DNA of 39,004 nucleotides, taken from the IMG/VR virus record IMGVR_UViG_3300033153_008390, positions 1 through 39,004 of that record. One strand, 5' to 3'. Within the stretch, counting starts at the first letter, position 1. The number at the start of each line of letters is the position of its first letter. The stretch is from a virus. The notes under the pieces were generated by a model, which saw only the letters and a list, made by a program, of their open reading frames with translations, was not told the DNA's origin and searched no databases. Shown here piece after piece: positions 1-39,004 of the stretch. Position numbers and translations under genes: made by a program.

Positions 1-114
1 ACATCTAAAGTCTTCCTCAGATTCTTTTAATTCATCTTCCGTACATTCTAACGCTTCTAGTAATACTTTTCTTTCTAATAATAAAATCCCAGTAATAACA
101 ATTAACACTATAAT
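1..114. repeat. Terminal direct repeat, left copy (circular closure)
   Basis: These 114 bases are identical to 38891-39004. A small leftward gene reads straight through the junction without a frame change, so the repeat is the overlap of a circular assembly (or a circularly permuted/concatemeric genome), not a separate element. Confidence 0.95.
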
Positions 115-138
115 AGTTCCGTACATTAAAATTTCCAT
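1..138 (-). CDS. Small membrane-anchored coiled-coil protein, N-terminal part (continues at 38890)
   Basis: The gene starts at ATG 136-138 and runs off base 1, continuing at 38890-38756 on the circle; the whole product is 90 residues. It begins MEILMYGTIIVLIVITGILL, one membrane segment, followed by a very charged Glu/Lys-rich helix (residues about 28-80) likely to form a coiled coil. I do not recognise a family. It is the last of a run of small leftward genes and lies 2 bp before the HTH gene at 141-329. A role at the host membrane is inference. Confidence 0.8.
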   Translation of the reverse strand, partial: MEILMYGTIIVLIVITGILLLERKVLLEALECTEDELKESEEDFRC

Positions 139-140
139 AA

Positions 141-329
141 TTATTTGATTAATAAATTTAAAATAGCTTCCCCTTTAATTCTATAATTTGCTCTCTTTTC
201 AGATCCTATATTTGAACATTCAATTACTCATTCTCTACACTTCTTTGATACAATAGGTGGATTAAGACTAAGTATTTCTGCCATCTCTTTTACTGTATAA
301 TATCTTTCAGCTTCAATTGCTACTAACAT
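141..329 (-). CDS. Small helix-turn-helix DNA-binding protein (excisionase/HTH_17-like)
   Basis: 62 residues, ending TAA. The N-terminal half (YYTVKEMAEILSLN, then a recognition-helix-like PPIVSKKCREG) has the layout of MerR/excisionase-type helix-turn-helix domains of the HTH_17 group: a tyrosine-threonine start, a first helix with Ala-Glu-hydrophobic, and a short second helix. One TGA is read as Gly in the recognition region. The start overlaps the end of the exonuclease gene by 7 bp, so it is translationally coupled and probably co-transcribed. No integrase is present, so a transcription regulator is more likely than a true excisionase; that is inference. Confidence 0.75.
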
Positions 330-967
330 AATTCTACATCTTTAATTAATAATTTATCCTCAAGTTCATCCCAAGTTTCTTTAAAAGAACTTAATCTTTC
401 TTCTGCTTTTTGTATTTCTTTTTGTAAGTCTTCTCTTGTAACTTTTATTACATGAATACTTGGTATTTCAGATGAAACATCTGGATTATAGATAATAAAA
501 TCTAACCATTTTAAGTCTTCCATTATAAGGAAGTAGTTAACTACTTGCCATTTGTATTCATCAGGTATCTTATCTTCTAATAGATATTTAACATAATTCT
601 TTCACATTGGACACTTGATCTCTATACTTCATGTATATAATCCACAATCTTCATCTAAAATAATTCCATCAGGACTTAGTCCATGCCTGTCATCTCTTAC
701 TATAAATCCAACTTCTTCTACTTTATTTCCACTTAATATTTCATAATTGTTTTTAGCAATTCATTCTAATTCATTACCTCTCTCAATTATTTCCCAAGCT
801 TTTAAGTCTTCCTCTTCTACATATTTTTCAGCTAGTAATGTGTAGTATTCAGTTAACTGAGCCTTCGGTCATCAAAGGACTCATTTCAACTTAGTCCCTG
901 TCACCACTCATTTACGAACAGCTAACCATTCCTCAGTTCATTGTTCTAATTCTTTATATATTTTCAT
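323..967 (-). CDS. YqaJ/lambda-exonuclease-family recombination nuclease
   Basis: 214 residues. It begins with the family opening QGTEEWLAVRKG and VVTGTKLKG, both with TGA as Gly, continues with ERGNELE and the active-site strand LSPDG, then EIKCP (catalytic Glu-x-Lys), and ends the core with DKIPDEYKWQVVNYFL and DFIIYNPD. These are the landmarks of YqaJ-type viral 5'-3' exonucleases, which resect dsDNA ends for single-strand annealing and concatemer formation. An acidic-tailed SSB-like gene lies upstream in the same operon (1606-2241); no RecT-like annealase was recognised. Read with the standard code only the last 66 residues appear as an ORF. The start is ATG 965-967, preceded by an A-rich leader and no Shine-Dalgarno. 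Confidence 0.92.
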
Positions 968-1212
968 AGTTTTATTTTATCAAATCTAATTCAATAATTA
1001 CACCTTCTATCACTTACTGAAATCTGTAAAAATAGATCATCAGTAATACAATCATACTGTAAAGTCACTATTTCTCATCCTAAATAAAAGGGCATATTTA
1101 ATAAAAGAGCCTTATTTTTAATAGCATTTTCTCTTGCTTCATTAAATATAGATCATCAAGTAATATCTCTATCTTCATACAAAGAAATAAGTTTTTTATA
1201 TTTCTTATTCAT
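946..1212 (-). CDS. Hypothetical small protein
   Basis: 88 residues starting MNKKYKKLISLYEDRDITGG, with a middle part (NMPFYLGGEIVTLQYD) that looks like beta-strands. It overlaps the exonuclease start by 22 bp and the upstream gene by 8 bp. Another frame over the last 30 bases would end exactly before the exonuclease ATG, but it has a TAA immediately upstream, so I keep the continuous frame. No family recognised. Confidence 0.65.
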
Positions 1213-1447
1213 CTTCATCCATTAAGTCATAAGCTATTTCCTGTAATTTATCTCTCTCATCCTCAGCACCATCTTCCATAAACATATCTATCTCTCAAAG
1301 TATTGCTCTGTAAGCATAATATTGTGAATCAATGACCTTAATCTCATTTGGAGATCAAGGCATTAATTTTTCTAATTGTTTTACTTTATCTTTGATAGAG
1401 TCTTGGAATTTAATAAGCTGAATGAATTCAGGTTTTATATTATTCAT
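1205..1447 (-). CDS. Hypothetical small acidic helical protein
   Basis: 80 residues beginning MNNIKPEFIQLIKFQDSIKD and ending in an acidic tail DLMDEDE before TAA. Mostly charged helix (KDKVKQLEKLMPG, EDGAEDERDKLQEIAYD). Two TGA codons are read as Gly. It overlaps its neighbours on both sides by 8 bp, typical of tightly packed co-translated phage genes. No family recognised. Confidence 0.75.
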
Positions 1448-1595
1448 CGTCTTTATTTAAAAAATATTTACAATGATCTAATACCATGTAAGCTAATTCT
1501 CATTCAGCTTTTTCATTAACTTCATTTGATATTTCAAATGGAGATTCACAAATAATTGTGAACCCATATTTTTCTAAGATTTCTTTATCAGTCAT
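1440..1595 (-). CDS. Hypothetical small protein
   Basis: 51 residues: starts MTDKEILEKYGF and ends YFLNKDDE, with one in-frame TGA. It overlaps the next gene's start by 8 bp and lies 10 bp after the SSB-like gene, so it belongs to the recombination operon. No family recognised. Confidence 0.7.
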
Positions 1596-1605
1596 AATAT
1601 TTTAA

Positions 1606-2241
1606 TTATTCAAATACATCATCTACATCATTGATTTCTAAAGGAGTTTCATTAGTATCTGGTAAAACTACTTTTTCAACTTCTTTTTTAAGGAACTTTT
1701 TAACTGTCATGAAATGCATTTTCCAATCGTCAGAATCAAACTTTTTAGCATCAGCTTTAGATACTTCTGGAATACCATTTAATGCTTTAGATCCATCCCA
1801 ATAGTTATCTTCTACTTTTTCTCCATCTTGTTTAATATCAGTACCAGTTAATTGTTTTCCGTCTTTAGTTTGGAAATCATAAGAATTAATAGTAATATCT
1901 TTTTCAAGATCAATATTAGGTAATTTTTTAGCAAATGCTGCAAAATATTTACTTGATGTGTTTAAATGTATTTTAGCATTATCTTCACCATTAGTAAGAC
2001 TTAATATAAATTGTTCACCAAAGTTACCATCAACAAATTCTAATCCTGAAATTCTACCAATTAAGTTTTTATGGTGTAATTCAAATTTAGTACCTACCGT
2101 TTTAGTTTCTCAAGTTCCAACTTCGTAGTCTCTTCTTTTTGATCCTGGAGTTCCTTCATCTACCTTTTGTACCATGTTTCCACCGACAATAGATAGATAT
2201 AATGTGTTAGCATCTTCGCTAATTGTTTCTGTCATACTCAT
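1606..2241 (-). CDS. Probable phage single-stranded-DNA-binding protein
   Basis: 211 residues. The N-terminal two thirds are beta-rich (TLYLSIVGGNMVQ, KFELHHKNLIGRISGLEFV, QFILSLTNGEDNAKIHLN), compatible with an OB-fold; the C-terminus is strongly acidic (EINDVDDVFE), as in SSBs whose acidic tail recruits partner proteins. It sits upstream of the YqaJ exonuclease and downstream of helicase and primase genes. It has its own consensus promoter (2298-2325). Only one of roughly 15 Gly codons is TGA, unlike neighbouring genes, which suggests high expression. The SSB role is inference from layout, tail and context; no sequence motif proves it. Confidence 0.6.
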
Positions 2242-2297
2242 TTTTATATAAGAGTTATGTAAATAAAAGTCCATACAGATAATTACTGTATAGACTC

Positions 2298-2325
2298 ATT
2301 GTATTGATTTTTACTTCAAAGTCAA
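2298..2325 (-). promoter_or_regulatory. Sigma-70-like promoter for the SSB-exonuclease operon
   Basis: On the minus strand: TTGACT (2325-2320), 16-nt spacer, TACAAT (2303-2298). The start codon follows 57 bp downstream. The core TTGACTTTGAAGTAAA contains an inverted repeat ACTT-tg-AAGT overlapping the -35 box. Almost the same sequence is found at 9450-9477 (minus) and 9614-9642 (plus). Confidence 0.75.
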
Positions 2326-2343
2326 ATCTTTTTAATACTTTTT
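2310..2343 (-). repeat. 34-bp promoter repeat, copy 1
   Basis: These 34 bases on the minus strand are identical to 9596-9629 on the plus strand. The repeat covers the -35 region and the last codons and stop of the HNH gene 2332-2967, so the end of that gene and a promoter share sequence. Confidence 0.9.
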
Positions 2344-2967
2344 AATGTTTTTTAGTGTTTGTTGATTTATTTCTAAAGATCTTTCTATACTCCGTCATAA
2401 TTGGTGTATTCTATTTTGAACCTTTCAATATCTAATATTTTTTTCTTCACACCATTGAGCTAATGTTTTTCATTTATATATATGATTTGTACTTCTGTTT
2501 CTTGCTTGTTCTTTTTTTGTAGACCACTTACAATTTTCTTTACAATAATTTCAATCATTATTAATTCTATCTAATGTTAATCATTTTTTGTAAGTCACAT
2601 ACATATCTTTATAGAATTCTTCAAAATTCTCCCATTTTTTATCATAAGTAATTCATCTTCATCCATATCTAAGATAAGACGAGTTATTCTTATTATCACA
2701 TCTATTAAATATATTTCTCCAAACCGTATATATATTTGATCAAGTTAATCAATGTGTGATTTTATTTAGTCCTGATTTTTTATAACATCAACATGATTTT
2801 GTATCTCACCTTCTTATGTTTGTTAATCATATTTCTTTTTCTATTCAACAAATACACCTACATAATACTTTCCTATAAGAATGTCAAGATGGTTGATAAG
2901 ATCTATCAACTTCTCTTATGACTGTTAAGCTATTAAATACTTCTCCTTTTTTCAATAAGTATGTCAT
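2332..2967 (-). CDS. HNH-type homing endonuclease-like protein
   Basis: 211 residues. It has an N-terminal zinc-ribbon-like part (CRCICG ... SCGCY), the block RYGGRGITYDKKWENFEEFY, and the HNH-like core TLDRINNDGNYCKENCKW followed by STKKEQARNR. This layout is shared by a large family of free-standing phage HNH endonucleases and DNA-binding proteins. A close relative lies at 17918-18412. It sits between a nuclease gene and the SSB promoter and ends inside the 34-bp promoter repeat. Several TGA codons encode Gly in GGRG and CG motifs. Likely a selfish mobile gene. Confidence 0.85.
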
Positions 2968-2996
2968 AAAATTAAATTAAAAATTATATATTTATA

Positions 2997-3401
2997 TTAT
3001 ATATTAAATTTCAATTTAAGCGAATCATTTATATCTATATCTTTTATTATATCAAATGGAACAATTTTATAATCATTAAACTTTTTAGAATAGACTACGA
3101 CTATAGCTAGATCTTTTAGTCAGAATTTCTTTCATAGATTATTTGCAAGTCTTAGTCCTTTTAATTGATTAGGTCTCAACCTACTCAATGGAAAGATATC
3201 TTTATTAATAATCTTAATCTCACATATATAAAAGGATTTATTAGTAGCTATGTAGCAATCGACTTTTTTAGTACCAATACTCCCATCACTAATCTTATCA
3301 ACATAGAAACCTTTGTCTCTTAAGGTCTTGAGCCAAGCTGTAGTGAAACCAGATTCTAACTTAAACGGTCAGGCTTTAATTTGTGTTTGTAGTTCTTTCA
3401 T
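2997..3401 (-). CDS. PD-(D/E)XK nuclease, resolvase/RecU-like
   Basis: 134 residues. The N-terminus ESGFTTAWLKTLRDKG is followed by GTKKVDCYIA and FYICEIKI, giving the catalytic Asp and the Glu-x-Lys pair of PD-(D/E)XK nucleases, then an RLRPNQLKGL helix. The order and size resemble small phage Holliday-junction resolvases or VRR-NUC-type nucleases. It is next to recombination and replication genes; resolving branched DNA before packaging is the likely job. Its start overlaps the end of the upstream gene by 26 bp. Family assignment below superfamily level is uncertain. Confidence 0.75.
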
Positions 3402-3666
3402 CTTCTATTTGTTTTTTAAAATAATCTTTCCAGTATTTTTCTCTGTTATTATTAGTTTTTTGTACCACTCTTGGTTCTGGCATACTTCCATTCATTATTT
3501 TCCTAGATGGTAATTTCCCTATTTCTAGTATCTGATTATATGTATATCAAGCATTGTGCCTATTATTAAACCTTTGGTACCCTAATGGATTCTCTGGAGT
3601 TAGTTTTAGATATTCCTCATATAGAGATTGGATAGTCATTTGAACACTTACCCTTGGTTTTCTCAT
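3376..3666 (-). CDS. Hypothetical small basic protein
   Basis: 96 residues if it starts at ATG 3664-3666 (an AGAAGG sits 2 nt upstream), or 87 if it starts at ATG 3637-3639. The product is rich in Asn, Arg and Lys (QRFNNRHNAGYTYNQ, NNNREKYWKDYFKKQ). It overlaps the DUF3310 gene by 74-101 bp in another frame, unusually long for this genome, so the shorter start may be right. No family recognised. Confidence 0.6.
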
Positions 3667-4063
3667 AACCTTCTATAATCTTATTAATATAAAACTGACA
3701 TTTCTTTAAATCTTCGATTCAATTCTTATGCTTATATCTTGTTATGTACTTAACCACATTACCCTCACAGAAACTTAGATCATTACTAATAGAGAAATCA
3801 ATAGGTTCGATTCATCATTTAGTATAATGAGGTGGTGTATTGATGAGATCTTCTTCTTCTATACATTTAGGACAGAAATGAACATCATCAATTATTAAAT
3901 CTAGGTGGTGGTTATGTTTTTCACATACAACACTTATTCAATTCTTTCTTTCTTCAATATCTTCATAAATAGACTTCTCATTAATAAAATTATTAATCCA
4001 CGATACTTTTGCATAAGGACAATCTCTTTTATCAGTTCATAATGCCTTGCATGTTTTACACAT
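3566..4063 (-). CDS. DUF3310 family protein with N-terminal Cys motif
   Basis: 165 residues. The C-terminal half has the DUF3310 signature: NTPPHYTKGGIEPIDF, LSFCEGNVVKYITRYKHKNG, IEDLKKCQFYINKII. This family is common in phage replication regions; its biochemical role is not established. The N-terminus carries CKTCKALGTDKRDCPYAK, and HFCPKC further on, suggesting zinc binding. Gly residues of the signature are mostly TGA. Its last ~100 bases overlap the next gene. Confidence 0.85.
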
Positions 4064-4073
4064 AATCTTTTAT

Positions 4074-5480
4074 TTAAAATTCTAAAGCTATCTCACCTTT
4101 CTTTTTCTTATGTTTATTAACTTCTATTACTTTGATTCAATTCTTAGGAACTCAGTATTCATCCATTATAGCAGATTGTTTCTGGACTCTTTGTTTATCA
4201 AGGATTTTATCATTCCAAACAAATATGTCAGCACCAGTCTTCCCAGGACTTTTCCTTAAGGATCTTCATATACTCTGAATCACTGTATTCTCAAATTTAA
4301 TAGCACTGAATATAAACACACAATCTATAACTGGGTAGTCAAACCCTACAGAACATTTCTTAATAGATCAGATAATTATAGTAGGTTTATCACTCACAAG
4401 GGCTTCTTCTAATAAGACTTTGTCATCCGAAATCTTCGTCTCGCCAGTGATTGTAATTATATCATAATCATCATATATAGAGAAGTAGTCTTCCCAGAGT
4501 TGGATTTCTGAAATCCTATCACATAGTATTAATGAACATTGTTTTGACAGGTTTTGAACAACAGCTTTCCTTTGTTCAGCAATTCTATGTTTATCTTCTC
4601 ACATATTTCATCTCAATTCAGCATAATGCTCAAACTCATAGATCTTTTTCATATAAGATTCTCATGATTCCTCATCATTATATAAGAATTCAGCATCTTC
4701 GTTATGTTGGTAATTATAGAAAGTAAACGATGGAATAAAATCATATTCCTTTTTAATCTCTATAACCTTACCAAAGTATTTCTCCAGATCTTTCTCATCT
4801 AAATCAACAGTACTTGGAGTTGCAGAGAGTCCATATAAGTAAACATCTCTATTCTTAAATGCAACATTGAATTTATCTCTGAATTTCTTACTGAATCATT
4901 GATGGCATTCATCTATAATAACAGAATCAAAATCAGATAATAATTCATCTGGACAAGTTAAGAATGAACTTTTAGTCATTATAGTTACGAAGTCTATATT
5001 CTTTTTCCCATCTCAGTATTGAGCTGGTGTAAAGTTAGTCATAGAGGCCATCTTATCCATCATCTCCTGCATTAGTTTCTTATTAGTTACTAATACTAAG
5101 GTTGTACATTGTAAGTACTCTATGATGTCCATTACGATATGAGTCTTCCCCATACCAGTCTTCGCTTTAATAATTCCACATCTATAATTATAGGCTTCAT
5201 TCCTTTTTTTAATGATTCTAAGGATATTCTCTTGAAATGATATATTCTCCGCAAACCTTGCTTTAATCTCATCGGGAATAACATTCTGTTTAAATCATAT
5301 TGGAGTTCATACCGTATAAGGAAATCTTTCCAGTTTCATTATATCTTTATACATAGGGGGAAGACAGTCTCTAGTAAAAAACTTATGTTTCTTATTTACC
5401 ATCTTCTGCATATAGAACGAAAACTCCTTCTTCTCAATAGTAAAGAACTCCTTTATTTGTTTAAGTTGGTCTTTGTTCAT
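4074..5480 (-). CDS. Superfamily 2 DNA helicase (DEAD/DEAH-like)
   Basis: 468 residues. Walker A is GMGKTH near residue 107, motif II is IIDECHQW (DECH) near 188, motif III is LSATPS near 215, and motif VI is QSIGRSLRKSPGKTG near 400. This is a two-domain RecA-like SF2 helicase resembling phage UvsW/restriction-subunit-type enzymes that remodel forks or unwind branched DNA with ATP. It lies between primase and recombination genes. It contains few TGA codons before residue 60, and several after. Start ATG 5478-5480. Confidence 0.9.
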
Positions 5481-5485
5481 GGGTA

Positions 5486-5764
5486 TTATTTTAAATTGTT
5501 TATTTTTTCAATTAAGTCATCTACGATTTTTTTTTGTTTATTAAATGCTGTCTCCTGTCTTTTTTCTAAATTTTTTAATTCATTTTTTTCTGTTGTTAAA
5601 TCCCAACCTAAATTTTTAATTAATAACTTCTTTCTTTCTTCTTGATTTTCATCATAATAAATATATTTTTGTTCTCATCTATATATTAATACTTCTTTAG
5701 TTTCAACAGTTCACTTTTTTACTTTATCATCTTCAATAAAGTAAACTTCTTTCTTTTTTTTCAT
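5486..5764 (-). CDS. Hypothetical coiled-coil protein
   Basis: 92 residues, starting MKKKKEVYFIEDDKVKKGTV, with a C-terminal Lys/Glu-rich helix (ERRKKLLIKNLG..., EKRQETAFNKQKKIVDDLIEK) likely to be a coiled coil. It is 5 bp from the helicase start and 3 bp from the next gene, so it is in the same operon. No family recognised. Confidence 0.7.
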
Positions 5765-5767
5765 CTT

Positions 5768-5908
5768 CTATTCATTAACTTCTAAAATTACTTCTACCAT
5801 TTCTTTCCTCTCTATCTGTTCTTTAATCTCTGAAAGATTTAGTTCATACTCTCAGGTGTACTTAACTCAATATCTTTTAAAAGCATATTTAACTATAATA
5901 TGTTTCAT
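5768..5908 (-). CDS. Hypothetical small protein
   Basis: 46 residues, MKHIIVKYAFKRYGVKYTGE to EVILEVNE, ending TAG, with two TGA Gly codons. Two beta-strands followed by a helix are suggested. It is tightly packed between neighbours (2-3 bp gaps). No family recognised. Confidence 0.65.
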
Positions 5909-5910
5909 AT

Positions 5911-6051
5911 CTATAAATTATTAAAGTAATCATCTATACCTTCTCTAGCTTCCTCTTCACTATCTGTTACAATAATTGGAGAATGCCATTTTGATTTTAT
6001 TTCTCTTCTTTCATAAAAGTAAGTCTTTCAATCTTTAATTACTTTTTCCAT
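5911..6051 (-). CDS. Hypothetical small protein
   Basis: 46 residues, MEKVIKDGKTYFYERREIKS, then an acidic middle (TDSEEEAREGIDDYF). One TGA Gly codon. Same operon, 2 bp from the next gene. No family recognised. Confidence 0.65.
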
Positions 6052-6060
6052 AATATCTTA

Positions 6061-6183
6061 TTAAGAGTTAAGTTCTATTAATCTAAGTTTAGTTTCTAAG
6101 GTAATTTTATTATCTTCGTACATAGTATTTATAGCAGAGACTTTTTCTTCCGTAGTCATTTTATAAGGAGCTCATTGAATCAT
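6061..6183 (-). CDS. Hypothetical very small protein
   Basis: 40 residues, MIQGAPYKMTTEEKVSAINT, predicted helical. It is the first gene after the terminator that follows the primase gene, so it either has its own weak start or depends on read-through. No family recognised. Confidence 0.55.
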
Positions 6184-6194
6184 AATAATTTATT

Positions 6195-6224
6195 AAAAAA
6201 TAAAGCTAGGATATACCACCTAGC
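6195..6224 (-). terminator. Rho-independent terminator at the primase stop codon
   Basis: On the minus strand GCTAGG (6224-6219) pairs with CCTAGC (6210-6205) around an 8-nt loop and is followed by TTTATTTTTT. The TAG stop codon of the primase is inside the 5' arm of the stem. Confidence 0.85.
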
Positions 6225-8523
6225 ATGGTAGTTCGTTCTCAGTAAATTCTCAGTGTGTACCTTCTGGCATATTTAACATCTGGTCATCATTCTTATTGAT
6301 ATAGTAACCTCTGATAGTTTTACCCCTTATTCTCATTCTTTTCTTCTCATACCTATGGCTTAATCATAGATCAAAATTAGATTGTTTATATTTTATATCG
6401 AAAGAGTCTTCGCCAATATCAGTACAATATAAGTCTAATAAATAATTCTTCTCAATGTTTGTAATCTTATATACATGAGGGTATTTATTCTCAACCCATT
6501 CAAAGAATAGATTAGCAGAACCTTCACAGTTTTCTTCTAATTGATTCTTCTCAGCATTATCCAAAGCCTCCAATTGTGTCAAATAAGGAATTTCAGGGTA
6601 TGTTTCATATAGCCATGAGATATATTGTTTAATTACTTTTTTATCAGTAAGTGTTTCCTTATTTATTACAGATCATAGAGGTCATAAAGAATTCCCAGTT
6701 TTAATAATTGTAAAACGTCTATTCCCACTATGTTTACTATCCAACTGAATAGGTACAGCATGATTACTACTTAAATGAAACCGTGCAATATTATCAACCT
6801 CACGAACATCTCTATTCTTTTGATTCACACTAATAGTAGGTTCTCATACAAATGATTTGATCCTATCTAGTATCTTTTTATCGTTATGTTTATTACCAGA
6901 TGACACCTCTTTAAATTCAACAATTAGTTTATTTCAACTATAACTATCAAATGAACTTTCCAAATCCTTTTGTCCTAGTCCTACCTGAGTATTCACAGCA
7001 CCAAAGATTTTAGATAGTAAGTTCAAGAATGTCCCCTTACCAGATCATCCACTTCAATACAGAATCAAAGCTGGTAAATTAACATCATTCAAATGAGTTA
7101 ACTTATATAAGATTGATTGGTGTATCCATTTTGCATTCTTTTTCTTGTTACCTGATATATTAAGAATTAGTTTCTCTATATTTGGATGTAGGATAGGTTC
7201 TTCTTCTCAACCATGTGAAACAATTAATGATTCATCAAGTGTATTATAGAAACCTTTTTTACCTCAAGCTTTGTAACATAAGTCTTCGTATTGTGGTATA
7301 CTTCCACCCTGAACACATTGGAATAATTCCTTCTTTGTCATTCATAACGAACTTGCTACATTATCTGTTTTTTGGTATCTTTTATATTTAGTGTCATAGT
7401 ATTCTAAGTATTTATCTAACATGATAAATCTTTTATCTTGTTTCACATTATCTTCTCATACCACTTTTGTTTCACTGAATATCTTGTCCCACTTAACTTT
7501 TGTATCGTATCCTACTTTATAGAAGTCATTCACATCACTTAGTTTTTTCCCGTTTCTATCTTCTCTAATTGGATAGTCTATAGTATGAATAGGTCTTCAC
7601 ATGGTTTCAGCAAGTGCTAACTTACCACTTTCTCATGCTAAGTCGTTGTCATATAAACATATAACTTTCTCTACATCATATAATAATGATTTCAAGTAAC
7701 TACGTCCTGATTGTACTCAACCACAATTAGATATAATTCCTTTGTATCACATAATAGAAAGTATAATCCCGTCCATTTCTCATTCCACAACAATTGAAGT
7801 CTTTGGATTTATTGAATCATACATTAACCCAGTCTTTCCAACAGCAAGGCTTTTCTTTCCTCTGATTGTCTTTCAATCTTTCCTTCTTAGTTTCAGTCCT
7901 ATTAGGTTCTTAGACCCGTCATAACAAGGGAAAAGGAATACTGGCACAGTCTTTGGATTATCTCATTCTTTATTTATCCATTTATCATTATCATCTTTAG
8001 AAGTTGGATATTCCGTACAGAAGTAATTATCATAGTATCCAATATCCTTAAAGACTTCGCCTATCTTATTGATACTCTTACTTATAAAATCAGATGATAC
8101 TCATCTACTTAGTAGTAGCGAAGATATTTCTTTTTTATATCCTCATAATTTAAGAGAGTCAAATTGTTCTAGTAATTCAGTTCAACTTAATGATTTAACA
8201 AACTCTTTCTTTTGATCTGGAGCTTCTACTAATCCTTTATCTATGAACCATTTAACTGTCATTGCTTTCCCTACTGTTGACTGAGTGTCTTGTTTGAGTA
8301 AATATCTTCCGATGAAATCAAAAGGTCCTCACTCAACTCCATCTCAACCGAAGTCTTTGGCAATATTCTTACTTGAACTTACCTTAAAACTATTATTAAG
8401 AGTTCCATCGTCTTTTAATAGAGTATAAGTATGTGGCTGTCATGAGTCTTTCTTATATGAGATTCATGCAGCATCAAGTACTGTCAGAATTTCAAGGTCT
8501 TTTATTTTGTCAAAAATATCCAT
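6220..8523 (-). CDS. DNA primase-helicase (toprim domain plus D5-like SF3 helicase)
   Basis: 767 residues. The N-terminal third is followed by a toprim domain: IVVEGEMDGIILS near residue 240 (catalytic Glu) and VICLYDNDLAGE about 50 residues later (Asp-x-Asp). The C-terminal part is an SF3/D5-type ATPase: Walker A YGSGGSGKGT near residue 489, FKEVSSGNKHNDKK, and RFHLSSNHAVP (sensor-like Asn). It would prime and unwind at the origin; no replicative polymerase was recognised, so the host's is presumably used. Gly codons are mostly TGA, including inside Walker A. Start ATG 8521-8523; a terminator overlaps its stop codon. Confidence 0.92.
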
Positions 8524-8536
8524 GTTCCCAAGTTAG

Positions 8537-8623
8537 TTATTTAAGTATTTTATTTTTATTTAATAGATCAATGTAATTCGTAATAGACGCTTTGCTAATC
8601 TTATTATTAGGAACTACATTCAT
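8537..8623 (-). CDS. Possible 28-residue HTH-like peptide or gene remnant
   Basis: MNVVPNNKISKASITNYIDL ... LLNKNKILK, ending TAA 13 bp before the primase start. The pattern ISKASITNYIDLLNKNKI resembles a helix-turn-helix/winged-helix segment, but the rest of such a domain is missing. It may be a leader peptide or a remnant. Confidence 0.35.
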   Translation of the reverse strand: MNVVPNNKISKASITNYIDLLNKNKILK

Positions 8624-8634
8624 TTATTAAATTA

Positions 8635-8708
8635 TGGTTCTCAGTTATGGGATCGAACCATAATTGACAGAGTCAAAGTCTGTAGTCCTACCATTAGACG
8701 AACTGAGA
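8635..8708 (-). tRNA. tRNA-Gln (anticodon UUG), CCA encoded
   Basis: 74 nt. Acceptor TCTCAGT pairs with ACTGAGA; U8; D-arm GTC/GAC with GG in the loop; anticodon stem ACAGA/TCTGT with loop CTTTGAC giving anticodon TTG; T-arm TATGG-TTCGATC-CCATA; discriminator A and CCA are in the DNA. It reads CAA, the dominant Gln codon of this genome. Confidence 0.93.
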
Positions 8709-8715
8709 ATATAGA

Positions 8716-8840
8716 GACCGAGACAAGGATTTGCACCTTGTAAGCTAATCGTCTTTATAGCCACTTACATTTTCCCACGATTCAAAGGAGGTTATCGAGA
8801 CCCCAAATCATTGTGCGTCTACCTATTCCGCCACTCGGTC
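8716..8840 (-). tRNA. tRNA-Leu-like RNA with a ~40-nt surplus; unresolved
   Basis: 125 nt on the minus strand. Acceptor arms GACCGAG/CTCGGTC pair perfectly, followed by TGGCGGAATAGGTAGACGCA, which is the tRNA-Leu D-arm almost to the base, and a T-arm-like hairpin ACAAGG-TGCAAAT-CCTTGT. Between them are ~70 nt instead of ~40, containing ATGATT/AATCGT and GTAAG...CTTAC pairings. A normal anticodon stem cannot be placed without removing an insert. The T stem is one pair too long and no CCA is encoded. It may be an interrupted tRNA, a degenerate one, or a tRNA mimic. Confidence 0.5.
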
Positions 8841-8844
8841 ATAA

Positions 8845-8923
8845 TGTATACTGGATTTATCTAATTTAATTGATTAAATATATTACCTTATAGGTAAAAA
8901 CATAGTCAAACCTCCAGTATACA
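8845..8923 (-). ncRNA. Branched structured RNA element closed by an 11-bp stem
   Basis: TGTATACTGGA (minus, 8923-8913) pairs perfectly with TCCAGTATACA (8855-8845). Inside are two hairpins, TTACC-tataa-GGTAA and ATTTAA-TCAA-TTAAAT, giving a three-way junction 79 nt long. It lies 4 nt upstream of the tRNA-Leu-like RNA. No known class recognised. Confidence 0.5.
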
Positions 8924-8936
8924 ATAGTATTTATTT

Positions 8937-8984
8937 TCCCCCTTTTTATCCTCCATTCACAAAGGCTTATTGTCATCAAGGGGA
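8937..8984 (-). ncRNA. Hairpin element upstream of the RNA block
   Basis: On the minus strand CCCCTT (8983-8978) pairs with AAGGGG (8944-8939), with an inner CCTTT/GGAGG helix. The element starts 7 nt after the stop of the 53-residue gene 8992-9153 and lacks a clear U-run, though AAAATAAAT follows. It could be a processing stem or attenuator. Confidence 0.4.
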
Positions 8985-8991
8985 GATTGTT

Positions 8992-9153
8992 TTATTTAAT
9001 TTTAATTTCTTCACAAAATTCTTTCATTTTTTTCTCACAGAATAATTCCATTTCAATGATTTTATCTTTTACAAATTCTTCCATATGTTTTTCTTGTTCT
9101 ATTCTGAAATCTTTCATATCAGAGTACGGATTATGTCCTGCCATTTTTGTCAT
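8992..9153 (-). CDS. Hypothetical small helical protein
   Basis: 53 residues, MTKMAGHNPYSDMKDFRIEQ, then an almost continuous charged helix (EKHMEEFVKDKIIEMELFCEKK is split here only by position, ending EEIKIK). It contains two Cys and no TGA. A pseudoknot-like RNA element lies directly upstream (9177-9242). No family recognised. Confidence 0.7.
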   Translation of the reverse strand: MTKMAGHNPYSDMKDFRIEQEKHMEEFVKDKIIEMELFCEKKMKEFCEEIKIK

Positions 9154-9176
9154 AATTTAATTCGTTTATAAATAAA

Positions 9177-9242
9177 ATGTCTCCTATAAGTAACTTGGGA
9201 TGAAAACTTATAAAAGACATACTATCTATAAAACCCCAAGTT
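9177..9242 (-). promoter_or_regulatory. Putative RNA pseudoknot leader
   Basis: On the minus strand a stem ATGTCT-tt-TATAAGT (9220-9206) pairs with ACTTATA-gg-AGACAT (9191-9177), 13 bp with one internal loop. Its 14-nt loop contains CCCAAGTT (9199-9192), which is complementary over 8 bp to AACTTGGG (9242-9235) upstream. Together this is an H-type pseudoknot, 23 nt before the start of gene 8992-9153. Confidence 0.55.
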
Positions 9243-9258
9243 TTGTTCTATAGATCTA

Positions 9259-9420
9259 TTATAATCACAGTCTCTTCTTTCTATGGTAGTATCACTGTTT
9301 CGTTATTCAGAAAGCTTCCCAAGTCTTAATCTTACTATCCTGCATAACCTTTATTTGCTCGTCAATCATTAATATCTGATTGTTCAAAGTCTCAAACTCC
9401 GTATCTGTTAATATAGCCAT
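9259..9420 (-). CDS. Hypothetical small protein, first gene of the leftward unit
   Basis: 53 residues: MAILTDTEFETLNNQILMID, a helix, then KTWEAFGITKQGYYHRKKRLGL, which looks like the recognition half of a small helix-turn-helix with a basic end. It begins 30 bp downstream of the leftward promoter -10 box at 9450-9477. An early regulator is plausible but unproven. Confidence 0.65.
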
Positions 9421-9449
9421 ATGTTTTTTATCGGTTAAGTTATAGAAGC

Positions 9450-9477
9450 ATTGTATTGATTATTACTTGAAAGTCAA
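9450..9477 (-). promoter_or_regulatory. Leftward promoter
   Basis: Minus strand TTGACT (9477-9472), 16-nt spacer, TACAAT (9455-9450). It matches the SSB promoter at 2298-2325 in nearly every position, including the ACTTtcAAGT inverted repeat, and drives the primase/helicase side. Confidence 0.8.
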
Positions 9478-9595
9478 AAGATAATATTAGTTTCCAGTAA
9501 AAAAGAATAGAAGATACTTATATATAATAGGTTATAAAATTCCATATATAAGGTAGAAGTATTTTATTAAATATTAAAAAGTATTAAAAGAATAC

Positions 9596-9629
9596 AAAAA
9601 GTATTAAAAAGATTTGACTTTGAAGTAAA
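9596..9629 (+). repeat. 34-bp promoter repeat, copy 2
   Basis: Identical to the minus strand of 2310-2343. It contains the -35 box and its palindrome. Confidence 0.9.
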
Positions 9630-9642
9630 GTTGTGATATACT
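9614..9642 (+). promoter_or_regulatory. Rightward promoter for the methyltransferase operon
   Basis: TTGACT (9614-9619), 17-nt spacer, TATACT (9637-9642), with ACTTtgAAGT overlapping the -35 side. About 125 bp of leader precede the first start codon. Confidence 0.8.
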
Positions 9643-9767
9643 TGATTTGTCAGTTAGGGAATGACTCATAATAAATACTCTAAATATATTGCATATATAA
9701 ACTGAGTCTTTTATAGAAGGGGTCTTCGCCTGGCTAACATAATATACTTATTAATAACTTGGGAATT

Positions 9768-10733
9768 ATGAAATTAATAAATTGAGAATGTTTAAAAGAA
9801 ATGGATAAGTTAATTAAACAATGAGTCAAGGTTGATGCAATTATTACAGACCCTCCATATTGAACAATTAAATGAATAGCCTCAACTGAATGAATTACTC
9901 ATTGAATGAAATGAAAAAATAAATGGGATACAGAAGTAAATCCATCTGATATTTTTAATAGAGCAAATAAATTGTTGAGAAAAAATTGAAAACTGATCTT
10001 ATTTTCTCAAGAACCATATACAAGTAAATTAATAATTGAAGCAATATCTAATATTCCATTTAATTATAGAATTATTTGGAAAAAAGATCATTTTGCAAAT
10101 AGCTTAATAGCAAAAAAAGCACCTGTTATATATACAGAAGATATATTAGTATTTAGTAAATCTCATAATAAACACGATTTTGAATGATTCCATCCATTGA
10201 GATTATATTTTGAAAAAATTATATCTTTTGTAGGACTAGATAAAAAATCAATAGTTAATAAAATATGACAGAGGGTAGATCATACATTAAGGGTAAACTC
10301 CTCTCAATTTGCATTATGCACAGAAGAAACATATAATTTATTTATTGATTATTTTGATATAAATAAAATGGATTGATTCAAAAGCTTTAATGAATTGTTC
10401 GTAATAAATAAGGGATACAGGGATGATTTAATATTTAAGATGAATAAAGAATTCCCTTCTGTATTTAATCTTCCAGAATGAAAAAAATATAAATCAAACG
10501 TGCTAGAATATAAAAAAGATTATTCTTGATTACATCCTACTCAAAAACCAGTTGCATTAATGGAGGATTTAGTAAAAACCTATACAAATGAATGAGAAAC
10601 AGTATTAGATTTTACAATGTGAAGCTGAACAACGTGAGTAGCTTGTAAAAATACAAATAGAGATTTTATAGGAATTGAGTTAGATGAAAAGTATTTTAAT
10701 ATAGCTAAAGATAGAATAAATGAATCAAACTAA
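9768..10733 (+). CDS. DNA adenine/cytosine-N methyltransferase (beta-class)
   Basis: 321 residues. Catalytic motif DPPYGTIKG lies at residues 28-36 and the S-adenosylmethionine site FTMGSGTTGVACK near residue 281, followed by DFIGIELDEKYFNIAKDRI. DPPY before FxGxG is the beta-class order of amino-methyltransferases. GLHPTQKPVALMEDLV is the conserved stretch before the SAM site. Four of the motif Gly residues are TGA, which fixes the code. It probably protects phage DNA from restriction or marks it; no matching restriction enzyme is nearby. The central part (about residues 150-240) looks like target recognition. Confidence 0.93.
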
Positions 10734-10926
10734 AAAACAATCCTTAATAGAATCACTCACAAATGTATTTATAGGTTATCTGACTGCTTTAATTAGTCAG
10801 TTGCTTATATTTCCATTATTTAATATACAAGTGAGTATACAAGATAATTTACTGATCTGATTATATTTTACAATAATTAGCTTACTAAGAAGTTATATAA
10901 TAAGAAGATATTTTAATAAAAAATAA
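10720..10926 (+). CDS. DUF7220-like small membrane protein
   Basis: 68 residues, overlapping the methyltransferase end by 14 bp. The sequence SLIESLTNVFIGYLTALISQ, LLIFPLFNI, then LYFTIISLLRSYIIRRYFN matches the small two-helix phage membrane proteins of the DUF7220 type. Two membrane segments are visible (about residues 15-35 and 45-60). Function unknown in the family. Confidence 0.8.
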
Positions 10927-10927
10927 T

Positions 10928-11065
10928 ATGAAAAATACAAATAAAGTGCATAGTTATGAACAATTACTTGATTCATATAATAAAAGTGAAAATAGAAAGT
11001 GTGAAGCAGTAAAACAACAAATAAGAGAAGCAGTGTTCTATGGAGATAATTTAATTACTTATTAA
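10928..11065 (+). CDS. Hypothetical small protein
   Basis: 45 residues, MKNTNKVHSYEQLLDSYNKS to FYGDNLITY, mostly helical and charged. No TGA codon. It starts 1 bp after the DUF7220 gene. No family recognised. Confidence 0.7.
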   Translation: MKNTNKVHSYEQLLDSYNKSENRKCEAVKQQIREAVFYGDNLITY

Positions 11066-11077
11066 TATAAAAATAAA

Positions 11078-11239
11078 ATGAACTTAAAAGAATTAATGAT
11101 AACATTTAGTATAATGTTAATAGTAGTCAGTGTAGTCTTAGTCTTCGCACCGTTCTGAAATGATTGTGAAGATTGTATACTCTCAGATAGTGCAGAAGAA
11201 AATGAAGCTAATATAGAAATGTTTATTAATAACTTATAG
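11078..11239 (+). CDS. Small single-pass membrane protein
   Basis: 53 residues: membrane segment MITFSIMLIVVSVVLVFAPF, then FGNDCEDCILSDSAEENE, an acidic tail with a CEDC pair. One TGA Gly. Orientation with the acidic tail outside is likely. No family recognised. Confidence 0.7.
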
Positions 11240-11243
11240 AAAG

Positions 11244-11441
11244 ATGGACCTACAAAATTATGAGAATAAAAAGGAAGTTGAATACGAAAATCAAAAGACT
11301 ATGAAATTATTGTGAATATCAAAAGATGTGCTTAAGAAGTTACTATTAGAAAAAACACATAGTGAATTAAGAACCTGATTAGATATTGATGATGTGTTAT
11401 TTAGAAAACACGAACTAGGAAATAAAAATATTTTAGTTTAA
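11244..11441 (+). CDS. Hypothetical small protein
   Basis: 65 residues, MDLQNYENKKEVEYENQKTM then KLLGISKDVLKKLLLEKTHS. Two TGA Gly codons. Helical, Lys/Glu-rich. Four bp from the previous gene. No family recognised. Confidence 0.65.
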
Positions 11442-11454
11442 TAATGTTGTGATT

Positions 11455-11838
11455 ATGAGAGAAATTAAGTTTAGAGCTTGGTTGAAAGAAGAAAAAAGGT
11501 TTTATGATTTAGATATCACAGATAGTTCTTGTGTATGAGTATTAAATGTAAATTACGATTATATACTAAATCAATACATATGACTCAAAGATAAGAATGG
11601 TACTCCTATATATGAGGGAGATATACTCTCTCATAGAGATACTGATAAAGGAGAATGATATATAATAATTGATTGAATATGAAAAGATATGTATCCTCAT
11701 CATTGCTGTGACTACAATGACTTTATATATACTGTTTTATATTCTGAAAGCCATAGTTGATTGGGTGGACAAACTAAAGAAGATATAGAAGTTATCTGAA
11801 ACATTTATGAAAATAAAGAATTACTTAATAATAAATAA
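11455..11838 (+). CDS. YopX family protein
   Basis: 127 residues. It has the YopX hallmarks: N-terminal REIKFRAWLKEEKRFYDL, middle LNQYIGLKDKNGTPIYEGDI, and C-terminal EDIEVIGNIYENKELL. YopX proteins are widespread in phages of Gram-positive bacteria; the fold is known but the function is not established. Seven TGA Gly codons. It lies 13 bp from the previous gene and 3 bp before the next. Confidence 0.9.
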
Positions 11839-11841
11839 ACT

Positions 11842-12063
11842 ATGAAAACAATAGAAGAAATAAATACTATCAGTGATAATGTGTTCGATGATGCAATAAA
11901 TGCATTCTGGGATAAAGTAATGGTAGAAACTTTACACCTAAAAGGTAAAGATCTTAATAATACTATAGCATGTATAAAAAAAGAACTGGAAAACTTATCG
12001 TTTACAAGTAATAAAAAAGGTAGTATAAATAATGAAAAGAATCGTTTAGAATATAATATGTAA
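11842..12063 (+). CDS. Hypothetical small protein, last gene before the control region
   Basis: 73 residues, MKTIEEINTISDNVFDDAIN, helical, with two central Cys-free helices and a charged end (NNEKNRLEYNM). No TGA codon. A strong terminator follows 20 bp downstream. The opposite-strand ORF over it is a shadow. No family recognised. Confidence 0.75.
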   Translation: MKTIEEINTISDNVFDDAINAFWDKVMVETLHLKGKDLNNTIACIKKELENLSFTSNKKGSINNEKNRLEYNM

Positions 12064-12083
12064 ATAAATATCCAGATATAAAG

Positions 12084-12114
12084 AGATTTCACGTGGTGGT
12101 GAAGTCTTTTTTTT
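12084..12114 (+). terminator. Rho-independent terminator of the first rightward operon
   Basis: AGATTTCAC (12084-12092) pairs with GTGAAGTCT (12099-12107) around a GTGGTG loop, followed by eight T residues. Confidence 0.9.
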
Positions 12115-12171
12115 GTAAAATATTTGGAGGTTGTCAAGGAAGTAGTGACTTTTTTTACTTTCAGTCATTTT

Positions 12172-12200
12172 TTGACAAATGAGATCTTTATGTATACTAT
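12172..12200 (+). promoter_or_regulatory. Consensus-like promoter inside the control region
   Basis: TTGACA (12172-12177), 17-nt spacer, TACTAT (12195-12200). It would start a transcript at about 12207. The only ORF behind it (12179-12367, 62 codons with TGA as Gly, Cys- and Phe-rich) begins upstream of the predicted start site, so a non-coding transcript is more likely than a protein. Confidence 0.55.
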
Positions 12201-12379
12201 ACATTTTTTCTTCGTGGCATTATTGAGAGCCTACGAAAAATAAGTGTAGCGAGGTTGGGTGATTGTATTTTGTCAATAGAAGAGTAGTTTTATGGCTATT
12301 TAGTCATTTTAGGACGGAAACTTGTGAAAAAGTAGTCTTCGCAGGGCTTTTTTGTTGTATAATATAGTTTTATTTTTTT

Positions 12380-12747
12380 TGTGAACACCTTTTTGAGGTT
12401 CGTTGACGGTCTTTTTTTTGACAAATTAATTTTTTATTGTGTTCGTTTTTTTGATATATTTTTTGTGTACACTTTGTGAACACTTCACGGGTCAAAGTGT
12501 TCACAGGACTTTGTTTGACTATAGTCGGATAAATCGAAGTGGTGTGAACAGCGTGAACAGCAAAATCACACTTTGAATTGTACTATATAAAGTTACTATA
12601 TAAAGTATAGTAATATGGTGTTTTGACTAAGGTAATATTATATTAAGTAACTATAAAAGTATAAAATAGCTTAGTAAAGCCAATTTATTAAAAAAAAGTG
12701 AACAAAAGCCTTAATTTTGTGAACACAATTCAATGTTTTGTGTACAC
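12380..12747. repeat. Repeated TGTGWACAC boxes (iteron-like)
   Basis: TGTGAACAC occurs at 12380-12388, 12475-12483 and 12718-12726, its complement GTGTTCACA at 12497-12505, and the palindromic variant TGTGTACAC at 12464-12472 and 12739-12747. Degenerate GTGTGAACA and GCGTGAACA lie at 12542-12560. Boxes 12475-12483 and 12497-12505 form an inverted pair. They are likely binding sites for an initiator or regulator. Confidence 0.7.
12581..12606 (+). repeat. Two perfect tandem AT-rich 13-mers
   Basis: TACTATATAAAGT is repeated exactly at 12581-12593 and 12594-12606, next to the TGTGWACAC boxes. AT-rich 13-mers next to iterons are typical of DNA-unwinding elements in replication origins. Confidence 0.75.
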
Positions 12748-12902
12748 AATTAAAGTACAACCTTTTAATTCATATATGAATATATATAAAGTCCTGCGAA
12801 GACTTCAACACACATAGCAAAATCTACATTATCACATCGTTTCTAAGAGACTTTAACCTTAAATAGGATACAATGTAAGCAAACGTATCTAACCAACTAC
12901 AT

Positions 12903-12922
12903 CACATAACAGAAGTTATGTG
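12903..12922 (+). other. Perfect 8-bp hairpin with AGAA tetraloop
   Basis: CACATAAC (12903-12910) and GTTATGTG (12915-12922) enclose AGAA. No T-run follows, so it is not a terminator. It opens the structured, more GC-rich part of the control region. Confidence 0.6.
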
Positions 12923-13014
12923 AACCGCGCATACCTAAGCGACGTAGAGAGGTAGGTTTTTTATAGACATAGTTTTAGCCAGGAAAAGGCGTCGAACCAC
13001 AAGATTTTATATAT

Positions 13015-13090
13015 AGAAGGGGGAATTTCAGAGACCCGGGGAGGGGTGGGCGAATGAAAAATAAAAAAGAAGTAGTATATACCACTCCCG
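13015..13090. other. Candidate cos/packaging site
   Basis: A G-rich block (13033-13052, GACCCGGGGAGGGGTGGGCG) stands out in an otherwise about 30% GC genome, 200 bp upstream of the terminase genes. It is followed by a near-perfect palindrome AGTAGTATATACCACT (13071-13086). Position and composition fit a cohesive-end site recognised by terminase; this is inference. Confidence 0.45.
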
Positions 13091-13115
13091 TATTTTTTGA
13101 AGATTTCACTTTCTA

Positions 13116-13142
13116 TTGACTTTAAAGTAAAAACCTTATAAT
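13116..13142 (+). promoter_or_regulatory. Late-gene promoter
   Basis: TTGACT (13116-13121), 15-nt spacer, TATAAT (13137-13142), with the same ACTTtaAAGT palindrome as the early promoters. It precedes the small terminase gene by about 100 bp. Confidence 0.7.
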
Positions 13143-13158
13143 AACATATATAAAGCCA

Positions 13159-13195
13159 ACCGAAGACTTCTTAAACCGAAGACTTCTTAAACCGA
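13159..13195 (+). repeat. Tandem 16-bp repeats in the late leader
   Basis: ACCGAAGACTTCTTAA occurs twice in tandem (13159-13174, 13175-13190), followed by a partial third copy ACCGAG. Each unit contains GAAGACTTC, an internal palindrome. They lie just downstream of the late promoter. Confidence 0.8.
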
Positions 13196-13249
13196 GGATA
13201 CCCAACAAAGACTTTGACCCCACAAGCCTACTACATAATATACAATCAA

Positions 13250-13567
13250 ATGCCAGAACAAACTATGGACGAACAAGAAGCATTACTATATATGGAATCT
13301 TTAGAGACTCCTCCTAAGGTAATTCCAGAATGATATTCTGAAAAGATAATGTTGAGTAAGAACGAGAAGATTATCAAGGAGAGTAATGATATACTAATTG
13401 AGAGATTAGAGATGTGAGATGAATCATTATCTATAAAGGATATAATATCAATGAAGTCCGAAGCCTTTAAGAATAATCAATCATTATTAGGAAGAGAGGA
13501 GGATTCATTAGATCACAAGAAACTTATTCCTACAACGATTAATATTCAAGTAATTAATAATAACTAA
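13250..13567 (+). CDS. Putative terminase small subunit
   Basis: 105 residues: acidic N-terminus MPEQTMDEQEALLYMESLET, a charged helical middle, and a C-terminal tail LIPTTINIQVINNN that resembles the beta-strand end common in small terminase subunits. It lies downstream of the cos candidate and upstream of the large terminase, from which it is separated by an HNH gene. The small subunit binds the packaging site and presents DNA to the motor. Assignment rests on context and tail; no HTH is obvious. Confidence 0.6.
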
Positions 13568-13610
13568 TTATTAAAGTTTGATTTATTTACTATAAGTGAT
13601 ATATTGTTAA

Positions 13611-13667
13611 TGGAATAGTTTAAATCAATTGGAGATTTTAGAAAACATATAAACGGGTACTATTCCA
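13611..13667 (+). other. Inverted repeat before the HNH gene
   Basis: TGGAATAGT (13611-13619) pairs with ACTATTCCA (13659-13667) across 39 nt. It lies between the small terminase stop and the HNH gene start, and may be part of the 5' end of the inserted element. Confidence 0.5.
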
Positions 13668-13705
13668 ATTGAGCCTGTTTGTGTGTTTTTTTGAATTTAA
13701 AAATT

Positions 13706-14245
13706 ATGGGAAAAGAGATTTGGAAAGATATACCAGGTTATGAAGGAAAATATATGGCAAATAAAATAGGAGATATAAAAAGCCTTCCTAAATATACTCA
13801 AAAGAGTTGGAGAATATTATCTTCTTATAAGCACAAGAATTGATATTTGACTGTACAATTATGTTTTGATGGAGATATTAAAAGACATTTAGTTCATAGA
13901 TTAGTATTATCTACTTTTATATGAGAATCAAAACTAGACTGTAATCATAAAAACTGAATAAGAGACGATAATAGATTAGAAAATTTAGAATGGTGTACTA
14001 GAAGTGATAATCTAAAACATAAATATAGAGAGTTATGATACAAGTGAGCTTTTAAATGAAAATTCTGAAAAGATCATCATAGTAGTAAAAAACTAGGACA
14101 ATATGATTTAGATTGAATTTTAGTAAAAGAATGGTATTGAGCATATTATGCTTGAAGAGAATTATGAATAACACCTAGCTGAATAACTGCAGTTTGTAGG
14201 TGAAATAGAAAAACAGCTTGAGGATTTATTTGGAAATATATATAA
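13706..14245 (+). CDS. HNH homing endonuclease (NUMOD4-HNH-NUMOD1 layout)
   Basis: 179 residues. N-terminal NUMOD4 segment IWKDIPGYEGKYMANKIGDI, HNH core LVHRLVLSTFIG, CNHKNGIRDDNRLENLEW and TRSDNLKH, then a C-terminal DNA-binding helix region (YYAGRELGITPSGITAVCRG, ending TAGGFIWKY) of NUMOD1 type. This is a free-standing homing endonuclease in the gap between the two terminase genes, a classic insertion place. Gly residues are mainly TGA, so it is adapted to the code. It ends 3 bp before the large terminase start. Confidence 0.92.
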
Positions 14246-14248
14246 ATT

Positions 14249-15958
14249 ATGAAGAAAGAAAATTACATATTAGCATCTAAAAAACAAGTTGAAGCTGTTA
14301 AAGCATTTTTTAATGAAGAGACTGAGGATATGCTTTTCTGATGATGAGCAAGATGAGGTAAATCTGAGGTTATTGGTATTATATTATGAATATGTATAGC
14401 TGCTTTTCCTGGTAGTACATGGCTATTATCAAGAACACAATTAAGTGATCTGAAGGCAACGACTTTGGCTACATTTTATAATGTTATTAAAAGACTAGGT
14501 TTTGGTGAAAAATCATATAGAGATAAAGTAAGAGATGAAAGACATATTGTATTTACAAATGGTTCTAGATTATTTTTAATACAAACAAATTTAGAGCCTT
14601 CTGATCCTGAGTACGATAGAGTTTGATCTTATGGATATACTTGAGTAGCTTTAGATGAAGCTCAACAAATGGCAAATAAACTAAGGGAAGTACTTTCTGG
14701 GAGACTATCTGAATTAGATGGTTCATTTTCTACAGAAGTTCCTATAGAATATGCTAATTATACGGATAAGGAATTAAAACCTTGATATGAATTACTATTT
14801 AAGATAGTTTCTGAGACACAAAAAAATGAGGAAGATATAGAAACATCTGAAAATGATATAAAAGAGATTATTTTAGATAATGGAAGATATTGCGCTGTAA
14901 CAGATTATTATAAATTAAAAATACCATATAAATTATTAAAATCAGAAGTTGTATGAAAAAAACTGATTCATACATATAGTTGGCATTATAAAGGGATAAT
15001 ATTTAGTAGTTGCAACCCAGGTACGAACTACACGAAGACTGAGTTTTACAACCACTGGAAGAAATGAACACTTCCTGAGTATATGAAATTTATCCCATCA
15101 CTTGTTTGAGATAATCCGTGGGTATGAAAGAAATTTATCGAGAGACTAGAAAGACTGCCTGAATCATCAATCCGTAAACAAAGATTACTATATGGGAATT
15201 TTAATTTTGATGATAACCCAGGTATATTGTACGATCAAAATACAATAGATAAAATGTTTAACAGAGACTATGAATGAGACGACACTCCTTATATAGTTGT
15301 TGATGCAGCCCGTCAGGGGAAAGATGGGACAGAAATTGGTCGCTGGGAATGATTACATTTAAAAGAAATTATTAATATAGCGAAATGAGACTTAGTTACA
15401 CAGTCTAATACTATACAAGAAATGATTGATAAGTATTGAGTAGATATAAACAATGTTATAGTGGATGAAGTTGGTGTCGGGTGAGGACTAGTGGATATAT
15501 TATGATGTAAAGGTTTTATTGGTAATGCCCAGCCCCTACATCCGTATGCCGCGAAGTTACTTACATATAAGAAACGTAATTACGCAAATATGAGGACACA
15601 GTCTTTCTATTATCTTCAAAGATATATGAAATTGATAAGTATTACTACAGATAATGACACACAGGATAGAATTACAGAAGAACTACTAACTGTAAAAGAG
15701 AAAGATGTGGCGAATGATAGTAAATTACAAATCGTTCCAAAAGCATTAATGAAAGAAGAACTATGAAGATCACCCGATTTGGCTGATATGATTTCTATGA
15801 GAATGTGGTGGTTAATTAGAGATCATCATGATGGAGTAGAAGATGAGACAGTTATAGAGAGATCACAAGATGAAATAAATCAAGATCAATTGTTGAAATT
15901 CTTAATGGAAGATGAAGATAAAGAAGATAATAATGAAATAGATTTTGACATCTACTAA
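14249..15958 (+). CDS. Terminase large subunit
   Basis: 569 residues. Walker A is FGGGARGGKS (residues about 29-38) with three consecutive TGA Gly codons; Walker B is VALDEAQQM near residue 133; the coupling region holds FSSCNPGTNYTKTEFYNHWK. The C-terminal RNase-H-like nuclease has VVDAARQGKDGTEIG near 349 and VDEVGVGGGLVD near 406, with a late acidic SPDLADMI. It is the ATP-driven DNA packaging motor and headful/cos nuclease. Length is normal for the family. In the standard code it breaks into fragments, none of which is long. Confidence 0.96.
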
Positions 15959-16001
15959 AAAGTTATTAGTATACTTATATTAACACATAAACAGACCATT
16001 T

Positions 16002-17915
16002 ATGTTAAAAGAAACATTAAAACAAATAAAGAAACTTACTTGATTATCTGAAACGGATATTATATCGCAAATATCTTCTGAATATGAAAGAGGGTATAGA
16101 TTCGTTGTAAATAAAAGAGAAATCTTTGAAACTGACTTAAGATTATTTAATAATCAAAAGAAGAACAAAGATAAAATCTGAGATACAACTATTTTCAATG
16201 TGCATTCTGCATTAATGGCAAGAAGTTATGTAGATAGACCACAATCTAAATTCGTTTCTACTAAAATTGGTAGAGATTATATAGTAAAGAATCTAAATGC
16301 TACTTTAGAAGAAGACTTCAACGAACAAGACATAGAAATACTTAAATACCAAAGAGACTGGGATAAATTCTTTTATGGTGTTGGTATAGTTGCTAAGATT
16401 GGTTGGGATTGAGTAACTAAAAGTCCTAAATTCGAAACAGTTGATCCTAGAAACTGGATACCAGATCCAGATGGAGATTATGTAAATGGAAGATATTCAT
16501 ATACAGGGTTTGAAAAACAAATGTTCAAAACTGATTTAGAAGCTCTTGGGTATAATGATAAAATCATAGAAACTCTTAATCCTAATACAGGAGACTTCAG
16601 AGGTTCAGATAGAAGTAGAACTGATGATCAAGTTAACTCTGATTTAAACACTTCATATAAACAAGAAAATTCAAATAATCCTAATTATAAAATATATACT
16701 CACTTTGGTATATTCACATGAGATAAAGGTACAGTAAAAGCAATGTTTGTAATGGGTAATGAACAAAGAACTATTGTAGACGGACACTTATTAGAAGCTG
16801 TTAAGAAAGAAGAGAAGAAAGACGCTACATTAATACCTTTCCCATTTGCTTTCACTTATTGGAAACCAAGAACTAATAACCCATTCGGTGATAGAGTTCC
16901 AACATTCCTATCTGATGTACAAAGAGCTAAAGCATTGATTGCAAACTTAAGATTAGACAAATCAATGGCTGAGTTATATCCTATGTATATGTATAATACT
17001 AGGTTGATAAAGAATAAAGAAGATCTAAACTTCGGATTCAATAAACTAATTGCTGTAAACCCATTAGAAGGTGAATCACTTAATAATGCTGTTAATCCAA
17101 TTCAAAGAGATGTAAGAGCTGATAATTCATTTGTAATAGATCAAAGTCTAGACAGACAAGTAGAATCATCTACATCTATAGGTGCTGTTACACAATGAAG
17201 TACACCAGAAAGAAGAGAAACTGCAACTACTAATGAACTAGTACAAGATAACACTGATATCAACTTAGCACTAGCTGCTAAAGTAGAGAGTTGGGGAGAA
17301 AAACAACTTATACTATTATGGTTAAGATGATACTTAGAAAAATTTAGTGATGGTGATAGAAAATTAGTTAATTTAAATACTGGTTTTGGTATTATACCAA
17401 GAGAATTAAGAAAGAAAGACTTCTTATCTGAAAGCTCTGTTAGAATACAAGTTATTACAATTGCTGAATTAGATAAAAGAAAAGATAAGGAAAGATTAGC
17501 TTATGCTAATACACTTCCATTATTACAAACACTCGAAAGACCAAAAGCTGCTCAGAATTATTCATATAGAAGATTCTTAATCTCTTCTGGAATACCTGAA
17601 GCACAAGTAGAAATAGAAATACCACTAACTCCACAAGAAATAGTTGCTATCCAAAATATTGAGTTACTCTCATTTGGAGAATTCGTAGAAGTGGCATCTG
17701 ATTATGATCCATTAACACACTTGATTGCACTTAAAGCTGCACCACAAGAATTAAACACAATGATCTACAGACAATCATTATTAGATCTATTCACTGCTCA
17801 ATGAGGAGATGAAGCTAGAATGACTGAAGTAAGTGAAAGTGTAACAAACAACATAAGTGCTCAATGAATGAGTCAGATAGCAAATGAGAGTGCGTCGTTA
17901 ACAGCTAATCAATAA
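16002..17915 (+). CDS. Portal protein
   Basis: 637 residues. Features: KQIKKLTGLSETDIISQISS at the start, WDKFFYGVGIVAKIGWDGV and VDPRNWIPDPDG in the wing region, and a long helical C-terminal half with PQEIVAIQNIELL. The motif FETVDPRNWIPDP with a tryptophan and DP pairs is typical of podovirus-like portals. It forms the dodecameric ring at the packaging vertex. It ends in SLTANQ; the HNH gene behind it ends PLTANQ and the gene after that contains GLTAND near its end. Start ATG 16002-16004. Confidence 0.88.
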
Positions 17916-17917
17916 AA

Positions 17918-18412
17918 ATGAAGAGATTAGAAATAGTTAAGTGAGAAAAATATAATAGGTTATCTATTATAAAAGAAATAGATTCTAAGAAAAATAAAAG
18001 ATATTTTTTATGTAAATGTGAATGTTGAATAGAATCTGAGGTTAGATTAGAAAATCTTAGATGATGACAAGTAAAAAGTTGTTGATGTTTAGATTTAGAA
18101 AGAAAGACAAAACACTGACATGCAAATAGATGAAAAAAAAGGAGTTGAATATATAATTCTTGGATGTGTATGAAACAAAGGTGTGATAATCCAAATGTTC
18201 CATTTTTTAAAAATTATTGATGAAGATGAATAAAATACGAAAGAGCATGGAGTAAGTTTGAAAATTTTTTAAAAGATATGTGAGATTCATTTAAAAAATG
18301 ACTTACTATTGAAAGAGTTAATAATGAATGGTGATATTCTAAAGAAAATTGTGAATGGATAACAATTCAAGAACAACAAAAAAACAAAAGACCTTTAACT
18401 GCTAACCAATAA
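17918..18412 (+). CDS. HNH-type homing endonuclease-like protein
   Basis: 164 residues, clearly related to the protein at 2332-2967: CKCECG and SCGCLD zinc-ribbon, NYGGRGIKYERAWSKFENF, then LTIERVNNEGGYSKENCEW and TIQEQQKNKR. It is inserted 2 bp after the portal stop and 2 bp before the next head gene. Its last residues PLTANQ copy the portal C-terminus, as if insertion duplicated the end of the host gene. Its C-terminus is otherwise charged. Mobile gene, function in the phage cycle not needed. Confidence 0.87.
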
Positions 18413-18414
18413 GC

Positions 18415-18888
18415 ATGAGCAAAATTACAGAACTTGGAAAATATAAAGAATCTAAAGAATTCCAAGCTATACTTTCTAAATGTAAAAATAGAGAAGAAAA
18501 TGCATCTGATAAAATATTAGAACTATATAAAGATGGGTGTCCAGAAGGATTAGAATCAATATATTCTAATCATGATGTAAATAATCAAAGACTAATATTC
18601 ACAGTAAGTATATTAGAGCAAATTAAAAGTGATATGGACGGAGCTAAAATACTAAGAGAAGAATTAGAATCTGATGTTGACAGAACAAAGAAATTTCTTA
18701 CTTTAGGTATTAGAGATCAATACGGTATGACTAATAGTTCACAAATATTTGATTCGATTGATTTAATTAGATGTAAAGTTCAAGATAACAGATATTTCCA
18801 AACACAAATTGATGGAATGATCGCTGCTCTTGAAAAAGAAGAAGATGAAAAACCAGGATTAACTGCTAATGATGCAGAACAAGATTAA
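18415..18888 (+). CDS. Hypothetical head-module protein
   Basis: 157 residues, MSKITELGKYKESKEFQAIL, mostly charged helix, with an acidic C-terminus (ALEKEEDEKPGLTANDAEQD). No TGA Gly among seven Gly codons seen. It lies between portal and the assembly-protein gene. A helical, acidic protein here could be an assembly chaperone; no family recognised. Confidence 0.8.
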   Translation: MSKITELGKYKESKEFQAILSKCKNREENASDKILELYKDGCPEGLESIYSNHDVNNQRLIFTVSILEQIKSDMDGAKILREELESDVDRTKKFLTLGIRDQYGMTNSSQIFDSIDLIRCKVQDNRYFQTQIDGMIAALEKEEDEKPGLTANDAEQD

Positions 18889-18897
18889 TAACTGACA

Positions 18898-18932
18898 ATT
18901 GCCATAACCAAGATATTCAACGTTGTGGCAAT
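18898..18932 (+). other. Intergenic hairpin before the assembly-protein gene
   Basis: ATTGCCATAAC (18898-18908) pairs with GTTGTGGCAAT (18922-18932), 11 bp with one G-U, loop 13 nt. It has no T-run, so it may be an RNA-processing or stability stem rather than a terminator. Confidence 0.6.
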
Positions 18933-18988
18933 AAATTAGATATTAATTATCTGAGCCTTAAATGGCATTATATACTAACCATATTATT

Positions 18989-19564
18989 ATGGCTGATAAA
19001 TTAGACTTCGAGCTAATAGACGAATCTGCTGATCAAGATGACTCTACTACCGAGACTAATGAGGACACTACTTCCTCTGAAGAAGATTCTAAAACAAGTA
19101 GCGAGGGAAATACATCCTCTACTAAAAGTAAAAAAAGTAATTGGAAAAAGATGTCGAAAACTATGAAAGATCAAGCTAAGCTAATCGCAAAACTTGAAGC
19201 TAAATTAGAATGAACTTCATCAGCTAATGATGATGACGACGAATGAGATTATGAAGATGAAGAAGAAGGTGGTTTCGATAAAACTGAGTTTAGGTTTTTC
19301 ACTATTGAAAATCCTGAAGCTAAGGAATACTCAAAACAACTAGAATCTGCATTAAATACATATCCTAATATGTCTTTCGAAGATGCACTTACTTTAGTAA
19401 AAGCTAAAACACCTACAGAATCTACTTCAAGCAACGACTTTAGTTCTAAAAGTTCTAACGTCAAAGTAAGAAAAAGACTCGCTGATTTAACTGAAGAAGA
19501 AGCTTTAAAACTTTCAAATAGTAAATATTTGGAATATCAAAGATCTAAAGGAAAAATCAGATAG
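18989..19564 (+). CDS. Probable scaffolding/assembly protein
   Basis: 191 residues from ATG 18989 (another in-frame ATG is at 18962). The first 75 residues are low-complexity Ser/Thr/Glu/Asp-rich (DQDDSTTETNEDTT...), followed by a Lys-rich helix and an acidic patch (ANDDDDEGDYEDEEEGGFDK). The C-terminal third is a basic helix-turn-helix-like end (RKRLADLTEEEALKLSNSK, YLEYQRSKGKIR). Highly charged helical proteins directly before the capsid gene are typically scaffolding proteins whose basic C-terminus binds the coat. Role is by position and composition. Confidence 0.65.
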
Positions 19565-19575
19565 GAATAAATAGC

Positions 19576-19613
19576 AGTATTAAAACTAAATAAATTTTTA
19601 AATTTTTAATACT
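19576..19613 (+). promoter_or_regulatory. 5' leader hairpin of the capsid gene
   Basis: AGTATTAAAA (19576-19585) and TTTTAATACT (19604-19613) form a perfect 10-bp stem ending 7 bp before the capsid start codon. AGTATTAAAA also appears in the 9576-9609 promoter repeats. Confidence 0.6.
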
Positions 19614-19620
19614 ATATATT

Positions 19621-20790
19621 ATGGCTAATTCAGTTTCTGCTTTAAATAAGCAAAAATATACTAAGCTAGTTCAAGCATTATTAGAAGATACTCTAGTTGC
19701 TATGGATCTAGCTAACACTACTCTAATGGCTGACATGCCAGACGGGAATACTATTAATTTCCCAAGACCAGAATTTCAAAACGTACAATCTTATACTAAG
19801 TATACAGATGTTACAGATCAAGATTTAAATTTCTCTAATGAAACTTTAACAATCAATCAAACACCTATCGTAACTTTCGTTTATGATGATGTTGATAATC
19901 TTGATAATGGATACGACGTTGTTGCTTCTGCTGCTCCTAAAGCTGCATATAGAATCAAACAAGATATTGAAGGTAACTTCTTTAACGAATATTCTAACGC
20001 TAATAGCGCTTCTGCTGCTCCAATCACTTTAACTACTGGTGCTTCTGGTAATACTGTAGAAACTTACGGTAATGCTTATGCACAATTAGTAAATGATGGT
20101 GTTGATAGTTCAAATGTGGTTGCTGTAATTGATCCTTTTCAATTATCTACAATTGGTGTAGCTTCTTTAGGTAATACTTTCAAAGTTGCTGATGCTTCAT
20201 TCAAAAAATGATTCAGAGGTGATTTTCAAAATATGGCTGTTATTGTTTCTACAAACTTAACTGCTGATTACACTTTAGACTTAGCTACTAATCCAACTGC
20301 TACTAATACTGTTACTTTTGGTGGTGTTGTATTTACATTTGTTGCTTCTCCTACTCTTGCTGGTGATGTTGATATTGGTTCTGATGCTAATGAATCTGCA
20401 ACTAACTTAGTTGCTGCAATCAATGGTACAACTCCAGGAACTAAATATGTAGAACTATCTACTACTGATAGAGCTAAAATGGAAGGAATTACTGCAACTG
20501 ATGGAACTGATTTAATTACTATTGAATCTAAAAGAGGTTATAAAACAGCTTCTACTTCTATGACTGCTGCTGCTAATGATTTTCAAGCTGTTACTATTCA
20601 TAATATGATTATGGAAAGAGGAGCTATTAACTTAGTAATGCAAAAAGAAGTATCTCTTAAAGTACAAGATGTTCAAAAACAACTTGGAACAAGATATATG
20701 ACTTGGGCTAGATATGGTCTTAAAACTTTCGCTGAATGAGCTGAAAGAATGTATGACTTACAAATTGTTTCACAAGCTGCAGAAGCTTAG
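19621..20790 (+). CDS. Major capsid protein
   Basis: 389 residues, one continuous protein when TGA (20209-20211 and 20737-20739) is read as Gly. N-terminal helix region ANSVSALNKQKYTKLVQALL, DMPDGNTINFPRPEF, then VTFVYDDVDNLDNGYDVVAS. A central inserted domain, about residues 210-330 (VTFGGVVFTFVASPTLAGDV, TNLVAAING), is of a kind found in many phage coat and tail proteins. The C-terminus contains GTRYMTWARYGLKTFAEGAERMYDL. Only 2 of about 24 Gly codons are TGA, GGT being preferred, unlike the rest of the genome. Hairpins flank the gene on both sides. Confidence 0.88.
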
Positions 20791-20791
20791 G

Positions 20792-20841
20792 TAACAAACA
20801 CAGAGCTTATTATCTATATGATAATAGGTTTCTGTTTGTTA
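20792..20841 (+). terminator. Large hairpin after the capsid gene
   Basis: TAACAAACA (20792-20800) pairs with TGTTTGTTA (20833-20841), and TTATTATC with GATAATAG inside. The stem exceeds 18 bp with small bulges. An ATTTATTAATTTT tail follows, so it can act as a partial terminator or mRNA stabiliser. Confidence 0.7.
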
Positions 20842-20859
20842 TTTATTAATTTTAGAAGT

Positions 20860-21057
20860 ATGTATAATGTATTAAATAAGGCTTGAGAAAAAATTAGAGT
20901 GGAAACAATAGATGTTACTAAACATAGAAATGTTTCTGGAGTAGAATTTACAAAAGAAGATGGATTTCATAAAATAGTAAAAACAGTTTCTAAAAAAGTA
21001 GAAGAAAAAAAAGTAGAACCAAAAAAAGCAAAACCTTTAGCTTCTAAGAAAAAATAA
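20860..21057 (+). CDS. Hypothetical small Lys-rich protein
   Basis: 65 residues: N-terminal half MYNVLNKAGEKIRVETIDVT with beta-strand pattern, C-terminal half almost only Lys, Glu, Ala, Pro and Val (KKVEEKKVEPKKAKPLASKK). One TGA Gly. It lies between the capsid and the adaptor gene and could be a head decoration or completion protein; not recognised. Confidence 0.7.
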
Positions 21058-21058
21058 T

Positions 21059-21796
21059 ATGGACGTTTCAGATATCCTATCTTTATCAAGAGATCAAACA
21101 CATGTAAATGATACACAATACCCTGATGCACAAGTTCTTAAATATTTAAATATAGTTAAGAATAATTTTTGGAGTTATATAGTAACTGCATTAAATGAAG
21201 ACTATGATTGGGATATATTTTTAACTGACACAGTTGCTAATCAAAGCGAATATGTAATGCCATTAATGGCTAGTGATACAGCTTGAGCTAAAAAACTAAA
21301 ATGACTATCAATCAATTACGATGGAGAAACATATGATGATTGAAGTATTAAATATATAAAAGCTAAAGAGACTAAATTATCTTCTTTAACGAGAGAATGG
21401 AATTATTATGTCAATAATCAAGACCAAGCTTTCCCTATATATTATATAGCAGATAATAGTGTATTTATTGCTCCAGCACCTACTTCAGCTATAACAAGTG
21501 CTTTACAATTAAAAGGTATCAAAAAAATTCCTGATTATACTGTAGATACAGTAGAAGCTAACATGGTTATACCAATAGATCACCATGATATACTTATACA
21601 AGGTGTTTTACCATATATACTTAAATCTCAAGGTAAGAATAGTGAATCTATAGCTGAGAAACAAGAATATATAAGACAAAGAGATCAATCTACTATAGAA
21701 TTAGCAGATAGAAATCTATCTCCTTTATTATTAGATTACCCTTTTATTAGAGAATCTAACTCAGATCAAGACACTTTATTGATTAATTTAAATTAG
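21059..21796 (+). CDS. Putative head-tail adaptor/connector protein
   Basis: 245 residues. It starts MDVSDILSLSRDQTHVNDTQ with LKYLNIVKNNFWSYIVTALN, a helical opening reminiscent of connector proteins that bind beneath the portal, followed by beta-rich middle (FIAPAPTSAITSALQLKGIK) and a C-terminal helix (IAEKQEYIRQRDQSTIELAD). Three TGA Gly codons split it in the standard code. It begins 1 bp after the previous gene. Role inferred from position between capsid and tail genes and size. Confidence 0.6.
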
Positions 21797-21797
21797 G

Positions 21798-23261
21798 ATG
21801 CCATCACGTACATATAATAAATTCTATCCATGAATAAAACAGGATAATTTCATAACAGGATGAGCTAGTTTTATTGAATGAATGAATGTAACATGACTAA
21901 AAATAGGTTATGGTGCAATTTTATGACCTAAAAGTAATAAGCTATTTACTACTGGAACAAGTAAAATGTATTGATTAGATGTATTTTCAAGAACAGACGG
22001 TAGTTTATCACAAACATACTTTTGATGAGAAAATGGAGAAATATATAGAGGTACAGCAACTGACGACACACCAACTCATACATTAGCTAGTGGTAATATT
22101 ATAGTTGGTATTACGTTATTTAGAGGTTGGTATTTTTTCTTTACAAAAACAAGTTTAACAACTACTGGTATTTGAGTATCAAGAATAAGTCAAGCAAATG
22201 CAGATTCTGATACATGGGGGACAATGGATGAATCTTTTGTTGTACAGTGAACATGGTCTCATATATCAACTCCTCCAACATATAGATTTTGAGATATACT
22301 CATTATATGAGATAATGGAACAATTAGAACAATAGATAGTGCATGAGCTGTAGGTACATCATATTCATTCCCTGTATCATATGTCATGGGAATATCTAAA
22401 CATTGAACTACTATAAAATTATATGAAGATACTTGAACAATGTATTTCTGGGATGGTGTAACAAATGGTTTTACATCTAGTCAAGATACAAAAATAAGAG
22501 TAGCTTCATCATGACAACAAGCTAATAATGATTTTGTATCAAATGAACAATGAGATTTATATATCTCTAGTTGATATAGTTCTCAATTACTTAGTAAAGC
22601 TACAAAAAGTAATAGACTTAATGATAACTCTACTTATGAGGATAAAATGAAATTCTGACCTAATAGAAATAAAGATATATCTATTGTAACGGCAGAGGAT
22701 GACATGTATTTCATTGCTGAAGATACACAAGTATGAATATATCAATATTGAAGTATAGTCCCATGAGTTCCAAAAGGATTTCATAAGGTAGTATCAAGAA
22801 GTAACGGAAATCTACCGTTTGAAGATATAACTTGTATGGATTATTACTCAAGAGAAAATCAATTCTTATTATATGCCTTTAAGACACAATCTGGGGTATA
22901 TTGAGTAGATAAAATAGATTTGAATAGTTTAGAAACAGCAGAAGATTGATATCTTATAAGTGATATATTTGCTTGAGGATCAATACTTGAGAAACATATA
23001 ATAATGTTGAAAATAGCTAGAAGTTATGCAAGTTGAGATGACTATATTAAGTTATATAAGAGAGTAGATAATGCAGCTAGCTGGACAGAGATTACATTAC
23101 AAACACTTACTGATGATATAATAGCTAGAGATAATATCTCTTCTGAGACAGATGAATGGATAGATATACAATTTAAGATAGAGTTTCATAATGAAGCACA
23201 AGATTCTAATCCACCTATTTTACATGAGTTATCTCATGATTATGATATAATTAAAACATAA
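21798..23261 (+). CDS. Tail/adsorption protein, beta-propeller-like
   Basis: 487 residues, nearly all beta-strand. Repeating units with Gly-rich turns (GLKIGYGAILGPKSNKLFTT, YGLDVFSRTDGSLSQTYFGG, GDILIIGDNGTIRTIDSAG) and motifs such as TMYFWDGVTNG suggest a propeller, followed by a C-terminal part (EWIDIQFKIEFHNEAQDSNP) that resembles a beta-sandwich. Size and position match podovirus tail-hub proteins such as gp10-type stabilisers. More than 30 TGA Gly codons. Overlap of TAATG with the next gene shows coupling. Confidence 0.6.
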
Positions 23262-23413
23262 TGGCTAAAAAAGAAAGAGAAGAAGAGGAAGAAGAAATAA
23301 TAGAGTTTGAATCTGATACATTAAAAGATTTTAAAGAACCAATATTCGAACCTGTACTTATACCAGGGATTAATGCCCAACAAATTAATCAAGATATTAG
23401 TATTGAAACATAA
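23261..23413 (+). CDS. Hypothetical small acidic protein
   Basis: 50 residues, MAKKEREEEEEIIEFESDTL then PIFEPVLIPGINAQQINQDI. Its start overlaps the stop of the previous gene (TAATG). No TGA. It is too small to classify; a tail-assembly peptide is possible. Confidence 0.6.
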   Translation: MAKKEREEEEEEIIEFESDTLKDFKEPIFEPVLIPGINAQQINQDISIET

Positions 23414-23466
23414 TTTGCTAAAAATAAAGAATCTGTTATATTAAATATATACTTAACAAAATATCT

Positions 23467-26043
23467 ATGGCTAATAGAGAAGAAATTAAAAAAGAGAATG
23501 TAGTAACAGAAGAGGTTGCTACATGACCATCTCCTGTCACTACTGATTTAGAATGAAGAGCATCAACTTGATTTACTCCTTTACAAGGGGATTTAGTAGT
23601 TCCTGAAGAACCAATTCAAGAACCTATTAAAGCTGAAGAAGAAATAACTCCTCCAGTATTAGCTGAAGAAGTTAAGGAAGAAGTAACTCCTACTCCTATA
23701 ACTCCACCTCCAGTAGTTACTGAAGAAATTAAAGAAGAAGTAGCAGTTGCTCCTGAAGTTATAGAACCAGTTAAAACAGAAGATGAAATAAGAAAAGAAG
23801 TTGAAGATAGTTTAGCAGAGAAATCTACTGAACAACTTTTTGCTGAACAAAATTCTATAGGATTTATTAAAAAAGATGATTGAACTATATGATTCAAACC
23901 AACTAATCTTGATGAAGCAATTGAATTATTTAATCAGTTTTGACCATCAACTAAAATAACAAAATGATCTTTAGAATCTGTTGTATGATCTGCAGTATTC
24001 CAAAAATACTCTAAATATAAAGGAGGAACTATGGATACTTTCTTAGATGGTATGAAAGCTAATGAAATATCTACAGGTGGTGCAACATGGGAAAGATTAG
24101 TTAAAATGAACTGAGGGCAACCTACTGAAGCTATGTTAGAAGCTTCTACTGAGTTTGATAAAGTACTTAAAACAAATGGTATAAATGATAGTTCTGCGGA
24201 ATTATATAAATCATTCTGAGGTGAAGCTGATACAGGTACAGAAATAACTAAAACAGAACAAGACTTATCATCTGTTGAAAAATTAGATCAAGACTTTTTA
24301 AAAACAAAAGTAAATCTATTCGAAAATATAGAATCTATGTATAGAAAGTTCCAAAAAGGAACTGAAGCAACTAATGATTTAAGAAAAACAGTTCAAGATA
24401 CAGCAGGTAATATTGATAAATTAAAAGTCGAAAAAAGAAAAATATTAAAAAATATTAAAAAAAGATTTCCAAATCTTCCTTTATCAGCACAACTTACTAT
24501 AGCAAGACAAGAAACGGAATCTATAGATGATGAATTATTTGTACTACAAAGAGATTATTCAAATCAATTTGCTGATTATCAATATCAAGACACAAAAGAT
24601 AAATCTGAATTTGATTTTAATATTAAAATGTTAGAACAAAAAAATACTCTAGTTGAAACTCTATACTGAGTAAAAAGAGAAGATATTATTAGAAGAGAAG
24701 ATACAGAAAGACAAGATAAGTTATTAATAGATAAAATAGCTAGAGCTGAACAAGCTAAAAGAGAAGCAATTACAGCTTGAGATGCTACTTTAGCTAAAAA
24801 ACATGCTTATTCTTTAGAGTTATTAAAACAAAAAAGTGAATTAAATAAATCAGCTAAAGATAATATTGTTAATCTAGGAGGTGAAAGTTTCTTAGAATTC
24901 AATAATGAAACATGATCATGGGATCTAAAGAGTTGAGCTGCTGCAGTAATTCCATGAGTAAAACAAGTTACTGCTTGAACTACTCAAAATAGACCAGATA
25001 GAAATAATAATCCAGGAAATCTAAAAGCATGAGATGTATGATTTGGTGTAGATGATGAAGGACATACTATATTCTGATCTCCTGAAGCATGATTAGAAGG
25101 ACTTATAAAAGATTTAACTGCAAAACAAACTTGAAATACTAGAACAGGGTTAAATTGAGAATCAACATTATGACAATTAGGTAAAGTATATGCAGAAGAT
25201 CCTAAATGGGCACAATGAGTATCAAGATTATCAGGTATATCATTAGATACAAAACTTAAAGATATTAATATGACTGAATTAGCTCCACATATAGCTAAAC
25301 AAGAATGATTTACATGAGTTATATCTTGAGAAGAACAAATTGATTGAGTTACTCCTAAAGTAAAACTATCAGCTAATGCACAATCTGTATGGGATTGAAA
25401 TATACCATTATGAGAATTTACATCTACTCAAAAGGCTGAATTAAATGAAGAATTAAAAAACGCTTGATTTTATGATAGAACTGATATAGGTAATTTTAAA
25501 TTTCAAAATTTAAAAACTAAAGATAGACAAGAATTAACAGATTTTACTAATGTTATTGAGAGAATAAACTCATTAAAAGAATTAAAGAAAACTGTAGATA
25601 CATGACCTATTGCAGCTAGAACATCTAGAGCGCAAGCAACTGCATGATTCTGACAAGATGATTTCATAAGACTTGACCAAATTGCAGGTAAAAATCTAGC
25701 TGAATTTATTAAATCTATATCTGGTGCTGCTGTAACAGAACAAGAAGCTGCTAGACTATCTAGACTTGTTCCAACTGCAACAATGCAAGATAAAGAGTTT
25801 GATATTGCACTTGAAGAATTTGAGAAAGAATATACTTCAATATTAGATTCTAAAACTAAAGAATTCTGATTTACAGATTTCGATACATTGAAACAAGGAT
25901 TATGAATTGGATGAGCTCCTGTAGTTACTCCAACTCCTACAGTTACTACTCCTCCCATTAAAACAGATAGTTCTTGAAGGACTTGATGGAAAAATAGATC
26001 TAGTAAGATAGTTAATCCTTTTACTAATGTTAACCCTTTTTAA
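23467..26043 (+). CDS. Large internal/ejection virion protein with lysozyme-like domain
   Basis: 858 residues. Residues about 45-110 are Pro/Glu/Val-rich repeats (EEEITPPVLAEEVKEEVTPT). Two long charged coiled coils follow (about 280-480). Near residue 511 is NNNPGNLKAG with FGSPEAGLEGLIKDL, then YAEDPKWAQGVSRLSGISLD, a module recurring in phage internal proteins. The C-terminal part is basic and Gly-rich (TGGKNRSSKIVNPF). About 50 TGA codons. A protein released into the cell with DNA, with a cell-wall-active module, is the likely job; inference. Confidence 0.65.
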
Positions 26044-26046
26044 AGA

Positions 26047-27831
26047 ATGACAAATTTTATACAAAGCCTAGTAAGTTTCTGATCAGACCCATTTAGGCAA
26101 GAAGATGAAACTAAAACAATTAAAACTCTTGAAAATACAGGAGTTGATGTAGAAGCTATAAATAACCAAGTAGACGCTGATATAGATCAAGTGTCTGCTA
26201 GTTCTATATCTATAGATGAATTCTATAATAAATTAGATACATTAAAAGCATCTCCAGAAGCGCAATGATTAACAGATGATCAAATATATGATTTCTGATT
26301 AGACTTAGCTAAATCTAAATGAATATCTGTGCAAGGTATAAATATAGATGAAGAATTATGAGCTGTAGAAGTAAGAGAAGAAACTGTTGAAGTTGTTGAA
26401 ACTCCAAAAATAGAGGAAGAAGGATTTCTTGAACAAATAGTAGAAACTCCTTGAAAATTAACTTGAGCAGCAATATCTCAACTACCTGAAATAGCAAGTA
26501 ATCTTGGAGGATTCTTTATAGGAAAACCAGTTGATGCTTTACTAGAAAAAGCTTGAATTGATTTCCCTTCACTAGAAGAACAATTTAAAAAAGATTGAAT
26601 AGATACAAAAGAACAATTTCAAGAAGTATTATGAGTAGATCCAGAAGACTTTACCACTACTATTTGAGAATTTTGAACTGAAGTAGGTTTCTTATTCGTG
26701 CCTGGTTGACAAGCTAAATTAGCTGCTAAATTCCCACAGGCTGCTGATAAAATAAGAAAACTTTCAACAGCTATTGATAAATTATGACAAAAAGCTCCTA
26801 AGGTATTCAATACATTAAAAACAGGACTTACATCATGAACTCAATTTGCTAAATTTGGAATAGTTTCAGAATGAGAAACATCACCAGAAGAATTCGCTGT
26901 TTGAGCTGTAGCATGACCATTAATTGGCTCTACAATAAAATGAATATGAAAAATTAGTAAGGGTATAGCTGAAAAACTAGAACTTGCTTGACTACTAAAT
27001 CCAGCTAAACTTGATAAAGTAGCTAAACAGTTAAAATCAGATTGAATAGAAGAAGTAAGTAGTGTTGCTGATTTCTTATTAAAGAAAAAGATTAAAGGTA
27101 GTAAAGAAGCTATAGTTAAAGACTTATTTGCAGATGCTACTAAGAGTAGAAAAGCTGTAGATTCGGCACTTAATAAGATTAAGAAAGAATCATTTGATGA
27201 AGGTTCTGAGAAAGCATTGAAAATTATAAATGAAAACTTAACTGGTAAAATAGGTCTTGAAGATGATTTATTAAGATTCACTAAATTATCAGAAAAATTA
27301 CAAACTAAATGACTAAATACCGCTGAAAAAAATGAAGTTAAAAGAGGTATGGACGCATTCATAAATATCTTTAAAGATTCATGAGAAGTTATTGCAGGTA
27401 CTAATAAATTATGAGCAAGTAAAGTAAGAGCATCCGTACAAAAGAGAATAGAAGATGAAGCTAAGAAAGCTGGAATAAAAAATATTAAAGCATTAAATAA
27501 AAACACTCAAGTATCATTTACTTTAGCTGAATCTATTGCTAGAAAAGATTCTGCGGATCAAGCTAGTGCATTAATAAATGCATTTGCTCCAAGTTGAGCT
27601 TGAGCAATAATAGGTTGAGTATGAACTCAATGAGATGTATTTGATAGATTACAGTGAGCTATTTGATGAGCTTTATTATGAAGAGTAGCATGAAGCACTG
27701 TAGTTAAAACAAATATTGCTAATCTAGTTAATAAATTATCTGGGTTAGAAAAGTTTGCATTTGAAGACTTTATTAGAACTAAATGAGTAAAAGAACTTAG
27801 TCCTGATATTATGAATAAATTAGTTAAATAA
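26047..27831 (+). CDS. Large minor virion protein, probable ejection protein
   Basis: 594 residues: acidic N-terminus, then GLLNPAKLDKVAKQLKSDG, hydrophobic Gly/Ala-rich stretches (FAVGAVAGPLIGSTIKGIGK, INAFAPSGAGAIIGGV, GALLGRVAGSTVVK) and long helices. The glycine-zipper-like amphipathic segments resemble membrane-channel-forming ejection proteins of podoviruses. It follows the other ejection-like protein directly (3 bp). Family not recognised; role by layout. Confidence 0.55.
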
Positions 27832-27834
27832 CAA

Positions 27835-27903
27835 ATGATTATGGAAGATTTAATAACTGCAATAATAATATTCGTTATATGTTTATTTATCCCTAATACT
27901 TAG
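27835..27903 (+). CDS. Possible 22-residue membrane peptide
   Basis: MIMEDLITAIIIFVICLFIP then NT and TAG: one hydrophobic helix with a short polar start. It is packed between genes (3 bp on each side). It could be a small membrane accessory or a leader; short, so uncertain. Confidence 0.45.
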   Translation: MIMEDLITAIIIFVICLFIPNT

Positions 27904-27906
27904 ATT

Positions 27907-28104
27907 ATGCCTAGAAATAAACCAACTACATCATGGAATACTCGAATAAAACCAACAACAGGATGGGAAACTCCTAGGTTTGTATCGGCTAATGCGCTAT
28001 CCAATATGCTCAATATATTATTATGTGATATATCATGAGAGCAGCTAGGGGATTCTGATCCTGATAGTACACAAACAAATGTAATTACAACAGATTGGAC
28101 TTAA
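27907..28104 (+). CDS. Hypothetical small protein
   Basis: 65 residues, MPRNKPTTSWNTRIKPTTGW, then NALSNMLNILLCDISGEQLG. One TGA Gly. Proline/threonine-rich start with two similar pieces (PTTSWNTR, PTTGWETPR). Position before fibre genes suggests a small virion or tail-assembly protein. Confidence 0.65.
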
Positions 28105-28121
28105 AATTTAATTAAAATATT

Positions 28122-28895
28122 ATGGTAATAAGAGTAACTAAAGATTTACTAGACAAGAGTATATTAGTAGATGATGATAAGTTTCCTATTTCAGATAGTG
28201 AGGACTTATTTGATCCATTAGATCCACAGTCTTGAGAATTAAAAAGAGTAAGTTGGGGAAGTTTAAAAGACTTATTCATTAATAAAACTGTAACTTTTGT
28301 TGTTACAACTGCTTTTCTATCGTGAGAAATCATTGATATTACAGATTGAACTTGAGCTACTGCTTGAATAACAACAAGAACTATTTGAGATACTTGAGAT
28401 GTTACATCTCTTTGAGCATCGGCAGCTATATTTAATGCTAATGCTTCTTTTAGAGTAACTGATAATAAAACAGTTGCTTTAAAAAATAGTGATATAGTAT
28501 GGGATTCAGCTACAACTTTTCATTTTATTAGACCACTTGAGATATGAGAATGGTTTATTATAGAAGATGGTACAAGTTCTGGATGAGGTACAATATGAGA
28601 TACAACAATTGATTGAGATTTAGTTGTTACATGAAGTATAACAAAAACAGGTAGTAGTGTATGAAGAGCTATTACTTATGTTGATGATTCAGGATGATCT
28701 AGTACAATTAATCTTCCTACAGCTGTAGGGTTGTTAAATGAGTCTTATTCTTATATAAGAACAGATATAAGTTTAAATACAACAACACTAGACCCAGATG
28801 GAACTGAGACTATTAATAGTAATCCTAGTCTTACAATATGAAAAGGGGAAAGTGTTACTTTAATTAGCGACAACGCAAATTGGTTTATTATATAA
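28122..28895 (+). CDS. Tail fibre/spike-like protein
   Basis: 257 residues. The opening VIRVTKDLLDKSILVDDDKF is followed by short beta repeats rich in Thr and Gly (DITDGTGATAGITTRTIGDT, GDVTSLGASAA, GGGTIGDTTIDGDLVVTGS), typical of trimeric fibres. Roughly three quarters of the Gly codons are TGA. It starts a run of four fibre-type genes. Role inferred. Confidence 0.6.
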
Positions 28896-28905
28896 TTATA
28901 GAAAC

Positions 28906-30087
28906 ATGTCAAATTTACCTTGATTAAATACTGTCCAAATACGTACAATGGCAGATTTCCCTGCTGCTGTAGCTTGAGTTATTACTCTACTAGCTAACAC
29001 AATTTATCTTATTACTGAGGATATAAGCACGACTGATCGCTTTGTTATGTCTAATTGAACTCTTCTTACAGGGAATAATATCTTATGACCACAATTAGAA
29101 TATACATGAACTTGAGATATGTTTACGTCAACTAATGTAAGTTATTCAGTAGTAGATATAAGGTTAAATTGTCCAAACTGAAGAATAATTAATTTTACAA
29201 ATGATTGAACAGATATAATTATTATGGACGGAGTAAGGGTCGCTAATTGTGATGAGATAGGTTTATTTGATAATCCTTTAACATTACAGATAACAAATTG
29301 TGCCTTTAGTAGTGTTATTACAAGCTGAATTACTGTAACTTGAGCGAATATACTTATACAAAATCTTGATAGAATATTTATATCATCAGCTACTGACTGA
29401 TTTAAAATGTTAGATATAGGAAGCTCTGTATCAACTAATATAGAATACTCAAACTTATTCTTTTTATCAACAGCAGCATGAACTGCTGCCATATGAATAT
29501 CTTGAGTTGCATCAAGTGCGAATCTTCCAGCATGAGCAGTGGCTACTGTTAGAGATTCATCTTTTGTATGAAATATTACTCCATTAGAAAATATAACAGA
29601 GAGTGATATAAGATGGGACTTTAAAGCTAACTCTGCTAATGTTGAAGATACTAAGTCAGATGCTTGAATGGCTATAGATGGAGCAGTTACTGTTACTATA
29701 ACTTCAATTTGAGTGCCAGTTATAGTAAATGATGCTAATACTGGAGAAACGGATGCCTGGAGTCTTTCAAACGCTAATAAGTTTGAATTTAGTGCATCTT
29801 TGGGTAGAATGACTTATAAGTGAGAAAAACCTATCCATTTACAATGTATAGCAACTGCTACTGTTGAGAAATCTGCTGGTTGATCAGATACTTTATGCTG
29901 ATACTTAGCTAAGAACTGAGCGGTTATTACTAATTCAAAAGCTTGCACACAGAATAATGCTCCAACAAGTATTACAGTACAAGCTTGATTAGATCTAGTA
30001 TTAGATGATTATATTGAGTTTGCTGTAGAAAATAATTCAACAACATGAGATATACTATTAGACCTAAGTAACTTAGAGATCTTTTAA
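28906..30087 (+). CDS. Tail spike/fibre protein, beta-helix-like
   Basis: 393 residues. Starts MSNLPGLNTVQIRTMADFPA and VAGVITLLANTIYLITEDIS, a head-binding-like opening; then repeated rungs (VVDIRLNCPNGRIINFTNDG, QITNCAFSSVITSGITVTGA) suggesting a right-handed beta-helix. The C-terminal domain (CIATATVEKSAGGSDTLCGY ... LVLDDYIEFAVENNSTTGDI) resembles a jelly-roll tip. A receptor-binding or depolymerase role is likely, not proven. Confidence 0.6.
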
Positions 30088-30104
30088 TAATTAAATAATT
30101 AAAT

Positions 30105-30491
30105 ATGACATTAATTAAAGAGAATCAAATAGAAGACTATATATCTAGTTCTACACAGACTGAACTAGATAATAAACTAGATAAAACAACTTCTATTAAT
30201 ACACAAACTGGAACTACATATACTCTAGTATTAACAGACCAAAATAAACTAGTAACACTATCTAATGCTTCTGCAATAACTCTTACGATACCTACAAATG
30301 CTTCTGTAGCATTTCCAGTGTGAACGCAAGTTGATTTAGCTCAATTGTGAGCAGGTGCAGTTACTGTATGAGGTGGATGAGTTACAATTAATTCAAAAGA
30401 TGCAGCATTAGAAAGTAATTGACAATATGTGTGACTTACTTTAATAAAAACAGCAACTGATACATGGTTATTAGTTTGAGACTTAGTTTAA
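30105..30491 (+). CDS. Small fibre-type protein
   Basis: 128 residues: N-terminal helix QIEDYISSSTQTELDNKLDK, then beta segments LVTLSNASAITLTIPTNASV, GTQVDLAQLGAGAVTVGGGV and LTLIKTATDTWLLVGDLV, like the C-terminal tip domains of many fibres. Gly codons in the second half are mostly TGA. Likely part of the adsorption apparatus. Confidence 0.6.
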
Positions 30492-30507
30492 TTTATAATT
30501 TTACAAT

Positions 30508-31221
30508 ATGTTTAAAATAGGAATTATAGATCATACTGTATGAGCTCCTAATTGACTTCTAACTAATTTAGTTGCATATTATAAACACGATACAAATGGT
30601 AGTTTCCCAAGTGAAGTAAATAGTCCATCTAATGATTTAACTATTAATGGATCAACATATACAGCAAGTGGGAAAATAAACTGATGATATACTCATGATT
30701 GAACTAATGATAGGATAGAAAAAGACTCCAATTTAGGAATAAGTTCTTTTCCATTTTCTGTTTGAGGTTGGATAAAAATAAATGATTCTTGATTTAGATC
30801 ACCATTTTGATTTTTTGATAAAGATGTAGATAATAATTATTCAAGAATTCTACTTAATAGTTGAGTCCCACAAATAAACCTAAGAGATAGTATTAATTCA
30901 GGAACAATAATATCAAATGCTTGAGCTTTATCAACTGGTACTTGGTATCATATAATATGAGTATGGACTAATGCTACTACAATGGATTTATATCAAAATT
31001 GAGTAAATGTAAATTGAGCTACTGCTTGAACAATAAATGCTAACCCAGCGCCTAATTTTGATAGATTTAGTATAGCTAGATCTTGAGACAGTACACCATC
31101 TAATTATCTAGATGGTTCTACTGATGAAATTTGAATATGGGACAAAGCTTTAACAAGTACAGATGCTTCTAATTTATATAATTGAGGATCTGGTTTACCA
31201 TTTTCTTCGTTTACTACTTAA
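30508..31221 (+). CDS. LamG/concanavalin-A-like lectin domain protein (receptor binding)
   Basis: 237 residues. Nearly the whole protein is one LamG-like jellyroll: LVAYYKHDTNGSFPSEVNSP, GKINGGYTHDGTNDRIE, FPFSVGGWIKINDSG, LSTGTWYHIIGVWTNA, MDLYQNGVNVNG, then STDEIGIWDKALTS and LYNGGSG. Such domains bind surface sugars and occur in phage fibres and spikes. It is one of the most diverged genes expected, since receptor-binding genes evolve fast. The family call is confident, the sugar target unknown. Confidence 0.88.
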
Positions 31222-31230
31222 TATAATATT

Positions 31231-31590
31231 ATGCCTATAGTTAAAAAATACGTAACTTGGAAAGCAAAGAAGATTAACGATAGTTATTATCAACATCCTA
31301 ATACAGATGGGAGAGCAAATTCTGAATCTAATGGAGATATAAATTTTATTGAAACACCATATGAATCAATAGATGGAACTTATATCTCAATTGCGGAACA
31401 TGAATGAAATCTTCCACAAGCAAGATTAAATGCCCTTATGATAAAGGACCCTGATTTTCAGTTTGTATCTGTAACAGAGGAGGAAGTAAATGTTATACTA
31501 TTAGAAGCTTATTGATTAGATTGAGAAAGTAATCCTTATGTAAGTGTAAGTAATCATGAATTTACAGATAATCGCCCAACAGATGTATAA
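31231..31590 (+). CDS. Hypothetical protein after the fibre genes
   Basis: 119 residues, MPIVKKYVTWKAKKINDSYY with later D-rich parts (GRANSESNGDINFIETPYES) and a C-terminal SNPYVSVSNHEFTDNRPTDV. Three TGA Gly codons. Possibly a tail-fibre assembly or capping protein; not recognised. Confidence 0.7.
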
Positions 31591-32003
31591 TGAAATATAT
31601 AGAACTCATTTCCAAAAGTAAATACGGTAAATTAAATATCCGACATTCTATATTACAAAATTGAGATATGATACTTTCCTTTGAGAAAGGTATATTTAAA
31701 ATCTATTCTAGAGACTATCTAATAGACAGAAGTATAAAAAAGGTAGTATCTATCCCTAGTTTTGATTTAAAACAATATGAGTGATTAAAACTACCATTAA
31801 ACTGTTATGAAGCTATTGAACATATTTATAACTTGGAATGAATTACGATGAATACTGGAAGATTAAAAATATATATAATGTATTGATTGTTATTATTTAT
31901 AACTCATATTATAATATATGCCTTAGGTATATATGTTTGAATACGATTAGATGATGAATCAGTAGCAATGATAGATGATTTTATTTATATGAATATCGAA
32001 TAA
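31590..32003 (+). CDS. Protein with C-terminal membrane segment
   Basis: 137 residues. The first ~90 residues are soluble and beta-rich (MKYIELISKSKYGKLNIRHS, FKIYSRDYLIDRSIKKVV). Then comes a membrane segment KIYIMYGLLLFITHIIIYAL and a short acidic end. Start overlaps the previous stop (TAATG). It begins the lysis/host-exit region. An internal in-frame ATG (before NTGRLKIY) could give a shorter membrane product. Confidence 0.65.
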
Positions 32004-32004
32004 T

Positions 32005-32409
32005 ATGAACTTAAAGAAATTATATAAATCTATTAAAATATCTCCCCTTCATGGGGGAAGAACATGGGTAGTTCTTGAAGATATAGAATATACATTTAGA
32101 ACTTTCTGAAAACCATTTACTGTATATATACCGAAATGATTTGAATTTGATGGAGCTTCAATCCCAAGGTTATTTCATATTATAGGAACTCCTATGTGAA
32201 CTGATACTTTAATATGAAGTTTATTTCATGATAACCTTTATTCACGTAAAATATTAAAAAGAAAAGATGCAGATCAATGCTTTAATGAATTAATGATAAT
32301 ATGTAAAGTAAAGACATATAAAAGAATTTCTTATTATTTATGAGTAAGAATGTTTTGATGGGTTACTTGGTATTTCACATGAAGAACAGCAATCTATAAG
32401 AGAAAATAA
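32005..32409 (+). CDS. DUF1353 family protein
   Basis: 134 residues. Signature: FTVYIPKGFEFDGASIPRLF, then GSLFHDNLYS, RKDADQCFNELM, and YYLGVRMFGWVTWYFTG. DUF1353 proteins are common in phage late regions, often near lysis genes; no biochemical role is established. Six TGA Gly codons. It lies 1 bp after the previous gene. Confidence 0.9.
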
Positions 32410-32466
32410 ATTGACACGACTAACTATATTAATATAATAAGTTATATTAAACGTTAATTGTAAAAT

Positions 32467-33111
32467 ATGTATAAAAAATGAGAAAAAATATTTGACCATA
32501 TAATATTAGATGTTGTTACAAAGAAGTCACCTTATAAATATAATACTATATGTAATAATTGTGGATATATTTCGGATACTTGGTATAATTCAATGAAGTC
32601 TTGTAGACTATGTAAGCCAAGGATGAGACATAAAATAGATAAATGAAGTTTTTATGAATTAAAATTAACATGATGAGAATATATGAAAATAGATATCTCT
32701 GATTTTGAAAAATTAAGAAATCATTGTTGGTATAAAACAAAAAGACATAGTGTTGAAACAAGAATAGATAATAAACTTGTAAAAATACATAGATTTTTAT
32801 TAGAACCTAATAACTCAGAAGTTATTGACCATATAAATTGAGACTACCTAGATAATAGGAAAGAAAATTTGAGGAAATGCACGTTTAAGCAGAATAGTTA
32901 TAATATAACAAAAGTTGTTTGAAAAGTGCCTTATAAATGAATATATAAACGAAAAGGCATAAATTCATATGTTGCAAGAGTTAAATATAAATGAAAAGTC
33001 TACAGAAAAGAATCAAAAGATTTAATTAAACTTGTAAAATGGTATGATAAAAGATCAGTAGAATTATTTTGAGAGTATGCAACTACAAATAAAATACTTT
33101 GACTAATATAA
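32467..33111 (+). CDS. HNH homing endonuclease with AP2-like domain
   Basis: 214 residues. N-terminal zinc-binding part (CNNCGYI ... CRLCKPRM), then HNH core KIHRFLLEP, VIDHINGDYLDNRKENLRKC, then QNSYNI, and an AP2-like DNA-binding end (PYKGIYKRKGINSYVARVKY, KGKVYRKESK). Free-standing homing endonuclease between DUF1353 and the holin gene. A GACTAAT/ATTAGTC hairpin overlaps its stop codon. Confidence 0.9.
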
Positions 33112-33160
33112 ATTAGTCATTTACTTGGTTACAAAACAAGGCTAAAAAGTAGTCTTTTTT
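33101..33160 (+). terminator. Hairpin and terminator after the HNH gene
   Basis: GACTAAT-ATAA-ATTAGTC (33101-33118) is a perfect 7-bp hairpin; about 20 bp later AGGCT pairs with AGTCT (one G-U) and is followed by nine T residues (33153-33161). Terminator call rests mostly on the second, weaker stem. Confidence 0.5.
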
Positions 33161-33161
33161 T

Positions 33162-33189
33162 TTGACTTTAATTTTATAATCCGTATATT
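33162..33189 (+). promoter_or_regulatory. Promoter for the lysis genes
   Basis: TTGACT (33162-33167), 16-nt spacer, TATATT (33184-33189), 31 bp before the holin start. It keeps TTGACTTTaA but lacks the AAGT arm, so it may escape the control that acts on the other TTGACT promoters. Confidence 0.6.
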
Positions 33190-33219
33190 ATATCTAAATT
33201 ATATACTTACAAAAGTCAC

Positions 33220-33645
33220 ATGTCAGATCACGTTACTAAAGTAGAATTACTTGAGGCTACTAATAAGGTTCTTGAAAAAGACCAAGAGTTGCGACATAAG
33301 TTATGAAAGAAAGTGCATGAGGATTACATAAAAATAGATGAGAAAGTATGAAATAACGACAAAGAATTAGCACTCCTTAAGCAAAGCCACAACACTATGT
33401 CTGAAAATATAAAAGAAATTAAAGAAGATATGAAAGAAGGGTTCTTAAATATAGAACAAAAAATGGAAGATTTCTTAAAAGAACTTCCAAAACATTTTGC
33501 GACTAAAGAAGAACATCAAGCTAATTCAATTAAAATAGGTCAAATTACAGAAAAACAGAAAAAATGGGATATATGATTTATGTGGGCTTTATGAATAATC
33601 GGAACTGCTATTATAGCAGCTATATTAAAATTAATAATTATATAA
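33220..33645 (+). CDS. XhlA-like holin/lysis protein
   Basis: 141 residues. A long N-terminal amphipathic coiled coil (TKVELLEATNKVLEKDQELR ... NIEQKMEDFLKELPKHFATK) is followed by a C-terminal membrane helix WDIGFMWALGIIGTAIIAAI. This coil-plus-tail-anchor layout is that of XhlA haemolysin-like proteins, which act with a holin and endolysin to permeabilise the membrane. Two membrane-near TGA Gly codons. Own promoter upstream; next gene starts on the overlapping TAATG. Confidence 0.75.
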
Positions 33646-33803
33646 TGGATAAGATAAAATTACTACTAGAAGTGCTTACATTGCTTGTTATGCTATTCTT
33701 ATTAATAGTTGTAATACAAGGTAATAAGAAAGAAAATATAAATAATGAAAACATATCAACTATAGCAAAGCAACTACAAATAGATATTATAGAATTTAAC
33801 TAA
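33645..33803 (+). CDS. Small single-pass membrane protein (possible holin partner)
   Basis: 52 residues: membrane segment LLLEVLTLLVMLFLLIVVIQ after a short start, followed by Asn/Lys-rich tail. Starts at the overlapping TAATG of the XhlA-like gene. The frame is open further upstream, but that part lies inside the XhlA-like gene. Likely a second holin component. Confidence 0.65.
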   Translation: MDKIKLLLEVLTLLVMLFLLIVVIQGNKKENINNENISTIAKQLQIDIIEFN

Positions 33804-33809
33804 TAAATT

Positions 33810-33944
33810 ATGGCAACTACAAAACCAAGAAGAATAAAAATCACTAGAGAAAAAGGTATCGAGTTAAGGCCTAGAAAGAAATGACCTAGAAAAAAAACAA
33901 CTAAGAGACTTACAAAAGTTGACAAACCAAAGAGAAGAGTATAA
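33810..33944 (+). CDS. Small highly basic protein
   Basis: 44 residues, MATTKPRRIKITREKGIELR then PRKKGPRKKTTKRLTKVDKP, about 40% Lys and Arg, no hydrophobic core. One TGA Gly. It could bind nucleic acid or the negatively charged cell wall; position among lysis genes favours the latter or a virion DNA condensing role. Not recognised. Confidence 0.6.
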
Positions 33945-33977
33945 TTGTTATTAATTAATAATTAACTCTTTTTTTAT

Positions 33978-34403
33978 ATGAGAAAATATAAAGGACTAAA
34001 AGTAATAAGGAAAGATAATAAGTGAGAATCTAACGCATCATATAATAGATTTACCAAAAGAATTACTCTATATGATAGATTCTTTCTACTCGACGATAGA
34101 ATTCAAAAATCTATACTAGAACATGAATACGCACATCATGTATATTATAAAATGCCTTTAGCTTACCAAAAACTATGGGGGTATATAAGTAACTGAAAAC
34201 TAATAAAATTACTCAATATAATGTGAATCACTCCACATAACAAGAATGCTTACACTACAAAAGATCCAAGAACTGCTGTAAAAGAAGATTGGGCTGAATG
34301 TATAGAAGCTAAATACTTAATAAAAAACAAGAAATTCTGAACTTATGCAGACTTTAAGATTAAGGTAGCGTATTCAATGTATACTTATTTCAGTAAAAAA
34401 TAA
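33978..34403 (+). CDS. Putative zinc metallopeptidase (HExxH)
   Basis: 141 residues. The helix LEHEYAHHVYYK near residue 46 has HEYAH, matching HExxH, and DWAECIEA near 103 supplies a third acidic ligand, as in small gluzincin-like peptidases. No signal peptide. It lies between holin-type genes and the M15 peptidase, so it could help lysis or mature a virion protein; the latter is common for such genes. Substrate unknown. Five TGA Gly codons. Confidence 0.7.
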
Positions 34404-34405
34404 AT

Positions 34406-34933
34406 ATGACAGTAAATGAAACTGATAGAGATTTAAATAAACTAGTATCTCCTTTTAAAGAAAAAGTAGAAAAGTTTCTGAAAGATCCAAGAGTAAGTAA
34501 CATTTTCGTTACAGAATGATATAGATCACAAGAAAGACAAGATTATTTATATAATCAAACACCTAAGGTTACATGGACTTTAAATTCACAGCACACAAAA
34601 GGTCTAGCAATAGATATTGCTTTTAAAGGGGTCGAATTATACCCTGTTAACTTTGATAAATGGAATGAAATTGCAAAAGTAGCAAAAGAGTATTGAATTG
34701 ATTGGGGTTATGATTTATGGCAAACAGATATGCCTCACTTCCAAAACAACGATTCTAACAACGTAGATACTAATAAGTATAGTGATATATTAAAAGATCT
34801 AATAAAAGACGGTTACGAGCCAATTTTTAATGATTATAAGTGAGAAGACGGAAAAACTAAAACACTAATTGATATATGATTTGCAAGAACTGAGAAGAAG
34901 TGGAAGAATAAATTGCAAGAATTAATTAAATAG
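34406..34933 (+). CDS. Endolysin, M15-type peptidase (VanY/L-Ala-D-Glu endopeptidase-like)
   Basis: 175 residues. Motifs of the M15 zinc peptidase fold: VTEGYRSQERQ, SQHTKGLAIDI near 61-71 (His and Asp zinc ligands), WGYDLWQTDMPHFQ near 100-113 (second His). It cleaves peptide cross-links of peptidoglycan in the family. The C-terminal ~60 residues are charged helices, maybe a cell-wall anchoring part. Five TGA Gly codons. It follows the metallopeptidase by 2 bp. Confidence 0.88.
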
Positions 34934-34953
34934 ATATAATAGACTTCAACTTA

Positions 34954-35085
34954 CTGAAGGATATATTATGAATAATCGAAGGCATAGACGAACTCACGGT
35001 CGTACTCATCATAATTCTAATCACTATTTTAAGAAGTTGGAACGAATGAGACGGTTTAAACGCTTACCTACCTAGGACTCCATAA
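34954..35085 (+). CDS. Possible CTG-started membrane peptide overlapping a basic ORF
   Basis: A frame from CTG 34954 reads 43 residues, KDILGIIEGIDELTVVLIII then LITILRSWNEGDGLNAYLPR, one clear membrane helix, with TGA as Gly. No ATG/GTG/TTG start is present, so the start is speculative. It overlaps the Arg/His-rich ORF 34968-35075 in another frame. Confidence 0.35.
34968..35075 (+). CDS. Possible 35-residue Arg/His-rich peptide
   Basis: MNNRRHRRTHGRTHHNSNHY then FKKLERMRRFKRLPT, ATG to TAG. It uses CGA/CGT arginine codons, rare elsewhere in this genome where AGA dominates, so either the peptide is recently acquired or the DNA is constrained by the membrane-peptide frame. It is the last gene before the terminators. 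Confidence 0.45.
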   Translation: MNNRRHRRTHGRTHHNSNHYFKKLERMRRFKRLPT

Positions 35086-35121
35086 GAAGAGTTTAGCAGG
35101 AGCTGTAAAACCCGACACTTT

Positions 35122-35147
35122 AGCTAGACCACCATCTAGCTTTTTTT
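35122..35147 (+). terminator. Rho-independent terminator of the rightward unit
   Basis: AGCTAGA (35122-35128) and TCTAGCT (35135-35141) form a perfect 7-bp stem with loop CCACCA, followed by seven T residues. Confidence 0.93.
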
Positions 35148-35187
35148 ATTGCATAATTTCCAAAGTCGTGCTTAGAGTTTTTTTTGA

Positions 35188-35226
35188 CTATAAAAAAGAC
35201 TAGATTAATCTCTAGTCTTTTTATAG
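35188..35226. terminator. Bidirectional terminator between convergent units
   Basis: CTATAAAAAAGACTAGA (35188-35204) pairs with TCTAGTCTTTTTATAG (35211-35226), a 16-bp near-perfect stem with A-runs on one side and T-runs on the other, so it works from both directions. It overlaps the stop codon of the leftward lysozyme-like gene. Confidence 0.88.
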
Positions 35227-35688
35227 TGCAGAATATGTATCATTATAAAACCAAAGCACATTATTCATCCAATCTTCTGATCTATCATCTCAACTCCATT
35301 TTCTAGCCATATTTATATCTGGCAATTCTCAATACCATTTAGTCCATATAATTTTAAATGCTTCGTAACTTTCTTCTGGTGAATCAAATTTGCACATCGC
35401 CATTTTTGGAACTCATGGGCAAGGTACAGTATTTCAATGTTTGATTCAAAAACAATTATTATGTGTAATTCAGTATCATTTAGTACAATTACCTGTTTCT
35501 TGCATAGCTACAGAGTAAGAAAGTATATCAATACTAAATTCATTGCTTATTAAGCCCTCTATGAGGTCTTTTTTATCTTCGCTTATATTCTTACCTTTTA
35601 CCTCTTCAACTACTGTTACAGAGGGTAGTTTTTTCTCTTTTTTCGGAGATTCTACTTTTTTGAGTAATTTTTCCAGTTTTCAAGACAT
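35221..35688 (-). CDS. Lysozyme-like/glucosaminidase-type protein
   Basis: 155 residues. Lys/Glu-rich N-terminus, then VAMQETGNCTKGYGITHNNC, FGIKHGNTVPCPGVPKMAMC, FDSPEESYEAFKIIW and MARKWSGDDRSEDWMNNVLW. The QETG..YG..NN.FGI layout, with a Glu followed by an Asn-Asn-x-FGI, is typical of lysozyme-superfamily domains such as glucosaminidases and transglycosylases. It has no signal peptide, but the preceding gene in the operon encodes a membrane protein. It lies at the end of the leftward unit, opposite to the main lysis genes. Family call moderate. Confidence 0.6.
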
Positions 35689-35999
35689 ATTACCTTAATT
35701 TCATTAAATGTATTTTCTTTTTCACATCTAATCATAGATTCAGTCATATATTTAAATTCCTCATTATCTAATAACTGTAAAGTCATTCTTTCATTAGCAG
35801 ATATTAATTCATTTCTAGTTGAATATAATTTATCAATCTTATTTTTTTGAACTTCAACATAACTAGGTTTTTGGGCTTCTAATAATTGAGCTTTTGCTTC
35901 ATTCACTTCTGAATATAAAAATAGAGAATTCAGAGTATATGCAATAATAACAACAAATGCAATAATAATAGCTTTTTTATGTTCTTTTAAATATTTCAT
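35652..35999 (-). CDS. Single-pass membrane protein with coiled-coil ectodomain
   Basis: 115 residues: HKKAIIIAFVVIIAYTLNSL as N-terminal membrane segment, then a charged helical domain (KIDKLYSTRNELISANERMT ... MIRCEKENTFNEIKV, a Cys pair). It overlaps the start of the lysozyme-like gene by 37 bp, so the two are translated together. Layout resembles inner-membrane spanins or holin partners; the role is not proven. Confidence 0.75.
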   Translation of the reverse strand: MKYLKEHKKAIIIAFVVIIAYTLNSLFLYSEVNEAKAQLLEAQKPSYVEVQKNKIDKLYSTRNELISANERMTLQLLDNEEFKYMTESMIRCEKENTFNEIKVICLENWKNYSKK

Positions 36000-36003
36000 G
36001 TTT

Positions 36004-36099
36004 TTATTTTTTTGGATTTAAAATAGATTCTACCTTAGTATTCTTTTCTTTACAGTCATTCCAATTCATCATTAGTTCTTCGAAGTCTTTTTGTTTCAT
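36004..36099 (-). CDS. Hypothetical very small protein
   Basis: 31 residues, MKQKDFEELMMNWNDCKEKN then TKVESILNPKK. It shares the MKQK start with two nearby genes (36104-36292 and 36796-36999), which may reflect shared origin of the leaders. Too short to classify. Confidence 0.5.
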   Translation of the reverse strand: MKQKDFEELMMNWNDCKEKNTKVESILNPKK

Positions 36100-36103
36100 A
36101 ATT

Positions 36104-36292
36104 TTATTTATGATTAATAAAATATTGTGTTTCACACTCTAGGATTTTATTCCCTTTCTCTACTATTCTTCTGATTAAGCTGTAGAACTCATCAGAAAGT
36201 TCTTCGTCTAGTTCTTCATTTCATTCATTCTCTTCTATAATAGTAAGAGCTTCTATTCAGTCGTTTGTCATTTCTTCTAGTTTTTGTTTCAT
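36104..36292 (-). CDS. Hypothetical small acidic protein
   Basis: 62 residues, MKQKLEEMTNDGIEALTIIE then ENEGNEELDEELSDEFYSLI. Very acidic, helical; two TGA Gly codons. Same compact leftward cluster. No family recognised. Confidence 0.65.
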
Positions 36293-36330
36293 TGTTTATT
36301 TTATATCAAATAATATTTTGTATTCTGCTT

Positions 36331-36792
36331 CTAGTTCTTTTCAGTTTTTACGTATTTTATCGCTACTTCTTCTGCTAGGTTTATATTCTCTATTAAACCT
36401 ATTAAATAATGATCTTCTTTATTATTATACATATATTTATTAACTTCAGCAATATCTTTCCTTTTTTGAAGTTCTGTTTCAGCTTCTTCTTTAGTTAGGA
36501 ATGCGTTTCAACAAAAAATATCTTTTACACTGTATCATACATCTTCTCGTTCAGATACATTACTATTACTATCTATATAGAAATACGTATCTCATTCCTT
36601 CAAATCATATATACTCTTCACTTCCTTAATCTCTTCAAACCATTCTTTGTTATGTTTGAATTTATCAATAAAATGTACATCAATAGTATCGTCGACGCTT
36701 TCTTCCATTTCTCATTCAATAAAAAATCCATCTTCATCAAATATTGTTCACTTTTTACACCCTGGTAGTTCCTTTAATAGTTTATATCTCAT
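36331..36792 (-). CDS. Hypothetical protein
   Basis: 153 residues, MRYKLLKELPGCKKGTIFDE, FIEGEMEESVDDTIDVHFID, then GDTYFYIDSNSNVSEREDVG and TKEEAETELQKRKDIAEVNK. It looks like a small beta domain (PGCKKGTIF ... GDTYFYID ... FLTKEEAE) of a type often seen in phage accessory proteins; the pattern FLTKEEAE/AEVNKY is typical of 'DUF-like' phage proteins with display of one helix after a strand. No family named. Confidence 0.65.
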
Positions 36793-36795
36793 CTT

Positions 36796-36999
36796 CTATT
36801 TATTATCAAATAATATATTTATTTTCTTTAGAACCTCTCTTATCTCACACTCTATTTTCTGTATCTTCACTTTATTATACCATTCGTTACTACTCCCTTC
36901 TTCTGAGTTTTTACTATAGTGTTCATATCTAACTAGGTTATTCTTTTCTTCTACTAGTTCATCTACTAGTTCAGAGAGCTCTTTGACTTTTTGTTTCAT
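36796..36999 (-). CDS. Hypothetical coiled-coil protein
   Basis: 67 residues, MKQKVKELSELVDELVEEKN and a second helix IECEIREVLKKINILFDN. Probable coiled coil. No TGA codon. It lies 3 bp before the next gene. The plus-strand ORFs across this part are shadows. Confidence 0.65.
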   Translation of the reverse strand: MKQKVKELSELVDELVEEKNNLVRYEHYSKNSEEGSSNEWYNKVKIQKIECEIREVLKKINILFDNK

Positions 37000-37001
37000 A
37001 A

Positions 37002-37310
37002 TTAATTATCTAATAGGTTATATAAATAGTCTACTGGGTTATCTAAATTAAACATAACTTCTCTATATAAATCTTGATAAGCTATCTTAACTTCAACAAC
37101 TTTATACTCTGAGTATTTTTCCATAAACTCTGGAGTGAATATAATCTCTCTTGGATTCATTGGTATCCAGTTTTCATAACAATCAAGTATACGATTTCCT
37201 TCTCATAATTCTTGTACAAATGCTCATATATCTGAATAATTTTCATCCCAGTTTGTATACTCATACCCTATTTTATCACATATCCATTTTAGTTTTTCAT
37301 ATTCTCCCAT
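37002..37310 (-). CDS. Hypothetical protein
   Basis: 102 residues, MGEYEKLKWICDKIGYEYTN then NRILDCYENWIPMNPREIIF and FMEKYSEYKVVEVKIAYQDL. Three TGA Gly codons. The pattern ICDKIGYE...NPREIIFTPEF resembles small phage accessory proteins, but I cannot name a family. Confidence 0.7.
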
Positions 37311-37318
37311 AATTTTTA

Positions 37319-37528
37319 TTATCAACAAGTAAGTAATCTACTTCTACATTCTTTTAATTTCTCTTCACTTGGTTTTTCCACTAACCCTAATGCTGTCTCT
37401 ATCTTACATAGAGTTAATCTATTAACTTCTTTTATTTCTCAAGATTGTATTTTATTATGGTATTCTTCAGCTAAGTCTTTTTCTACCCCCCATTTTTCGA
37501 AGGACATATATGGTATTTCCGTTTTCAT
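37319..37528 (-). CDS. Hypothetical small protein
   Basis: 69 residues, MKTEIPYMSFEKWGVEKDLA then IQSGEIKEVNRLTLCKIETA and LKECRSRLLTCG. The last codon before TAA is TGA (Gly). Helical. Overlaps the next gene by 1 bp. No family recognised. Confidence 0.65.
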
Positions 37529-37914
37529 TATAATAGATCATTATCAAGTAAATATTCTAACATCTTTTCTATTGCTTCTAGTAGAGTTTTTCAAGATACA
37601 ACATCAAATGGCTTATCTTTATTTGGTCAATCTTTATAGTAATTACATTCAAAGTAATTTCATTGAGTACTTTCTGCAGAGACTATATCATATATTCAAG
37701 CAATATTAGTTTGTAAAAATTCAATAGCTTCTTCTAATGTAAGAGTTTTAAAATCATGTCATTGTAGAAACTTTTTAAAAAGCTCTTCCTTTGTATCTAA
37801 TAATACATAATTATTTATATCATATTCTACATCGTTGTAATAAAAAAATTCTGTCTCCACATCCTCCAAATAAGGAGCTAATCTTTTACTTAGTTCTAGG
37901 CTTATTGTTTCCAT
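37528..37914 (-). CDS. Hypothetical acidic protein
   Basis: 128 residues, METISLELSKRLAPYLEDVE, YNDVEYDINNYVLLDTKEEL, LTLEEAIEFLQTNIAG and TLLEAIEKMLEYLLDNDLL. Two helical repeats ending in an acidic tail; four TGA Gly codons. 1 bp from the next gene. Not recognised. Confidence 0.7.
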
Positions 37915-37915
37915 C

Positions 37916-38092
37916 TTAATTTATTCTTATAGATCTAAATACTTCTATTGTTCTGTAATTTATATCATCAGTAAGTTCTTGTATTTCATATAATCTATCC
38001 ATATCATTTGTCTTTTTAGCTTCTGATATTAGATTTCTCTGCTCTATTTCCATTCTATGTATTTCTAAGTAATTATGTCAATTATCTATCAT
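37916..38092 (-). CDS. Hypothetical small helical protein
   Basis: 58 residues, MIDNGHNYLEIHRMEIEQRN then LISEAKKTNDMDRLYEIQEL. One continuous charged helix. Overlaps the upstream gene by 4 bp (38089-38092). No family recognised. Confidence 0.65.
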
Positions 38093-38283
38093 AATTTTCT
38101 TTCGTTAATTAAATCTAGCAACCCTAATGCCTTCTTTTTTATAGCTTCTTCTTCTTTCTCACAAGCAAAAGGATTATTTTCCATTATATCATCACAATCT
38201 TTTAATGTCTGTTTAACTACTCTTTCAACTATAACATCTTCAAATTCATCTAAATGTTCTTCTATATATTTTAATTCACACAT
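38089..38283 (-). CDS. Hypothetical acidic helical protein
   Basis: 64 residues, MCELKYIEEHLDEFEDVIVE then DDIMENNPFACEKEEEAIKK. Very acidic and helical with three Cys; no TGA. The overlapping plus-strand ORF is a shadow. No family recognised. Confidence 0.65.
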   Translation of the reverse strand: MCELKYIEEHLDEFEDVIVERVVKQTLKDCDDIMENNPFACEKEEEAIKKKALGLLDLINERKL

Positions 38284-38291
38284 AATCTTTT

Positions 38292-38567
38292 TTAAATACT
38301 AATTGTACTACTTCAACAATCGTCATATCATTCATGCTCTTCTTGATAAATCTGATCTTCATTTTTTTTATCCAATAAGTGTTGAGTTTTCTTTTTTATC
38401 TGATCTATTATATATCAATAATCCTTTTCAATTAATTCTGGGTTATCTTTTAATTCTTGCCTCCTTTCTCAAGACATTTGAATTGCATATCATCAGTTGC
38501 TTGTTTCACTTATTTCTAAAACTCATTCTTCATTACGCTTGAAATAAGTTGGTATTACTTGTATCAT
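38292..38567 (-). CDS. Hypothetical small protein
   Basis: 91 residues, MIQVIPTYFKRNEEGVLEIS, SNGGYAIQMSGERRQELKDN, then a charged helix and a Cys-containing end (GYDDCGSSTISI). Seven TGA Gly codons. No family recognised. Confidence 0.65.
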
Positions 38568-38574
38568 AATATAA

Positions 38575-38754
38575 TTATTTATCTAATAAGTCATTAGTCT
38601 GGACCTTTCTTCTTTGAATTTCATCATCTAACATTTGGAAGAACTCCTCATTATTAGATTTCATTTTTTCATCCTTATTGATTGTATTATACATTTCCCG
38701 TATAGCTCAATCACTATGATTTAATAAACTTTCTGCTACTTGTTCTTTATTCAT
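38575..38754 (-). CDS. Hypothetical small protein
   Basis: 59 residues, MNKEQVAESLLNHSDGAIRE then MYNTINKDEKMKSNNEEFFQ and MLDDEIQRRKVQTNDLLDK. Helical, charged, one TGA Gly codon. No family recognised. Confidence 0.65.
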
Positions 38755-38755
38755 A

Positions 38756-39004
38756 CTATTTAATTAATTCATATAATCTATTAGCAGTTTTGTCTTTAGT
38801 TTCGTTAAATAAATGGAATTGATGTATATCCTCAACCTTATTTTTCAATACATTATAAGCATATAACTTTCTTTGGTATTTATTTTTTTCACATCTAAAG
38901 TCTTCCTCAGATTCTTTTAATTCATCTTCCGTACATTCTAACGCTTCTAGTAATACTTTTCTTTCTAATAATAAAATCCCAGTAATAACAATTAACACTA
39001 TAAT
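38756..39004 (-). CDS. Small membrane-anchored coiled-coil protein (continues at 1-138)
   Basis: Because 38891-39004 repeats 1-114, this is the same gene as at 1-138 seen from the other side of the cut: residues from about 9 onward and the stop TAG (38756-38758). The full gene is 38890-38756 plus 138-1, 90 residues. A GTG inside this copy would give an 80-residue product, but the ATG-started 90-residue reading across the junction is better. Confidence 0.8.
   Translation of the reverse strand: MIVLIVITGILLLERKVLLEALECTEDELKESEEDFRCEKNKYQRKLYAYNVLKNKVEDIHQFHLFNETKDKTANRLYELIK
38891..39004. repeat. Terminal direct repeat, right copy (circular closure)
   Basis: Identical to 1-114. See the left copy; one of the two should be dropped to obtain the 38,890-bp circle. 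Confidence 0.95.

Follow-up and report, generated by a model that had tools for sequence, protein, structure and literature searches.

The 125-nt RNA encoded on the minus strand at positions 8716–8840 of the window (the whole stretch of DNA analysed here, a phage record of 39,004 bases) is a member of a family of tRNA-like RNAs, termed type A, in which a hypervariable domain stands in place of the anticodon arm. A covariance model (R1) was constructed from 60 type A sequences with the window left out, and it recovered the unit at 8716–8840 with 71.2 bits and an E value of 2.4e-17, so the tRNA-like unit proposed in an earlier note on this DNA is real and has these limits. R1 assigns 67–93 bits to type A sequences, 33–58 bits to a second type (type B, below) and about 26–41 bits to ordinary tRNA-Leu. 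It found no second match elsewhere in the window or in nine related-phage contigs, none of which covers the cassette region.

The earlier note had described a cassette of four RNA units on one strand inside the replication operon. Location and strand are correct, with all four units on the minus strand between a 53-aa ORF and the primase gene, and a multi-RNA segment combining a tRNA with a tRNA mimic is present. Of the four units, the tRNA-Gln and the tRNA-like RNA stand, while the branched element and the hairpin lack solid support. The features are:

6220–8523, minus strand: primase/helicase-like protein (Toprim, DUF5906), directly downstream of the cassette
8635–8708, minus strand: ordinary tRNA-Gln(UUG) (ARAGORN; Rfam RF00005, 58.8 bits)
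8716–8840, minus strand: tRNA-like RNA, type A as defined here, 125 nt (R1, all core features)
8716–8722, minus strand: acceptor stem 3' strand CUCGGUC, followed by U at position 73 and no CCA
8723–8741, minus strand: T arm ACAAGG-UGCAAAU-CCUUGU, 6 bp, loop with G55 (type A family feature)
8742–8814, minus strand: variable domain, 73 nt, replacing the anticodon and variable arms (from the sequence)
8815–8831, minus strand: D arm GCG-GAAUAGGUAGA-CGC, tRNA-Leu type, A at loop position 17 (identical to the type A consensus)
8834–8840, minus strand: acceptor stem 5' strand GACCGAG, pairing with CUCGGUC at 7/7 positions
8842–8926, minus strand: branched element, candidate extra RNA, with a long closing stem (arms 8842–8855 and 8913–8926) and two inner hairpins
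8937–8985, minus strand: hairpin of the earlier note, z −0.9, not terminator-like
8992–9153, minus strand: 53-aa ORF, directly upstream of the cassette (from the sequence)
9450–9477, minus strand: promoter-like site TTGACT-16-TACAAT, 10/12 match

Anatomy of the unit and its neighbours

The unit runs in the order acceptor, D, insert, T, acceptor, and combines a 7-bp acceptor and a 6-bp T stem with the UGCAAAU loop and the A at D-loop position 17. Its variable domain ends in UU, where the family has AU before the T stem, and the last U occupies the position of U48; the helix closing the insert is short, and the insert carries an extra arm. Tested as a tRNA, 8716–8840 gave no Rfam match at E 5 and no ARAGORN match at the normal threshold. 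The folding energy of the unit alone is unremarkable (z −0.9), and a plain fold would therefore miss it.

The neighbouring tRNA-Gln was confirmed by both ARAGORN and Rfam RF00005 with its UUG anticodon, and it fits the codon use of the phage, because CAA is the dominant Gln codon (252 CAA vs 40 CAG). An Rfam search of the cassette stretch, even at E 5, returned nothing besides this tRNA, and Rfam placed no ROOL or GOLLD RNA in the window. The closing arms of the branched element form an inverted repeat with 13 of 14 positions paired (93% complementary), and its core (8846–8923) folds with z −2.8, an unusual value, though not the only one of its kind in the window. It matches no Rfam family at E 5 and is a possible extra RNA. 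The fourth unit of the proposed cassette, the hairpin at 8937–8985, folds at chance level, and the terminator scan was likewise negative.

A 114-bp direct repeat occupies the record ends (window 1–114 and 38891–39004), and one contig (L010) spans both ends at 100% identity, so the map closes circularly and the record is probably complete, although listed as linear. Among the minus-strand products are a primase, a helicase and an HNH nuclease, and among those of the plus strand a DNA methylase, a terminase, a portal and a major head protein. Genetic code 25, assumed in the earlier note, is supported by the Walker A motif of the primase (GSGGSGKG), in which TGA codes for glycine. Judged by its sequence, the promoter-like site at 9450–9477 would drive transcription of the early operon including the cassette. 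An extended form of this motif (TTGACTTTsAAGTAA...) is repeated at 9441–9478, 9596–9629 and 2289–2343. It precedes each of the two divergent operons and, in the minus-strand copy near 2320, the SSB-like gene. The strongest fold among the sampled windows (z −5.9) lies at 9150–9260 on the minus strand, a long hairpin whose 3' arm holds AGGAG ahead of the 53-aa ORF and whose loop CCCAAGU is complementary to an upstream ACUUGGG, forming a possible pseudoknot; this hairpin may act as a translation regulator. No relatives covering the cassette were found: the contigs retrieved with primase, helicase, SSB-like and terminase sequences all end before it, and the terminase A1 query had no match among the genome contigs.

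Conservation and covariation of type A

The first search pattern combined a tRNA-Leu D arm, an over-long spacer of 60–90 nt and a loosely defined T arm, and it matched at least 120 viral contigs; among the 80 of these that were examined, ARAGORN recognised an ordinary tRNA in just 2. The matches split into two types. They differ in the D loop (A in type A, U in type B), in the T loop (UGCAAAU vs UUCGAAU) and in the length of the T stem (6 bp vs 5 bp); type B, whose members also contain inserts, is nearer to normal tRNA-Leu. Both loop positions were free in the pattern, so this linkage was not built in. Type B shows a recurrent acceptor, AGUCAGG, in many viral contigs from L012 to L086 (e.g., L036 2397–2521 and L015 718–843).

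We collected 123 distinct type A sequences. Their plan consists of acceptor, D and T arms of tRNA-Leu type, arranged as in a normal tRNA, with a 7+6-bp acceptor/T branch and a hypervariable insert of 57–150 nt where the anticodon arm would be. The acceptor pairs at 7/7 positions in 102 sequences, the T stem has 6 bp in 116, and the one extra position that gives a 13-bp branch is present in 121, even though 85 different acceptor 5' strands occur. Across 79 type A core sequences, 98.7% of cells are paired compared to 74.4% after shuffling, covariation scores 0.670 compared to 0.161 after shuffling and no more than 0.133 after sliding, and 10 pairs carry double changes. The D arm belonged to the search pattern and its conservation is partly by construction, but the pairing of the acceptor and T stem is not, and it is the covariation of these two stems that is decisive. 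The U preceding the T stem, at the position of U48 (the Levitt partner of A15), is at least 90% conserved, which argues for a real tRNA fold.

These data bear on two readings of the unit as a tRNA. The absence of an anticodon arm beside a live tRNA gene would suit a decaying tRNA-Leu pseudogene, but the covariation contradicts this: perfect 7-bp acceptor and 6-bp T stems, with 85 acceptor strands still pairing, indicate selection, and we give decay almost no weight. A functional tRNA-Leu, or another tRNA, with an intron in the anticodon loop is scarcely more credible. The D arm is of tRNA-Leu type, and ARAGORN with the intron option and a relaxed threshold draws a cloverleaf, although with a mismatched anticodon stem; at the normal threshold it finds nothing even when introns are allowed, and Rfam has no match. 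Moreover, no anticodon arm is common to type A, with anticodon-type hairpins in the inserts showing no excess (45 observed vs 41.5 expected), and G55 replaces U55. Bacterial tRNA-Leu needs A73, whereas position 73 is unconserved in the 123 type A sequences (A in 60, U in 38, C in 13 and G in 12); CCA is encoded in 1 of them. The intron-bearing tRNA was rejected after the ARAGORN trial.

The family appears to be undescribed. It has no match in Rfam 15, is mostly unannotated in GenBank phages, and is treated in no paper that we found in the openly licensed literature; an earlier description elsewhere is possible. Its apparent novelty rests on these three points together.

Carriers and genomic places

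Type A RNAs are widespread in phages. BLAST and R1 placed them in Lactobacillus phage Satyr, Bacillus phages phi3T and SBSphiJ, Enterococcus phage EFDG1 and Listeria phage vB_LmoS_188; BLAST with one Listeria member found no match among the named phages, while other members did match. The phage feature tables are empty under nearly all matches, and a few records have a hypothetical ORF there. Phage phiFL2A (L205 2479–2529) encodes a 51-nt form consisting of the body without the insert. The earlier note had seen a special relevance of the cassette under a recoded genetic code; this link is not supported, as RNAs of this kind are commonest in standard-code Bacillota phages. In bacterial genomes the type A pattern occurs at 71 loci, mostly in Bacillota (including Listeria, Paenibacillus, Levilactobacillus, Bacillus and Clostridia), with further loci in MAGs labelled Alphaproteobacteria, Bacteroidales, Neomarinimicrobiota and Methanoperedens. 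Among randomly drawn genomes it was present in 2 of 198 other Bacillota and 0 of 149 other Pseudomonadota, a rarity that marks type A as a mobile RNA and not a core cellular one.

The relatives that we checked keep the tRNA-like body and differ in the insert. For example, a viral contig (L074) and EFDG1 share the scaffold and differ in the inner domain (134 nt vs 209 nt). One phage contig (L085 11363–11737) has three tandem R1 matches of 62.8, 80.2 and 33.5 bits, two of type A strength and a weaker third. A contig with a type A RNA also contains a twister-sister ribozyme match (L049 2892–2961).

The genomic places of type A are varied. EFDG1 and Satyr carry it inside tRNA islands, and an ordinary tRNA lies within 600 nt in 21 of 92 copies, on the same strand in all 21. 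ROOL is separated from type A by 14 nt in L039 and by about 2.2 kb in L152. Many other copies stand at the late switch, where ArpU-type regulators lie on one side and small terminase or HNH genes on the other, and the phiFL2A form lies between ArpU regulator and terminase genes. Such copies, close to genome ends and flanked by late regulators and the small terminase gene, would fit a cis-acting operon RNA that folds like a tRNA and serves as a transcription switch, a packaging element or a late-operon leader. The window copy lies in the early replication operon, others lie in tRNA islands, and L085 has its three tandem matches; places this varied are not expected from a fixed cis role, which we consider improbable, though by no means negligible.

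Relation to Y RNAs

Bacterial YrlA RNAs, the tRNA mimics closest to type A among those known, end in a basal stem and contain an internal tRNA-like domain that mimics the D, T and acceptor arms (PMC8394870), and YrlA has been proposed, but not tested, as a competitive inhibitor of an anticodon nuclease (PMC7790460). The P100-like phage CKA15 is reported to produce very abundant RNAs near its tRNA genes and to encode a Ro-like protein, and Y RNAs were proposed for it (PMC12282133). The window unit could accordingly be read as a phage Y RNA (YrlA-like) tethering a Ro60/Rsr protein to a nuclease such as PNPase. The shared mimicry of the three tRNA arms speaks for this reading, as does a divergent type A copy within that same tRNA island in Listeria phage P100 (126403–126543). 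Of 42 records searched for the Ro-like domain DUF2828, five contain it, and each of these five also has a type A RNA.

Several lines of evidence oppose it. The order of YrlA is permuted, in that the T arm is followed by a closed acceptor hairpin and the D arm and a basal stem forms the ends, whereas the arms of type A stand in normal tRNA order, and the Rfam YrlA model (RF02553) has no match in the window at E 1. In EFDG1 the YrlA-like matches adjoin the DUF2828 gene, 3 kb from a separate type A RNA. TROVE occurs in only 2 of 96 carrier records, both of type B, and in 0 type A records, and DUF2828 was not found in the window, which appears complete. On the basis of TROVE, DUF2828, Rfam YrlA and topology, the YrlA identity of 8716–8840 was rejected, and we regard it as very unlikely, although an Rsr encoded by the host could still be a partner. 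In P100-like phages, type A could still overlap with Y RNAs in function.

Some observations concern phage Ro and Y RNAs in their own right. The DUF2828 gene of EFDG1 (L202/L332, 42269–43111) stands beside two sub-threshold YrlA-like RNAs at 43405–43695 and forms with them a candidate phage Ro/Y RNA pair; in the YrlA-like RNA the T arm, closed acceptor hairpin and D arm are a circular permutation of the tRNA order. P100 (L208–L210) encodes gp165 (DUF2828/DUF7788, Ro-like; 121570–123090) about 620 bp from its tRNA island; gp165 probably corresponds to CKA15_055. A TROVE-domain protein of a large phage (L329 6606–8231) has a tRNA array about 3 kb downstream. A scan for permuted tRNAs mainly returned tandem tRNAs, with a possible closed acceptor in 5 of 78. 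Two contigs (L233 7480–7700 and L280 140–360) contain an apparent nested RNA, in which an outer tRNA-like body holds at the anticodon position an inner domain that is permuted and YrlA-like and whose acceptor hairpin is closed (TTGGCCGGCACTATCGGCCAA).

Possible function

Type A RNAs cannot decode, since the hypervariable domain replaces the anticodon arm. For 8716–8840 we favour, at roughly even odds, a non-decoding phage tRNA mimic that is processed from the operon transcript and acts on a host factor that binds or cleaves tRNA. RNase P and RNase Z would excise the RNA from the early operon transcript, as for the neighbouring tRNA-Gln. The L-shaped, tRNA-Leu-like body would shield it from nucleases and could dock where tRNA elbows dock, and the fast-changing insert may confer specific action, most likely by occupying or inhibiting the host factor. 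Inhibition of a tRNA-acting host factor would explain both the frequent place in tRNA islands and the rapid turnover. Action on tRNA-targeting defence, which the earlier note had suggested, is one reasonable hypothesis. No effector motif is recognisable in the variable domain. Against the favoured mechanism, many copies stand at the late switch and not in tRNA islands, a distribution that fits a cis or packaging-linked role equally well.

The main rival of the favoured mechanism is a tRNA-scaffolded regulatory RNA, in which the insert serves as a guide or antisense and the body only as a scaffold for stability and processing, a natural counterpart of the laboratory tRNA scaffold. The conserved body, with a hypervariable insert exchanged between relatives, agrees with this arrangement, and so does the helix closing the insert two nucleotides before the T stem (47% of type A sequences vs 12% of shuffles). 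On the other hand, the window insert has no above-chance complementarity within the phage's own sequence, though host targets are possible, and the strong conservation of tRNA-like tertiary positions points to a role of the body beyond stabilisation. We estimate the chance of such a scaffolded antisense RNA at somewhat over one in five.

More speculatively, the family could represent a large, undescribed class of phage RNAs in which a tRNA-shaped chassis bears exchangeable effector domains directed against host tRNA-acting defences or other factors. Related phages would retain this chassis and exchange the domain that it bears, and the class would extend from phages of Bacillota to recoded ones whose presumed hosts are Gracilibacteria or SR1; we favour this generalisation only tentatively. 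Research on tRNA-cleaving defences now centres on phage tRNA regions, yet a non-decoding tRNA mimic that is abundant in model phages (phi3T, SBSphiJ, EFDG1 and P100 type) appears to have gone almost unannotated and has no Rfam match. Tractable laboratory systems allow the RNA to be deleted and overexpressed, which opens its function to direct tests.

Comparison with known systems

Phage T4 stable RNAs C and D are small non-tRNA RNAs within the T4 tRNA cluster, and they offer a functional parallel to type A with no sequence relation implied. The staphylococcal cell-wall tRNA-Gly lacks T-psi-C, having U54-G55 in place of T-psi, and is kept out of translation; it is charged, has an anticodon and serves peptidoglycan synthesis. 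Type A resembles it in U54-G55. ROOL and GOLLD are ornate phage and prophage RNAs of unknown function that are also encoded near tRNA islands (PMC12286853), and ROOL (RF03087) and GOLLD are unrelated to type A in sequence and size. YrlA (RF02553) and type A are both non-coding, have a tRNA-like D/T/acceptor body with no anticodon arm, and occur in bacteria and phages. The acceptor of YrlA is closed by a loop, whereas type A has an open acceptor, the order D, insert, T, and mostly no Ro60 gene. Phage tRNA-Leu (RF00005) and type A share the acceptor/D/T plan, the D-arm sequence and the site beside tRNAs; type A differs in its 7+6-bp branch, G55, the unconserved base 73, the missing anticodon arm and the hypervariable insert. 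Type A shows the extent to which a tRNA body can be rebuilt with its tertiary core kept.

What the first reader, a model, noticed from the sequence alone, without database searches (positions are those of the whole stretch)
8716..8840. 125-nt tRNA-Leu-like RNA with an unexplained insert
Perfect acceptor helix, a nearly canonical tRNA-Leu D-arm and a T-arm-like hairpin are present, but the middle is about 40 nt too long, the anticodon stem cannot be placed, the T stem is 6 bp and no CCA is encoded, whereas the neighbouring tRNA-Gln is normal. It could be an intron-bearing tRNA of a new type, a tRNA fragment decoy, or a tRNA-shaped regulator.
Basis: partly seen in the sequence, partly recalled or inferred. 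Interest (0 to 1): 0.75.

Follow-up and report, generated by a model that had tools for sequence, protein, structure and literature searches.

The report
Phage tRNA mimic lacking an anticodon
This phage carries one copy of a widespread, apparently undescribed family of small RNAs that keep the folded core and both ends of a leucine tRNA but replace the part that reads the genetic code with a structured domain that differs from phage to phage, so they probably imitate tRNAs rather than make protein.

Summary
It has a perfect 7-bp acceptor stem, a canonical tRNA-Leu D arm, a 6-bp T stem with loop UGCAAAU, no encoded CCA, and 73 nt where an anticodon arm and variable arm should be. ARAGORN and Rfam do not call it. 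It is not unique: the same RNA occurs in over 120 IMG/VR contigs, in 24 of 251 Lactobacillaceae genomes and in named phages (SPP1, phi3T, LP65, phiJL-1, LP-101, B054), almost always unannotated. All acceptor pairs and four T-stem pairs covary. No member has a recognisable anticodon arm. The middle is hypervariable (131 clusters in 174 sequences) and can be exchanged wholesale between otherwise near-identical phages, yet within a lineage it is a structured domain with compensatory changes. It often sits beside tRNAs, beside 57-60 nt tRNA-like RNAs without an anticodon arm, or between late-gene activators and terminase genes. Best reading: a trans-acting, non-decoding tRNA-Leu mimic, probably processed like a tRNA and probably a decoy or bait for tRNA-handling enzymes. 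The architecture is well supported; the function is inferred. The intron idea is not supported.

The parts
8716..8840 (-). whole tRNA-Leu-like RNA (125 nt), 5' end at 8840
   Evidence: R2 covariance model without the window: 72.9 bits, E 3.7e-17
8834..8840 (-). acceptor stem, 5' strand GACCGAG
   Evidence: 7/7 pairs with 8716-8722; all 7 pairs covary in the family
8815..8833 (-). U8-G9 and Leu-type D arm UGGCGGAAUAGGUAGACGC (3-bp stem, A15, G18-G19)
   Evidence: identical to the family consensus
8742..8814 (-). hypervariable middle (73 nt) in place of the anticodon and variable arms
   Evidence: 131 sequence clusters in 174 members; structured within lineages
8777..8811 (-). predicted hairpin 1 of the middle, 12 pairs, 7-nt loop CUCGAUA
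   Evidence: RNAfold minimum, not better than shuffles; weak
8743..8762 (-). predicted hairpin 2, 4-5 bp, abutting U48; counterpart of family stem Px
   Evidence: RNAfold; stem at this place in 73% of the family vs 17% in shuffles
8742..8742 (-). U48 (Levitt partner of A15)
   Evidence: U in 144/144 distinct members
8723..8741 (-). T arm: ACAAGG-UGCAAAU-CCUUGU, 6-bp stem, G at position 55
   Evidence: covarying 6-bp stem in the family; UGCAAAU kept in most of 44 matches found with the model
8716..8722 (-). acceptor stem, 3' strand CUCGGUC; no CCA, discriminator U at 8715
   Evidence: sequence
8635..8708 (-). normal tRNA-Gln(UUG), 7 nt downstream on the same strand
   Evidence: ARAGORN, Rfam RF00005 58.8 bits
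8880..8909 (-). promoter-like TTGACT-18-TAATAT, start predicted about 35 nt upstream of the RNA
   Evidence: consensus match 9/12, no more matches than in shuffles; weak

Best explanation
It is one member of a phage RNA family that keeps the 3D core of a tRNA-Leu (acceptor, D arm, T arm and elbow) but has its anticodon arm replaced by an exchangeable structured domain. It is most likely transcribed with neighbouring tRNAs or late genes and cut out by the host tRNA machinery (RNase P at the 5' end, RNase Z or exonucleases at the 3' end, CCA added afterwards); this is inferred. Because it cannot decode, and in nearly half of the members lacks the A73 that leucyl-tRNA synthetase needs, it most likely works in trans as a tRNA mimic: a decoy, bait or inhibitor for host proteins that hold tRNAs by elbow and acceptor, such as tRNA-attacking defence enzymes and toxins, with the variable domain tuning the partner. 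Shown: family, fold, covariation, exchange of the domain, genomic settings. Inferred: processing, trans action, target.
For: Acceptor pairs are 88-98% formed, with 4 or more pair types at six of the seven positions, in 104 distinct members collected with a pattern that contained no acceptor base; 285 double-change cells vs 77 in shuffles. A15 and U48 are 144/144. Every member examined lacks an anticodon arm. Stem Px abuts U48 in 73% vs 17% of shuffles. The middle has compensatory changes within lineages, including a 7-bp pseudoknot in the Paenibacillus lineage and a covarying hairpin and Px in the Lactobacillus lineage. Phages L009 and L041 share identical acceptor, D arm, T arm and 250 nt downstream but only 23% of the middle, so the target of the variable part is probably not their shared adjacent genes. 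Members lie inside tRNA clusters (window, LP65, 8014-B2, BSP38, 21C1, phiLM33), occur in tandem with 2 or 10 nt between copies, and 14 anticodon-less 57-66 nt tRNA-like RNAs all lie on the same strand as a member, 11 of them within about 300 nt or slightly more. Literature: the elbow is the handle used by RNase P, RNase Z and many enzymes (PMC4810234); Cas12a3 immunity cuts tRNA tails and still cleaves tRNAs whose arms are stepwise removed (PMC12851939); [quoted passage not shown]
Against: No expression, processing or binding data. Nothing ties the family to any particular defence system. The window's own copy has no relative close enough to test its middle, and that middle folds no better than shuffled sequence. 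The phage's nearest relatives lack it in the parts held.
Confidence: 0.45

Rival explanations
1. Transcript punctuation: the element is a substrate for RNase P and RNase Z that cuts polycistronic phage RNA, as mitochondrial tRNAs do; the RNA released is a by-product and the middle is free to vary.
For: Needs only acceptor and elbow, which are what is conserved; often between gene blocks, e.g. between a late activator and HNH/terminase genes and between SPP1 genes 9 and 11.
Against: The middle is under selection within lineages; distances to the next gene scatter widely; the D and T loops look far more uniform than processing requires; it also sits inside tRNA clusters.
Confidence: 0.2
2. Scaffold for an RNA-binding protein, as bacterial Y RNAs are for Ro60/Rsr: the tRNA-like part recruits a nuclease and the middle binds a Ro-like (DUF2828) protein.
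For: A Ro-like DUF2828 protein lies within about 4 kb in 5 loci (L012, L033, L057, L097, L205) while it occurs in 1.3% of phage records overall; RtcB is nearby in L079 and L152.
Against: Most loci have no such gene in the flanks held; the topology differs from YrlA (ends pair as acceptor, not as a Ro-binding stem); no Rfam Y RNA match.
Confidence: 0.1
3. Cis-acting leader (riboswitch-like or antitermination element) of the following gene.
For: In some phages it lies 12-40 nt before a ribosome-binding site; often the first element after the late activator gene.
Against: No common downstream gene, no constant distance (5th-95th percentile -20 to 559 nt), no shared terminator or switch seen, and tandem and tRNA-cluster copies.
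Confidence: 0.08
4. DNA packaging or cos element.
For: Lies within a few nt of the end of the linear phiJL-1 record and near the ends of the Ln-9 and EG-TP1 records.
Against: Also found far from packaging genes (phi3T, LP65, window); phages with identical downstream DNA carry different middles; the acceptor is kept by RNA-type covariation.
Confidence: 0.07
5. Intron-bearing tRNA-Leu or decayed tRNA.
For: Leu-type D arm; length excess about 40 nt.
Against: No anticodon stem in any member; no shared insert ends; strong compensatory evolution; G55 in the T loop and a 6-bp T stem are family hallmarks.
Confidence: 0.03

Closest known systems
tRNA-Leu (RF00005, class II tRNA)
   Same: acceptor 7 bp, U8-G9, 3-bp D stem, D-loop sequence, A15/U48, T loop, stem abutting U48 like a variable arm
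   Different: no anticodon arm, T stem 6 bp instead of 5, G55 instead of U55, discriminator often not A, 80-190 nt; scores 45-83 bits with the family model against 25-39 for tRNA-Leu genes
Bacterial Y RNA / YrlA
   Same: non-coding tRNA mimic with D and T arms, 90-150 nt, reported in mycobacteriophages
   Different: YrlA has a large stem formed by its own ends that binds Rsr, and a T loop that TruB modifies (PMC8394870); here the ends form an acceptor stem and position 55 is G
tmRNA
   Same: tRNA-like domain with the anticodon arm replaced by other RNA, pseudoknots
   Different: no message part, intact 3-bp D stem, no fixed G-U pair in the acceptor stem, not detected by ARAGORN
tRNA-Sec
   Same: 13-bp acceptor/T branch
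   Different: split 7+6 instead of 8+5; 3-bp D stem; weak Rfam scores of 25-26 bits in two loci, below the 47-bit cut-off
Plant RNA virus tRNA-like structures (TYMV)
   Same: viral mimicry of the tRNA elbow with a pseudoknot elsewhere (PMC4810234)
   Different: those are 3' ends of RNA genomes; these are genes of DNA phages and appear to descend from tRNA-Leu
ROOL / GOLLD RNAs
   Same: phage non-coding RNAs near tRNA islands; ROOL lies right next to a member in L029 and in the same tRNA cluster in LP65
   Different: 500-900 nt cage-forming RNAs of unrelated sequence

Membership tests
canonical tRNA (tRNA-Leu) | 7-bp acceptor, D arm, T arm and core tertiary bases | tested here: met
canonical tRNA (tRNA-Leu) | 5-bp anticodon stem with a 7-nt loop directly after base 26 | tested here: not met
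canonical tRNA (tRNA-Leu) | A73 discriminator (Leu identity) | tested here: not met
   U in the window; A in 78 of 144 members
intron-containing tRNA | removal of a contiguous insert restores an anticodon arm | tested here: not met
   no anticodon stem recoverable in the members on inspection
bacterial Y RNA (YrlA) | Rfam covariance match | tested here: not met
   no match at E<=1 in the window or in 11 loci
bacterial Y RNA (YrlA) | linked Ro/Rsr-type protein | tested here: inconclusive
   DUF2828 Ro-like protein in 5 loci only
bacterial Y RNA (YrlA) | binding of Ro/Rsr and PNPase | not testable with these tools
   needs biochemistry
tmRNA | message-like part with a tag peptide | tested here: not met
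   ARAGORN finds none in the window; the window insert is only 73 nt
phage tRNA-Leu-like family defined here | match to a model built without the window | tested here: met
   72.9 bits, E 3.7e-17
phage tRNA-Leu-like family defined here | A47-U48 before the 6-bp T stem | tested here: inconclusive
   U48 and the 6-bp stem are present; position 47 is U in the window, where A is usual (132 of 144)

The most novel reading that the evidence does not exclude
Phages of Firmicutes and, with this window, of UGA-recoded Gracilibacteria/Absconditabacteria-type hosts carry a dedicated class of anticodon-less tRNA mimics whose swappable pseudoknotted domain selects which tRNA-targeting host defence or toxin they bait or block, sometimes arranged in arrays with minimal 57-60 nt acceptor-and-elbow RNAs.
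Probability: 0.3. Interest if true: 0.9.

Novelty: new variant of a known kind. Interest (0 to 1): 0.72.

Why it matters
tRNAs are increasingly recognised as targets of phage defence, and phage tRNAs as counter-measures. A conserved RNA that keeps exactly the tRNA handle (elbow and acceptor) and discards decoding, present unannotated in laboratory model phages such as SPP1 and phi3T, would give a direct and easy experiment on what tRNA mimicry does in phages. It would also add a previously unlisted RNA family: there is no Rfam family for it, and no description was found in the open-access papers searched.

Tried and rejected
(1) Anti-Shine-Dalgarno mimic: the window's middle holds ACCUCCUUU, but CCUCC is in only 3 of 144 members against 1.0 expected. 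(2) tRNA-Ser(CGA) reading of the loop CUCGAUA: the arm would have 12 pairs with a bulge and no stability beyond shuffles. (3) Mimic of host tRNA-Leu acceptor stems: the 15 host tRNA-Leu genes fetched have different acceptors. (4) Cis-regulation of a fixed gene. (5) Relatives of this phage by its primase gave nothing; by its portal gave 7 loci without the RNA. (6) DUF2828 as a universal partner: only 5 loci. (7) The Listeria P61 hit (L249 6534-6674, 38-44 bits) scores between clear members and tRNAs, so it was not counted. (8) A stricter pattern for near copies of the window's RNA found none in viral contigs. (9) Literature searches found no description; only open-access papers could be searched.

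Full report
WHAT IS IN THE WINDOW. On the minus strand, 8840 down to 8716 reads GACCGAG UG GCGGAAUAGGUAGACGC [73 nt] ACAAGG UGCAAAU CCUUGU CUCGGUC. The acceptor is perfect, the D arm is that of a class II tRNA-Leu, the T stem has 6 pairs, and no CCA follows. A normal tRNA-Gln(UUG) starts 7 nt downstream and the primase gene follows. ARAGORN and Rfam (E<=1) see only the tRNA-Gln. The window is a 39-kb IMG/VR virus record. UGA is read as glycine: it fills the glycine positions of Walker A motifs in the terminase and the primase-helicase, and of DPPYG in the methylase. Code 25 opens long frames across the window, so the host is of the Gracilibacteria/Absconditabacteria kind (inference).

IT IS A FAMILY. 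Almost every hit had the same architecture. In 109 members (104 distinct), collected without any requirement on pairing, the seven acceptor pairs form in 88-98% and show four or more pair types at six of the seven positions; the outer T-stem pairs form in 96-99%. On 67 aligned members, chosen for at least 6 of 7 acceptor pairs, there are 285 double-change cells against 77 in shuffles and a covariation score of 0.71 against 0.18. U8, A14, A15, G18, G19 and U48 are invariant in 144 distinct members; the D and T loops were partly selected for by the pattern, but most of the 44 matches aligned with the covariance model also keep UGCAAAU. The model separates clear members (45-83 bits) from tRNA-Leu genes (25-39 bits). 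A second model that contains no window sequence, though its members were gathered with the first, gives the window 72.9 bits, E 3.7e-17.

DISTRIBUTION. Members occur in 24 of 251 Lactobacillaceae genomes, 4 of 398 genomes of the phylum of a Bacillus seed and 1 of 398 of the phylum of the Alphaproteobacteria seed, that one being the seed itself. A scan of the GTDB genome collection gave 68 contigs, mostly Bacilli and Clostridia. Named phages include SPP1, phi3T, LP65, ATCC 8014-B2, phiJL-1, Sha1, Ln-9, BtpYZU01, D6E, LP-101, B054 and BSP38. They are nearly always without annotation.

THE MIDDLE. No member has a recognisable anticodon arm. A stem (Px) whose 3' strand ends right before A47-U48 is found in 73% of members against 17% in shuffles. 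A further pairing between the segment after the D stem and the Px loop is enriched (26% against about 10% above a stringent score). It is supported as a 7-bp pseudoknot with one compensatory change in four Paenibacillus-type sequences, where Px and the inner hairpin also covary. A 13-sequence Lactobacillus lineage shows covarying Px and hairpin. Across lineages the middle falls into 131 clusters among 174 sequences. In one pair of phages (L009, L041) acceptor, D arm, T arm and 250 nt of downstream DNA are identical while the middle is 23% identical, that is, unrelated. So the frame is constant, the domain is exchangeable, and the domain is under selection. The window's own middle folds into two hairpins that are no more stable than shuffles, and no close relative carries it, so its details remain unproven.

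SETTING. The upstream same-strand gene is a late-type transcription activator (phrog_248 or phrog_36, 23 of 110 members each, sets may overlap) and downstream genes include HNH, terminase, endolysin and scaffold genes. In large phages the element lies in tRNA clusters. Tandem copies are 2 or 10 nt apart. Fourteen tRNA-like RNAs of 57-66 nt that lack an anticodon arm altogether, or nearly so, were found in these loci, all on the same strand as a member and most of them within 300 nt; the same scan of Markov-shuffled loci gave none.

MECHANISM. Shown: fold, conservation, lack of decoding part, domain exchange, neighbourhoods. Inferred: excision by tRNA-processing enzymes, action in trans, and a decoy or bait role. 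The elbow and acceptor are what RNase P, RNase Z, CCA-adding enzyme and many tRNA-attacking proteins hold (PMC4810234). Cas12a3 immunity cuts tRNA tails and tolerates loss of tRNA arms (PMC12851939); [quoted passage not shown] An RNA that offers this handle without being usable in translation, with a fast-changing domain that does not track the phage's own neighbouring genes, fits a decoy in an arms race. The 13-bp acceptor/T branch (7+6) and G55 would disfavour normal elongation-factor use and pseudouridylation (established knowledge of tRNA-Sec and TruB, not tested here). Rivals are transcript punctuation, a Y-RNA-like scaffold, a cis-leader and a packaging element; each is listed with its evidence.

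KNOWN OR NEW. It works like a tRNA mimic, but it fails membership of tRNA, intron-bearing tRNA, YrlA (Rfam) and tmRNA on tested features. No Rfam family matches it and no paper was found in the open-access library (ten searches); subscription papers and most preprints could not be checked, so prior description cannot be excluded.

Noticed in passing
L003 2288-2344; L006 2256-2314; L041 9968-10026; L052 8160-8218; L083 5415-5473; L091 14556-14612; L097 3918-3977; L130 6126-6182; L162 2700-2756; L181 7292-7350; L190 595-653: tRNA-like RNAs of 57-60 nt with acceptor, D arm and T arm but no anticodon arm at all, usually 100-300 nt from a family member on the same strand; a second class of non-decoding phage tRNA mimic.
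   Followed up: partly
L033 7532-7652 and 7661-7775; L057 2435-2555; L097 1961-2074; L042 4089-4208: Otherwise ordinary tRNA-like genes with 40-50 nt inserts; three (L057, L097, L042) share a hairpin followed by CAGCAAUU...UGC, and the others carry similar motifs. Phages L033, L057 and L097 also encode a Ro-like DUF2828 protein; possibly a new kind of small tRNA insert.
   Followed up: partly
window 1-39004: UGA is read as glycine: terminase, primase-helicase and methylase motifs need Gly at UGA codons; 83 UGA against 128 GGN codons in six genes.
   Followed up: yes
L029 667-1248 and 1262-1384; L128 5374-5948: A ROOL RNA ends about 14 nt before a family member in L029, and LP65 has ROOL in the same tRNA cluster as several members.
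   Followed up: no
window 8842-8855 and 8913-8926: 14-nt inverted repeat (93% complementary, 57 nt apart) just upstream of the RNA, flanking a promoter-like site; possible operator.
   Followed up: no
L003 2345-2500 and 2648-2750: Further structured stretches with 7-bp acceptor-like helices (UUGGGCA/UGCCCAA, UGUGAUU/AAUCACA) beside the Leu-like RNA; the region looks like an array of degenerate tRNA mimics.
   Followed up: no
L249 8399-9058: Listeria P100-like phages: a paper on phage CKA15 reports three very highly transcribed unannotated regions within about 2 kb of its Ro-like gene (PMC12282133); the equivalent stretch in P61 has no Rfam match other than tRNAs.
   Followed up: partly

Follow-up and report, generated by a model that had tools for sequence, protein, structure and literature searches.

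A tentative spacer hairpin beside the tRNA unit of a phage that appears to read UGA as glycine

On the minus strand of a virus contig of 39,004 bases (the window, i.e. the whole stretch of DNA analysed here), a 79-nt element closed by a perfect 11-bp inverted repeat is found next to a tRNA-Leu-like RNA and a tRNA-Gln gene. Our tentative reading, based on predicted folding, is that it may be a spacer or leader hairpin that separates the tRNA unit from the upstream mRNA. For now, it counts as one of several hairpins in spacers. The hairpins at gene junctions across the phage group, one of them with covariation, offer the broader lead. Should the element serve in processing or protection, it would show how tRNAs are freed from operon mRNAs in phages that have a changed genetic code and infect ultra-small bacteria, a subject on which no data were found.

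Phage genome and genetic code

The window carries a 114-bp direct repeat at its ends (1-114 and 38891-39004), which suggests a complete circular or terminally redundant phage genome of about 38.9 kb. Reading frames are open only with UGA as glycine (19 UGA codons in the terminase, 26 in the primase), and the terminase translated in this way contains FGGGARGGKSE. Judged from these reading frames, the phage uses genetic code 25 (UGA=Gly). According to the accessible text of PMC10746230, this code is known from Absconditabacteria, Gracilibacteria and many predicted phages of Absconditabacteria. As the assignment starts from the code of the phage, the host is only inferred.

A noncoding region of 882 nt (12368-13249) contains repeated GTGTTCAC/GTGAACAC words, and similar GTGTTCACC repeats occur at about 6500-6680 in L012, a related contig described below. 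This region is possibly an origin or a regulatory region.

The tRNA block and the leftward operon

The element is part of a leftward series of features:

9450-9477, minus strand: promoter-like TTGACT-16-TACAAT with a match in the corresponding position of L012; putative start of the leftward operon
9259-9420, minus strand: ORF1, 53 aa, homologue of a small ORF beside the primase in L012
9165-9232, minus strand: long hairpin of 68 nt between ORF1 and ORF2, z -5.0
8992-9153, minus strand: ORF2, 53 aa, no family match found
8842-8926, minus strand: extended closing stem of the element, with arms of 14 nt that contain a single mismatch and come close to the 5′ end of the tRNA-like RNA
8845-8923, minus strand: the element, 79 nt, with closing stem P1 (8913-8923 with 8845-8855), hairpin P2 and weak hairpin P3
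8716-8840, minus strand: tRNA-Leu-like RNA, 125 nt, with blastn matches to annotated tRNA-Leu genes of phages
8635-8708, minus strand: tRNA-Gln (TTG), followed by CCA in the sequence; the only Rfam match above threshold here
8558-8632, minus strand: long hairpin with imperfect pairing that separates tRNA-Gln from the primase, z -4.8
6220-8523, minus strand: primase-helicase (Toprim, DUF5906), with its 26 UGA codons read as Gly

Promoter-like sites are no commoner in the window than in shuffles. All three long spacers of the tRNA block contain strong hairpins, with z values of -5.0, -3.1 and -4.8. The tRNA-Leu-like RNA has an acceptor stem (GACCGAG/CTCGGTC), a T arm with the loop UGCAAAU, and a long variable arm. 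Its anticodon arm is enlarged by a hairpin extension and contains ACCUCCUUU, CCA is not encoded, and neither ARAGORN nor Rfam calls a tRNA at 8716-8840.

The word AACTTGGG occurs five times in the window (0.56 copies expected; none of 100 shuffles reaches five), and four of the copies are found within 1.2 kb (8527-8534, 9192-9199, 9235-9242 and 9756-9763). Two copies are located directly before the start codons of the primase and of the methylase. In the hairpin at 9165-9232, the loop CCCAAGUU is able to pair with AACUUGGG, either with the copy a little upstream of this hairpin or with the one that precedes the primase start; in the latter case, pairing covers 15 nt at 93%. A pseudoknot or translational control is a possible meaning of this complementarity.

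Folding of the element

The element is closed by the arms TGTATACTGGA (8845-8855) and TCCAGTATACA (8913-8923), which pair without a mismatch. It is separated by 4 nt from the tRNA-like RNA, which runs from 8840 to 8716 on the minus strand. For the element itself, Rfam returned no family above the gathering threshold and nothing credible at E up to 10. The sequence-only reading, which had described an unclassified element beside the tRNAs with an 11-bp perfect closing stem and this same distance, was correct in so far as a stable stem without a match in Rfam is found there.

It had also proposed a three-way junction with two inner hairpins, and here the result is mixed. On the minus strand, the strand of the tRNAs, the three-way junction is indeed the minimum-energy fold (-19.6 kcal/mol), but a single-arm alternative is only 0.1 kcal/mol away, and the best fold of the plus strand is a single long hairpin with interruptions instead of a three-way junction. 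Pairing probabilities in the predicted ensemble are about 1.0 for P1 and 0.72-0.99 for P2 (UUACCU AUA AGGUAA). A three-way junction calls for three helices that are each well formed in this ensemble, and P3 attains only 0.31-0.37. The closing stem and a single inner hairpin are the only robust parts of the predicted fold.

Compared with shuffled sequences, the minus strand of the element reaches z -3.1 (7 of 1000 shuffles fold as well) and the plus strand z -4.3. When the closing stem is removed, the 57 nt that remain are no more stable than their shuffles (z -0.16). The statistical signal of the element is therefore that of its closing stem.

The element also contains GGAGG and an ATG with 6 codons, which raises the idea of a leader peptide. 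Its GGAGGUU is complementary to AACCUCC in the tRNA-like RNA; this pairing of only 7 bp was noticed post hoc and is given no weight.

Frequency of comparable repeats

Inverted repeats with perfect arms of 11 bp or more, separated by no more than 70 nt, were counted and compared with order-1 random versions of the whole window. Five were observed against 2.6 expected per window; for repeats with at least 4 G/C, the numbers are 2 observed and 0.15 expected. In shuffles of the local spacer (8525-9200), such a repeat arose in 1 of 300 cases. When non-overlapping 79-nt windows from the whole genome are ranked by G+C-corrected fold energy, the element comes about 15th. The closing stem is thus moderately unlikely to have arisen by chance: the claim that it is unlikely by chance holds for the local spacer but not genome-wide.

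Exact searches for the stem pattern and for the start of the tRNA-like RNA gave no matches in viral contigs. Blastn against phages and plasmids revealed no similarity to the element, only to tRNA parts and short chance words, and scans of host genomes were empty. No site of the intrinsic terminator type, with a G+C-rich hairpin directly followed by a T run, exists in 8500-9800, and for this reason the element was rejected as an intrinsic terminator.

Relatives and the missing block

The primase alone found no relatives when used as query. L012 was detected with a degenerate P-loop pattern and a further contig, L014, through alignment with L012; their primases are about 58% and 39% identical, respectively, to that of the window. 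Terminase queries retrieved seven related contigs, which start at most about 3.1 kb upstream of the terminase and stop short of the block.

In L012, the homologue of ORF1 (50% identity over 36 aa) is found about 42 bases before the primase and is preceded by a TTTTGACTT..TACAAT motif. This contig has the same operon and promoter motif but neither ORF2 nor the element nor either of the tRNAs, and its spacer holds unrelated repeats in place of the element arms. As the block is absent from the syntenic L012, it was either gained in the lineage of the window or lost in L012, inside the leftward operon. The synteny also places the block inside a co-directional operon and makes the minus strand the probable sense strand. 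No tRNA is present in L014, and the tRNA model gave no match in ten related records, several of them fragments.

L012 also codes for a terminase-like ORF of 520 aa (3404-4966) with a start unlike that of the window terminase, though portal, capsid and primase are close. This suggests, on comparison of the sequences, that terminase parts may have been exchanged.

Hairpins at other gene junctions

On the inferred sense strand, strong structure (z below -3) occurs in 4.4% of the noncoding but only 0.5% of the coding 60-nt windows, a difference of about nine times. While noncoding windows make up only 11% of the total, ten of the 30 strongest structure sites are noncoding. Several of the noncoding peaks resemble terminators and have T runs, but this is not so for others, among them the three of the tRNA block.

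Two consecutive hairpins (18895-18966) precede a putative scaffold gene at 18962, which has a weak match to head scaffolding proteins. The first of them (near 18896-18930) is kept in the related contigs L005 and L012, with the loop consensus CCNAGANATT. Four of its 11 pairs have changed on both sides and all positions remain paired, though this comparison covers only three distinct sequences. Judged from these alignments, it appears to be better supported as a structured RNA than the element at 8845-8923. In the contigs L003 and L004, another long hairpin takes its place ahead of the scaffold gene. The strongest structure of the window is a long hairpin across the capsid stop (20788-20845), and hairpins of differing sequence occur at the same place, the capsid end, in L003, L004 and L005. 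As differing hairpins are found at shared junctions of the window and its relatives, gene-junction hairpins recur in this phage group.

Proposed role of the element

We propose, with due reserve, that a polycistronic minus-strand transcript would start from the putative promoter near 9450-9477 and would cover ORF1, ORF2, the element, the tRNA-Leu-like RNA, tRNA-Gln and the primase. In this RNA, the closing helix of 11-13 bp would form 1-4 nt before the 5′ end of the tRNA-like RNA and would bracket the tRNA unit jointly with the hairpin that lies beyond it at 8558-8632. Its likely job would be to keep the tRNA unit apart from the flanking mRNA or to protect it. The helix could act as a processing site for a double-strand-specific nuclease of the RNase III type, or it could be a barrier against exonucleases. 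Among the features of an RNase III-type intercistronic hairpin, the helix and the co-directional genes are present, and we infer the shared transcript. RNase III substrates usually have a longer helix than these 11-13 bp.

Several results are in favour of a spacer hairpin: the fold of the element beats shuffles, synteny with L012 puts the block in a co-directional operon, strong hairpins fill all three spacers of the block in a genome with structure-enriched noncoding windows, and relatives keep hairpins at their junctions despite changed sequence, in one case with covariation. On the other side, no homologue of the element was found and direct signs of selection on it are therefore missing, the fold of the plus strand is slightly better than that of the minus strand, and several other noncoding peaks are terminator-like, unlike the element.

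Alternative explanations

The main rival, which we take seriously even though we consider it rather unlikely, is that an 11-bp inverted repeat arose by chance in AT-rich spacer DNA and has no function of its own. The repeat numbers expected per window (2.6 whatever the composition, 0.15 if at least 4 G/C are required), an inner part that folds like shuffles, the modest genome rank, and the absence of the element from relatives along with the whole block all fit this explanation. What speaks against chance is the rarity of such a repeat in shuffles of the local spacer, and the position of the element in a spacer of a genome with spacers enriched in structure. Less likely, and improbable in our view, is a stable small RNA cut from the tRNA precursor. 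The size of 79 nt, the closing helix and the position directly beside a tRNA and a tRNA-like RNA speak for it; against it, the third arm of the element is weak, its inner part is no more stable than shuffles, and no homologue was found. The discrete three-way-junction RNA species of the sequence-only reading is unsupported for similar reasons, as the block is also absent from the closest syntenic relatives and other spacers of this genome contain hairpins of similar or greater strength. An elaborated version, to which we assign very little probability, has a candidate stable ncRNA co-processed with the aberrant tRNA-Leu-like RNA, in which ACCUCCUUU, a sequence like the 3′ end of 16S rRNA, would pair with GGAGGUU of the element and act on translation in an infection with UGA=Gly.

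The repeat might also act at the DNA level, its arms being two inverted sites of 11-14 bp for a regulator or a replication protein in a divergent region where GC skew changes sign. The cumulative GC skew has its minimum near 9000, each arm contains the palindrome GTATAC, and the arms match equally on both strands. However, arm copies are not above chance (12 copies with no more than 2 mismatches, against 13.9 expected), a result by which the idea that the arms are operators was rejected, L012 has unrelated repeats in its spacer instead, and skew follows gene direction; a DNA-level site is thus quite improbable. A remnant of a decayed tRNA or tRNA-like gene would have similar length and the same place, in a tRNA unit whose tRNA-Leu-like member is itself aberrant. 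The tRNA model does not match the element at E up to 10, neither a T-arm nor a D-arm pattern is present, and the closing stem has 11 bp instead of 7 bp, which makes this the explanation in which we have least belief.

Comparison with known systems

The tRNA cluster of phage T4 codes for stable untranslated RNAs, species C and D, which are likewise structured segments other than tRNAs within a phage tRNA unit. The element is shorter than these, and it is only a candidate for a discrete transcript. The spacer hairpin that we prefer has its counterpart in the RNase III sites of phage T7 early mRNA, which are intercistronic hairpins of a phage operon. In T7 as in the window phage, hairpins lie between co-directional cistrons and in several spacers; compared with the T7 sites, the helix of the element is shorter (11-13 bp), it is found beside tRNAs and in a code-25 phage, and its processing is conjectural. 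Neither the element at 8845-8923 nor its tRNA unit is described in the accessible text of PMC10746230, and the code-25 phages of Absconditabacteria and Gracilibacteria covered there resemble the window phage in their dense in-frame UGA codons, which are read as glycine.
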